From: Polytrichum commune
Taxonomy: Eukaryota > Streptophyta > Polytrichopsida > Polytrichales > Polytrichaceae
Reading direction: 5' to 3'
Assembly: GCA_950295325.1 (NCBI GenBank)
Contig: OX485809.1
Span: 9,116,001 to 9,180,000, forward strand
DNA length: 64,000 bases
The position numbers and the translations under genes are program-made. Positions 1 to 64,000 of the stretch are shown one piece after another. Below the pieces are notes generated by a model, which was not told where the DNA came from, ran no database searches, and saw only the letters and a list, made by a program, of their open reading frames with translations. Positions within the stretch are counted from its first letter, which is position 1; each line of letters begins with the position of its first letter.

Positions 1-1927
1 ACCCCTCACTCAAAATACATAGTTAGGTTCACTTACAAATCCAAAAATCAGTGTAAAATCCATCACAAACCTACGTACACAACAGTTATAGACGGGAGGA
101 AGAAGGTGGAGAATTTGACCTCTTCAAGTTGAGATGTCCGACTTCAAGTACGTTCAGATGTCATTCTCGTCTCCACTCTGGCTTTATATGCTTCCCACAT
201 TGCTTTGCATCCTCTCTTTAATTATTTTCCAATGGGTTCGTTCTCTCTGATGGACATAGTCTTGAACTCTGAAAATCCTAGCTACACTTATGGTAAAATT
301 TGGGGGCATACTTATAGTGCGACTTACCCCCTTTGATGCACTACAGTTGTGTCCCATAGCATACACCATCATACATTAGAATAGTATGGAATCTTATACT
401 CGAGGGAATTGCTCTCGTGGTCTACACGCTGTCGCTCGCTTTTCTTCTTGCAGTAAAGTAGATTTGCATCTTCCTGGTGCGAGTGGTTTAGATCTCTCAA
501 CTAGGATCACCAAACTCTCTCAGCTGTGCTTCACGCCAAGAAATTTTGTAGCCTTCAAAGGGAAGTATTGCAGTTGGCAACCTCGGACCTGGCAGACTCG
601 TACTTGTAAACTTTTGTCACATTTCGAGACTGCAGCAAATTTTTAGCAGCTCACTAGAGGTTTGAAACATCACTCCCTCCAAGGAAGTGAATCTTTGGAC
701 ATCAGTGAAGTTCACAGTGGTGACACGCATGTAGGTGGTGCGACTATGGCGTAGTGAGGGAGCCTCCATGCTTCTTGGTTAGAAGTGTTGTGCATGTGAT
801 TGTGGAGTCTTGAAGATCTCGTGGTCTTCATCTCTTGAACTGCAGCCATGTTCAGTCTCCGGGATACTGGCACAGGTCTCTCGGAGACGCCCTGTCCTAC
901 AGTGACGGCCGATTCATCTTAAATACAATATAAAAACTAGATCCCCTATAGGTTTGTGGCCGACTCATTTGAAATGAGGTGGACTAGATTAATTTGGGCT
1001 CTTCAATGCCAATTGCGGTGTCAAGGGATTGAAAAAGAGTAATTTCCTGTTACTTTCAACTCTGCAATAAGAAAATTATTCTTTTTCCTGTAGCTTTCAT
1101 GTTGGATGAATGAGAGGTACGTTGGCATGCGATAGTGCCCTCTCTCCGCTTGCGGCCTACCGGCATGTAATATTATTGCCTAGTGCCGTCCATCAAACTT
1201 TATCACTTATCATCCAACATTAACGCTCTCAAATAATATGCAACCTGGAGGATACTAATTTAGTTTATTTAGCACTGGGACTAATTGTGAGGACCTTGAA
1301 CTAAGGTAAAGGTGTTAAAAGGACACTATTTTCTGTTTGTGGTTTACCCATGATTGGATCGACAATATTTATATTGCACTGGGTTAGAAAAATTGTGTGA
1401 AGACAGCAACAACAAGAATCTCGAGAATCAGAGTTCGCTTGTATTTTCTATGATTTTTGGAATACAGAACTCTCAGTTCCATAAATGACCTCGGTGTGTT
1501 CAAGTAGATAAAGCCATGTTTTGTTATTAGAATATGTTGTCATGACTTGGTAGAATTTGGCCTTTACAAGCCGGTACAGATTCCAGAGTTAGCCCCGAAA
1601 CTTCATGGTAACTTCAAAAGTAACTGCTCTGGTTGCCTACCAAAAAGGATTCCATATGTTAGCTAATTAGGATGAAGCACCTGCCTCAATGTAACAAAGA
1701 CCTTCCATGGCCTAGCTTAAGTAATGTTGGACCCAACTATGGATAATTGCAATGGCGGCATTTGTTGGCACTTTGCAGCAGTCTACGGTAGTTGGAGGTA
1801 ATTTACCGCTCCGACTAGAACTCCACCAACACGGTGAGCCGCATATTTGACATTTGCATAAATGTTGCGATCCTTACAGCAGTGCATGTATAAGTTAACC
1901 ATTTCAAACCGATTAATTCATAGATTA
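1..1927. other. Anonymous DNA, no gene recognised
   Basis: I see no coding exon, RNA gene or complete element here. The short open frame at 386-646 has no recognisable motif and no splice-supported neighbours. The only structured piece is a fragment of dispersed repeat family A at about 938-1146. Confidence 0.5.
938..1146 (+). repeat. Dispersed repeat family A, copy 1 (fragment)
   Basis: This stretch shares its ordered landmarks with two other copies in the window (14811-15525 and 45712-45940): an early CCTATAGGTTTGT block and a late TGAATGAGAGGTACGTT block followed by a pyrimidine run. The other two copies have terminal inverted repeats. I cannot find the left terminal repeat of this one, so it is probably a truncated MITE. 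Confidence 0.6.
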
Positions 1928-2869
1928 CCGTACGTTAAGGGCAGCTTCGGCACAAAATAATTCTAAAAATAGATGCCAATATTTTTGGAATATTATTGGA
2001 TTTTTTTGCCGAATATAAAATTAATTAATTTTCAAAATTGCCGAAAAGTAAGAAATTTTTACATCTCACTAGAGTTTTACTTACAGTGGAAGCATATGTG
2101 AATTTTGAAAGAGAGAAGGTGCTCCTTTTGTAATCAAGCTCATTTACATTAGTCCACAAAGAATATGGGTTAAGAAGTAGCAAGACTCTAGGTGAGGCTT
2201 TTCAAATGTGTTGTACACAAATTTTTGGAGTCCAATTGAGCATAGAAGATGAAGTTTTATAGAATTTTGTCCAACTAACAAAAGTTGAGAAATCAATCCT
2301 TCTTCCACCTCCAATAAGTTTTGTGTCAAAATAAGTCTTTATGCAAAAGATATGGACAAAACATTGCAGCCGTGTAAAGATCAAAAAATTAAAATGCGTT
2401 CATAACAGTTTTTCGGAGCTCATTTGTGCATAGAAGATCAACTTTTGTGGAATTTTGTTGGTCTAAGAAAAGTTTAGAAATCAAGTAATCTTTCACCTCC
2501 AAGAAATTTTATGTCATTTGAAGACTCTATGCAAATGTTATGCGAGTTATAAAAATGAAGTCTAACTCGGTGCTTCACCTCAAAGTTTACATATCCCATA
2601 TGCATTGTTGAACACAACTCCACTCTACTTGCATAAAGCACAGAGCATTCTGTATTCTTCACTCACATCTTACTTGTCATTCAATGCAAGAGAGATGTAC
2701 AAGATATAAGCTTAAATAGAAAATAAAAAATGAATTTAAGCTGAATTTTAAAAATTAAAAGAGAAAATTGCCGAAAATATGAATATACTATTTCTAGGTG
2801 CCGAATACTATTTTTTTACTTTTAATAATTATTCGGCAAGAGAGCGCCGAAGCTGCCCTTAACGTACGG
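1928..2869. mobile_element. Non-autonomous DNA transposon with 24-bp TIRs
   Basis: The ends are perfect 24-bp inverted repeats beginning CCGTACGTTAAGGG (left 1928-1951, right 2846-2869). A TA dinucleotide flanks both sides (1926-1927 and 2870-2871), as expected for Tc1/mariner-type insertion. Imperfect inverted similarity continues inward, with GCCGAA words on both sides. No transposase is encoded in the 942 bp. The TA duplication is short, so the superfamily assignment is tentative. Confidence 0.75.
2222..2560. repeat. Diverged tandem duplication inside the TIR element
   Basis: Two copies lie about 188 bp apart (about 2222-2380 and 2410-2560). Shared landmarks in the same order are GCATAGAAGAT, GAATTTTGT, AGAAATCAA, CACCTCCAA and CTTTATGCAAA or CTCTATGCAAA. 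The copies are well diverged, so the duplication is old. Confidence 0.65.
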
Positions 2870-3587
2870 TATAATGTTGGCTTTTCCAAACGAGGTGATA
2901 TTGGTTCAGGTGAAAGAATTAAATGCAACTTATTCACTGAAATGAATCTCTAGATTGTACCTTGTTAATTTCTATACACAACGTCATAGTCGTTCAATAT
3001 TATTAACTAAGATATATGTTTAAAAACTCTTGCAACTCTGGATAGCAAACAACTCTAATACACACTCACTTGTTGACGTGTAATCTGGTTTAATCTTTTA
3101 GTTCCGCATGCAGGTTGAGCCTTATCGGTCGTCTTGCAAGCTTCACCTAAAGTCCGTGTCGAAGTAGCGAAGGGTATTCTGTTCCCAACAATTTCCACTT
3201 GACGTCGAGTTACTGCAATATCTTTGGGTGAGTCATGTGACATTGTTAACATATGAATGTAGGAATGTATAATATGATGTGATGCATCGAATTGGACTAT
3301 CAATATTGTGAGAATTGTGACTGAAGACTTGACTTTCGGTACACGACGAACTTTTGGGTAGAAAATTCTGGCATTATAACACGTAATTTATAAAACTTGA
3401 TAAGATTTGGTTTTAAATGTTGTTGTTATTATTACTATTATTACTATTATTTAAATAAAAATCATTTAAAGATCATTTTGCCTTTTACTTTTTATTGCTT
3501 TGTTCTTTTCAAATGGTTGATGGTTTTTATTGGAGTCAATGTCAAGGTTTAGGAATTTAGGCCACCTTTAATTCACCCTGTCCTCAG
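2870..3587. other. AT-rich DNA with an ATT microsatellite
   Basis: No gene is visible. A (TTATTA)n-like microsatellite runs through about 3421-3455. The end of this stretch is a pyrimidine-rich acceptor-like sequence before the putative exon at 3588. Confidence 0.5.
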
Positions 3588-4819
3588 ATCAATTCCAAGG
3601 CTGATCCAAACCTTTCGGGGTTGGAGGTTGAGGATGCAGTTGCAGTCCTCAGAGGTCGAGCAACTATCCTAAGCATTGGTTCGTTCCATTCAGAGTGGCA
3701 GATAGTCATCTCCACCATCAAGTCTGGCATTGTCCCTAAAGTGAGTCTTTAATTTGTATTATTTATTATTTATTATTATTTTAATACAGACGTTATTAAT
3801 CTAAATGCCGATGAGGACGACTTACCATCGACGGTTTGCACTTCTGAGGCTAAGAAACAAAATGTTTACAAGAGTCCTACTATTGTAGATATGTTGGCCA
3901 CACAACGAGCGATGAATTCAAATACTATTATTAAAATAGGACAGAGAGCATGTACATGGCATGATAAGGGAAAAGACAATAATGCTTTTAGCCTAGGACA
4001 AAGTTCAGAGAGAGTTTTTACTCCTCCCAAGGCACAAAGGCATGGCGGGATGAAATCTGGACAAACAAATTGCATTTCTCCTGCTGCTGGTCCAAACATA
4101 GATACGTCTAGAATGAGATATGTGCCTTACCCATTAGCAGTAAGGGAACATGCAACACATGCAAGGATGGAGGCACGCAAGGCAGCCTTGGAGCGGTCTG
4201 TGACAAAATTTCTAGACGTTATTCCATCATTGGAGCCAATAAAACCTGGCATACGTCCTAGCCTCTACACATTAGTTGTCTAGTCTAGGGATATAATCCC
4301 CCTGGATTTAATGACACATTTGTTGGGTCCAGTAAATGAGATCATGAACTTGTAAGAGGCCGAGAAGTTGCCAAGAAGGTTTTTGGAGCGTGAGGTGCTT
4401 TCCAATGTATGCTTGAGCTTACGGTGAGTTTATTTGGTTAATTATTTATATTTTTATACACTTGCTTTTATGTTGACCCAACCTAAGTGTTATTTTGCAT
4501 ACAGAGGGAATTGGGGGCATGTGTAATAGATGTCGTGGAGAGGTATAGATACGCCTTCATGAAGAAAACGAGCGGTCTAATGAATAAGGAGATCGAGACA
4601 TTTTGGATATATCATGACGATTTTTACTTTTATATCACGCGCAAAGAAGAGTACAAAATCGCATTAAAGAACACAAAACGGAAGCGGAAAAAATATGTGA
4701 AGGCGGAGATTTTGAAGTTTGACAAAGAAATGCGGATGGCGGCGGATGATGATCAGTGGAAGTGGTCTATTTTGTTTTCTACTTTTAGTAGGAGTCCAAA
4801 GCCTCCTTATGTAACATGA
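3588..4819 (+). pseudogene. Degraded multi-exon gene, probably transposon-derived
   Basis: I do not recognise the product. Three open stretches look like exons of one gene. The first, 3588-3740, follows an acceptor-like TCCTCAG and ends at a GTGAGT donor. The second is open from about 3807 to 4283 and then stops. The third follows a TACAGAG acceptor near 4506, is open to 4819, and is rich in Lys, Arg and acidic residues. Joining the first two in frame requires an acceptor near 3811, and TAG and TAA codons separate the later parts, so the gene is broken. From 4346 on, the sequence is duplicated in inverted orientation, which is typical of rearranged mobile DNA. A host gene is not excluded but seems unlikely. 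Confidence 0.4.
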
Positions 4820-5985
4820 CCTTTTCAACACACGGAGGAGGAGTTCCAAATTTTATTTGCCTGGATGGCGGAAGAGGGTAAAAATATTAGGATCCGTAAT
4901 GAACCTCCTATCATTGCCAGAGTTTTTAAGCTCTTTATGAGAAGTAAATATAGCGGATGTATGGCCTTGCTATGACATGTACAAGGGCTCAGCTCGGATA
5001 TTTTGTTGGCCAAGACAAAATAAATGACATTTGCAATGGAAGAACTCATTCGTGTGGGAAAGATTTATTTTTCCACCTTGGACACATCAAGTGAGAAGTT
5101 TAAGAATTTCAGATGAGGGGTTGACTCATGTGCTAAGTACGTTGATATTGTAACTATGATGCACGCCTTTAATGCATGGCAAAGGGACAATATTATTCAA
5201 GGTTATTTTGATATGATTGCAATCAGAAAGATCGATGACTTGCGTCTCATATGGATGGCCAGACATGGAGTAGACATTGACTAGACTTGCGTTTCATTTC
5301 GCTGTATTTTGCTTCTCAGGGAAAATATTGATCTTGAGTATTCTTTTAGATCAATCGAGGCTTTTGGGGTATGGCGAGCACTAGGTGCGAGTATGTTTAC
5401 TAGTTATGCTTCAAATACACATGAGGTTCATTACAGATCCTAATGTTTTTACCTTCTTCTGCCATCTAGGCAAATAGAACCTGAAACTTCTCTTCCGTGT
5501 GTTGAAAAGGTCGTGTCACACAAGAAGGCTTCGGACTCTTGCTGAAAGCAAAAAATAGAATAGATTACTTCCACTAATCATCCTCCACCACCATCCGCAC
5601 TTCTTTGTCAACCTCAACATCTCTGCCTCCACATATTCCTTCCGCTTCCGTTCTATGTCTTTTAATGCATTTTTGTATTTTTTCATACGCGTGTTTTAAG
5701 AATAGAAATCGTCATGATATATCTAGAATGTCTCGATCTCCTTATCCATTAGACCGCTTGTTTTCTTCACGAAGGCGCATCTACACCTGTCTACGGCGTC
5801 TATTACACCTGCCCCCAACTCCCTTTGTATGCAAAATAACATTTAGGCTGGGCCAACATAAAAACATGTGTATGCAAATATAAATAATTAACCAAATAAA
5901 TTCACTGTAAGCTCAGGCATACATTGGAGAGCACCCTACGCTCCAAAAACCTTCATGGCCAGCTTCTCGGCCTCGTACAAGCTAG
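4346..5985. repeat. Long inverted repeat (arms about 560 bp, loop about 510 bp)
   Basis: The left arm 4346-4909 and the right arm 5424-5985 are imperfect reverse complements. Matching landmarks include AGGCCGAGAAG with CTTCTCGGCCT, TCCAATGTATGC with GCATACATTGGA, and CACACGGA with TCCGTGTG. The left arm carries the sense strand of the unknown element gene and its intron, and the right arm carries the antisense. A transcript through both arms would fold into a long hairpin. Confidence 0.8.
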
Positions 5986-7001
5986 AAAAACCTTCGTTAA
6001 TGAAGAATGAGTCGATTTGGTGGTACCATGTCCTTGGTAATTTTTTGAGCCCATATAATATTTTCTTGAGTTTGCACACAAGATGTTCCTCCAACTTCCC
6101 ATTAAAAATGCCGCCTTTATATCTATTTGGTGGATCTCCCAATCCATGGCGGCTCCAATTGCAAATATGCATCTAATAGTGATGAACTTGATATGGGACA
6201 AAGGTCTCATTGAAGTGTATTCCGACAACTTGAGAATATCCTTTTGCTACCAACCTTGTATTGTGCCTAACAATTTGGCTTAATGCATCATTCTTGGTGC
6301 GGAACACATATTTGCATCTCCCACTCTTATGATCCTTCAAGAGTATAGTCAATTCTCATGTTTTATTGGCCATGAGCATGTCATATTCTTCTTGTAATGT
6401 GGCCTCCTACTAGCTTGCATCTACTTGTGGTTTTGCAAAAACTCAAAGGATTGTCAAGACATGCCACATTGGCCCAATCTACATCATGTTGAGGCAAAAA
6501 ATGGTTTTTCCACCACTCTCCAAGCGGGTGGAGTTCCCTTGTGGGGGTGTCTTCGTTCTCTGCCGAATCTCTCCGCATCAATGTTATCCCTCATTGGTCC
6601 TTCACTTGCTATTTAATTTGCAATGTGGTTTTCTCGCACTTGCTCCTCACACTCCTTAATATCTTCATCAAGGTCAATCAAAGGTGGTTTTGAAGATTCA
6701 TCCATCATATTCACTACATGACTTCATTTCTTCCACTTGGACATATGTCCAAATCCTTGCAAATACTCATACCATCGTCCATAAACACAATGTCTTTATT
6801 TTTTATGATTTTTTTGGTTTGAATGTATATGAGTCTATATACATTGGTGCCTTCACAATATCCTAGGCACAAACATTCGGTACCTTTTGCATCAAGCTTA
6901 TCATTCATTTCATCAAACACCATTGCATAAGCAATACACCCAAACATATGTGTGTGTGTCATCCAAGGCCTTCTCCCGCTTCACGTTTCTTCAGGTGTAA
7001 T
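5986..7001 (-). pseudogene. Ty1/copia polyprotein fragment (integrase end and reverse transcriptase)
   Basis: On the minus strand, 6963 to 6714 encodes the integrase C-terminal motif FGCIAYA and the downstream GYCEGTNVYRL block of copia integrases. From 6228 to about 5986 lies reverse transcriptase sequence with WEIHQIDIKAAFL and CKLKKILYGLKK, in two reading frames. The part between is scrambled and the frames shift, so the element is dead. Upstream coding continues at 11119, because a 4.1-kb element interrupts the integrase. The left edge abuts the inverted-repeat arm. No LTRs were identified. Confidence 0.85.
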
Positions 7002-7482
7002 TGTGGGAACACGCGTACACCAACATATCCGGATTGGCGTTTTTAAGTGCCTAATCCGGTTTGTCCGGATGACCCTAGTATCGTCCAGGGATTCTGTGAA
7101 GTGTAAGAGGTCTAGAGCACTCCGTACCTACTTATTTTCTCTTCCTTAGCCAAATTTCCGGAAACCCTGATTTCTGGATTTTTGGTCTTTGGGACACTCT
7201 TCTTCCTCTTCCGGAGTGTGCCTTTCCGGATGGTATCTCTAAGTCCTAATTATAATGCTTACCCCCCCTCCTCTACATCTACCCTCTAGAATGGGTGGTT
7301 TCTTCCAATGAAGACATCCCTTATGAGATTTGAATCCGGAACCTCCCTCACAATCAATCCGGATTGATCAGATCTGTCTTGGCAGGTCACACAGAGAAAT
7401 CCGGATTATTTCTTAGGATCCCAATGACCAGAGGAGCCCGAATTCCAACCGGAGATCTGACTCGACGGGATAAGTGGGTGAC

Positions 7483-7936
7483 CCGTACCACTTTCCGGAT
7501 TGTCCCGTCCACCGGCGCTGAGACCTCTTCGGAAGATCAGATTGGCGCAAGTCCAGATCCCTTCCGGTCCTTTGCCCAATCCTCCCCACGGCTATCTCAT
7601 CTAGACGTTACCCAGACATCCGGAACAATGAGGTTCCCTTTCCACTACACTCCGGAGATGACCTCCACCCCGGAACCCTCACTATTCCGGTCCTTCTCTT
7701 CTCCTTCCGACGGATCAGTCTGGTTACCTCTACCTTGGATTCTACTCAATCTGAGATAACTAGGCGATCCGTACCACTCTCCGGATTGATCCGTCTAAGG
7801 GCGGGAGGACCTCTTTAGAAGATCAGATTGGCGTAAGTCCGGATCCCTTCTGGATTTCACCCAATCCTCCCAGCGGCTATCCCACCTAGACGTTACTCAA
7901 CCATCCGGGTCAGTGAGGTTTCCCTCCCACTACACA
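7483..7936. repeat. Direct duplication, 286-bp offset
   Basis: Copies at 7483-7650 and 7769-7936 share CCGTACCACT, GAAGATCAGATTGGCG, CAATCCTCCC and CTAGACGTTAC in the same order and with constant 286-bp spacing. The duplication lies in the non-coding part of the GC-rich insertion. The open frame at 7364-7759 on the plus strand runs through it and is not supported as a gene. Confidence 0.8.
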
Positions 7937-8480
7937 CAAAGAGGATCTACAAGGCAATAACCAGATCTGATCCGGGTTTCCTCTCCTATGTCCTATCCGG
8001 AACTCCTATCCCTCATGCTCTCCCTCCTCCGCTAAACGATCTCCGGATCATTCATACAAACATCAATCAAGGAGAGTCAAGGAGTGAGAAAAGCAAGGAA
8101 CTTATTAGAGTAGGAGTAATCAGAATACAACAATGGAGAAGGAACCCTTCCCCAACTCCTTATTCAGCCTTAAGTAGAGGCCCAAAATCCCTAACCTGAG
8201 GGTGGTGGCTCAGGCGGCCGCCCCTAAGGAAAACCCTAACTTCATCCGTTCTCCCGGATTTCCCGGATCAAGATCCGGATTTTCCGCTGACAAACTCAAG
8301 GGAGAATTTCATTCCTCATCTTCAAAAACTTCTAAGTCCTACCTTCCTACCTCTATTCTACCTAACTAATCTAGCTGCCATTCTAAGCTAAGAAGAGCGG
8401 GGCTTCTTCGGAGCCGATCCCTCCTTCGAATGGCTGCCTAGTCCACTGACGGCGGATGAACCGCCTCCTGGCGACGCCTT

Positions 8481-10424
8481 CTACAACTGCATGAGCATCC
8501 TCCTCATGTTCGGAGAAGGGGCAATCTCATCCTCCGAGTCCGCGGTTCTCTCGGTCCCTGGGGTTCCGGAAACTGTACTCCCCTTCCTAATGTTCCGGAC
8601 CGGAGAAGGATCGCTTCCGGTACGCTGTTCTGGATTCTGCCGGCCCGAGATCGAAGCAGTCCACGGATCCCTGTTGGAGGCCGCTCTTGAAGGTGGCGGA
8701 AGGAATGGACTAACCATTTGGCAGTCCGGCGGAGAAGACAGTGAGGCTTGAGTCATAGGGGTCTTACCCCTACTCGGAGTTGCCTCCCGATCCGAAGTTT
8801 GGTGCCGAATTGGCGTCCTAGCCCTATCCGGAGTCCGGGACCGATCCGAGGTCCGCGGAACAAGGGACTGGCCTCGTCCGGATCGAACGGACCCGGTGCT
8901 CTTCCTCCTCACCTGGGGAGAGCAGACCCTTTCCGGAGCCCCTCCGGAACTACCAGGCCGAGAGCCACCTCCCTGCTGGCTGGGTCCTACAGACGTCGGC
9001 AGATTCTGAACCAGGGCCACTTCACCAACCACCTCATAGAGGGTTCCGGTTGGCGATCCAGGCGGACCCGGATAGAGTACCCACCGGGGTGTTCCGCTTG
9101 GCGGAACCACTTTCTGGATTTCCGCCAGGAGATCCTTCATCGTCCGTGAATACTTCACGAGGATGGGGAGGGTCTGCCTGGCGGAAGCGGGTTCTCCGGA
9201 CTCCATCATCTGGTTGTAGAGATGCGCCTTGTTGACGATCTCCGCCGGATGTCCCACCAACTCCCGGATCCGACTGAAGACCACTGCCTGCTCCGCGTGG
9301 TACTTCCGGATCTCCTCGCTCTTCTAACTCAGCTCCTGAGTCATGGCCGCCACCTGCGCGGTGAGATGAGCATTCTCCGTCTTGGCCTGCTCGAGCTCCT
9401 TCCTGTCCGCCCTCTTGGCCAACTCCCGGAGAATATTTCCGGGTCCGCAGTCGTCCAGGGCCTGGTTTGCTCCTCGGACGATGTGCTCCAGCCGGTAGTA
9501 CTGGTTTTGCAGATCCTCCATCCCCTCCTGGACCTACTTGAAGGGATTTTCCGGAAAGTGCCAAGCGGAGAGATCCACATTCTGCCAAGTGGTCTCCCGG
9601 CTGGGCCTGGGTTCCGGATGATGATGAGGAGGAGGAGAGAGTGGCCTTGAGATGGTGGGCGGCGGGCTTCCGGGTGAGGAGGGAGGTGCTTCCGGAATGA
9701 TTGGGTCGCTGGAAGTCTCCGTCTCGAGGTCTCCGGCTTCTAGGAGGAGCTTGTAGGTGACCTCGTCCGCCGCTATCGTTAGCAGGTCCTCCTCCTCTGC
9801 CAAGATGCAGTCGAAATGCTGGTAGAGATACAAAATGAAGGGGGAGAGGAAGGAGGGTTTCCGGCCAATATGGGGGAGGGCCCACCCTACTATTTCCTGG
9901 ATAATCAGCCCCCAGTTCACAGGCCGGACTCCGGACATAGCACTGAACAGGGTGTTAGCCATGGTAAGGCTAATCCGCTTCGGCTTGTCCGGGTTAAGGA
10001 TAGGCAGGAGGAACTCTAACACCCTTCTCTCTCTCAGGTTCCGGCAGTTCCCGGGGTGGAAGCCGTCCTTCGGATCCGCGTCCCCTCTCAATTTTCCGGC
10101 GAACAGGCCGTCGCGGCGGCCGGCCCACCCCTCTGCAATCCCTCTAGGAAACCCGTAGACCCTATTCCAAGTATCCAGAGTCCAATTTTCCGGATCCCTC
10201 CTCTTTGTTCCTAGCCACTGATTTCCTCTCTCGAATTTGAATTCTCGGAGGGTATCTTCTGCTCGGAGGTTCTAGGGTTTGGCGAGCAACCCCGCGCAGC
10301 CCATAACCCGAAGATCTTCTGCGAGCTCCTGTAGCTCCCTATCCTCCCTTGGGATTGCAGGGATGAGGGCTTTGAGCGGAATCGGGATGGGTTCCCTCTG
10401 ATCCTCTTCCCGTGCTTCCGACAT
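8481..10424 (-). pseudogene. Gag or mobile-domain-like element gene with three in-frame TAGs
   Basis: One minus-strand frame of 648 codons runs from ATG at 10424 to TAG at 8481, interrupted only by TAG codons at 10272-10274, 9534-9536 and 9324-9326. The N-terminal part has motifs such as REDRELQELAEDL. A central globular segment (about 9750-10090) contains LNPDKPKRISLTMANTLF and resembles the transposon-associated plant mobile-type domains. A coiled-coil segment follows (about 9324-9521), and then a long Ser/Pro/Arg-rich basic tail (8481-9000). The arrangement suggests a structural, nucleic-acid-binding element protein, but the family match is from memory and weak. Each TAG can be explained by one C-to-T change in CAG. 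It is the only substantial gene of the 7002-11118 insertion. Confidence 0.6.
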
Positions 10425-11064
10425 TTTCCTCTCCCTTCTAAATTTCCGGCTTGACTACGGAAACTCTCTCTCTCTCTCTCCTCCGGATTCCCTCTCTTCC
10501 GTCTAATGGCTACAGAGTCCTGGCAAGCCAAGTGCCGGTGACTGGAAAGTGTGGAGTCCCAGCAATCCAACTGCTGGCGGCTCGAAATGACGACAAACTC
10601 ACCACTCGTTCTCTCAACAATTTGCCTTTTTTGAACAGAGAAAAAAAGTGGGAAGGAGAAGGGACCCTTAAATATCCTTCCTCCCTCTTCCTTCCCCTGT
10701 TACCGTTTGGTTTAACGGAAAACGGTTACCAACCGTTTTGCGGCGGTTTTTACCAACGGTTTTACTACAATTTTACCAACGGCTTTCTTTCCCCCCCCCC
10801 CCCATCATAAGTCCGTTGTAACCGTCTCTCCACTTCCGGGCCGTTAGTTGAACGTGGCATAACCGTCATTTGGTCCGGCCCAGCGGTCCGGACCATGATC
10901 AAACGGTCCCCCTAATCCAATTTACCGGACCGGTAATCATACCTCTTTTTACTCTTTTCATCGTGCGAGACGGATTTAGATTGCCCTATTTCCTAGTACC
11001 CTAAATTTTAACCTAAGAGACCCTATTGTCCTCATGTAGGCAAGCAAAAATACGGAAAATGGAT

Positions 11065-11102
11065 CCGTATTTCCGTATTTCCGTATTTCCGTATTTCCGT
11101 CA
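11065..11102. repeat. 8-bp tandem repeat (CCGTATTT)n
   Basis: About 4.5 copies of CCGTATTT occur close to the right end of the GC-rich insertion. Confidence 0.9.
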
Positions 11103-11118
11103 AATTTGGACTCCCACA

Positions 11119-11300
11119 GTAATTGAGGACAAAACTCTCATTGGACATTGATTACACATATAAATCTCATTCGCCACCGCTTTTGCTCATGATAATTTGT
11201 TGAGCTTTGATCGTAGAACATGTTTCTCACCATCTCCATGTTTGTGCGATTTACATGCTCCGTCACTTCATTTTGTTAAAGCCTATATGGGGTGAATGTT
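11119..11300 (-). pseudogene. Ty1/copia integrase fragment, upstream half
   Basis: The minus strand encodes a copia integrase core remnant including NRTNMEMVRNM, which corresponds to the usual NRTLVEMARSM-type motif, and ends exactly at the insertion border in a frame that continues at 7001. Stop codons are present. Further upstream sequence (above about 11300) belongs to another repeat, so the rest of the copia element is lost. Confidence 0.75.
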
Positions 11301-11329
11301 TACTTCTCAAAACTATAATACTTCTATAA

Positions 11330-11655
11330 GGTCTACGTTTAGGTTACACAATGGTCAACAAGATGAGGATAAGTTTAAACACGTGACACTTGGCATTAGT
11401 ATGATCAATAGCATCAAAATTTTCCTTGTGCGTACCAAATGTAAAAACTATCATCTCAAGCACTCCAATGTGCTATGCAAACTATCATACCGTAAATGAT
11501 TATGCACTTCAAAAGAATTCCTATGTTTGACAAATAGTGTCACGTTGTTGAGTAATGGACATGACAATACTAAACCTCTAGACACCTAGTTTAGACCAAT
11601 CACCAATAGTGTTTGTGACACTAAAATATCATATACGGTGTGGACATTTGCTGAC
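11330..11655 (+). repeat. Dispersed repeat family C, partial copy
   Basis: This stretch shares ordered similarity with the right half of the MITE at 23366-23897, including CAAACTATCAT, the CACCTAGT block and the end GTGACACTAAA. The left terminal repeat is missing, so the copy is truncated. Confidence 0.55.
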
Positions 11656-11800
11656 GATACTTACCATCAGAATTGTAATGGTTTACCATATATATATTTT
11701 GGTACCAATCGACCTTTAAATATAAGTATATAAATAATTTCAAGCCCCCCCCTAGCTACTAGTAGCCATTTTGCTACATTAAAGTGAGATGATCTATCTA

Positions 11801-12858
11801 CAGTCTAACCTCGTTAGTACGACACTCGTTAAGACGACACCCTCGATATTACGACACATTTTTGCGCGACCAAACTTCTTAGTTCAAAACTCCCTCTTTT
11901 AGACGACTATGACACTCGATAATACGACACTTAGAGCGTGCATTTTGTCATATTAAAGAGGGAATAAATGCTAAAATTCCTTTCATCCATGATATGTACA
12001 TCTAGAATACATCCATTTTCACTTGGGAACTACTTGAGAACTTCACTTATCATTGGGAACTTAATGATAATTAGGGTTACAAGTGTAGAATGGACTGGTT
12101 TAGGGTTAGAAGGGCCTCCTCCCTAGTATGTTGCCTCTTGTGCACTCTCTTGGATTCTTGCAATCTCCAATCTTGAATGGAATGCCGATTTTGCCTTAGT
12201 TGATGAAAGGGAGAAGAATAGAATGCGAGAAGAATCAGATGAACTTGGTGCTCTGATTTCAAAATTGCAATTGGGTGATGATGAGATGTCTATCGAGACT
12301 TATATTCAGATGGAAGGGGAAGAGAGTACTGAGCTAGAATTGACAACTGATGAGTTGGTGGATGCCGCTTTGGGAGTCAATCATGCACAAGGCTTTGATC
12401 TTAATGTTGATTTGCATTCAGTAGATGTGGATGATGTTGCTCCACCTACAGTAAAGCTTAGTGATGCTAAACATCATGCATCATTGTTATCTAATTTCTT
12501 ATTAGACAACTCTTTACATTTTGGTGTTAATGAAATTATTAGTTTTCAAAAGCTAGTAGGGAATTTAGAGAAGATGACAGTTGCTAACTTAGGTAGGCAA
12601 CACCAGAGATCTTTGAACTCTTATTTCAAGAGTTCTTGAGAATTTTTGTATTTGTTTGGAGTTATAAGTTATTATTTCATACACTTCCTAAACCCTAAAC
12701 TCAATGTATATGGTTTGAATCTCATATTTCTTATGTTTTTGTATTCCCTCGATAGTACGACAATTTTAGGCCATTTGTCATATTAACGAGAAGACGACAC
12801 CTCGATAATACGACATTTTTTGCGTTTCCCAAAGGTGTCATACTAAAGAGGGAGAACA
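11801..12858 (+). mobile_element. Deleted pogo/Tigger-like element (approximate right end)
   Basis: The left end CAGTCTAACCTCGTTAGTAC follows a TA and matches the terminus of the larger pogo-like element at 24477. The right end near 12834-12858 is a diverged inverted copy (GTGTCATACTAAAGAGG). Subterminal TACGACAC or TCGATAATACGACA words recur inside both ends. The interior keeps only the C-terminal part of the transposase (12223-12639), so it is an internally deleted derivative of a separate subfamily. Confidence 0.8.
12223..12639 (+). pseudogene. C-terminal fragment of pogo-like transposase, with PIP box
   Basis: The 138-residue frame aligns by eye with the C-terminal third of the transposase at 25561-26043: an initial REESDELGALISKLQLG segment, an acidic EGEESTELELTTDEL block, a VKLSDAKHHA block and a terminal Gln-rich end. 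The last residues contain QRSLNSYF (12604-12627), which fits the PCNA-interacting consensus Q-x-x-hydrophobic-x-x-aromatic-aromatic. Pogo transposase is known to bind PCNA. No catalytic DDD region remains, so this is not an active enzyme. The ATG at 12223 may not be a real start. Confidence 0.75.
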
Positions 12859-13886
12859 ATATCTATCTATCTATCTATGCCTTGTAAGGTGCCACCTCAA
12901 CTCTTTCTAAGTAAGAGGTGGCACCAACTAGCTTTACATGGGTGGAGTGGACTCGCCTAAAATTGGGATTTGCCATTAAGCTCCATCATTGAGAGTAGCA
13001 AGTGAGCTCCATTATGAGTTGTGGATGGAGCCCACCTTCCCATCCAACTGCCCATGTGATGTTTTAGAGAGCTAGTGCAACCATCAAGACTTGTTGACCT
13101 AAGTTGTTGCACAATGCATAAAATATTTGATATGTGCATGATGATCCTCTCATACATTTGCAAACAAGTTGAACTTGTGGAAGCCTCTATAGGTTTAAGG
13201 GGTTGATGGATTTTATTTATTGATTGATTAATTATTTTTGTAGCGAGTTCAATTTCAATGGGCTTGTTTAATTTCAATATGTAGCCAACTTCCCCCCTTA
13301 GTTTGTGGTGTGTGTGGCCACATGTAGGGTGCAAATATAAACATGGGGCCACTTATTCACTTAGTATTTTATATATGAGACCATTGCTCATTTGATCAAA
13401 GGATATATATGTAGCCTTAGATCTCTTCCATGTACAATTAGAATTTGCCACCCAAATCAACACATAGGTTCTGCACACTCACGAAACTCTCGCTTTAATT
13501 CATCTAAATGCAATCACCCTAAACTCCACAAGAATCCCAAGCTTGCCACCTTGGTTGCTTCCGAACTCATCAAACATAGCCAAACCACTACTTTTCAAAA
13601 AACAAGCATAACAATGTTCAATTGTTATCAACCATTTCATTCTAATAATATTCAATGACAATGCTTCACATTAACTTATTTGATTGAATTTGAGATAACA
13701 ATGTTGGTAACAAAATAACCATAGTATAGTTTCCAAATAGCATCTTACTTATTACCAGCCCCACCCACCCTCCATACTCAGTTGGAGAATGTTACGAATA
13801 CTAAGGGTTGGTGCCTACTAACCTCGCCTTTCCCCACATGGCCCAAAATATGTATGGTATAACCCCCCTCTTTGCCATCTACCTAG
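12859..13886. other. Anonymous AT-rich DNA
   Basis: A short CTAT microsatellite starts at about 12860. I see no conserved motif or paired splice sites in the open frames at 12957-13352 (minus) or 13392-13658 (plus). Confidence 0.5.
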
Positions 13887-14221
13887 CTACACTAAATATG
13901 ATATTCAGTGTTTGATTATATTTAGTATTATTACCACCCTATCCTGCTCAACACTAATTGTTAATTCTTTGATAATTAGTGTTAGACATAAATGTGCCAC
14001 CACCTTTCCTACCGCCACCTCCCTTCTCCTTTTATCATTGTTGAATTTTTTTCATATCCTTACTAACACTAAATTCATGCATGTAACTTCCACATATTAC
14101 CATAGTTGATATTTAGTGTTTGAGTTTACATTTAATGTTACTTACTTTCATAGGGTTAGTGATATTTGGTGTATGCATTTGCATTTAGTATTTCAAACAC
14201 TAAATATCATATTTAGCGTAG
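13887..14221. mobile_element. 335-bp MITE with 28-bp TIRs
   Basis: The left end CTACACTAAATATGATATTC (13887-13914) is an inverted, slightly diverged copy of the right end (14194-14221). Internal copies of TTTAGTGTTTGA and related words suggest further inverted structure. No coding capacity. The target duplication is not clear. Confidence 0.75.
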
Positions 14222-14266
14222 TTCAAAGCGGTACCCAAATATGCGAGGTCACACCCCCTCCCTTCA

Positions 14267-14653
14267 CCCTAACATTACCCAACCCAATACTCTTAACTCC
14301 GGCGCGGAGTTCGATGCGGCTCCGATGCGGCTCCGGGGAGGTTCGGATGCCAGCTCCGGTGGGTCCATTTTTCTGGCCCTCCCCGTTTTGGCCTCTTGAT
14401 GACTTTTTTTGGTTTTTTTTTGCTAAATTTGGGTTCTACGGCCCCAAATTACTCTAGGAGGCCCCTTATGAGATCAAGTAAGGCCCCACCCAATCAAAAA
14501 AATAGGGGGCAATTTTTGCCCCAACCCACCCGAACCCACCGGAGCTGGCATCCGAACCCACCGGAGCTGGCATCCGAACCTCCCCGGAGCCGCATCGGAG
14601 CCGCATCGAACTCCGCGCCGGAGTTAAGAGTATTGGGTTGGGTAATGTTATCC
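14267..14653. mobile_element. Mutator-type MITE with very long TIRs and 9-bp TSD
   Basis: Near-perfect inverted arms of about 100 bp (14270-14366 and 14555-14650) contain GCGGCTCCGATGCGGCTCCG and its complement. CTCCCTTCA flanks both sides (14258-14266 and 14654-14662), a 9-bp target duplication typical of Mutator-like elements. The right arm has an extra copy of the GGTTCGGATGCCAGCTCCGG unit. It is GC-rich and would fold into a strong hairpin. No gene inside. Confidence 0.85.
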
Positions 14654-14810
14654 CTCCCTTCATGGGTCGCTAAGCTACCTAGTAACAAATCAGATGCCTC
14701 CAAGAAGTCAATGGAAGAAGGGGTGGGGTTTTGTTACGGTGGTGCAGAGTGCATGTGTGTCTGTCTGGAAACTCGATCCCATACTTCTGTCGTCTTTGCT
14801 TGTTTCGAGC

Positions 14811-15525
14811 ACCATGGCATTATCTATCGCATACAAGCGAGCCCTTCATCCATCCAACATTTAAAAAAAGAAAAAAGAAAAAGAAATATTGACCCTAGAA
14901 GGTACTGAGGTTTTAAAGCAACACTTTAAAGTCATCTTAAGGAAAGAGTTTTTTACTCTCAACTAGGGGTCTTGTTGATCCTGGATTGGTAAGTGAGAAA
15001 TTGAGAATCACCACAAAATCAACCTTCTTGTAGATGAAGATCTTCTATTAAACGAAGGTTGTCCCCCCTTTTAAGGATCACTTCTTACATTGCCTTGTTG
15101 AGCAGGTAGATCCCCTATTAGCCATTGTGATTGGCCAAAGTTGGTGCTCTTTTAAAAGCGTTATTGCATCCTTCTTACACAACTATTAGGAATGGCTGAA
15201 GTGATGCTATTTTATACTTCATGCCGCATATGATTAGTCGCTTTTAACAGCGACTTGCTTGATGGCACCATTGCACTCACTTGTTGATGGCTTAGGGATT
15301 AAAAACAGGTGTCACCAAAGATTAAGGTTACTTTAAAACCTTAGTACCTTATAGGTTTGTTGTTGACGCATCTCAAATGACCTTAGGTGAACTAGTTTAG
15401 GGCCTTTGAAACTAATTATGGTGTTAAATCAACCAAAAAAAGTAACCTATGGGTTGCATACTATTTCAAGGCTTTTATGTTGGATGAATGAGAGGTACGT
15501 TCGTATACAATAACACCCTCTCTTT
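14811..15525. mobile_element. Dispersed repeat family A, copy 2 (MITE)
   Basis: The left end, around 14817-14860 (GCATACAAGCG then CATCCATCCAACAT), is the inverted counterpart of the right end 15477-15525 (ATGTTGGATGAATGAGAGG then TATACAATAACACC). The interior at 15335-15475 is collinear with copies 1 and 3. The element is about 715 bp, much longer than copy 3, so it holds extra internal sequence. Confidence 0.7.
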
Positions 15526-15544
15526 GTCATTGACATACTAGAGT

Positions 15545-15860
15545 TGAGCAAGAGGTGCGCGTTGCAAATAACTTAGAGCCACTTTACACACATGCCAAGA
15601 GTTGTGACCATGAAAATCTAAGGGCCCTTGAAAACCATTTGAAGGCCGTACCATGGGAAATAGAAATCCAATTTTGCAATTGATAGGCCCTCAAGCTTAG
15701 TGCAATGTGGAAGTCGACCATGTTGAGGGATTGCAACATATGTGTTGGATTTGGTGCCCACCATGGCAACATAATATTTATGGGAGTCAATGACAATTTA
15801 ATTGATTGCCATGGCCCCTAGTTTTGCATTAGACCCACCTCTTTTTGATGGGTCTGACAC
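15545..15860 (-). repeat. Dispersed repeat family B, copy 1
   Basis: Read on the minus strand, this matches the repeat in peroxidase intron 2 (32385-32665): an AAAGAGGTGGG start, AAGCTTGAGGGCC, ATCAATTGCAAAATTGG and a TCATGGTCA end followed by GTGTGTAAA. It has no coding potential. Confidence 0.7.
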
Positions 15861-15864
15861 AATA

Positions 15865-16040
15865 CACCCTGAACTCTGTACTATCAACCTCCATAATGTT
15901 ATTCATTCTCTAACATCCTAAAACTCTAGGGGTAAGGATGTTCTTAGTTCAAATCTCTCTCCTTATTGTCACATTTCTCTCCTTTATATCATAGGTTTTG
16001 CCAATAGCGCAAACCATCATAATAGTCAGCCCATACACTC
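15865..16040. repeat. Decayed pogo-like fragment
   Basis: After a TA, the sequence follows the order of words seen at the left end of the 339-bp pogo MITE at 55630: CACCCT, ATCAACC for ATATCACC, TCCTAAAACTCTA, GTTCAAATCTCTCTCC and TCACATTTCTCTCC. I find no right end. Confidence 0.4.
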
Positions 16041-18630
16041 ACATTGCGCCACGTGTTAATATGGGGAGTGTCTTCTTCTTCTTCTTCTTCTTCTTATGCC
16101 ACTTGTTGACTTGTTAGTGCATGGATATGCCACATTGCCCATGAACGCCAAGTGGGAGTTTGACATGTGAACATGGATCATGTGTTATGATACCATAGAT
16201 TTCCCATATGAGGATTTCTTCTAAATCCTAAACCCTAATCATGAACCCTAGTCTTCTCCCTCTCACCTATTTTGCACATATCTGACAATTCAATCCACCA
16301 AATTGGGTAGCTCTTTAAGGAGTTGAATACATACATGTGCATGCATTACTCATTGTGAAGGCCACTACATTGTTCTCAAAATGCAAGCCGTATCAATTCT
16401 ACTTTCTACATATCCTTAGAAGTTGTGTTGTTTTGATTATGAGATCAAGCACCACAAAATTGGTATTGTTGCAAGACACTTCCTTCAATTATTGATGAAG
16501 ATAAAGAAGCAATCTTCTATGCATTGGACAACAATGGTGACTTCAAGGTTCATTTTCGTACACCAATTTTCAATTATTGTAAATATCTTTTTAGAGAAAA
16601 TGGAATTCTTCATCAAATGCTTGGGGTTTCGTCCATGTTGGGAATTTGATGTGTTGGTTGTTTCAAATCAATAGGGGAGAATTTGCTGAACTTTGCAATG
16701 CCATCTCTTTGAAATTTGAAAGGGCAAACAAGGTGAGTTGCGTTCTTGTTTGCATTTGGTTGACATTCCTTATACTGATATTTGTTTTCCACGTATGTTT
16801 ATTGAGATGAATTTTTGGTGCCCACCAAATGTGTAGACTATATGTCCCTCATAGTCGTCAGTGACTTTATGAAAATTGTGGATTGTTTTCGCCCAAGGGA
16901 TGATGTTGTGCCCCATTATAGGCTCATTATATGGGGATCTATGAGTCCAAGTTTTGACCATTTTGCACACATGGTTGTTTGTGTCCGGGGAGGATTTTGG
17001 GCATAATCGGTCAAGATCCTAGTGTTTCCAAAAGCAACTAGTTACAAGTTGACATCTTTAATTTTTCTTTGCTAAATTGAGGAATATTTCATAATTTAAT
17101 GTAATTGGATCATATTGAGGCAAAATCCTCTTCTCTCTTAAATCATAAATCTGCAACCTGCGCTTTTTGTCTTCAATATCTAATTGTATCACATACTTCA
17201 ATATCATCACTTCATTTTGGTCCACACATAACATAAGTTAGCAGTGCTAACAAATTTCCTTTCACCATTTAAACAAATGCAATTTTCTACTAAGATTGAA
17301 ATCTACAAAGTGTTTTCATTCCTTAAAGGCAAAAAGAAGTAAGATTCAACTTCTCAAAAAGGTTCACTTATGTGGACACATACACACTAGGAGTCCACTA
17401 AACAATTGTTGTCATCCAAAAATCATCAAGTTCGTATTCTTCTTCATCATCTTCATGAAGCCCACATTGAATGCCCTCGCTACTCAAATGCCTCCTCCTA
17501 CATCAAAAAGTTCCATATCTTCACTTAACCCAAAATCAAGATTATCCGGTTGCCCACCCACCAAATAACCTAATCAATTATCATAGTCTCTGAAGTGTAG
17601 TAGATCCATAGTTGTATCATTCTCCTCACCACCCTCGGGGGGTGCACTCATTGTTAAAAGTATGGATTTCATGTGGGTGCACAAAAGGGGTATTAATTGT
17701 GCCCAGGGGTTCCAAAATATACATAAGGTATGGGTATTATTTATTCTACCTTTTACAAATGTACTAGGCATATTATTCATATACTCCTAGTTGTATTTCA
17801 ATATTTAGGCCCATAGTCAATTGTAATGAAATGGGTGATCTACAAGAGGTCCAAATGAATATTTCATCCAATATGCATGTTGAATAGTAATCCCACATTG
17901 TCCAAGGAGAGGTTCACTAGAATCACGTGGATGTTGTATGTCAAACCTAAAGTTTGACTATCTAGAGCCGGGGATAATGATTACTCATTGAAAGTGAGAT
18001 GTGATTGTGCAATATCATTTGTCTCTCAAGCAGTAGTTGAAGGATTGAAAAAAAGATGGATAAAAAAAAAACAAGTCGGCTAAAACATTGACCATCAAGA
18101 CTTGGTATTTGGGAGGGTCTATAGGATGCGCCGCAAAATTGGCAACATGTGGATCGAATATCGACAACTAATTGACCTCTAGAACTAACTTTCCAATATT
18201 GAAATAAGGTTATGTTGGTATCAAAATAAAAATGGGTCAAATGTGGACCTACAATTTGACAAAGTATTTTATGGTAGAGCTAGAAACCATTCGCTATAAC
18301 GACTTAAATTGTAGAAACAAATATGTATGAGTTACATCCGATGAATTAACGAGTGTTCAATGATTTCATCAATGATAAATAAATATGTCTTCTCTTCCTA
18401 AGAGTACTTTAGCCATATTTTCCATATGATCTTTTTGGCATATACATATGATTGGGATCTATACGACTTATTTATTTCTCACTTATGTATGTATTTGAGG
18501 GGATTTCCCAACCACATATTGTATTCATCTCATTTTTAAGAGAGGGAATTTTTTTTGAATATTAGAGGCATTAATTTCAGGGTCATGCATGCACGTGGTT
18601 CGTGGTTCTAACAATCACAAAATTTGTATA
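16041..18630. other. Anonymous AT-rich DNA with a CTT microsatellite
   Basis: A (CTT)n run lies at 16071-16096 and a copy of repeat family D at about 16990-17110. Open frames at 16423-16674, 17296-17568 and 17962-18240 have no recognisable motifs. Confidence 0.5.
16990..17110 (+). repeat. Dispersed repeat family D, copy 1
   Basis: This is collinear with 46130-46240 (ATTTTGGGCAT, AGATCCTAGTGTTT, AGTTACA-GTTGACATC, ATTGAGGAATATT) and with the minus strand of about 35100-35235. It is probably part of an old LTR or other long element. Confidence 0.65.
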
Positions 18631-18634
18631 TATA

Positions 18635-21600
18635 TCATACGTCAAGGGCCCTCAAGCTCCAATGTAAAGTGGCCCTTGGGAGCATCTAGCTAGGAGGTAG
18701 GTCAACAGAATTGTGTGTAAATTTTGTCAGAACTACAACATGTTTGAGATGCTTGGGTGCCTATGGGGTATATATATTGCACAAATTTCTAGGTATGCGC
18801 ACAGATTTACATCAGGAGCTCAGATCAATTCCCACCAGAGTTCGGGAAGTTTTTGAAGCCTTAGTGGCTAATTGCCAGTAGTTGCTATGAAGGGTTGGAT
18901 TTTTTCCAATTTACATCGGCAAGAGCCGGTCTTTTGTAAAATCAATCGGCCAATTGCCTATATTTTCATATTTTCATTGGCCAATATCCGATTAATTGGA
19001 ATTCATATCGGCACTTATTGTTTAAAAAATGTATGAAAAGTTATTAGATATCATTTCTTAGTACAAAATCTTGAATAAGTGAAAAGAAAGGCATGTTCAA
19101 AACTTTAAATTTGAAGAGTTAATATCCTTGGTAGGAATTGAACCTAGCAATGCCTTCACCGCTTGAAGGCCAAGGGTCCCCCAATTCTTCATAGAAGCAA
19201 TTGGATTTGGTCATGGAAAGGTTCCATAATTCAAAAAGTTTAAGGTTTAGGGTACTTCCTCAAGTGCATCATCAGATGCCCCAGACGAATAGCGCTTCCG
19301 GCTGAAATCCAGTAACTCACAAGAAGAATCGGTTACATTTCCGGGACATTTTCTAGTCCATCGGCTAATTGCCGGAGGATTGAAAATTACAGTTGGATTG
19401 CCATCCGATGATTGGAATTTGGACCGGCCATGAGGGGAAATCCATCGGCTGATAATGAACTAGCCGTCGGTTTTCCCCGAACATAGATTCCCACATGCAG
19501 CAGCTGTGGTGCAAGAAGGGGCTTCATCCGAATGAATGGTGTTAGATTAGGGTACCATGGGCGAGGACGATATTGGGAAGGTCAGTGAAATTGAATTCGT
19601 GAACATGCTCTGCAGATTCAGATCTCACTTGCTGCTCATACAGTTAGAAGAAGTTAGTCCTCAGTTATCTGATCTTGCTCCTCTTTCTGTCACATGTTTA
19701 AAAGAAACGCGAGGATTAAATGTCTTTATATTGTCGTTTACGTACATTTAGACCATATACGAATAATTGTGCTGTTGAGATGTGTTATGAGGAGCTGACT
19801 AGGTAAAGTTCATGGGAACTATGTTGATGTGGCCATACTGTAGCCACTTCCAACTCCAAAGACAATTTTGGCCACTGGACTAGAGCAGAGGCGTCCATAA
19901 TCAATCACTGAAGAGATTCTATGCCAACTCTGGAGAAGTACGAGGCGGTGCACTTATTTTTCCTGTGTAGGAAAATGGAAATAAGGAGGACTGCAAGTTT
20001 TTGGGCTAATTTTATTCCTTGAATTGAAAAAAACCGTGAAATTTTGAAGCCAAAAGTTGGTCCCAACATATCACCAATGTCTAGAATTTGTCATCATTTC
20101 TCATTTTAGCCACTCATTTCTCCTCACTTTAGCACTCAAAACCAGGACATGTGTCATGGTACACATTGTCATTCTGGCCTAATCGAAATTGAGTCTCGGT
20201 CTAATTGAAATTCTAGTACTCTATAGATTGTCGATTGGATCCCGATCGGGAATAGTCGCTGCTACTATAGATAGGGAATCACCTCATCTTGTCATTTCAA
20301 GTATCAACAATATTACAGAAAGTCAACATGAGGTGTAAGAGGTCAAAGTGAAGATTCTCTCTCTCGTTAATTAATCACATTTGCCCTCCCTATTGTTTGA
20401 ATTATTGAACCTAGATCGGTGTCTATATTTTGAGCACATACCTAATCCAATCTCATCAAAATCCATGTCTTTCTTTGATATCCATTCATGTTCTCAACTC
20501 CAAGCCATGCCATTTACCACTCAGATATAGGTGTCTGAATTAGAAGAGTGACCACATGAAGACCGGCACACCAAGTACTGGGAATTTTACACACAAGCTG
20601 TTATTGCCCCTTTGACATGCTCAGACAGCGTGTGCCAGTGCAGTGGTGAAAGTATGTAACATATTTGGAGGTGCCAAAATTTGGATTCCCCAAGAGTCTG
20701 AGCTCTTGTTTCTAGACTCCAGTTCCATAGAATGTGAGTGCAGTGAAATCGACGTTGAGATCGCTGTGAACAAAATGTTGTTTGTAATTCATATTGAAGA
20801 ACTGTATAGGGGCATCTGGCTTGAGTGTCAAAACGTAATCTCCACATGAGAATGCCGATACGACAAACTGGCAAATATCACCCAAAAAATAAAATCTCCA
20901 CGTCAACCAATACCGGTGGTGAATTGTGCCTCCCTGTTTAGAAAGACATGGTTTCATTGTGCAACAAAATCATCATGCCCACAATAGTATGATCCAATCC
21001 AGAAAAATGCACACACTTAATCCAATGTGTAACAAATGAACCATCAACGTTGCTGAGTCACGTTGATTATCGTCCAGGATTTATGAAATCATGATGAATG
21101 TCACTGCAATCACTGGGAAGGTCTCAAAAGTCGATTAGGTTACATCGTTAACACTGCAGAGCCAATTGTTTGTAACTGAATTTAAGTGCACTCTCACAAG
21201 TTACTGCCACAGAAAGCAGGATCCTTGCATTCTAATTCCACCAGACGCATATCTATATTTATATATACATAAGTATGTATGTATTCTAACTGCCAATGCC
21301 TGGCCATGGCAGGTTATACGCCTGCTAAAGTGCCAATGACAGCAATATGGTCACAGGTACGGCAAATGGCAGAGCAACGAAACCTTTGTATTCAAGGCAG
21401 CCGTTTGAGTGAGTCCAGCCTCTCAAGTTATAATTAAGTTACTGTTGGGGAGACCTAATGATGCAAGCTTGCAGGGTTAGTTAACCGAGCTGCATGAAGA
21501 CAAGCCTGAAGGAGACTGTAACATATGTATGTGTATATGATAGGCCATAGAGTGTGATGATAACACACATAATGTGCCGCATAAGTTAAACCTTTTGATG

Positions 21601-22914
21601 AAGGTCCGGATCATCTAATAAAGCAGCTCCAAAAATGTTGAGAACATCTTGAAATGAGCTGCTTAAAATGCGTAAGTTATGACTGATCCTGACAGCCAGA
21701 GTAAAAGATGGTCAGAAGCTCAAAGACTGGTAGCTAGGCCCACGCGGATTGTCGATGTGTCAGAACGGAGAAGTTTCAGAGACTGGTAGGTTGATGCCGA
21801 TGGCAGTAATTGATATGCATGTCAGAGTGGCGAGTTTGTGAGAATTGGGCACTTGAGCCTGACGTAGGGTTAGTGACCAAAGCACCGCATCATGCTCAGA
21901 TCATGTTTGCAGGGAACAATTTTGATGCTGATCCAAAGGACATGTGAGGTACACAACCCTAAAATCACCAGTCTACACTAGACGCTCACATTGTGTTGCT
22001 GTGACTTGCTCTTCACCGCTACACTGGTCTAAGGTAAATGACCCATTCCCAACCAGTTAAGCAGTTTAGCATATTTGCAATATGGGTATGATGTTGAATT
22101 TTTCTCCATGTGTAGAGAAATATAAAAAATAACTAATCAACTTAAAAAAAATTATGCAATAACTATATTATTGTGAATTTTATCAAAGTGGATATTCCCT
22201 TTGACCTATACTCGTGATATAGGCTACCTTCTTTTTGATCATTGATCAATTACAAAAATGAGAACACTTGATTCCCGTAATTGATAATTGTGTCATCTAA
22301 AAATGCTTGCAATCTAAACCTAGCTGTCAACTTAGCCGCTGACATTTGGCTAAGTTGGATTTCGGCCATGACATGTTAGCAATGATCAAAGATTGATATT
22401 AAGCTGTACAGAACTAGGTTGGCCTAAGTTGCGAAAATGGGGCGGTGGTTGGAAATGGGTCATTTACCTCAAATTATTTTAGAAAGAAGAGAAAAACACA
22501 TGTGTGTCTATGTGATACTGACATGAGCAAGACCCCGTTCTTCCTTACTATGATCATGTAGTGATGGTAAATATTGTGGGCAATGCTATTGAGCTAATTT
22601 CCACACTAGAAATGTTGGGGATAATATTGTGAGTGCACGCTATTTACCAACCCATATTATCTAACATGTAGGCAATGTAGGTTGCAAAAATTCTATTAAA
22701 TTGAAAGTATTGTGCATTTGAAAGACTTGAGCCTAGGGGAAGGAGGTGGGTAGTTTATGGATGGCATGACAAGTGTAAGTATGGTTGCACACTATCTCTA
22801 TATGTGATGGTGTATACTGTGACCCACATTGTAGGGTTGCTCAAGGTAAGTCACACTATATACATTTGCCCACACTATTTTCCATAATCAACTACACTAA
22901 ATTCGTGTGGGTTA
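18635..22914. other. Long anonymous AT-rich stretch
   Basis: A short family-B fragment (CAAGGGCCCTCAAGCTCCAA) lies near 18640-18690. At 18900-19460 the words TCGGC and GCCGA recur with AATTGCC between them, which suggests a decayed repeat with inverted TCGGC-AATTGCC units. The open frames at 19557-19751 and 20587-20957 have no recognisable motif. No convincing gene is visible. Confidence 0.5.
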
Positions 22915-23085
22915 CCATTTGGAGTGAACGTGTTGCTATAACTTCTTAGTGACATTATCACTTTTTGCCATCTAAGTTATATCATATTCTTTGTGTGCAT
23001 ACTAACTACTTATGTTATTTGAGTAAAAAATGATACTCTTAATAAAATGTTATAGCAATGCGTAACTCCAATTGGCCACCCACAC
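22915..23085. mobile_element. MITE family E, copy 1 (171 bp)
   Basis: The ends GTGTGGGTTACCATTTGGAG and, inverted, GTGTGGGTGGCCAATTGGAG extend through GCTATAAC on both sides, giving TIRs of about 38 bp. A second copy lies at 58220-58386. No coding capacity. Confidence 0.75.
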
Positions 23086-23365
23086 TAATAGGACAATTTA
23101 TTGCAGTTTATAGAGGCTGAAGCTTGTGGAGTTGGAGTAAGTGATAAGTCGAAAGACAAACATTCATCCAACATACAAACTTCTGCTATATTTTTCAGAG
23201 TGGAAGGTGTCAGAGCACATGGTGCTTGGCCACTGAAACAAGAAAAACCTGCGCAAGATAAAAGTTACTTATAAATTACGTTGACTATCAAGGTGTCATA
23301 GTAGGTGACTGCAACTTCCAAAATGCTCATCTGAGATTCTCCATATAGATAGGGTAATTCAATTA

Positions 23366-23897
23366 CACTCTTTATGGTATTTAGTGTCACATGCGTAATA
23401 GTTCACTCACCCTATTTTGAGGCGTATGCTAGGTTGCACTAATGATCAACAATTTCATCATTAGTGTCACTTCATGATATTTGGCGTTGAAGTGCACTTA
23501 TTAATATCCTAACATGAGTATGTTCGATAGTGCTATGAGGTGTATTCCTATGTTACACAACAGTCTAAAAGTTGACTACAGTGACCACAAACGACACTTG
23601 ACATCAATTGTTCAAGAATATCTCCCTCTTGCATATTAAAAAGTTAACACATCAAACTTGCCATTAGGATGCTCCACAATGTTTCTCCCTTGCATGCTAA
23701 AATGCAAAACTATCATATCAAGTATCCCATGTGCTATCCTGAATGTCATAATGTAAAAACATTCAATTAAAAAGGTTACTTATGCTAACGAATGATACCA
23801 TATTGACAATTAGCAGAGGTGACCCTTTGAGAACTCTAGGCACCTAGTGGAAGCCCTTTGCAAATAGTGTACGTGACACTAAATACCATAAACAATG
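23366..23897. mobile_element. MITE family C (about 530 bp)
   Basis: The left end TTTATGGTATTTAGTGTCAC pairs with the inverted right end GTGACACTAAATACCATAAA. Landmarks such as TTTTGAGGCGTATGCTAGGTT recur on the minus strand at about 28680-28950, and its right half recurs at about 11330-11655. No gene inside. Confidence 0.75.
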
Positions 23898-24476
23898 TAG
23901 TACTATTTCTTCAGTAGTAGTGTTCATTTTATGTTTGTTGCTCCTCTGACCATCAGTGTATGGAGTAAAAGGGCAATGCCCAATGTGTACATACCACATA
24001 TTAATCAGTAACTGCTTACTTTGTAAGTTGGACCTAAACAAGAAAACGGTAGAACCGTGAGGTTCTGTCCTTTCTTATGATAGACTACAAGTGTAGTTGT
24101 ATACTTTGGTCATGCCAGTTCATGATTATTTACTATACCTATAACCAACTATAGTCAATCATTTTTTTTCGGTACATTTTAGGAACAACTATAGTTAACT
24201 ACATTTTTTGGCGGGTCAAATTGTGAACAACTATAGTTACGACATGCAACTAGTTCATTAATAAATAAACTAGTTGGTTAATTGTCCAAGGTATGCAAGC
24301 TTTCACCATCCACGTTAAATAAACTAGACCAAAAACATTAGGAACAAGTAACGTCCAAGTGTGAACGCAAAGTGGTTAGGAAGTCTGCTCTTCAAACATA
24401 GAAATCAATGCATAGTCTCTTGTCCTACAAACATAACCAATAAATTCCTTTGCATTTAGATGCTTATAAGTAAGTA

Positions 24477-26278
24477 CAGTCTAACCTTGATAATGTCACC
24501 CTTGTTAATAGAACACCTTGATATTGTCACCTAAAAGTTTGAATCCGATTTTCATAGTGTAAAACTCCCTCGTTATTATCCCTATCACCCTTGGTAATGT
24601 CACTATTTTTTTCCAAAATCCGTAGTGTATATATGATATTACCAAGTATGGATGGATTGTATGTGATGGTTGGATGGACAGATTTGGCATATGTGATACC
24701 GAGTTCAAGCTTCTCATGGGTGGTTGCAAAATTTCAAAACTCGACATGGAATAAAGTGTTATTATCTGCATGAAGAAAGTGGAGACGTAGATGGAGTTGG
24801 AGTTACATTGGCCATGGCAAAGATCCCATTCATATTGAAGAAATATGATCCAGAAGACATCTTCAATTTTGATGAGACAGGTTTGTATTATAGAGCCTCT
24901 CCTTGCAAGACTTTGAATATTGGGAAGGCGAAAGGAAATAAGAAAAAGAAGGACCGTGTGACATTGGGGCTTTGCACTAATACCTCAGGGAAGGAGCGAT
25001 TGAAGCTTGTTTTCATTTACAAATCAACGCGTCCCAGATGCTTTCCTCGGAATTTTGATCCAAATAGTACAGTACACTATTATTCTAACAATTCAACCTA
25101 GATGAATGGTGATGTTTTTACACATTGGGTGAAGAGTGAGAACCGAAGAATGACATTGAAAGACATAAAGATTTGCATTATTATGGATAATGCAGGAAGC
25201 CATGATATTCATGGTGAGGTCAAGAAAGTTATAGATGGGGATAATGCTTTTGTACTCTCCCATATCACTATCTTGTTCCTTCCACCAAATGTGACTTCGG
25301 TTGTTCAGCCTTTGGATCAAGGAGTGATTGCAACATTCAAAATGTGCTATAAGCGCAAGCTTGTTGCCTGGACTTTGCAACAAATTGATAACAACTCAAA
25401 TGAAGATTTGGGGAAACTAAATGTTGATCTATTTCAAGCTATGCTATGCTGTGTGGCGGCATGGCATGAATTAGATGATCAAACCATTAGAAATTGTTGG
25501 AGAAAGTCCGTCACATTGCCTACATAGTGGAATGCAGATATCAACAATTTTGATGAACGTATGAAGTCCAAAATGGAGGAAGCAGCTTTGGAATTGGGCA
25601 ATCTCATCGCCACATTGAATTTGGGTTTGGATATCGAAGGCAAGCCTGTAGAAAAGCTTTGTCCTTTGGAGTACATAAACATGGAAGGTGAAGATGACTT
25701 TGAGGTGGAATATTCTACTGAGGAGCTTGTGCAATTAGTGCAAGATGGCGAACAAGTTCTTGATTCCATGGAAGTAGACCCATTGATTGTTGATAGCAGT
25801 GATGATGAGTCTAAAGTAGTGAAGCTAAGCGATGCACAAAGATATGCTAAAGATGTTTTGAATTTTATGGCTAGCCAAGGTTCTCATATTTTCAACACTC
25901 TGGAGTTGTTAGGAATGGAAAAAATCCATGACAAACTCATTAGAATTGGTGTTGCACATTTAACATCAACAAAACAATGTGACATTAGAAGCTTCTTTGT
26001 CTCTAGTGAGAGGTCTTTACCTTATCTCAATGACACATTATGATGTGCTCTTGTTGTTATTCACAATTTTGAATTAGATTTTACATTCAAAACATTGAAG
26101 TCTCGTATTCGTTATTTTCTATTTTACATTGTAATTTTTTTTGAATTTCTACCTATTTTTTTGATAATATCACATTATGCACAAATCTTCAAAATGTGAC
26201 ATTATCAAATATGTCACACCTTGTTTATATCACTCTTTTTGGTGAAACGGATGGTGTGACATTATCAAGGTTAGACTG
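24477..26278 (+). mobile_element. Pogo/Tigger-type DNA transposon, 1802 bp
   Basis: TA dinucleotides (24475-24476 and 26279-26280) flank inverted ends that begin CAGTCTAACCTTGATAATGT and finish TTATCAAGGTTAGACTG. Subterminal TTGATATTGTCACC and CACATT words repeat inside each end. The interior carries one transposase gene on the plus strand with two TAG codons. Both the TA target and the CAGT-type terminus fit the pogo branch of Tc1/mariner. Confidence 0.92.
24703..26043 (+). pseudogene. Pogo/Tigger (CENP-B-like) transposase, N-terminally deleted
   Basis: One frame is open from 24703 to 26043 except for TAG codons at 25099-25101 and 25525-25527. It begins inside the CENP-B-type DNA-binding region (SHGWLQNFKTRHG). 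The DDE catalytic core follows, with all three acidic residues present: FNFDETG (Asp at 24871-24873), IIMDNAGSH (25186-25188) and VVQPLDQG (25315-25317). An acidic C-terminal region follows and ends in QCDIRSFF (25975-25998), a textbook PCNA-interacting box. The first helix-turn-helix is missing, because only about 225 bp separate the left terminus from the preserved frame. The family excises and inserts at TA. This copy cannot make full-length enzyme. Confidence 0.9.
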
Positions 26279-26280
26279 TA

Positions 26281-27871
26281 GCTTGTTTTGTACAAAACAG
26301 CACACATGGCACTTACATTAGAAGTCATCATAGGCCTCCAAGTGATGTAATCTCAGTCAGTCAGCTGCAGGGATGACTTCTAATAAAATGGATAGCATTA
26401 GCCGATGGTAATCATCAACAGTACGATGTCAGTCACAAAAGACAAGGCGTGTGGAGTGTGCGTGATTCAAATCTAATCTGCACAGAGCTGATAAAGTTTT
26501 TTTTTTTTTTCATTTTAGTTGTGGAATTTATTCCCTAAGTTGCGGAGTTCATTTTTGTTGATCTGACTATTAGAAAATGGATAGGATGCTGAAAGGAAGA
26601 TGAAATGTAATAGCAGTTAAGTCAACAACCTCAAGAAAATCCTCAAGTTTTGGTAGCTTGTTCCTGAAAGAATCCAGTTTTCAAAAAAAGTTACACTTAA
26701 ATTTGTTACTAGGATCATAGAATGCATCACTCAGAATTTGAATATTGGCTTCATCCTTTGCGTTCCCATATTATTTCATTGAATGGAATATGAGGGAGTT
26801 TGTTTTTCCTTTGTGTGGGACATTCTATGCACTTTGTGACTTCACCAAAAATCTCTTTCTCTTGCCTGCACCAAAAAAGAAGCATGGATACTAGTTTCTC
26901 GTTTTGCTTCATTCCAGATGATGGTGAACTTTGAAGGAGGTAAGATACCTACTGTAGCCATCCCCAGTGAATTACTGCAATTACGACTGCTCAATATGAA
27001 GAAATGTTTTTCATCATATTGCAAATCAACATGAAATATGGGGTGAAGCATGGCAAAGTGAACAAGAAAATGGTATGCCCTTGAACATTGACACATTTTT
27101 CATATATAATAAGGGAAGTAGGCTTAATTTTATACAAATGTCCGTCTGAGATCATGGAACCCTCCAATGGGCTTGAACCAAGTATAGTACAAAATTTGCG
27201 ATTCATTAGTGTTATTGGGATGCGTATGAAGTAGATCCTAAATTTAGTGGTGGATTTGAGCTAAAACCTACTTTATTTCAAAATTTGTTATGTTTTGTGT
27301 GTATAGTTGATGTATTTGGCAAGATCATATTGCATGTTAGTGCTCCGCAAATTTTGAAGTAAAATACATCTACTTAAGGTCTACTTCCTTATCACTTACT
27401 AAAAACCAACAATTATGAAAGTACATGCTACAAAGTCTAGAATCTACTATGGATGTAAATCATGTAGTTTGCAAAAAAATTTATGAAAACATCATGATCC
27501 ATCCTATTAGTGACCTTAATACGAATCATTATTAAATTTTTAAGTTGTATAACTAGGAAATGCGGCTACCTGCCCCTCTCAAATGACAGAGTACAAGTTT
27601 TGCTCACTATACTTGGCCCGTATGATTGAATAACATGGGAAATTCAAAGGGTGCAAAGCATATCAATATTCAATGTTGAGAGTTAGTCCAAATGTTTGTG
27701 ATTGTAGTTACTCAAAAGATAGATTATTAAAGAAGGGGCTATGGGAAGGCTATGGGAAGGCTATGGGAAGAAGACTCGTAAATAAATCTAATATTGAAGA
27801 TGTTAGGAGCCTGATTTTTTTGATGTGATATTGAACTTGAGATTGCGGGTGACTAGGTGAAGATTCCATCA

Positions 27872-27903
<32 letters not shown>

Positions 27904-28660
27904 TGGTTGGTTTTCATGGAAGCATCTCCCTTATGATCCACCTCCAAAATCAAGGAAACATATGCAGCCAAATGCCAATTTAAACGTCGGATAAACTAAA
28001 CAAGAATCCATATGGGATCTTTCACATAACACCACTGAACTCCATGCTCCCTCACCCTAGCCAAAAATATAATATTGGACAAGTACTGAGGAATAAACAT
28101 GTTGTGATCCTCAAAAAACAACAACCTAAGTCTTGGGCCACAGTAAGGCGCCAACTGAACATGACATCTCTTGCATTTCAGAAAGGGTGAGGGAGCATCA
28201 CGAGGCTTGGCAATGTTTGTTATGCATTGTGCGTTGTTCAGCCCACATGCAGATATTCATAAAACCGAAAACCAACCACCAAAAACATCGCTAGTCCTGC
28301 CAATCAGACCCTACAAGCAGCTCAGATGGGGAAGCTGGAGATCCTCTGGAGCCCACCTTGTTGTCCTGATGCAATGAGTGCTGTTGCCTGCCTGCCTGCC
28401 TGCTTGCTTGCTTGCTTCGGATCGATCGGCGGCCTCGACATCCATCCGTCCATCTGTGGTTGGCAAGGTACTACAGCGTTTGTGGGATTTAGTGACACAT
28501 GCACTGTTTGCAAAGGGCCTAAACTAGTTGCCTACAGGTCTCATAGTATCACGCCCGCTAATTGCCGATATGATTTCATTTGTCAACATAAGTGACTTTT
28601 AAAAATGAAAAACGTCTACATTATGATATCTAGAGCAGCGATTAAGATGCTTTGGACGAT
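26281..28660. other. Anonymous AT-rich DNA with microsatellites
   Basis: A (TG)n run lies at 27875-27903, a TGGGAAGGCTA triplication near 27740-27768, and a TGCC/TGCT tetranucleotide run at about 28384-28417. Open frames at 26842-27206 and 28171-28595 have no recognisable motif. Confidence 0.5.
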
Positions 28661-28679
28661 AGTTTTAGTATGCAAGAGG

Positions 28680-28950
28680 AAGATAATATTGAGCGTACTA
28701 AAGGCAAATGTCATTTGTGTAAATTTTCGTCGACTTGTAGACCATAGTGTGACATAAGCATGCACCTCATAACACTATTGAACATACTCACGTCAAGATA
28801 GTAGTGACCGAACTTGATTGCCAAGTGCCATGAGGTGACACGAATGGTGAAGTTGTTGATCATTACTGTAACCTAGCATACGCCTCAAAATGGGGTAAGT
28901 GACACTATTATGCATGTGACACTAACTACCTGAATGGTGTTACGACACTA
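28680..28950 (-). repeat. Dispersed repeat family C, inverted copy
   Basis: The minus strand is collinear with 23385-23600, including TTTTGAGGCGTATGCTAGGTT, a TGATCAACAA-TTCA block, and GAGTATGTTC followed by GTGTTATGAGGTG. The ends are diverged. Confidence 0.7.
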
Positions 28951-29065
28951 GTGTGGTACTGCAAGGCAAGGCCCAGCAAGCTTGTGAGTGAGTGGTGAAT
29001 CTAGTATACTTACATGATCCCCAGTTGAATCACTGCAACTTGAAGTCTGATTTTCCTTTGGAGCT

Positions 29066-29110
29066 AGTATATAAGTCCCTGGCCCTTCACCAGACATCGC
29101 CTGCCCAAGC
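29066..29110 (+). promoter_or_regulatory. Candidate TATA-box core promoter
   Basis: AGTATATAAGTCCCTGGCCC is followed about 25-30 bp downstream by a C-rich TCACCAGACATC, a plausible initiation site. It lies about 1.5 kb upstream of the peroxidase start and just before the tandem array. It may serve that gene or a lost duplicate. The motif could occur by chance in AT-rich DNA. Confidence 0.35.
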
Positions 29111-29250
29111 ACCGCTCTCATCCTCGGTCGGAAGCTCATACATCACTCGTCCCTACAGGATTTTGATTCAAGCGTGATTCGGGTATGATTCTGGGCTTGC
29201 AATTCAAATCAAAGTCGGTGGCTGGTGTTGTGGTTTGAGGTATCCTGCAT

Positions 29251-30060
29251 CTGCTCAGGGGGGTTAGTCGCGTGCTGAGAGGAGAGCATGCATGTATAAG
29301 CCAAGCTGTCGGATTTAGGAATACTGGAATGCCATGAAATTCTTGTGAGATTGTTTGTCCCTGAATATGTTGTTGACATGGGCTAATTAATTGTCGAGAG
29401 CTTGGATAGGACAGTGTTGGGGTCGCTCCATTCCCATCCTGGTGTAATTTTGGGTTTGCGGTGCGCAGCTCCTTTGCAGTAATCTGCTCAGGGGGATTAG
29501 TCGCATGCTGAGAGGAGAGCATAAGTTGACCTCTTGAATCCATGAATGGAATCAATGATATAAAATTCTTGTGAGATTTTTTGTCCTTGAATGTGTTGTT
29601 AACATGGGCATTTTAACTGTCCAGAGTGTGAATAGGAGGATGATAGGTCGCTCCATTGCCATCCTGGTGTAAGTTTGGGTTCGCAGTATTCAAGTATCGA
29701 TCTGCTCAGGCGGATGGACCGGTCTTATGCTACGACCAGAACACTGGCAAAGCTAATTGCCCAGCTGTTGACGTTAGGAGTGAAATCTTGCAGAATTCTT
29801 GCGAGAATATTCTTCCTCGAGAGTGTTGAAGTTGACATGAGCTAATTGTCCAGAGTGTGAATGTGGTCCTGGTGTAATTTGGCTTTTTCAGTGCGCAGCT
29901 GATATCGCATGCGGAGGATATATTAGCTGAGCGGCTGGATTTGGGATAGTATCTTGCAGAATTCTTGTGAGAATATATGTATATAATGTGTCCTCGAAAG
30001 TGTTGCAGTTGGCGTGGGCTGCTAATTGTCCAGTGTGTGAATATCAGAATGATGGCTGCA
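29251..30060 (+). repeat. Tandem array of about 170-230 bp units before the peroxidase
   Basis: Four diverged units start near 29251, 29484, 29702 and 29925. Most carry CTGCTCAGG at the start, an AATTCTTGTGAGA block, an AATGTGTTGTTAACATGGGC-like block, TGTCCAGAGTGTGAAT, and then GGTCGCTCCATTGCCATCCT followed by a GTGCGCAG end. The last blocks closely resemble the peroxidase start region at 30543-30660 (GTTGTTAACATGGCC, TTGTCCAGT, GGTCGCTCCAACATTGC). The array thus looks like repeated copies of the gene's own 5-prime end. Confidence 0.7.
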
Positions 30061-30604
30061 GGTCGATCAAAGAACGCTGTCCTGACAGCTTTTAATTTCT
30101 GTTGTGTGAACCTTATGAAATTGTTCAGAGCATATATGCGTGTTTTTATATACGAGGAGTGGCTTAAACCCAAGGCCTTAACCCTTATCCCATGAAATAA
30201 TACTCGGATGGGTGACTTTCCCAGCATTTGATTTCGGTGCACTTTACCTACCACCCATGGTCCAGCCAATCCTTGTGGCTGGTATCTGGGTGAAGCGGAT
30301 GTTTTCTACGAAGCATGTGGGACCTAGAGCCTTCCCTTTGAGGGATTTGGATAGGTGCCGGCGGGCTTGTCTGCATCCGTTCAAGGTGTTGATCACCTTC
30401 GAAAAAAGGCAATAGTTTTTGGGGACCGTCTAATCTCGTATTGCCCATTTTGGGATACACACAGACTTAGACCAACTAAAAACAGAAGCAACACCTTAAT
30501 TCACGCCAGTGGCAACATACGAGTCATCGTCCTCTCTTTCTTTTGTTTGTCTTTGCAACTGTTGTTAACATGGCCTACTTGTCCAGTCTACTTTGAGCAG
30601 CAGA
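30061..30604. other. Peroxidase upstream region
   Basis: No TATA box is visible close to the start codon. The last about 70 bp before 30605 belongs to the repeat unit described for the upstream array. The open frames at 30212-30415 and 30355-30645 have no recognisable motif. Confidence 0.4.
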
Positions 30605-33600
30605 ATGAGGATGGGTCGCTCCAACATTGCTGCCTTGGCAATTAGTTTCGTGTTGTGCGGTGTGGCCATTGTGCAACAAGTAGAATCGGCTGGCCTTGTG
30701 TACGATTACTACAGCAGCAGTTGTCCGAGAGCTGAAACCATCATTCACGACACTGTGTACAAGTTGTACGAGAAGAAAGGAAACATCGCGACATCGCTAA
30801 TCCGCTTTGTCTTCCATGACTGCTTCAATGTACGTAACCTCCTCCTGGATACTCCTGGGGCTGCCAACTCTTCCCTTTAGAAGTCCAGTTGTTTTCAAAT
30901 CACTTATGGTACTTCTAATGAATTCATGATTGGTAATTTCACAAAAAGGAACAACATGTCAGGAAAGAGGGCATTGAGAAGAAGAATCCTTTGATAAAAT
31001 TTGTGTCTAAATTAGAAAAGATGTTCTTTTATAAGTGTCATTGTAAAGACCAAGTAGAAGCATGTTTCTAAAGCAGAGATCACCATCCGGACCCCCCCCC
31101 TGGGTATGGAATTCACTTCTAGAAAAATTCATAAGATTCCTTGGAAATATATTATTCCATTCCGGGACCGTCTCTTTTGAGTTTTCCGACCATGAGGATT
31201 TATAGTTTGGATTAAGAATGAAGTAGGACAAGTATTATGTTCTAGGGAAATTATCTTCTTTCGCAATTACGGAATGTCACCTCGAGCACCAAATGGTTAG
31301 TACCTAAAATGATGTAACTAAGTTGTTTCCCATTTGGTCTCAAGTATGGCATGGAACATGTATATCAATATCCCAAAAAAGTAGGGACCAACCTTAAGAA
31401 AATTTAGCTTCACCATCTTAGACACATGAAAGGGTCCAAATTCATTGACCTTGGCCCTATATATATATTCAGTTAGTTAGTTGCAATTTCGAGCCAAGTA
31501 CGTGTCTACGGCTTTTGGAAGAACATGTGTTTATAGCTTCGGGAATTGGAACATAATATATTCTTCGGAAGAATATATCCTAGTTTTTCAAAACGCACCT
31601 GAACTCTCACAAATGATAGATGATGCGATGGTCTACTGGTGCAGGGATGCGACGGCTCTTTTCTCCTGGACTCCACAGCAGGCAGTCCTGCCGAGAAAGA
31701 CTCACACTCCCAAGTGGGAATGAGGAATAAGAAATATGTGAATGACATCAAAGCTGCCGTGGAGCTCGAATGCCCGGGAGTGGTCTCGTGTGCTGATATC
31801 CTTGCCCTTGGGGGAGCTGCTGGCGTATCCGTGGTAAGTGCCATTCTCACCATGGATCTCAAACCTGCTAATTTTTCCATGGTCTATTAAAAAGAAAGAA
31901 AAAGAAAGAAAAAGTGATCATGGCTGACAAATTTCAAAAACTGCATATATATTGCACATGTAGCATGAATTCAAGCCTAGCTCTGTAATCAATAACTACT
32001 CATGCGTGCGGCCAGTTACTAAACCATGGATCTCAAAAGTGAATAAGTGACCATGGCTTGCTTCAGAATCTGTGCAATTTGCACATGTAGCATTTGAGCC
32101 TAATTTTGTGATTTATTACCATATCCACGCATCACCTGCCGCTAAACCACAAATTTACATTTGAAAATGCTGATGGCACTGAAAGCCAATTTACACTAGA
32201 GCTTGAGGGCCCTTGCCCCGTGATATACAAATTATGTGATTGGTCAAGAAGCCGGCGACAGTCCAAGTTTACTTACACTAGACTTTGAGGGCCTAAGGGA
32301 CCAAAAAATTTCAAATTGATGAAAAATCTACATGGTGTCTTATATGGCACCAAGTGGAGAATGTTTCATGATCTACTAGATATTGAGTCAGGCCTATCAA
32401 AAAGAGGTAGGTTTAACACAAAATCAGAGGCCACATCAAGCAATTCAATTCCCTTTGGTTTCTAAAAATATCGCATTGCCATGGTGGGGTCCTAGACTTA
32501 TGTTATTTAAAATCGTCCATAAAATATGTTGAAGCCCCTCCACTTTCACTTTACACTAAGCTTGAGGACCCATCAATTGCAAAATTGGGTCTCTGCTTCC
32601 CAACGTACAGCCTTTGGATGATTTTGAAAGACCCTTAGGTTCTCATGGTCATGGTTCTTGGTCCGTGTGTAAAAGCGGCCCTGAGTACGGCTTGCTGGAA
32701 ACTAATTGCGCAACTGTGCAATGAGCAGCTGGGAGGGCCTTCCATCAAATTGAAGTCCGGGCGTAGAGACAGCCGAGTCAGTTCCAAGGCATCTGCAGAC
32801 ACAGGCATTCCCACTCCTCAGAGCGATGTGGGCACCATCTTAGATTACTTCAGCAACTTGGGCCTCAACACTGAGCAGACTGTGGCCATTCTGGGTGAGA
32901 CATTTTTTTGATTTTCCTCTCTTCCTGATTCAATTTATTGCTGTGGGCGTTGTGCAACGTTTGAAATGTCCTATTCAGACCGAGATCGACAAAATCTCAG
33001 CACCACAGAGTTTTAATCCAAAAATAATAGTATATGTACTACACTACATATACTATTTAGTCTCACTTATTATTTTGACTTACACAGTGTTACATCTATT
33101 AACTGTATATCTCATATTTTTCCAACAAATGTCAAATCGGTTGTTTGGACATTATAGAACATCAACAACTTCACTCGGTAAAAAGTTACATCAATAATAG
33201 AAAGATATAGTACCGTGTAACTCCAAACAATACGTGACATTAAACATCATATTAGTGTAGTCGTTGTATGTGGGAAGCCCTGCTACGGGCTCTAACGAGG
33301 CGTTCTCATGTTACTTACCAAGTCGTAGGAGCGACAAGGTAGGTACACGAGGACTCTTGTTACAATTCACAGTAGGGCGACACGTGTACGATGTCGAACA
33401 TACCTGGTCGCTTGTCCAAGTGGAGGGCACTTCCAACACCTCACTTGCGCTTTTCTATCCATGCAAAGGACATTTTCATCCATAACCTACAGTCTACATC
33501 CATGAGCAAACTGGTATGTCCCATAACGAGTGAGAGTAGATGGATGATGAGTTGTGATAACAATGAGACATCCACTCTCCTCTTGCCCGTCATGTATGTA

Positions 33601-34464
33601 GTATGTAGCACTCACCACATTGCGAGGGTCACTTGCTATGATCTATATTTGTCGTGCTTATGTCCAATGAAATCATGATACATCAATACGATAATTCCAT
33701 GATGAGCTCTACGATTCATAGGGCCCACAAAACATGATTGTGATGTTGAATATTGATATCTAAATGCAGCATGAAGCAAATCACTCGAGTAGTTGGGACT
33801 CATCTCCAGCTTGCAAATGGTGTGCCGATCATCATAACTTCTAAAATTGTAGGGTATCAGGGGGTTCGGTGAGCCTAGTAGTTTGATTCAGGCAATAGCA
33901 TGTGAGTACTTTTGTTCACTTTACCACCATGCTTTGACCCACTTATAGCAGTGCTATCATTTTCCCTTTTATCCTTGTTTTGAAGTAAGGTGGTGAGATC
34001 TCCCGCGACATGGTTTTCTACGTGGTTTTGATGTGCGAGCATGATCGTGTGCAGGAGCTCACACCATCGGAAGGGCACACTGCGTTTCGTTTCAGGAGAG
34101 AATCTATCCCATGATCGACCCCAAAATGGATCCCGCGTTTGGCCAGATGCTCCAATACCGATGCCCTCTCCAGAAGAACACGTCCGCTGAGCAAGTGCAC
34201 TTCACCTACTTCCGCAACGATGAGCAATCTCCCATGCTCTTTGACAACCACTACTACGTCAACCTGGTGGCCAAACAAGGCCTACTCCACATCGACTCCG
34301 AGCTTTTCTGGGATGCGAGGACCAAGCCTTACGTGCTCGCTTTCGCCAAAGACAATGCCCTGTGGCACGAGAGATTTGCCGCGGCCTTCACCATCCTAAG
34401 TGAACATCAACCACTCACGGGCACACAAGGCGAGGTTCGCAAGGCGTGCTCATTTGTAAATTGA
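30605..34464 (+). CDS. Secretory class III peroxidase, four exons
   Basis: Predicted exons are 30605-30829, 31645-31833, 32729-32894 and 34055-34464, all with GT-AG borders and consistent phases, giving 329 residues, the usual family length. Residues 1-29 form a signal peptide. The active site shows distal Arg67 and His71 (IRFVFHDCF) and proximal His196 (GAHTIG). All eight disulfide cysteines are present (40, 73, 77, 118, 124, 203, 230, 325). GRRDS at 149-153 and FDNHYY near the C-terminal half are family motifs. The enzyme uses hydrogen peroxide to oxidise phenolics in the wall or apoplast. One oddity is that the distal loop reads HDCFNGCDGS, one residue shorter than the usual HDCF-V-x-GCD. 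Intron 1 (about 815 bp) has no assignable repeat; intron 2 holds a family-B repeat; intron 3 is about 1.16 kb. The start was chosen as the first ATG giving a full signal peptide. Confidence 0.9.
32385..32680 (+). repeat. Dispersed repeat family B in peroxidase intron 2
   Basis: Collinear with the minus strand of 15545-15860. It ends about 50 bp before the exon 3 acceptor (GAGCAG at 32723-32728). Related short units (ACTAGAGCTTGAGGGCCC, ACTAGACTTTGAGGGCC) at 32195-32300 suggest that the full element starts nearer 32160. Confidence 0.7.
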
Positions 34465-34496
34465 TTATAGCTCGCTGAGCGACAAAAGCTCTATCC

Positions 34497-34920
34497 CATA
34501 ACATTCCTCACCTAATTAGTCCAACACTCACCCTCTCTACAAGGATCACTCCTCGTTGAGATATTAGAATAAACGGATTCAATGAGATTTTCTTTACATC
34601 TGAATTTGGTTTGAATCTAGTGCTTTTCTACTTAGGGTTCGGTTCCAATGGCACCATTCCTCATAGGCATGGAAGGCAAGGTCCGCGACCGGTACTCTTA
34701 TGTGAATCAATAAACTTGAGCAATTCAAACACTCGTTCGTAACATTCCTCAACAAATCCAACACTCACCCTCTACATAGAACGTTCCTTGTTTGAGATCG
34801 ATACTAGACAAAACATGTTGAGATTTTGTATGGATATATCTATAGTCAGAATGTGGAACTTCCTACTTGAGGTGAGGTTCAAATGGGACAATCTCCTCCC
34901 TCGGAGGACAAATCAAACAG
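34497..34920 (+). repeat. Diverged tandem duplication after the peroxidase stop
   Basis: Copies at about 34497-34690 and 34738-34920 share GTAACATTCCTCA or ATAACATTCCTCA, CCAACACTCACCCTCT, TTGAGATTTT and a CTACTT-AGG-TTC-AATGG series with about 240-bp spacing. The first copy lies in the likely 3-prime untranslated region. Confidence 0.65.
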
Positions 34921-35024
34921 TGGGGACATGGCAATGGTTAGGAAAATTGGAGGCTCAGTTTATTTTTAAGCATATTTTAATACATTTGATTTAGAGAATG
35001 GTGAGAATGGACTATGTAGCCAAT

Positions 35025-35235
35025 GAAACAGGGAGAACCAACCACTAGTTACAAATGAACCGGTTGGGTTTCAGAAATTGCGGTTGAAGTTCAAGACGTA
35101 AGGAAAATTACAGATCATTTTAGGGAATATATGGAATATACCTCTAATCAATAAAGAGAAACCGAAAGAGCACAACATGGAACCAGTTGGACTGGGAAAC
35201 ACTAGGATTTTGACCGATTACACCCAAGAATATCC
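35025..35235 (-). repeat. Dispersed repeat family D, inverted copy
   Basis: The minus strand is collinear with 46130-46345, including GATTTTCC-type, AACCGGTT, TTCAACCG and AAATCCTAGTGTTT words. Confidence 0.65.
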
Positions 35236-35497
35236 CTGGACACTGTATGTAGCTCAAGAATCACTACACTATACATTGTATCTAATGGAAAACCAGATTC
35301 AATTTATCGCAATCGATTAGTTAATATGTTAGTTAATCATATTCTTAAACACGGAAAAATACATTAGCTCATGAAATTTATTTCATGGAGCAATGAAAAA
35401 TATTAAGAAAGAACCAAAGAAATTGGTAATTCATGTCACTGGTAGTTATTATGATGCCATTTCTTAAGAATAAGATTATAAGTATTGTCATCCCAAC

Positions 35498-36163
35498 CAG
35501 GGTTGTCTATCCCGACGTCATGACGGTGTCGTGCCGTCATGACATGTCGTGTCGTGACGGACCCCTCCGTCATGACACAATAGGGTCCACATAGGGTCAA
35601 CCTAGGGGGAAGCTAGTAGGGTGGGTAAAATACTTACCTTCTTGCCAAGGTGGCGTCCTATGTGGCAGAAAAGGCCGACGTGGACGTGGATATGCCTAGC
35701 GCCAGGTAAACCATTTTGCCATTCTGTTAAAATCAAAGTAGTAAAATATGACTGAGGAGGGTGTGGGGCGGACGGGGGACGAGGGTGGGGCGGATGGGGA
35801 CGGACGGGGGAGGGGGTGGGGCGGACGGGGGGGAATGGGGCAGGAACAGGGGGGGAAACGGGGGCGGACGGGGGGGGGGGGGGAACGGGGTGGACGGGGG
35901 GGCGGCCGGGGGGGAACAGGGGCGGACGGGCGTTAGTAATTTTTTCCCCACTTTACCTCTACTTTGCTGACATGTCATCACACGTGGACATCTTACATCC
36001 TACGTGTCCGAAATGGGGTAATGTAATTACACACAGAATTCGGTAAAATTCAAGTCCGTCAGGATAAAGATAGCATCCGGCATAATGTCGTGACAGATAC
36101 GTGTCATGACGGCACGACATTATGCCAAGATTAGCCTCCGTCACGACACAATAGACAACCCTG
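35498..36163. mobile_element. hAT-type MITE with 8-bp TSD and G-rich core
   Basis: The 666-bp element has inverted ends CAGGGTTGTCTAT and ATAGACAACCCTG and is flanked by ATCCCAAC on both sides (35490-35497 and 36164-36171). An 8-bp duplication with CAGGG ends is characteristic of hAT elements. Subterminal regions are crowded with GTCATGACG, CGTCATGACA and GTCGTGACGG palindromic words. The interior at 35752-35935 is an imperfect G-rich minisatellite. There is no transposase, so it depends on an autonomous relative elsewhere. Confidence 0.93.
35752..35935 (+). repeat. G-rich minisatellite (GGACGGGGG type)
   Basis: Irregular repeats of GGGGCGGACGGGGG occur with dozens of runs of three or more G on the plus strand, including one run of about ten. 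The open frames through it on both strands are compositional artefacts (Gly/Arg or Pro runs). Confidence 0.9.
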
Positions 36164-36171
36164 ATCCCAAC

Positions 36172-36615
36172 TTACTTTTCATTCATTTAAATATTGAAAC
36201 AAAGTTTGGTATATTTTGCATCCTAGCATTTCTATATAATCATTGTATTCGGTAATTGGAGACTTTCTGAAGATTTTGACTTTTTGAGGACGCAATTTTC
36301 AAATGTGGACCAATAATGACAACATAAGAATCCCATATATATAGTTTTGTATATAATTATCAGACATAAGTGCATGAAAGTGGAAACAAATATGAAGCAT
36401 ACATGAAAACATTTGCAAATGAAATGAGAAATTGATGCCGATGGAAAGGGAGTATGAGGAGAACGATTGCAAATTGAATCTATTCAATGGGCTTGAAATA
36501 CAAATATAATGGAAATACCATCAATGTCTTGAAGAAATTCAAATATAATAGAGAACCAAGCACTATGTTCTACCCCTACACACATTTACGTCTGAAGTAG
36601 ACGTTTCTAGTCCCA
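36172..36615. other. AT-rich spacer
   Basis: No gene recognised. A poly-T run at about 36618-36629 corresponds to the lysine codons at the end of the neighbouring minus-strand exon. Confidence 0.5.
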
Positions 36616-37517
36616 TTATTTTTTTTTTGCAGCTATGTCCTTCTTTTTGGCGGCCTCCATGGCTCTGAAAATCTCCGGCCCACGACTGTATCCTTGTTTG
36701 TTGACTGGACTGGAATATGTGTCGTTCTTCCATATTTCCGGACGCACTCCCGAGTTGTACGAGGTGGTATTGTAAGTAGAATACGAGGGCGTTTGCGAGA
36801 GGGAACGTCTTGTACTTCTCCGGAGGGCCAAACAACGATCGGACTCGGAAGATGTGGCCTTGAGGACGTGCCTTTCCAATGATGAAGTCGAGGAGGGTTG
36901 GCCACCAAGCGAGCGGAAAGCCACCTGCGAAACAACGCCATAGGGAGATAAGAATAAGAATGGAGTGGGGAAAATAATGAGGGCGGTTTGGGATGGGTGC
37001 TCGTAAACCTCCCGGCACGCGGAGACAAGAGGAAAGCAACGGTGAAAAGGGGTTTAAGGGACAAAGAAGGGCACCTTGGATTTGGTGACGTCAATACTGG
37101 GGACGATGGGCACGACGGGGGCATCAAGGAGAGCATGCGAATCCGGTAGAATTGCAGCACTGTTGAGTAAATTGGGGGAAGCATGGCAAGGAGGGCCAAC
37201 GATCGCGGACAAGATTGCGGGAGGAGGAACGGAGTCGACGGGGGAGGGTCGCACCGGGGAGCTTCCATGTGGAGACGCCGGCTCAGCCCACGATGAGCGA
37301 CGGCGTCGTCCCTCGAGGGCGACACATGCCCCAAACGAACGAGCGTTCACTTCTCTTTGGAGAGGGGGGAGGGCGACGGGGCGTACGCGCGGGCGACAAC
37401 CCTGGGGGGCGGGCTATTGACAACACCGTCGTCGATGTCGACGTCCCGGGAGTAGTCCACGGCTGAGGCTGCATCCACTGCCGAGAACTGATAGAGGGAG
37501 GGGATATGGGAATCCAT
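36616..37517 (-). pseudogene. Unknown two-exon gene with a frame break
   Basis: Exon 1 starts at ATG 37517 (MDSHIPSLYQF) and ends at AAG|GTGCCC (37075). Exon 2 begins after a strong pyrimidine tract and TTTCGCAG at 36925 and runs from 36924 to TAA at 36616, ending in a Lys-rich tail. The two exons join in phase 0. Within exon 1 the first frame hits TGA near 37348, and the second frame takes over (FGACVALEG onward). The break sits on a sequence resembling the locus palindrome (37332-37353). The protein is Pro/Ser/Arg-rich and I do not recognise it. Exon 1 is 443 nt, two more than a multiple of three, as an inserted 20-mer would cause. It could instead be unspliced non-coding DNA. Confidence 0.4.
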
Positions 37518-37679
37518 CACGTGGCGGGAAGGGGTTGAGGGGGGACGGGAAAGGCCGTCAAGGAGAGGGGTGTCACATAGGGGAGCAAACTATGCGCAAC
37601 AACAAAAAAAGACACCCAAGTATGGAGCAAGCATTAGATATGTAAATCACATGGACACAACCACATGCACGGAGATATT

Positions 37680-38447
37680 TCAAATGAGTTTATTAAATTT
37701 CGCGAGAATCATGATGCTCTTATATACATTATCGCGGGGGCTTAGTCCCGCATTGCCGATGGGATTGGACCTAACAAAAAAAGGGATGCTACCGGCGTGG
37801 AGCACAAGCCTTCTAAGGTAAGGCGTTAGCGTATGGACCAAAAATGTGTCGTTTCTATCACCGGTCCACGGGTCAAGGAAGATGACGTTGCCCAGGGGGT
37901 TCAAAACGCTCTTGGCGGGGTTGTCGTCGATGAGGAGGGTGTTCTCCGGAGTTGGCCACCACCCGTGGGGTACCCCCTGCAGCCGGGGGATGCCTCGCCA
38001 CAGTCTGGACTTGAGGACCTTGAGGAATTGTTGTCCTCCGCCTCGACCGCCGAACTTGGGAACCGGCAGACCCTTTTCGTCGAGTAATTCATTGTATTCC
38101 TCTTGGCCGAGGACGAAGCAAGGGCTCGGGAGATCACGGAAGAGGAAGTCGACGATGGGCTCCGTGTTCTCCATGACCATGGAGCTCCACACAATGACGT
38201 GAGCTAAGTCGAGCACCTCGCGAAGGAAATCCCGCAAGCCGGGACAGGTGCGGACAACCTTGCGGTTTATGAAGGTGTCGAGCTCGCTGTCATAATCCCT
38301 TTCGTCGAGGTGACGGAAGGGACGCGTGGGGACCTTTGGGATGTGTTTGGTGTGACACAACACCCCGTTGAGGTCAATAATGACGAACAGTTTGTTTCGG
38401 GTCTGAGGTACACTGGTCGAGGGGTTGCGACCTATCTCCGGGGGGTC
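37680..38447 (-). CDS. FCP1/SCP-like phosphatase domain, last exon (partial gene)
   Basis: The exon begins after an acceptor-like TTAATCACAG (38448-38457) and runs about 255 codons to a stop at 37680. FCP1-homology (HAD superfamily) motifs appear in order: a nucleophile loop LFVIIDLNGVL (motif I), VIVWSSM (motif II), a Lys-bearing central region, and LLIDDNPAKS (motif IV) followed by the usual NVIFLDPWTGD. These phosphatases act on phosphoserine or phosphothreonine, classically of the RNA polymerase II tail or other nuclear substrates. Motif I reads D-x-N rather than D-x-D, as in a plant subgroup I recall. If the second Asp is truly replaced, catalysis may be weak. Upstream exon(s) should lie beyond 38457 on the minus strand but were not found. 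The gene sits in the same GC-richer block as the palindromes. Confidence 0.7.
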   Translation of the reverse strand, partial: DPPEIGRNPSTSVPQTRNKLFVIIDLNGVLCHTKHIPKVPTRPFRHLDERDYDSELDTFINRKVVRTCPGLRDFLREVLDLAHVIVWSSMVMENTEPIVDFLFRDLPSPCFVLGQEEYNELLDEKGLPVPKFGGRGGGQQFLKVLKSRLWRGIPRLQGVPHGWWPTPENTLLIDDNPAKSVLNPLGNVIFLDPWTGDRNDTFLVHTLTPYLRRLVLHAGSIPFFVRSNPIGNAGLSPRDNVYKSIMILAKFNKLI

Positions 38448-38580
38448 CTGTGATTAACAATTCGACTAGTTTAATGCTATGATCCAATAAAGAATTTTGC
38501 ATCAAACATGAAGACGATGCAATATGGAAAAAGACGAAGGGCAAGAACAAGATTGTAAAGAGAATGTGCTGAAGGGTACA

Positions 38581-39209
38581 TTTGCGAACGCTCGTTCATG
38601 AATGAAGGCCAGAAATGGCGAGGTGCACAATTCACAAACGTTCGTTCGTGAAAGAAGGCCAACAGTGACCAGACGCATCATTCACGAACGTTCGTTTGTG
38701 AATGATCCTTATAGTATATTTACGAACGGGCGTTTGTGAAAGAGAGGGACACGGGGTCGCATCCTTTTACGAGCGTCCATTCGTAAACGAGGTAGAATTG
38801 CACAAGCAAGCGAAGCCACATGAACAAACACAATAAAAAGAATGCGAGACGACGCAAAGTGTGTGCAATTCGATGCAAAGCTCATTTCATTATATGAATT
38901 CCATGAAAATTTACAGTTTGTCTCAGATGATAATCTATCACACACGTTCCTAAGGCAACAGGATGCCATGTCCTACAAAACTGATCGACCTAAGGGAGTA
39001 CGCAAAAATGGGCTTTCAGAGGTCTTGGATGTCAATGCAGACAATGAGCCAAAAACACAACACAGGTGGTTAGAGATGTTACGAACGCGCGTTCGTCAAT
39101 GCATGTGGTATTCTCAAAGATGAGTTACATCGTCATCAGAGGGAGGGGCAGCGGCGTTGGAGCAAGCGGCAGCTCCCTCCTCAGCGATTAACGAACGCGT
39201 GTTCGTCAC
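38581..39209. repeat. Short palindromes, left cluster (7 copies)
   Basis: Copies at 38581-38602, 38631-38652, 38681-38702, 38719-38740, 38766-38787, 39078-39099 and 39188-39209. Each has a 10-base arm close to TTTACGAACG, two central bases, and the inverted arm close to CGTTCGTAAA. The central pairs are CT, TT, TT, GG, TC, CG and CG. Centre-to-centre distances in the first five are 50, 50, 38 and 47. The first spacers also share GAAGGCCA, so part of the cluster is a 50-bp tandem repeat. Confidence 0.92.
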
Positions 39210-39456
39210 CTCCACAATCGCAAGTGCCTTCGTCTCCATTAGATTGTCCGCACGCACTGCTTGAGACGTTTGGGTCTGTTGGATGTGCTCCGTGTCGTCG
39301 TCTTCGCCACCCAGGTCAATCCTCCCTGACCTCAGCCCTTCTGAAGGTGCCATCCCACTTTGAAAACATGGTCCTCTCCAGTCTCGTTGTCATCACACAA
39401 AATCTTGCCACGCCCTTGAATGTGACGTTCCTCTTCCTCTCCAAAAAGGAGATGTA

Positions 39457-41463
39457 TCACTGAAGCTCTTCAGGTTCAGTCTCTGTTTTTTTTGCTCTTT
39501 TGTTCCCCTTGAACTTCAGGACAACGACGTGGTCCTTCACCAGACTGCGCATTGAGTCACCGTTGATATTGTACATCACCTTGAACTCCTTCCATTTCGC
39601 CCAGTTGACATCGCCGTCGGCATGGAAGAGGTGCATCTTAAGCAAGAGTCCACTAATCTCTTGCATCGCAACGGTCTTCAGCTTCATGTGGTTGCACCAC
39701 TCTTTTATTGAGTACGTGCCGGGCTTGTGCTTTGGTCTCTTAAAAAATATCTTGGGATAAGGGATGGTCCTTCCCACGGTGTTCCCAAGAACGTGCACCG
39801 CACAACGCTGCAACTCTGACTCTGTCAGTCCTTGCAGGGCCCTGAAAATTTCCCTTAGTAGAGGCGGGGCTTCTATGCTCTTATCGTTACTGTACTTCTC
39901 TTCAATATCGGGGTTCACTAGATCGCCCAAGCTGTGAGCGTCGAAGAACTGGGTCCACAACTCCCAGGTGTCTCTGTTGCAGCAAATCAGACAGAGCTCA
40001 CCTTTGAGCTCCAGAATTGATTTGGTGCTCGTGGACTTCATGTCGATGGAGGAGAACTTGTCCACCATCGCATCATAGAACGCCTGCAATATACATACAA
40101 GGATGTCAGTGCTCAATATCAAATATGAACGCACGTTCGTAAATTGGCAACATTTCAAATTTTTGAATGCAACATATACTTTACAAACGCTCGTTCGTAA
40201 ACTCACCTTCCATTGTGGAGATTGGGTCTTCGCGTTCTCCCTCTCTTTTGGCAAGCATCCATGCGCGACCCACACGTCTCTGGCCGCCACTATACTCGCC
40301 GCCCACGAGGCCTCGAATGCCTTGATCTTGTTTCCGGAATTCAAAAATGAGGATATTTTCCGGAGCTTGTCCCAATCGTCAGACCACACCAAGAACGCCT
40401 TCCAGTAGTGTAAGTCCGCCTTGAGCTCATGCTGGAAGTTATCGTCCTTGAGGATGATTTGTGACGCCTCCAGACTGTGTTGTCCATCGATAATCCAAAA
40501 CTCTCCATTCTAGATTCAGGGCCAATCCTTCTCAGTAGGACTGGACAACAGGCCCTTCGGCATCACGCAGACAGTCTGCCTATCCCACTTCACGTTGTTC
40601 ATTAGGTTATTTATTTGCCACTTCACGCCCCCGCTCTCACGAGACCTAACCACCCACTTGTTGGGTGATTTCTCGCACTTGAAGCAGTCCACGTTGAAAG
40701 TGAAGTGGCGTCCCATGGGCCAGCAATCCTTCGAGTAGTTGTTGAAATCTCGCAAGATTTTTGTCGCTTTTGCAGCGTCCGGATTTTCTCCCTTCTTCAA
40801 AGGGGTTGGCATCACTGGCGACGAACTCACCTCAGTGCCCTCTGTCACTCCAGACTTCTCCATGTCGTCCCTCGACCTCTTGGATGGAGGGGACTGTCAG
40901 CTTGGCCCTACGGTCAACCTGCTCCCCAAAGGCACTGGCCTAGGAGCAATTCTGGAACCTCCTGCCCCTGAAGCCGATGGTTTTCCATGACTTTTCTTTC
41001 TTTTATTGGCCTCCGCGGCCACACTGTTGAACTTCGAAATATTCAAAGTGAAGGCGGTTAACTTCCTCGTTGTCGAGTGTTGGCTCAGGGCGTACTTGGT
41101 GAAAAGAGCATCCATGTTGAAATGTTTCGCATCGGAGGCGACATTATTGCTTGCATACACATAGGAGAATGGGTGCAAGAGGTAGTTCAAAAGGAGGTTG
41201 ATATGGTCTTTTTTGTTTTTTATATCTAGAATAACAAAGTCTCCTTGGGCCTCTACGGACTCTATCTCCCAATTCTTTGCCTGCACCCATTGATCTAGAT
41301 GGTCTGCCCTTGTTTGAATCTCATAAGTGAAACGCAACACAAATAACCCTTCTTCGGTCTTCGTAGGGATTGTTGTCCACTCCGCCATGACTTCCTCTTT
41401 TGGAACATAATTGTTGTTCCCATTGGTATCCGAAACACCTTCTGGAAGGCACTCCACAGGCAT
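39457..41463 (-). pseudogene. Broken gene with ParB-like DGQH motif
   Basis: One frame runs from ATG 41463 to the stop at 39457, interrupted by TGA (40897-40899), TGA (40516-40518) and TAG (40510-40512). A 123-bp intron with GTGAGT and TTGCAG borders (40084-40206) is a multiple of three and has no stop. The N-terminal third (41463-40900) is globular and ends in a basic KRKKSHGK stretch. A PPSKRSRDD nuclear-localisation-like segment follows the first stop. Then comes WPMGRHFTFNVDCF, and after the double stop FWIIDGQHSLEAS, which resembles the DGQHR/DGHHR box of ParB/sulfiredoxin-fold domains. The last 200 residues are alpha-rich and end in KGNKRAKKTE. I do not know the family. Low-copy or transposon-encoded origin is undecided. 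Palindromes flank it on both sides. Confidence 0.6.
40122..40201. repeat. Short palindromes in the intron (2 copies)
   Basis: Copies at 40122-40143 (central CA) and 40180-40201 (central CT) fill over a third of the 123-bp intron of the DGQH gene. The spacing is 58 bp. Confidence 0.9.
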
Positions 41464-41532
41464 TGGAACAAGTTGATGGCGTTTCTGCTTGCTTTAGCCA
41501 TATGCGTCATACCAAAGCAAATTAGAATTATT

Positions 41533-42007
41533 TTTACGAACGTTCATTCGTAAGCAACAGCGCTGCTAGGCAGACTAATGACATCATGGCGTTGTTGGAC
41601 ATACGAAGTTTTGTATGTGCTTTATGTATGTCAAGAAAAATTTGGCAGACTAATTTTCACATTGGTTCACATCTTTTACGAACGCGTGTTTGTAAATGCA
41701 GATGCCTTGTTAGTGGTATTTTTGTACATAACTTTACGAACGTGCGTTCGTAAAATCATGCTCTAAATTGGAACCTACTTGGTTAAATTTATTTCTTTAT
41801 GTGATTGGGTTAATTTAAATGTGATATGAATTACTGTATATACGAACGCTCGTTCGTATATATAGCCCTCCATTTTGATCACATTTTTACGAACGCACGT
41901 TCGTAAACATATAGTCTTGGGGTTTGTGCGTATCTTTACGGACGCGCGTTCGTAAAAAGAGGGTATATTATGCGTTGTACAGGTATTTACGAACGCTCGT
42001 TCGTAAA
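41533..42007. repeat. Short palindromes, right cluster (7 copies)
   Basis: Copies at 41533-41554, 41675-41696, 41733-41754, 41839-41860, 41886-41907, 41935-41956 and 41986-42007, with central pairs TT, CG, TG, CT, CA, CG and CT. The last four centres are 47, 49 and 51 bp apart. A degenerate copy (CATACGAA-GT-TTTGTATG) near 41600-41617 partly fills the largest gap. Confidence 0.92.
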
Positions 42008-42984
42008 TGAGCATGTTGTTTGTTTATATATATTATTATTATTACAGTGTCCGTACATATACGAATATGTATACAAGTATGGCAAGGGATTGCTTGTTGT
42101 GACTCAGCAATGCTTGCATTCGTGCCTGCAACTGTTGTTCAGAATGGTGAGATTGAAGAAAACAATAGAATCAAAACATATTATAGATTTGGAATGTGAT
42201 AAAGAATTCATAATGAATATCATAACTTAAATTGCAAAACACATGGCATTTAATAATGAACAAATTTATAATGTGAAGGAACTGAGTTGAGAAGGAATAT
42301 TGTGCTTACATTGAAATGTTGGACACCCAAAACATGTTCTTCCTCCCTTGTTAAAAACCCCAGCAAACCCCACAAAAGCAAAGTGATTTGAAAATCAAAT
42401 GCACCTTTGCACCACTGAAAGTGCCTTCACACTCTAAAGTTGTTGCACGCTATATACAAACCCTAACTAAGACTCTGATGTATATGCAACTCCCAATGTT
42501 GTATCTCTCCAATTGCTACTCTAAAACTTGCAATTATCAAGCTTCTAGCTTGAGTATCCTACTCTCAAGCTTCCAACTCTCAAGCTTTCAACTCTTCTAA
42601 CTCTTGAGTTCTCTACTCTAAAGGTGCAACTCTCAAGGGACTCTCAAGGAACTCTCAACACTTGCGCCTACAAAAGAAGTGCAACACACAAAACTAAATT
42701 TTGCAAGAGCTTCACCTCTGACCTTAAACCAACGCGGCGCTCCTCCTCTCTCTGCTCCAAATGAGAATGAGGAGATGAGAGGAAGGGGCGCGGGGAGGTA
42801 GCCCCACACCTCTAGGGTTTCCCCTCGGGCTGCCACATGGTCGCTTCCCATTGGGGAAGGAAGGTATTTTTTGTTGGGTCACCGTTCTCGATTTCATGGC
42901 AATTCAGGCACCAAGAAACCTAGGGAGGCTACATTCTAAGCCTCCGCAACACTCCCCACCATCATAGTGCCCTTGGCCGATGCA
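42008..42984. other. Spacer with CTCAAG-rich repeats
   Basis: Direct and inverted CTCAAG/CTTGAG words are dense at about 42541-42655. The segment 42700-42960 has a mixed GC-rich character resembling the leader or LTR of an element, but no matching partner was found. No gene recognised. Confidence 0.4.
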
Positions 42985-45134
42985 ATGCCCCACAAGACGA
43001 GGACATTGTCGTCAGGGGAGAAAGTTGTTCGAATGGTGTTGCCCACTGGCACAAAATGGAAGAACATCTTAATGGACATCAACAAAGTGGGTCGCAAAGC
43101 TGGATGTGGGTCCATTTCTTTGTCCAAGTTGAGTGTAATTAAAAACCAAAAGTTTGCGGAATACATTTTGAAGAGACCCGGGGACAAGTTTGCTAGATGT
43201 ACAGCATGTGAAAAATACAAAGATCTTCGAGACGCCCATCTTATAGGCACTGAGTCCTATACTAGACACCAAAGAAAATACATTGAGCATGTCAACAATC
43301 AGGAGGCACACCGTCATGATTACTACAAGAATCATGCACTATCCATAATGAGGCCCACGGAGGTCCTTACTATCATCCATGATAAAATTGACCATGCCAA
43401 AACCGCATGCCCTTGTTATGGACGCAAAATAAAGCCCACAGATGGTCTCTTCAAGTTGCCCATAGCTGTCACAGGTTCGTATGGAATCACAAATGTGTAT
43501 TGAAAGGATTTCCAATTTTTTGGGGTTTGTTTGTCAAATGTCCAATTTCATCCATCCGTTTAGTGGTTATCTCATATTTTTGTTGTTCACCCATCGTTTA
43601 TTTTTCTCATGTATGATCACCCACGGCCATGGGGACATTAAATATGCCCATTATGGTTTGGATTTCTACCCTGGCGATGCCAACCACATGGTTGGTTCAT
43701 TTGTAAAACTCTTGCGCGATCTTAAGAAGCCGCCGATGCACTCTTCCCATGCCATTTTTATGGTTGTGGAACGACACCCCTTTATGAAGCAGTGCTTCAA
43801 GGGAAAGAGGTTTGTATATCGTTATTGCCGGAACCATCTGGTGAATCCACATTCGGGAAACCATTGCTTCCAACTCTTCATGATCAACTTGATAATTGTG
43901 CTAAAGACAACAAATGTCGATACGTGTTTTGTTTTTGGTCATTGCTTGTGGCAAAAGGCATATTCAAAGAGGTATTTGTGTATTTCTTGATGGTGGGGCA
44001 CACACACGACGACATTAATGCGTTATTCGGACGTTGGAACATGAAGTTGCATGAAGAGAATTTTCCCATTATACCCTTTCTCATGAAATCATACATGGAT
44101 TTGGATAATGTGCATGTGATCCCGCACATGATTGAGGAAGTACCAAATTTCAAGGCCTTCATCAAGTCATACATGCTGAAGGGAGAGCACCATTTGGTGG
44201 GACACACGAAAACACAACAATTTCGCTTCTATATGAGGGATGATGGTATCCCCGCCATACAGTTCAAGCTTTTGTGCACATCTCCTAATTGGTGTCCAGA
44301 GGATGGTATGCTCATGTGGTGTCAGAACAATGATGAAAAATGTTTGCTCCCGGATGGGGATCCAAAGCCTTGCAAAGCCAACCCCATGAAGAATGGCCGG
44401 AAATCATAAAAGGCATATCCAGATTCATTGAATATTGGAAAGAGTTGTGTGAGGAAGACATCACCAAACGTGTTAGAGATACTTATGAACCGTTGATCAC
44501 GTATTGGGATCGCATTCGCTCGGCCTTGATAACACTTGGTGGCAACACACGAATGACTTTGATACAAAGATTTTGGCCACAAAGTCATTTCACGATTGTC
44601 GAGTCCGACACCATGTTCTTCGACAATGGAGAGGTCCGTGAAGAGTTTGCAATGGATGAGCATTACGTTGGTCCTGCGCGCAATCGGCCGGCACCGTCGT
44701 TTCGTATAGGTGTTGATTGTCATGAAGGTTATATGGTGCTCGTACGAGCAGGAGATGAGGAGCACCCCAAGCCAATTTGGTTGGTTAAAGCATTGTCTTC
44801 ACCCAATTTTGTCCGAATTAGCCCCAACTTTCGTCAAATTGAAGTGAAATATTGTTGTCCTAGCACCAAAGACCAGAACGTTCTCCGCATCCATTTAGGT
44901 TGGAACACCAAAAAGAATTTCAAGTGGACAGTGTACTCAATATATGGACCGGTTTGGATAAACACGGATACCATACTTTGTGCTTGGAAACCGCATAAGG
45001 GTTCTAAATCGGAAACAATAACCATCCCCCAAAAACATATAGATTTTGCCAAAGACAACTTGGCACATATTGTAGTTGCGGAAAATGAAGTCAAAAATGG
45101 ATATGAAGCGGAATATGGAGACAGGGAAACATAA
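42985..45134 (+). pseudogene. DUF7869-type transposon gene, frameshifted
   Basis: The order of motifs is that of the DUF7869 family found in many plant transposons: DKFARCTACEKYK (from about 43187), IIHDKIDHAKT (43372 on), ITHGHGD-x-x-YAHYGLDFYPGD (43617 on), HDQLDN (43882 on), YVFCFWSLLVAKGIF and FLMVGHTHDDINALFGRW (43987 on), then a less conserved acidic C-terminal part to the stop at 45134. The conserved Asp and His residues suggest a metal-dependent nuclease or transposase-like core, but function is not established. The reading frame changes near 43765 and near 44395, and about 150 bp at 43471-43616 interrupts the conserved sequence with no clean AG acceptor. The copy is therefore not translatable as one protein. 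Confidence 0.75.
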
Positions 45135-45711
45135 CATAAGTTGGAATTAATGGCTAAACATAGGGGGACTTTATAGACTTGGTATTATTGCAATTATTAT
45201 ATAATAAATATATAATATTCAAATTTATAAATACGTTTGGGATGCGCCATCCAATTCCATAAGACCCTTATATATGGGATGTGCACCTTAAACTTTATAA
45301 TGACATAATACTATTTGAATTTGGGATTCGATTGTTTTTTCCACGTGGAGTTTATGTTTATATTATGATATGAAGACTTACTATTTTTAGTAATTTGAAT
45401 ATTCTTCGCGGGCGAATTTGTAAACCGTCATGTTCCCAAAGTTTCATATGTTCACAATATTGGCATCCCAAACTATGGGCGTATTTTATTTTGAGACTTT
45501 CCAAAGTCTCCAATTAACGAATATAGTGTTTACAATGAAATGTTGTCATGGATTATTGAAATTTGGATGGGAAATCTCTTACTAATTGACAGCAATTGCA
45601 ATATTATGACTCTATAAGGCCCAAATCTTTTACAAATAATTCGACAAATAATGTTAGGTTTGCATTTGATGTTGGTGACACTACAAAGGTGGTTTACAAT
45701 TAGTACGGACA
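45135..45711. other. AT-rich spacer
   Basis: No gene or repeat recognised between the DUF7869 gene and the family-A MITE. Confidence 0.5.
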
Positions 45712-45940
45712 GAGGGAATTATTGCATACAAGTGTACCTCTCATCCATCCAGCATTAAACCTTGACACCCTATAGGTTTGTTGTCAATTCATATTAGATG
45801 ACTCAGATTAGTTTGTTTCAAGGTCATTGAAGCTTCGGTGTCAATTCAACTAAAAGTAATAAAAATCCCACCTACGTACTATTTCAAGGCCTCTATGTTG
45901 GATAAATGAGAGGTATGCTTGTGTGCAATAATACCTTCTC
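45712..45940. mobile_element. Dispersed repeat family A, copy 3 (complete MITE)
   Basis: The 229-bp copy has TIRs of about 50 bp: the left contains ATTGCATACAAG then CCTCTCATCCATCCAGCAT, and the right contains ATGTTGGATAAATGAGAGG then TGTGTGCAATAAT. The internal sequence is collinear with the other copies. No coding capacity. Confidence 0.8.
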
Positions 45941-46129
45941 CACTTAGTATTAAGAAAGACCAATAAAATCGGTATCACTAAATACAATCTTTAGTGTACT
46001 GGGATCCAGTAGATTTAATGTCATATTTGGTTTTCAACTCTGTAACATTCTAAGCTTCCATTGATCAAGGGTATTGAATTTGGGACATTATGCCATGCCA
46101 GACACCAGAGTACTCCAGACCAGTGATCA

Positions 46130-46345
46130 AGGAGATTTTTGGGCATGATCAGTTGAGATCCTAGTGTTTGCAAGTCTAACCAGTTACATGTTGACATCCT
46201 TCAGTTTTCCTTGATTAAATTGGGGGATATTCTACAGATTCCTCTGAAATGATCGGTAATTTTCCTGCAGTCGTGAACTTCAACCGGTTATTTCTCAAAC
46301 TCAACCGGTTCATCTGTAACTAACTGCCGGCCGGTTCTCCCCGAT
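46130..46345 (+). repeat. Dispersed repeat family D, longest copy
   Basis: Collinear with 16990-17110 and with the minus strand of 35025-35235. It contains two AACCGGTT palindromes and a GCCGGCCGG word. Confidence 0.65.
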
Positions 46346-48820
46346 CATAGCTCCAGACTCTTCCTTTTTCTGGCAAAAACGCAACACAGCACCAACTATA
46401 CATGACAATGTGAGGCTTGCCCATGCAATCACAGAGCCTCCCAAACATTTTTGGGGCACTACCCAAACAAGCATGGATGCGGCTCCCGCTGCAGCCCCGG
46501 GAAAGGAGAATGGGTTGAACTCTAGATCCACACCAACTAACCGAACCAAGGAACAGGTGGCTGCATCTACAATTGCAGCGGGGAAAAAAATGCAACATCA
46601 AGGGCCAAGCACAGCAAAGACTACTTGGAGGGGAGCAGCCACGAGTGGGGCTACAGCAGCGCTTGCACTGAGCACAACATCGCAAGGAGTGGCTACGCCA
46701 AGGGCAGCAACCAAGTTAAGGTTGCTTCGAATATCCATGTTGGAACAAGCAGCCATGCATGCTCTTGAAGGCTACAGCAAACCCAGCTACATTAGACGGA
46801 CGAAGGAGGAGGAGACCACTACCCGGGGGGCGACGCTGAATGATCTGCAAGGGATGGCGAAATCTCACAGGCCGAAGCAAGAGATGGAGACTCCACACCA
46901 ACAGATGAAGGAGTAGCGATCGAACCCATCCACGGAAAAGGTTGTGGCTCCAGCAGCAAGCTGAAACTGACACTCATGTCAGAGCATCACCACCCATCCT
47001 ACAAAATGCAGGGTGGATCATCCTCACAATAAGTTCAAGTCACTCGGTTTGCAAGTCGGGTGACCCACCCATGACTTGTATATAAGGTGATAAAACAAGG
47101 AAGAAACAAAAGCAAGATGAATCTCATTGGCACCTTGGAAATCGGAGAGGAATATGGAGTTTGTCCTTTGTTGTTTAGGGGGGCTCCTTTTTTGTTTTGG
47201 GGGCGGAGCTCCGACTTGCAGAATGACCCCAATTTGCAAGCCAACCTCAACTTCCAAGCCGGCCCTACCAACAAATCATCCGTTTTGCAAAATGGGTGGG
47301 GCACTTTTGCAAGCCGCCTCTCACAATATAAGTTCAAGTCATCCGTTTTTGAGGATGGGTGGTGATGCTATGAGATCCCACAACCGGAGTCCGAAGCCAC
47401 AACTTTGATGTTGTGGTCACCTAGAAAGTGGAGTGAAGGCTAGCAAGATAGGGATCCAAGAAACAACTACTACTAAAAGCGACACGGCAACCTCGGAGGG
47501 TGACACAAACAGCCGACATGGCAAGCCTAGGGACAAGGGAGGAAACGACTCCACATGCCCAAGAGAAATGCCTGGAGCCAAAGCCTAAGGGCCTGTTTAC
47601 ACCATGATGGACCATGAAGTCGGTCGGACTATGGAAGACGGCCTTTTGTCCAATTAAAAAATCATCGGTTTATAAAGCCCTTGGGTCCCTCACTAGGTGT
47701 AAACCGAATGTGGATCAAGAGGACTAACCATGCACCAAAAAGTGAATGTGTTGATTTTTTTACTATATGTCCAAAAAGGACATTTTTGACAAAGTAAAAT
47801 CAAGTTTGAACATTCTCTTGTCTTGTTTTGTCTTTATCTTCTTTTTCTCAAAAAAAAATTCATTCAAATTGTATTATTACAGTATTTCTCTACCATAGGC
47901 CCTTGCCTTTTCTATCAAAGCATCTTTTTTTCTTTTTACACCACAAAACCAGTTGGACCAGGTCAGTGGATGATGTAGGCCTTAAAATATGTCTTTTGGG
48001 GACCTTGAATTTCATGGTCACTCTGACATTTTTTTTCCCTCAGTGGAAACCGAAGTGGTCTTGGGACGAGTTCAACAGCCAATCACAAATTTTACAGGGC
48101 CTTGGGACGACGCCATGGTTCATTGTGTCAATAACCCCTAAGGTAGCCGAGCTCCAAAACTAGAGGGCCAAGTTTGAAACCCAACTGCCATAAACACATA
48201 GTAATTTCTCGTCCAATATTGCAATGGAAAATATAAAAGAATTGTCACCCTAGCAATGACATGATTCCCTCACCTTAGGGAGCACCAATAGAATTCATCC
48301 CAAAGACCCAATTAAATGCATACAATGAGAACAATGAATATATCTACAATGTTATCCTAGCTAGCATTGGATTAGATAGCCCTACCATATCTCAAGAATG
48401 AAGAGGAGGCTATGGTCATATTACACCCAATAAGTTCCCGGAATCCCAATTAGTTGAATACCCCTATCCACAATAGTGTGGCAAACCTGATTGCCCTTGG
48501 CCAACATATAATAACTCCAAGGCAAGGCAAACTATGAGAACTCCAAGGCTAGACACATCTATGAAGAAAATGATTAGGATGTATGGCCACTTACCTTTTA
48601 TTTTTATTTTTATTTTTATTTATGAAATAAAACATCATCACCCTTCATACCCGTGGTCATAATGGGGTCTTCATGATCGAGAAAATATTTTGAAAGTAAT
48701 TTGTTTCCTTAACTCCTTAACACTGAGAGTGGATGTTGTCATGATAAAAGAATACAAACTCAAAGGAAACTCTTTGGAACACTTAAGATCACAACGCATG
48801 TTAGGATCCTAAATAACATT
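46346..48820. other. Anonymous DNA around a MITE
   Basis: The open frame 46410-46916 on the plus strand (168 codons, Ala/Thr-rich then acidic and Lys-rich) begins with a plausible ATG but shows no known domain. It could be a decayed gag or ORF1 and I do not call it a gene. An ATTTTT microsatellite lies near 48597-48624. Nothing else is recognised. Confidence 0.4.
46983..47369. mobile_element. Putative 387-bp MITE
   Basis: The left end AGCATCACCACCCATCCT and the inverted right end AGGATGGGTGGTGATGCT form TIRs. AAGTTCAAGTCA repeats occur just inside both ends (about 47032 and 47330). No target duplication or gene is obvious. Confidence 0.6.
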
Positions 48821-51800
48821 GTGTTGACCCAAGAGACACTCCATTGGGCTAAAATTTCCAGGCAATACACAGTTTTCTTGAAGCTTGATTCTTCAAAAGC
48901 TTACGACAAAAGTCTCATGGGTCTCTCTTTTTCCACCTCATGCAGAAGATCAACAATTGTGAACATCTCATTAGCTCGGTTTTTGAGAATGTCTATGTTG
49001 TAATCAACTTCAACAGTAACCTTGGGGAAATTTTGGGGTTGAGAGAGGAGGGAGGCAAGGTTGCCCACTCACACCCTACATTTTCATAATTGTTGGAGAA
49101 ATTCTTACCCACTTTTAAGTGATCAAGAAAGCAGTGACGGAAGGCATGTTGAAGGGCATTGTTCTCTGGGGGGGGAGAATAGAGTATCTCTCAATATGAT
49201 CATGATTCCTCACTCATGGTTGAGAGGGACAAACAATATGTGGATGAGCTAGTAAGACTCCTTCGGGTCTTTAGTGAAGCCTCTAGAATGGAAATTAATT
49301 GGGATGATTATTGAAGCACCATGAAACTCTCACTGGCAAGGCAAGTGGCCCGCAAGAGGTCATTTATAACCATGTCTTGCTCCCCACCTTGTGGTTTTTT
49401 ATTACAATATTGGGGGATCCAACAAGGTTCTTAGTAAAATGAAAGGCATGATTTGTAAGTATCTCTAGTCAAGCGAGGAACAACTCACATGCACTAGAGT
49501 TAGTTGGAAAGAATATTGTTTGAAAAAGAAGTTCAATGGACTTGGTTTGTAAATCTAGAGGCTGCCAAAATTAGTTTTCTTTGTAAATATGTTGTTGAGG
49601 CAATGGAACCAAACGAATCTAATCTCTAGCTCATGTTTAGATATAGATAAGTCGTGTACAACCCACAATGAAGACAAAGTTGGGGGGTTAGTCTTGATTG
49701 GTTCACTAATAAGCAACATCTTGGATTCTCTAGCTCCAAAGTCTGGGGGCACATATGTAAAGCTTGTAAAGTTATGGTGACATGGATCTATCAACTCCCT
49801 CCCTCCCCCCCCCCCCCTCCTTGCACTATTCAATAATGTATTATTCTACCCCTTGTATAACTAGGCATCCAAATCGGACCCTCTTCCTTCCCTTTTTGTT
49901 ACTCCTTATTACAGTAATAAATTTGGTACAATATGAGGAACGTTATCTCGACTACAACATTCTACTAGGTCTTACCTTATTTTATGCTATGGTCCTACCG
50001 TGATGCTGATTCTAGTGTATCACTACATACTACTTCATTGTTACTTCTACCAGTCCTATCATATTACTGGTTAGTGGTACCACTACCATATATGCTTGCG
50101 ATTATGACTCTCTACCAGGTTTCGGTTATTGTTGATACTACCAAATCCTCCCTTTACTTCGTCCGTGTCATTCTTCCTTGGATACTTTTCTATTTGATAG
50201 ATGACATCATCCACCTTACCCTAACAAGTAGCCTAACATCATCTTTTAAGTACTTTGCCCACCTGGATACTTATAAGGTCTTCGGGGACACTAAAATGAC
50301 CACCCTACTTCTGACCTTCCCAGTAGTACTCAAATCACTGGTGTTGGGCAATTTCTCATACTACTGCATTATCACATGAATCTCCCTTATCAGTGGCTCA
50401 TATTGCTCAACAACACACACTACCGTCCTAATGCTACTCTTCCAGTAATCAGAAGCCCTTAACCAACTTTGTTGCCTTTCCAACTACCGTTATTCCACCA
50501 TTTTCATATCGACTCAAAGTGTTACCATCCCACTTATCCTTAAGTCAAACTCCGTAATACTATTATTATACCAGAATATCGGCTCCTTCCTTCTACTTTA
50601 TACGAATCCAGGCTCTTACTTGAATACTACTTTCTAACTTTATCATAGTTGTTCATAACCTACTATCTCCTTAATCCTACATATTGAGCCTTTATCTACT
50701 TGGTTGATTCTCTTCATAGCTATCAATTTATGTTTCAAAGGAACAATACAACACTACCATTCAATATATACAATCGAGCCAGGATGTATCATCACAACCA
50801 TACATATCTTCTCTTGTACACATACTTGGAGATAACTTCAACATGCATTCATTCCAAGAGGTAATCTAACATTGACTCTTCATACAAACTAGTCACACCA
50901 AAACAATGTTCCTCTTCTCCTAAATCCTCACAAGTCTTTGCCTAATCCTACTTCTTATCCTAACCGATCCAGAAAATAGTGGTCATTTTTTAATGAAACC
51001 TTCTATCCTATCCTTATCCAATCCTCTTTTCTAATCCTTATCTACTCACTTTTACCACTCTTACCACTGTAAAATAAAGCAACTTCCACCACTAACATGC
51101 ACTCTCATGGAACTCCATCACTCAAGCATTTGTCGGTTTATTGGTCTTGAACTTATAGGTAATGGTTTCTTGTGTGCACATGAACTCTATTGTAAAGGTA
51201 TCTAATGTGTTGATGACATTTGGAATAGTGAGAACTAGACCTTTCTCTCATGGGAGGAGGCACATGCTAAGCTCAACCGTAATGTTACAGATGTAGAGGG
51301 TTGGGCCAGGTTCACCAGTAAAATCATTGACCAATGTCAAAACTTTCTTGAGGTTAATCCAAACATTATGTTTCCTAGTCAATGGATTGATCTCTACTAC
51401 GATGGAGCAGTGGGCCCTACTTTTGTGGTTCAATGCTCAAAGGACTATACTCCTTCATGTATGCACCACCATCACCTCTCTATGCCTCTCCCGCTTAAAT
51501 GTTTCATGGCGGGCACCCACTCCCAATGTCTTAGCAAATGGGAGAACCCTACCGGAGAGATGGTTGGTTTTTTCCATAAGGTCAAATCATTTGTACTACT
51601 AGAGGACAAAAGAAACAAGAGATCACCTTCTTCTATGGTAGAATGGCAACTCTTGGGTGGAACCCATATCTATGACCACTAGTGCTAGGTGGAAGAGCTC
51701 CGTTTCCTTAACTACACCACCAAATTTGGGGGAGGCTATCTTAGCAATAGAGTAGTTGGGATGCCTTGGGCGGAGGACAAATGTTAAGGCTACCTCCCGT

Positions 51801-52425
51801 GGAACTACAAGTTTACTGGACACAAGTGTGGGATCTACCCACTCCGGTGAAGACGATGCTTTTATATTGTCCATCCAGCATAAGGCTACTGCAATCAATG
51901 AATGAAGGGCACATATCTCCCTGGCTTCTATCTCCACACAATGTGTCTTTTGTCTCCAAAATACGAGCAAGTAGGTCAAACAGAAATTTTGGATTTGCAT
52001 TCAAGCCCATGAAGCCTAGCGATGGGCAACTATTATCAAACATGATTTTTGTGGGGTTAATTAGAACCGGCAACTATGACAATTTGGAAACAAATTCTCT
52101 TTGGAATAAGGATTCACAAGAAGTTTGTCAAAGAGACTAAGATTTGGCATCTCCTCCATGGCATTACATTTTGGACGATTTAGATCAAGCGTAATGATAG
52201 GGTGTTCAATCAAGAACAATGGCAAGAGTCCATGGTTAAACACCTCATTTGGGATGACTTGGTTATGTACGCCAAGGTGGCTTGGGAGAGGGTGGTTAAA
52301 TGTATTATTGTTAGCTCTTACTGAGCTAAAGCCCTCCTCAAAAGCTTCACCCAAACGTGGGGAGCTAGGAATGTTCTTTGTAGGAGGGACAAGTTGAAAA
52401 TCACTTGGAACTGGAAGTGACAACG
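48821..52425 (+). pseudogene. L1-like LINE, reverse transcriptase to 3-prime end, split by an insert
   Basis: In several frames on the plus strand I recognise an L1-type reverse transcriptase: FLKLDSSKAYDK (48868 on), a VYVVINFNSNLGE block (about 48990), and a D-x-D-SSLMVE box (about 49200, normally ADDSS) followed by EASRMEINW. After the insert at about 49801-51079, further LINE sequence resumes (CAHELYCKG, FLSWEEAHAKLN, ICNITVELS region) and ends with WTIWIKRNDRVFNQEQW and the terminal GARNVLCRRDKLKITWNW (about 52360-52420), as in zinc-knuckle plus RNase-H-like tails of plant LINEs. Multiple stops and shifts make it dead. The endonuclease half is missing upstream. Confidence 0.8.
49801..51079 (+). 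mobile_element. Pyrimidine-rich insert inside the LINE
   Basis: The insert is C/T-rich and G-poor on the plus strand and begins with a poly-C tract. It is flanked by similar CAACTCCCTCCCT and CAACTTCCACCACT sequences, which may be an imperfect target duplication, and its right edge is A-rich (GTAAAATAAAG). This would fit a retroposed sequence. The open frame 49984-50379 encodes only a hydrophobic, compositionally driven peptide and is not called a gene. Confidence 0.55.
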
Positions 52426-53756
52426 TATTTAGGTAGCAAATAGGCACTTTGTTGGGTCATTGGTGGTTTGGGGGTTGTCCTTGGTTGGGTAGTTTGATGG
52501 GGTCCGGATCTCTTTGTTTACTCTTTACATGGCAGTGTGGTGCATCCGAGGGGCTCCACCTCCCCTAGATGTGGCATGTCTTACTTGGTTCTTAATACAT
52601 TAAGGCATTGGTTTTTTGGCCTTCTATCTCAAACACAACAAAACATTAAACATAGAAGATATTTTCAAATCACACCTTTGTTTCATCATATCTTTGAGAA
52701 AATATGTAATACGGTACTCACATGAGTCTTTGATAAGCTCACATGAAATATGAATTTAAGGTCGACAGCCATGGTTTGGTTGGGATTTGGTTATTTTTCT
52801 TATTAGGACGCCTATATTTGAGTGGTATGTGGTTTTGTGTGGCTCTAAGAATGGACACCAAAAGACATGTGTTTGAAAGAAGTTGGGTTGCATGCTCAAA
52901 ATATGTTAATTATCCTAGGTTCAATACTTAACATAAATGGGGGGCCCTATATAATCGTTAATATTATTCATACAAGCTCCAAAATTTATAAGGAAAGTGG
53001 CTACAACCTTGACTTGGATTTGCTAACCATCTTGCACTAATCGTATGTTTTATATCCTAGGAAAAGTGAGCTAGTTGAAGAAAAACACACACAAATTGAA
53101 GATCCACCTACCTTAAGGGTCTCCATTGTCAAATGTTGAGCACACACATATTTGCTAATTCAAGTGCAAAATCAAGCAATGAAATGAAATTGATTTTCAA
53201 CTCTACAAAGCCAAAAAGGCTTCAATGGGACTAAATGTAATACATCAAGATAGTGATAAGAAGATTGATAGTGATGGAGTGTAGTGGCCGCCATGAGATA
53301 AAAGCTAATATTGACTTGGTGGTCAAAGTGGAAGAAAAACTCGAGACTACCTAGTTATGAGCCCAAAATGGTTGCTCATATTTGTTTTATGTTTAGAATT
53401 TACTTAGAATTGCACTTGAAGTTGCTATTAAAACAATTAAAAGTATTAAAAAGAGTGAGGCTTGGTGTGGAGTTATGTTTTAGGCCTTAAGCTTTTTTTG
53501 TGGTTAATTAGAAGCTTAGTGGCATTAGGGAGTGTTTTGGTTAGGGGAGTAGTGTTTGATGAGGCAAGGGGAAGGGCCTTGGGTTTAAACGTTTGATTTA
53601 GGACATGTTTGTGTTGGTTTAGGGGGTGAGAGTTTAGGGGATAAGATAAGGTCCTACTAAGTAGGGAGAAGGTGAGGGGTTAAGCCCTCTTAGTTTTTGT
53701 GTGTTCTCTCTCTTCTTTGGGTGTGGAGCGAAGGAGGAGCTCGAGGAGCTCAAGGT
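52426..53756. other. Anonymous AT-rich DNA
   Basis: No gene recognised. The stretch 53460-53750 becomes GT-rich and precedes the minisatellite. Confidence 0.5.
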
Positions 53757-54365
53757 GGAGCTACTGATTCTTTTGAGCTAGCTGGAATGGCGTCGGCCAA
53801 GGGCCTGATTCAAGGGGAGCTACTGATTCTTTTGAGCTAGCTGGAATGGCCTGATTCAATCTGGCTAAGGGTTTGAGCTAGCTGGAATGGCTGTCGGCCA
53901 AGGGCCTGATTCAAGGGGAGCTACTGATTCTTTTGAGCTAGCTGGAATGGCCTGATTCAATCTGGCTAAGGGTTCGAGCTAGCTGGAATGGCCGTCGGCC
54001 AAGGGCTTGATTCAAGGGGAGCTACTGATTCTTTTGAGCTAGCTGGAATGGCTTCGGCCAAGGGCCTGATTCAATCTAGCTAAGGGTTCGAGCTAGCTGG
54101 AATGGCCGTCGGCCAAGGGCCTGATTCAAGGTGGAGCTACTGATTCTTTCGAGCTAACTGGAATGGTCGTCGGCCAAGGGCCTGATTCAAGGTGGAGCTA
54201 CTGATTCTGTTGAGCTAGCTGGAATGGCTTCGGTCAAGGGCCTGATTCAAGGTGGAGCTACTGATTCTGTTGAGCAAGCTAGAATGGCCTTCGGTCAAGG
54301 GCATGATTCAAGGTGGAGCTACTGATTCTTTTGGGTAAGCTTGAGTGGCCTTCGGCCAAGGGGGT
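53757..54365 (+). repeat. Higher-order minisatellite
   Basis: The recurring core is GAGCTAGCTGGAATGGC, starting at about 53775, 53834, 53875, 53935, 53976 and on. Long units of about 60 bp (adding the GTCGGCCAAGGGCCTGATTC and GGAGCTACTGATTC parts) alternate with short units of about 41 bp (adding CAATCTGGCTAAGGGTT), giving a repeat of about 101 bp in the left half. The right half is simple long units with more substitutions. Confidence 0.9.
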
Positions 54366-55629
54366 GAGGTACGGATTTCCAAGCCAGTTATTGAACCGGA
54401 TATTGAATTGGTCGTGAGCTTGACCGGATATTGGAAAAGGCCAAGGGCCAAGGGCATTAGGGGGAATTGGTTTCATATAAATGAGAGGGTGGCCTAGGGG
54501 GATGAAATGTTGGTAAGGAGTTGAGAGTTGAGGGTTGGGGTGTAAATTAGTGTAGGGAAAAGGGGAGAAATAGGGAAGAGCATTTTTTAATGCTTGTATT
54601 CTTATTATGGAATAAATTGGTGTGCAAGAATTGATGGGAATTGAAATGGAGTTTTATGAAGATGGTAAGAGGGAGTTGTGTGAACTTGAATGTGATCCCC
54701 ATTCCCTCACCCGGACTAGGACGCTTAAGGGTGGGTGGTTTGGCCTCACACTAGTCCTGCATTTTGAAAAGTGCATCTAAACTTCAAAGTCTTTGTAATA
54801 AGTACACGGGTGTCCTTTGGCAAGATTTTCATTTCCCTTCATTTATTATCATAAAAAATTACTGAATTTCCATTTCTTTATTTGTTGAGATAGAAAGCAA
54901 TGTGCTAACACCAAGAAGATGTCTTGGAATTTGTGTTGCATTAGCAAATCTAAGATGAGATATCAACACAAGTTGGATTATGAATTGGATCTCCCTTTAT
55001 GTAGTCATAATTATCAACAACGCATGGGTATTGGTTCCTTGGATGGATACTTTAGTTTCCTATAAGTGTTGACTATTGAATGTAAAGTAATTAAAATAAG
55101 ACGTAATGCAATATCCTTTAAACATGTGTCTTTATGTTGGTTGAACTCTTAGATCCTCACTTAACACACACCATTCAAATATAAGTGTTTAATTAAGAAA
55201 AGGAACCAAATAATACCCGCATACCTTACTTGTCTTATTTACTGGCCCCCTAATTTCTCCATATTTAATCCTTTGCAAACATTCTCCACCTTTTACCAGT
55301 TGTGTGGCCAGTCAATTTTGATGGCATGAAGCCCTAGAATGACTAAAAAATAAGCATGCCAAACATTATATTGAGGAAATATGCAACCATCAAATTTTCA
55401 TCATCAAATAATTTTAGAGTAGACATACCCATTTTCAATTACCCCCCCCCCCCCAAACTTAATACATAGAGTCCTCTAAAGTCGTGACATTCCACACATG
55501 TAGTTGTCATTTTCTAACGTGATAGAAAAGCTGTAAAGTTTGACACATGTCGCCATCACATTCAGCATGATGGAAAGAGTAAGTTAAAAGGGCACGGATT
55601 TGGGTTTTTTGAAAAGTGAACCAATTGTA
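54366..55629. other. Anonymous DNA with a poly-C tract
   Basis: No gene recognised. A run of about 14 C lies at 55442-55455. Confidence 0.5.
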
Positions 55630-55968
55630 CACCCGAGCCTTTATAATATCACCCTCGGTAATGTCACTCCCTCTCTTATATCCTAAAACCCTACGGAACA
55701 GATGTGCTCAGTTTGAACCTCCCTCTTTGTTGTCATATTTCACTCCCATATATATTCGGTTTTGACATTGAAGTAATCTACCAAAGAATTTAAACCACAC
55801 ACTCGCATGCATCATGTTGTCATTATTGCAATGTCGACTTTATGTTATTTGATAATGTCACCACTATAGTATTTATGTATTATCATGCATCCATGTTAAC
55901 ACTATGCACCTCCTTTTAAAGTTGTGCACTTTGGTTGCCACAAGCATGATATTAGAAAGGTTAGAGTG
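55630..55968. mobile_element. Pogo-derived MITE, 339 bp
   Basis: TA flanks both sides (55628-55629 and 55969-55970). The ends CACCCGAGCCTTTATAATAT and AAAGGTTAGAGTG are diverged versions of the termini at 24477 and 26278, and CTCGGTAATGTCAC matches the subterminal words. No transposase remains. Confidence 0.75.
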
Positions 55969-55970
55969 TA

Positions 55971-58219
55971 CTCAAGTTTTCATCTCCCAATTATTAGAAA
56001 TAGGTCAACCTATGCTGTGAATACGGGTCATGAGAGAATCTTGCCTTTGAAAACTTACAATAATTTTAAAACTTGGAAATAAATTGTGATTCTTTGATTA
56101 AACTTTGTGATATCAATTTCCAGACTTGTGAAAAATCACTCCAATGTCACACATGTACTACACTTATGTGACATTGCTTAAGTTTTTGAGAAATGGATTT
56201 GTCTACTCTATGTGATAAACTGTACATGGTTGAATTGATTGATTGAATGGGAGGTGTTGTCCCTAAAAAGGAATCAAGATGACCATGACATTAAGACTAA
56301 AGTATTGTAAGCTAATAGCAGGTTGTGCGGAAAATAGTTCAAAATAATTAAGCCTAATTTTTTGGAATTCATTGGGCTAGATGGCCTAAATGAAAGAAGA
56401 AAAAAAATCATCAAAATGCCTAAGTTTTAGAAAACTTGGTGCACTGTAAAGGTCAATCCAAAGTCATGAGTGAATTAAAATAAAGTTACAACACATGGAT
56501 TTCTATGTAGGATATGCTATGTGCCTAAATAAATAAATATACATATACATATTTGCCTAGGTTCGCACAGATTGCTTAAGCCTTTTTTTGGAAATTAATT
56601 CATTACTAGGCAAAACTTGTCCAATGTGCTATCAACTTGCAATATATGTTGTGATAGTTTAACTTGTGAAGAACTCATTGGCGTCATTGTGCAACTTATG
56701 AGAGGTGCTAAAGGGGCATACCAAAAGGTGCAAAATGAGCTCAACCCTCAATGGTCCAATATAGAATAGTCTTCCTTCAAACCTCCAGACCAATCCCAAG
56801 CATGCACTAAAAACTTATCAAACATGAAACTATCAAACTCCCAACTAGAATTTTCATTGAATTGAAGGATAACTCTATTGTGTTACTAAATCGATTAAGA
56901 TTATGGTAGAGGATATGCATATGCTTGCCACTAATTTGTAATCCATCTGGGATTTAAGTAAATCTAGATTGATGCATGAATTTTGGACAATTCCAACTCC
57001 TAATATGACATACACTAGATTGCAAAACTACACAAATTTGGTGCTTGACGAACATGGATTACAAACATTTGAAGTTGTGGTTGTTTGAAGTGCACATCCC
57101 CTATTATTTTGGACAAGTGGTTTGTTCAAATATACTTAAAATGCCATTTAATCCGTGATGTGTGCATCACATTGTCAATATTCATAGTTTAGTGCTCATG
57201 AGTTTCCAACACCATGTAGAATCATCTCTACCAAAAATTCTAGTACTAAATGGGTCACAATGACAGGGCTTTTGAGCTCCTTTCAAGACAAGATAGTGAG
57301 ATTTTGTTGATGTTGCCTTATTTTTAGTGATTTTTTTTAATAAAAGTAGCCCTCCTTAAATTAGCTCTATCCTTCAATTGAGATTTTCCAATCAAGAATA
57401 AGATGGAAATAGGGTGCAAATACTATAGAAATTTGTGAAGAATACAACGTACAATACTATGCATTATTCTAATCTCTTGAACACATGATTGTAAATCTTT
57501 CTTCAATCTTTCAAACTAAGTTGTACATAGGTTGGCCTTGAGCATTGGGACATACTTAAATAATATCCCAACTTTATGAACACTTACAATCAAAAACTCA
57601 TACATGGATTCATACTATGTCCAGAATTCAAATTTCTAATTCAACCATATATATGTAGGGATTTCTATGTGCTTTGTAACAACTTCATTTTCTTTTTTGC
57701 GTGAATTACTTTGAAGATCAAAAGTAGTTCATCTTAAGTCATTTAACTTCTAGGAAACACACCGGGGGATCGTTAAGCGTTTAGTGATCTTGTGGCTTTG
57801 CAATTCACATAGATGGCCAACTTCCTCATGAGAATGGAAAGAGTAACATTGTCTATAATGATGACATGAATGAGGTCCGTTCATTCCTAATCAACCATAT
57901 GGTCTCATCACCTAGTTATTGCAGGTGGGCCGACATTGTCACCTCTATAACATTTAAGGGTCACTTGAATGTCATGAAGTGTTTAGTACATGTGCAATCA
58001 TCTTTTCTCCTACAAAATATCACTTTGTCCCTCCAAAGATCAATGACACCCATCAACATCCCTCCTAAACGAAGGTTCAAGCACCGGAACGACTTAAATC
58101 AATGCAATAAATGTGAAGTTTGAGAAGAGAACAACTACGTGTTGTCATATGTCGTGTAGAACTAATGAAGGGACTCATGCATTTTCTTTATCTAGTTATT
58201 ACACTCATTAGTCTTATTA
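55971..58219. other. Long anonymous AT-rich stretch
   Basis: No exon, RNA gene or complete repeat is recognised. The open frame 57866-58123 has no known motif. Confidence 0.5.
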
Positions 58220-58386
58220 GTGTGGGTCACCATTTGGAATTATGCATTGCTTCAACATTTCATTGAGAGTATCATTTTACATCCAAATAACATAAATAGT
58301 TAGCATGCACATTAAGAAACTTGGTAAAGTTGACAGTTAAAGAAAAAAGTTATAGCAACACATAGCTCCAAATGGCAAACCCACAC
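58220..58386. mobile_element. MITE family E, copy 2 (167 bp)
   Basis: The ends GTGTGGGTCACCATTTGGAA and, inverted, GTGTGGGTTTGCCATTTGGA match copy 1 at 22915. TATTAG-like bases flank both ends. Confidence 0.75.
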
Positions 58387-61300
58387 TAATAGGATTATTT
58401 AGTGTGGTTGTTTAGTATGTTTGATTGTTCATTCAAGTAACCCTCGGATGTCGTAGCTAATCTCTCTTGTCACGAAGCAAAGGTAAATGAACTATGAGAG
58501 GACCTTCAATCACAATTGGGTGGTCACAAGAGGATGTGGGTCTCAACCCTTAAAGGAAGCGGGTTTCAATATATGGCCATCTTTACAATTCACAAAACCT
58601 CACCAAGTTTTGAGATCGTATTTTATGCATTTAGGGGCTTGACACCCTAATTCGTACATTATCTTGTGTTAAGGAGAAAATAAAATATACCCATACTTGA
58701 TATTGTTTACCAAAAAACAACGTATGTACTTGCATTCAAGGGTTCCCAAGTTATGTGTTTGAACTTAAATCTTCAATGGCATCAAGGTATTCAACTAGTG
58801 CACAAAGTGCACTTGAAGAATGAGTTAATTTTACATTAGGTCACTTTTTTAACAAAAGAATAGCTTAAAATGAAAGTATGTAGTTCAAGTACATGTTTTT
58901 TTGTGCATGGAGAGGCCTAGTTCATGCTTCTTGAATGTTTAAGGGTTAATTGGGGTTAATTTAGTATTCATGATTACCCATTTCTTTCCATTACATTGAA
59001 GCTCATCACTTGATTCTTTAGGGAGAGAGGGTCCTAGTGCTCCACCATGCATAATTATGTGTAAACCCTATGGCACAACACTCATAATAACTAGGTAGTG
59101 TAGCCCACACTTATGGATGTACTATTTGGTGTGGCATCTAACCTTATGGACTAGGTAACTCCTAAGGGTCAGGAGGCTCAAGTGGGGACATAACCATTTT
59201 AGGCTTTTTCTTATGGACCCTCCAATCATAGACATCGACAAAGTGAGGGGAGGGGAGGACGAGGGTTATGTTGTGAGGAAGTCATCCTCTTCGCCAATCT
59301 TCAAATGTCACATCATATATCAAATGGCTATGTTGCCCAAGTGGGACAAACTATGAGCATGCGCATTAATTACCACAAGGTAATTTCTTCTACAACCTAG
59401 CATCTATATGTGAGGATTTAGCTAAAGCATATGGTGCCAAAACTATCATTTAAACATTGAACACAAAAATTATCATTTGTTTCAAAAGTTCTATTTGTTT
59501 CACCTTCCCAATTGAGGGCATTCCAAGACATCAAACTAGTGTCTTATTTGGATTATAAAGATCCAAAATTTTATGGATAAATGACGCAAAACCAACGCAT
59601 GAACATGATGTTAAGGTGATGGACATTCTCAAAATTAGTATGGATTTATTGTGCAAGATACAAAGATGTTGGTTTTGGGTGGAGTATTGATTTTAGCACC
59701 ATCTGCCTTACAATGTTGTAAGGTCTTCTTCCAAGCTCCTGGATCATGACATCTTGGAGAGATTGTGGGACAGGTGGAATCAATGGCCTCGATGATGGCT
59801 TCATGATTGGAACTTCAGTGGAGATAGAATTCCGTGTGACTTTGTAACAACCACCTAAATCATCGACGCAGTTGGTACTTACTTTACCTACCTGTCACTG
59901 CAGTAATTGTATGTATAGCTATTAATATTCACCCAAAAATCTATCATCTAAAGTTACACCAACAAAAGCCATGAATATTATTATACTTGTTGTAAGGTTG
60001 AGAATAATGGGGGAGACTCATGTGTTTGTGTGATAACTTACACAGCTGGACTCCAAGAAACGCACTGCAATCTAATAGCATTGACCTGCACGAATCTTGT
60101 AGGGTGCTCTCCAATCGAACATACTATCCAGGACTGCATATCAATACGCAGGTTATCTGAATCCGAAAGTTGGGGTGAAACTAGATATTTATCATATCTC
60201 CCAGATTCCGTGTCCTGTTTGGTAGGACCAAGCAAGGCATAACTGTAATCGAGTGACTTCTTACAAGTCCTGAAACATTTGAATCCAATTGTCCATGTTG
60301 GCAACAAGCGTACTGATGGCGGCACGTGGTAGAAAGAAAATCCCTGTGACCAGGAAAGTTTTAAAATGTGCAAGACCCACTCCATGTAGATCTTGTCTGA
60401 AAGGCCACACACGGATTTGGCCCTCTACCCTATACCTGTCGAGTCAACCCCAAGATCTTTCTCCTGGAAAAAGAAATGGACACATCATTGCCAAGGAGAA
60501 GGGAAGAAAAAGAGGCGATCTGTGCCCAAGGACAGCCCACCAGAGGTCAGAGCTCTACGTTTTTAGTAATAAATGGCTATGCCGCTCAATCAGGAGCTTA
60601 ATTCTGGCATTCTCAGCTTCATGGGTTTATTGAAAGCAAGTCGAGTTTATTACATGGTACTCCTGCCACATTCGAATGTTGAAGGGAATTTTCCAGTACA
60701 GTTAACCGTTGATGACAGTGTTCTGAATAACTTAAGAGTGAGATAGTAACACAAGATGCTATGAAGGAAAATATGACCAAACCACAACAGAAACCTGTAA
60801 CTTGTCATGCTTCCTACTTCCAAGATGCTAAAACCGCAGCGACAAGTGAGAAGCACTGCATTTTGATGTTTGAATTCAAAAGTTCCAACAGGTCTGCTGA
60901 TTTGTATTTCAAATTCACTTCGGCTCCCCACAGCTCTTTGCGGGATACATGCGATCCCCATTTGAAGTAGAAAAAACACAAGCTAGACAAACTGTTACTC
61001 TTATAAGGTCCTCATTCTATTCAAAGCCATGGGGCGCATCTCCTGTTCCAAGGGATACGCCCCTCAAAACGTGGACTCCTGACCAATTTAGGTAGCAAAA
61101 CAGTTGACTTCAATGATACAATTACAATCTAGAAACACGTTAAGGTAATCCCTGAAATTTCAATTGAACAGAGTTTTGAATTCTGTGACTGGAGTGACCA
61201 CATAGCAGTGGGAAGAGCAGGATCGAATTCCAGAAGGTAGCACACAAAAGAAAAAAATTCCAAGTTGAGGCCACAACCTTCAGACTTGAAACATATTGAT

Positions 61301-62661
61301 ACTACTCTCCTAGCAATTGTAGTATGTATCACTAACGATGCAGCAATGATTACATATCAAGCTCAAAATTACACTCCCGAGATTGAAAATAATTCTTTAA
61401 CGTGAACTCTCTACATCAACAATTGCCCACACTTAATAATTAAGTAACCTAAGAAACATTAGGCAGAGAAACACAATTACGTATAGGGAGAAGAGTTTAG
61501 TATGCTGCTTCAAAATAACCTCAAAAAGGCCAAACTCATCCATCCAGCATGAGACTCCCTTCAAAAGTCAACCTGCAGTCTTTCTTTTGCCACTTGTCTC
61601 CTAATGGATCATATTTACGGCCAACAAGTCTACAAACGACCAAACCATCTACATGAAGTCATTGTGCAGACACCAGAACTCAGCTCACCACTCCAAATCA
61701 GTAATGTACAGTAAAAGAATCCATGATGTAATACATGAAAGAAATAGAGGATGATAGTACTAGAAAATCTATTTAAAACCTTCTCAAAAAACCACCCACA
61801 AAATTCAGCAGGAAAGCCAGGACAGAGAGGTGAGTTTGATTGTTGGTGACAGAGTAAGTAATATTGATGTTGATCATTGTACAGGGGTCCAAACACACTA
61901 GTTGCATTCACTTAGATGTAGCACATGCATCTGTGGAGCATTGATGAGATACTTGAGAACAAAACCGTCAAGAAATTGCAGAGAAAAGCCATCACTACTG
62001 GTACTTTGAGTTGAGAGGTTCCATAAGCTTGGTCTTGATTGCCCAAAAACACCTAGGCTGCTCTAGTGATTATACACTGGCATGCCTTCAGAACAAGCAT
62101 CACAAGATGATCCCAATCCAGCCAAATATTGCAATAAAATTTACGTGTCACCTGAATTAACTCCATGGAACTTCTGATTTGCCTCTGACTCGTACCTCTC
62201 ATTCCAGCCGACATGTAACCTTAAAAGGAAGCGTTCCATGTAGATCAAGGTCTTGCAGGGCTACCACAGTTGGGGTGGATGTTGTCAAACTCGCCTGTAC
62301 AGTGGGTCTGGGGTCTGGGGTTCAAAGCTGCTGCCAAATTGGATATGCATCGAGATCCCAAAAGTGATCTGACTTCTGCTTTGCAGACTGATAAACCAAA
62401 CATCAGGTTGCACGTGATTGATAAGGATGAGAAAATTTCTCTTCGATTCATCCAACATGCAGGTTTGGTCCCTGGGCAAGAAGCTCCCCAATCTGTGGTG
62501 ACCCTGGCATCTTATGCTTCATCTGAAGCTGGTGTATTCCCTCTTAGCTCTTGGAAAGAGAGGAGCCTCCAGTAAGGACTCCCAAGTGACAACTTCAGAG
62601 CACCTTAACACAAAAGGACGCTCCATTAGGTGATGGTGGTGTTTCAGTTCCCAAAGCACGA
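58387..62661. other. Anonymous DNA downstream of LUX
   Basis: The first part is AT-rich and featureless. From about 60000 the sequence is less repetitive, and open frames occur at 60030-60242, 60289-60633 and 62270-62575 (plus) and 60038-60412 (minus), none with a motif I recognise. Part of 61500-62661 is probably the 3-prime untranslated region of the LUX gene. Confidence 0.4.
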
Positions 62662-63858
62662 CTAGTCAGAGGTTGTAGGGAATAGAGAAAGTGTGCGTTG
62701 GGTGGGTGAATTGGGCTGATTATGGTTGTGATGACTATGACTATGACTGTGACTATGGTGGACATGATTCTCAGTCTCCAGCACATGGTCCGTGCGTTCC
62801 TTCATCAGCGGCGGCTGCTGCTGCATTATGCCTCTGCCCATGCCACCAAATGGAATGTCGTAACCTCCAAAATGAGTCGGCCCCAATGGAACTGGCCCCA
62901 ATCCTTGGAAGGGCATTGGGACAGCAGCAGGTGACGTGAACGTAGGACCAACGACGTCATCTCGCTGACTGCCCATGTAATGCAAGCCACCAAGGTTCGC
63001 AGGCAATGGTGTTGAACCGAAAAGTTGGTCAGATGCTGATGGCCCTTCATTCGAAAGACCCTGCATACGCTTGAGATATAGCCGGTACTTTTGTAAATGA
63101 GAGGCCACATTCTCTCGTGTCAAGCCTTCCACATTCATTAGCTGCATAATAGTCTTCGGCACCGCGTTCTTGATGCCCAGGTGTCCAACCGCGTCCACAA
63201 AGCGCTTATGTAACTGAGGGGTCCACACAAGCCGCGGTCTTTTCAGTGTGCGAGCATTTGGCTCCTCATTACTGTTCACAGGTCCCCCTGCTGAATCCGT
63301 GTCCTCCAACTCCGAATCTAAATTCTTCCGTGCATTCTTAGCTGATCCGCCTTTGCTACTATCGTCCCCTCTTCCATAAGAACTTTCTGATCTCCTCTCA
63401 TACGCCCCATAGGGCAAATTTAACATGAAAGGAAGAGAGCCCTGCTCTTGTCTTCCATCCCCCGAGTTATAGCTATTGCCTTCACTACCAGCTGCATACA
63501 CTGGTGGCATTACGTGCCCAGCATGTGCTTGTTGAGGGTAAGCAGCTGCTGCACCTTGCCTTCCTTCTACCCCACCTCCCCCTGCTCCACCACCCCCAAC
63601 TCCACCACCTCCATTGCCCACTCCCAGGCCAATCTCCCCACCACCGGCTCGAGCTTCTACACGCCCTTCATCCCCATAGCTTGCAATCCCTTCTCCTCTC
63701 CCATCATCTCTTTGCCCTTCCCCTCTTTTCTCCCCTCTTTTTTCTTCCCCTCCTCTCCCTTCGCCTCTACTCTCCCCTCTTTCGCCTCGCCCCTCGGCTG
63801 CATAGCCGTATGAGCCTGCAGACATGACACATTGGGAGTGATCAGCAATCAAGTCCAT
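62662..63858 (-). CDS. LUX: LUX ARRHYTHMO/PCL1-type GARP transcription factor
   Basis: The single-exon frame encodes 398 residues from ATG 63858 (MDLIADHSQ) to TGA/TAA-type stop at 62662; a second ATG follows at 63825. Residues 206-267 are a GARP (MYB-like) DNA-binding domain almost identical to LUX, with [32 protein letters not shown] and SHLQKYR (253-259), continuing into [14 protein letters not shown] as in LUX. Residues 22-57 are a Glu/Gly/Arg-rich tract and 72-100 a Gly-rich tract. Residues 365-379 form a His-rich run, and the end reads [13 protein letters not shown] is the DNA-binding member of the evening complex with ELF3 and ELF4 and represses clock and growth genes at night in the nucleus. 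Arabidopsis LUX is likewise intronless in its coding part. The frame is open further upstream without an ATG, and a T-rich AG just before the start could mark a 5-prime leader intron. Confidence 0.92.
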
Positions 63859-64000
63859 CGCCTTACAATAAATAATAATAATAAAATAGACAGAAAAGAG
63901 GTAAGAGAACCTCCTACCATCGGCGGTAGGTACCCAAGAAACAGAGCAGATGCAGAACAATGTGCACTGCTGTACTAAGTTTACACCTGCAAATCATCAG

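Follow-up and report, generated by a model that had tools for sequence, protein, structure and literature searches.

Binding sites of ParB proteins, called parS, are palindromic, and transposons of the CACTA and hAT types carry subterminal repeats, which are short motifs inside a DNA transposon. For the VANDAL/VANC system of Arabidopsis, the excerpts of the literature considered here give the motif of VANC21 as the 9-base YAGTATTAY (PMC5735166, PMC10398659). Sola transposons are characterized, in the portions of the papers that we cite, by 4-bp target duplications, a length of up to over 15 kb, a DDD-type transposase and an occurrence in the moss Physcomitrella (PMC10741241, PMC3627910). DndB is described, in the cited part of the source, as repressing its own operon in an ATP-dependent manner (PMC12704722). 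When searching the literature for sequence-specific anti-silencing by transposons, we retrieved VANC alone, and the search yielded no paper on DUF7869. A transposon-encoded ParB-like reader of palindromes, including in mosses or in Sola, was not found among the matches listed, which comprised titles and abstract openings with few subscription journals.

Here, we analysed a window of 64 kb from Polytrichum commune that contains an array of palindromes. The first-pass annotation had reported 16 palindromes clustered in 38581-42007, and this cluster is real: all 16 are recovered with up to four mismatches, the sixteenth being the one at 39188. With up to three mismatches, TTTACGAACG-NN-CGTTCGTAAA gives 15 matches in the window, every one inside 38581-42007, and none in 100 dinucleotide-preserving shuffles. 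The rest of the 64 kb contains no palindrome at five mismatches and one at six (34722); a doubtful copy proposed at 37332 is not among the matches at up to six mismatches. In five mononucleotide shuffles, we obtained no matches at up to four mismatches, two at five and 11 at six. The palindrome of the window contains four CpGs.

The window palindromes are internal parts of a decayed DNA transposon of 9.3 kb (36239-45530), at whose ends the homology to full-length copies stops. It is flanked by the target-site duplications TATA (36235-36238) and TACA (45531-45534), which are alike in three of four bases. Comparison with other copies reveals a decayed left terminal inverted repeat at 36239-36270 on the plus strand (ATCATTGTATTCGG for AACACTATATTCGG) and a right one at 45495-45530 (AACACTATATTCGTTAATTGGAGACTTT on the minus strand). 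The element carries three genes. A gene for a NIF/FCP1-like phosphatase (PF03031) lies at 37680-38363 on the minus strand (Pfam E 2.3e-11, 44.1 bits, cut-off 21.8). The DGQH gene occupies 39316-41463 on the same strand and, aligned with other copies, comprises exon 1, intron 1 and part of exon 2 in a broken frame. The third gene, DUF7869 (PF25273), probably encodes the transposase and extends over 42873-45134 on the plus strand in several broken frames (Pfam E 1e-30 for 43792-44409). Two internal deletions have shortened this copy. The first, of about 2.0 kb, has its junction at 39286-39316, where positions 2577 to 4608 of the copy L002 are missing, and it removed the rest of DGQH exon 2, intron 2 and most of exon 3. 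The second, of about 4.3 kb, has its junction at 42864-42873, where position 18214 of the copy E4 joins 22503, and it removed the central region, a third array and the start of the DUF7869 gene. A gene had been proposed at 39457-41463; its DGQH box is indeed present (minus-strand codons at 40477-40488), but the gene is multi-exon and broken, with its 3' part lost in the deletion and two stops directly before the box (DWP*I*NGEFWIIDGQHS).

The arrays mostly occupy introns and regions upstream of genes. Five palindromes of the window are located upstream of the NIF gene (38581-38787) and seven upstream of the DGQH gene (41533-42007). Two are found in the inferred intron 1 of DGQH (40122-40201), where the palindrome at 40180-40201 is directly next to the 5' splice site GTGAGT. 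For the remaining two (39078-39209), alignment to full copies shows that 39188 corresponds to a site within DGQH exon 3 and 39078 to a site just beyond the DGQH stop. Full copies of this family, termed A, are about 16 kb long and encode DUF7869, a NIF-type phosphatase and DGQH. In one of them, 23 of 30 sites are upstream of the three genes, four are in introns, two in exon 3 and one past the stop; in a family B copy, none of 39 sites falls inside the marked exons. In many arrays, units of about 34-94 bp are repeated in tandem, and arrays of a single element vary in unit length but have a constant palindrome.

The mobile nature of the locus, which had been suspected, is supported. Perfect target duplications flank three other copies (ACAT, CACT and CAAA), and 4-bp duplications occur in five of five fully bounded copies when TTAA and TTCC are added, for which equal duplications had been a search criterion; family C is without a bounded copy. 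DUF7869 is likely the transposase. It forms a single frame of 1,060 amino acids in the copy at C4:40.15 Mb (Pfam E 1e-39), and its aspartates are kept in all four families (IHDKMD/IIDGMD, QxDNC and GHTHxDxD). Subterminal motifs of the CACTA/hAT kind, as previously considered, would be gathered a few hundred bp from each end and do not fit the layout, since the outermost palindromes of the copy at C1:68.34 Mb are 2.4 and 3.8 kb from the element ends. In family B, four sites are 0.26-0.9 kb from the left end, whereas the right end has no site closer than 3.8 kb.

A search of the whole assembly revealed that the palindromes are not confined to the window and that the DGQH gene co-occurs with them at other loci. 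In the 407.8-Mb genome, the family A palindrome is present in 7,916 copies at up to two mismatches, compared to one for the reversed control. All 12 fetched family A loci (L001-L008, L019-L022) contain 11-22 palindromes each at up to three mismatches; these loci had been selected through their DGQH match and include several nearly identical copies. On C1, five of eight palindrome clusters are located within 16 kb of a DGQH box among the matches listed. This proximity has a probability of 2e-8 if the clusters are independent, and three of these five clusters are situated about 50 kb or less from one another. Four of 14 loci that were picked by DUF7869 had no array in the stretch read, for which offsets were guessed. 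Furthermore, none of the element proteins tested by tblastn matches L030, a locus with 39 A sites, and in one family C copy with DUF7869 and C sites, tblastn detects neither DGQH nor NIF similarity over 9.5 kb upstream. At such loci, the DGQH protein would thus be needed in trans.

The genome also contains related families that resemble A in much of their layout and have entirely different palindromes, all of them centred on 2 bp. Searched with 9-base arms, the palindromes of families B (GTTTGGGTCG), C (CCCACGGGTG) and D (GGTGAGGCA) have 13,499, 1,502 and 1,129 copies in the genome, with one, six and no copies of the reversed controls. Arm length is 9 bp in D and 10 bp in A, B and C, the outer base being weaker in C, and conservation drops just beyond the arms in A, B and C. 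In families B and C, the intron that follows the aligned W-K/E of DGQH exon 1 contains the palindrome of the respective family. In a sister family, A', with about 40-42% identity in DGQH exon 1, one mirrored base pair is altered in both arms at 14 of 17 sites, compared to none of 65 in four A loci. Symmetric changes at single sites are not clearly enriched (three of 11 in A, with a shuffle mean of 0.8, and none of five in D).

Palindrome and DGQH protein diverge together between families, so that their link, which had been drawn from position, rests on more than position. Between A and B, DGQH is the most divergent of the three proteins (35-38% identity, compared to 43-46% for NIF and 58-82% for DUF7869), and the element end AACACTATATTCG is common to both families. 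This makes the DGQH protein the best candidate for the palindrome reader; since NIF diverges as well, it is no more than the likeliest one. Within family A, purifying selection acts on the DGQH exons (dN/dS 0.07-0.13); at dS values from 1.2 to saturation, the palindrome is still the same. The elements are mosaics: two parts of DUF7869 differ in their A-B identity (58% and 82%), and NIF has a dS of 0.44 between two A copies where DGQH is near saturation. Therefore, motifs could be spread by exchange, gene conversion and tandem duplication, and the same processes could bias a comparison of divergence rates.

The guess of a ParB/sulfiredoxin fold received a weak but specific structural signal, whereas the DGQH sequence had no significant match in Pfam, NCBIfam or PDB. 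In Foldseek, the first two matches of the 925-aa model are ParB (probability 0.96 and 0.97, E 0.18-0.19), with a poor superposition (rmsd about 13 Å); Foldseek also gave PadC/Noc (E 0.94 and 1.6). With VIA, the first 14 rows for the domain model are all chains of the ParB/Srx superfamily (Z 2.8-3.9). The models are of low confidence (mean pLDDT 41 and 54) and no Foldseek E is significant; they weakly suggest that the protein may adopt this fold. The family C protein has a weak match to the ParB-like phrog_1033 (E 0.14). Across families A-D, the box is GQHS, GQHT or GQHV, with variants DGKH in L003 and DEQH in L016, and the arginine is absent there. ParB-like CTP clamping is doubtful because this box II arginine is absent; according to the section cited (PMC12704722), mutating it eliminated the binding of nucleotides by those proteins that were tested. 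Relatives of DGQH were found neither in viral contigs (query: exon 2 of one copy) nor in phages (query: the family C domain).

A role in DNA marking, also raised by the first-pass annotation, found no backing, as no modification enzyme was detected with Pfam, NCBIfam and PHROGs for the DGQH pieces tested. We rejected Dnd-like phosphorothioate marking: GAAC/GTTC, a phosphorothioate context of Salmonella in the excerpt cited (PMC4507180), is present in the A palindrome and absent from those of B, C and D, and its presence in A is thus taken as a coincidence. N4/N6 methyltransferases have a characteristic motif I pattern. The C-terminal half of the spliced DGQH protein (ELR...GETVYNVFGGSKFMYAAM) resembles this motif by eye, and a degenerate methyltransferase is a lead at most: hhalign against E. 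coli YhdJ finds the motif I register without significance (P 0.11 with alignment A4 and 0.22 with A1, compared to 0.43 for DusB, which is unrelated), and this half has no match in Pfam, PHROG or PDB.

We tentatively propose, at close to even chances, that the element encodes a family-specific self-recognition in which DGQH acts at its own palindromes, most likely against silencing. The palindromes would be binding sites, within a transposon of about 16 kb, for the DGQH protein of the same element, and the two-fold symmetric site may be bound by a dimer of a ParB/sulfiredoxin-fold protein. The clustering of many sites could provide specificity and high local occupancy. Bound DGQH would mark the promoters and introns of the element and, by analogy with VANC/VANDAL, most likely counter DNA-methylation or chromatin silencing of its own family only, which could let the transposon keep its own genes switched on. 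Through the four CpGs of the A palindrome, binding could be methylation-sensitive, or the sites could be methylation targets.

A DGQH protein that binds the palindromes as an ordinary repressor or activator of the element genes, controlling copy number and having no role in chromatin silencing, would explain why 23 of 30 sites are upstream of the DUF7869, DGQH and NIF genes, and DndB offers a precedent for such autoregulation in the cited part of its description. Still, 30-39 sites per full element together with the intron sites exceed the apparent need for operators, and we regard this explanation as unlikely, yet deserving of weight. A clamp that loads at parS-like sites and spreads along or clusters the element DNA, for tethering, partition or shielding, would suit the symmetric, clustered sites and the ParB-fold signal of the models; the missing arginine of the box, needed for nucleotide binding elsewhere in the cited section (PMC12704722), makes it improbable.

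It is similarly improbable, and slightly more so, that the palindromes are internal assembly or enhancer sites bound by the DUF7869 transposase rather than targets of DGQH. The DUF7869 and DGQH genes both accompany the arrays in copies read end to end, and the family C copy combines DUF7869 and palindromes with no DGQH similarity in 9.5 kb upstream; however, A and B have different palindromes despite a common end sequence and a largely shared DUF7869, and the palindromes are not clustered at both ends. A neutral, satellite-like expansion of a chance palindrome that no protein binds would account for the tandem arrays (units of about 34-94 bp) and for clusters without genes such as L030. It is nonetheless very improbable, given that arrays of a single element keep the palindrome but vary in unit length, that the four palindromes, although different, have the same 2-bp-centred form, that A' shows a mirrored change and that the palindrome is identical at near-saturated dS.

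The self-recognition reading can be extended to a eukaryotic transposon lineage with a ParB-fold reader and a private palindrome, recoded repeatedly by symmetric changes, such that each family would recognise nothing in the nucleus but its own DNA and shield this DNA from silencing. Sequence-specific anti-silencing would then have been invented a second time, independently, with a nucleotide-binding-type fold in the place of VANC; we consider this possible, though rather doubtful. If true, an unrelated transposon group would follow the logic of VANC, and private address codes, by which an element evades silencing without derepressing its rivals, may be a general escape from silencing. A set for studying changes in reader specificity would be at hand in several natural pairs of protein and palindrome, one of which has a sister pair differing by a single mirrored base change; these pairs may also represent new orthogonal DNA-binding modules.

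When comparing the elements to known systems, short motifs repeated inside a DNA transposon are a likeness to CACTA/hAT, whereas the sites here are mostly internal, located in introns or upstream of genes, and the target duplication is 4 bp. The sites are palindromic, as parS sites are. The likeness to the ParB/sulfiredoxin superfamily including DndB/DGQHR, as far as the cited descriptions go, lies in a weakly predicted core topology and in (D/N)GQH at the position of ParB box II; in contrast, the DGQH protein lacks an arginine after GQH, has no HTH domain by Pfam and is encoded in a transposon of a photosynthetic eukaryote. Sola, compared by description only, shares the 4-bp target duplication (TATA/TACA in the window copy) with these elements of about 16 kb, and the cited portions on Sola mention neither palindromes nor a DGQH gene (PMC10741241, PMC3627910). 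VANDAL elements have a Mutator-like transposase and a target duplication of 7-12 bp, unlike the DUF7869 and 4-bp duplication found here, and the VANC21 motif has nine bases compared to a palindrome of about 20-22 bp. The DGQH protein has a ParB/Srx-like signal, and the parts are unrelated to those of VANC/VANDAL. Nevertheless, in both systems, as far as the VANC excerpts describe it, a short motif is repeated in noncoding DNA, often in tandem, and differs among related families, and the protein is encoded by the element itself. Family-specific motif arrays that are mainly noncoding and diverge between related elements are thus present here as in VANDAL/VANC.

The window covers C7:9116001-9180000, and its palindromes are part of a transposon. 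Sixteen copies (≤4 mismatches) lie at 38581-42007, and the rest of the 64 kb has none at ≤5 mismatches, which agrees with the cluster reported in the first-pass annotation. The surrounding element spans 36239-45530 and is flanked by a TATA/TACA duplication. Three full copies on other contigs of the genome (C1:68340583-68356718 and C5:44632885-44648988, both 16.1 kb and about 99% identical to each other when the fetched copies are compared, and C4:40149079-40164675, 15.6 kb) start with AACACTATATTCG, carry its inverted copy at the other end and each sit between perfect 4-bp duplicates (CACT, ACAT and CAAA). The mobility suggested earlier for this locus is supported by sharp element ends, terminal inverted repeats and 4-bp duplications in the fetched copies. 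With its imperfect duplication, two deletions (~2.0 and ~4.3 kb) and broken frames, the window copy is older than the full copies. Separately, inverted copies (77%) of one repeat lie at 35046-35245 and 46121-46322, 0.6-1.0 kb either side of the transposon, and a relative is found 1.8 kb past the right end of the C1 copy. At 53750-54362, a tandem array matches itself in several overlapping stretches (78-89%).

In window orientation, two minus-strand genes of a full copy, a NIF-type phosphatase gene (PF03031) and the DGQH gene (with three inferred exons), are followed by a central region and, on the plus strand, by a DUF7869 gene (PF25273, E 1e-39 for a frame of 1,060 aa); splice sites were deduced from reading frames and GTGAGT...AG borders. 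DUF7869, for which the literature searched yielded no mention, is probably the transposase, since its aspartates are conserved through four families. HAD phosphatases usually carry DxDx, where the NIF-type proteins read DLNG or DVNG in family A (the window's family; L006:8199-8981) and in the related families B (L023:2208-3050) and C (L029:4576-5397); this phosphatase may thus be a weak catalyst or a binding module.

Across the genome (407.8 Mb, 64 contigs), we found 7,916 family A palindromes (≤2 mismatches; one for the reversed control) and 434 DGQH boxes (205 + 229 by strand, ≤3 mismatches; control 0), and a protein search gave at least 128 matches (127 scored of 1,505 first-look candidates). 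The ratio of about 18 palindromes per box is of similar order to the number per element. L030 (C1:640501-646500) has 39 family A palindromes in 6 kb, in two dense arrays ~3 kb apart, and resembles none of the 22 pieces of element proteins that were compared with it. It is probably a non-autonomous or relic copy. L029 and L030 were picked by palindrome, whereas L001-L008 and L019-L022 were picked by DGQH match and include several near-identical copies. Genome-wide gene counts are lower bounds; among other genes, the light-harvesting family PF00504 has at least 58 matches, which indicates a photosynthetic host, probably a plant, and 14 equally scoring genes of this type cluster within 95 kb at C5:1751760-1846160.

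The decisive finding is that related families carry different palindromes. We examined the stretches around 14 DUF7869 matches (L015-L018, L031-L040, picked by that match), and 10 of them contain a palindrome array with a 2-nt centre and different letters: GGTGAGGCA-NN-TGCCTCACC in family D (L015, L016, L031), CCCACGGGTG in family C (L017, L037, L039) with the variant CCCACGGGCG (L038), GTTTGGGTCG in family B (L018, L035) and TTTACGGACG in A', a sister of A (L036). The other four (L032, L033, L034, L040) showed no array within the 1.2-2 kb examined at guessed offsets. Genome totals (≤2 mismatches, 9-base arms) are 13,499 for B, 1,502 for C and 1,129 for D (controls 1, 6 and 0); D, in contrast to A and B, favours certain bases at its centre (T 79%, A 92%). 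None of the main-family loci tabulated has another family's palindrome (≤3 mismatches) inside its own element; L011, which flanks the C1 copy on its left, has four B sites next to a B-type NIF gene (92%), and these belong to a neighbouring B fragment. In a search that demanded equal 4-bp duplications, we found ends for B (C6:30338707-30354968, AACACTATATTCGTTAAATT, TTAA duplications) and D (C6:41938811-41949818, AACACCGGTTTCGTTAAAAG, TTCC duplication), with a perfect match between the two 20-bp ends; no ends were found for C. A C copy at C2:4.16-4.18 Mb combines DUF7869 with C sites, and the 9.5 kb upstream showed no similarity to DGQH or NIF.

The annotation had also considered subterminal motifs of the CACTA or hAT type. 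The palindromes are not mainly end motifs, because they lie mostly upstream of genes and in introns, although four family B sites are 0.26-0.9 kb inside the left end. Of 30 sites in the C5 copy (≤4 mismatches), 10 are upstream of DUF7869, nine upstream of the DGQH start, four upstream of NIF and four in two introns, with two in DGQH exon 3 and one just past the DGQH stop; marked exons cover about half of the element (8,222/16,105 bp; binomial for exon avoidance 3e-7, sites treated as independent). In family B, 0/39 sites lie in marked exons (~40% of the element). Array unit lengths vary within one B element (36, 57, 78 bp and others), thus the palindrome is conserved and not the repeat unit.

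The likely reader of the palindrome is the DGQH protein. DGQH-type proteins occur in B (L023, WLIDGQHSVEA), C (L029, HVVNGQHTLAA) and D (L015, EPVDGQHVEHA), connected by BLASTP (A-B to 1e-95, A-C ~1e-8, and more weakly A-D 3e-4 to 8e-4 and C-D 0.01). B has the same layout as A, including NIF and DUF7869; NIF also occurs in C and was not seen in three D ORFs tested. Palindrome and DGQH protein diverge together: A and B have AACACTATATTCG at their ends in common and DUF7869 proteins 58-82% identical, whereas the palindrome differs and identity falls to 43-46% for NIF and 35-38% for DGQH. Within A, the palindrome is unchanged among DGQH proteins 74-84% identical, despite dS from 1.2 upward, near saturation (one comparison beyond correction); dN/dS of 0.07-0.13 shows selection on this protein. 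The A' palindrome has one mirrored base pair altered in both arms (14/17 sites versus 0/65 in four A loci, L002, L006, L008 and L019), and the A' DGQH exon 1 shares 39.5-42% identity with A and 32% with B. Furthermore, A, B and C each have their own palindrome in the intron that begins where exon 1 ends in the alignment. Elements are mosaic (dS is 0.44 between the NIF genes of two A copies; the A-B identity of DUF7869 differs between its parts, 58% versus 82%), thus unequal exchange may account for part of the divergence contrast.

Regarding the ParB/sulfiredoxin-like fold suggested earlier, structural matches point in this direction, whereas sequence searches with the DGQH protein gave nothing significant. 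AlphaFold2 (11 rows) gave a poor whole-protein model (mean pLDDT 41, DGQH core blocks 47-73), whose two best Foldseek matches among 350,542 PDB chains are ParB, at probabilities of 0.96 and 0.97 with E values of 0.18 and 0.19 and an rmsd of ~13 Å. For the domain alone (pLDDT 54), the first matches are ParB-like PadC and Noc (E 0.94 and 1.6, not significant). In the VIA comparison, each of the first 14 rows belongs to SbnI, sulfiredoxin, Noc, PadC or ParB (Z 2.8-3.9), and unrelated rows score lower (Z 2.1-2.6). This gives weak but specific support for such a fold. A CTP clamp is doubtful because the proteins lack the box II arginine, whose mutation is described as abolishing nucleotide binding (PMC12704722).

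We suggest that a dimer of the DGQH protein binds the palindrome and, less surely, that this might protect the activity of the element's own promoters from DNA methylation. DNA methylation by the host is plausible given C5-DNA-methylase domains (PF00145; at least 123 matches scored of 353 candidates), many of which look like a repeat family. Several of the matches sit in open frames that are all 1,386 aa long, which suggests a mobile family that carries the domain. Binding by the DGQH protein could instead serve autoregulation of the element's genes or involve ParB-like spreading. Methylation loss is what VANC proteins of Arabidopsis VANDAL transposons are described as inducing; they bind short motifs in VANDAL noncoding regions, often in tandem repeats and differing between related elements (PMC5735166, PMC10398659). 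The elements presented here would follow the same logic with unrelated parts.
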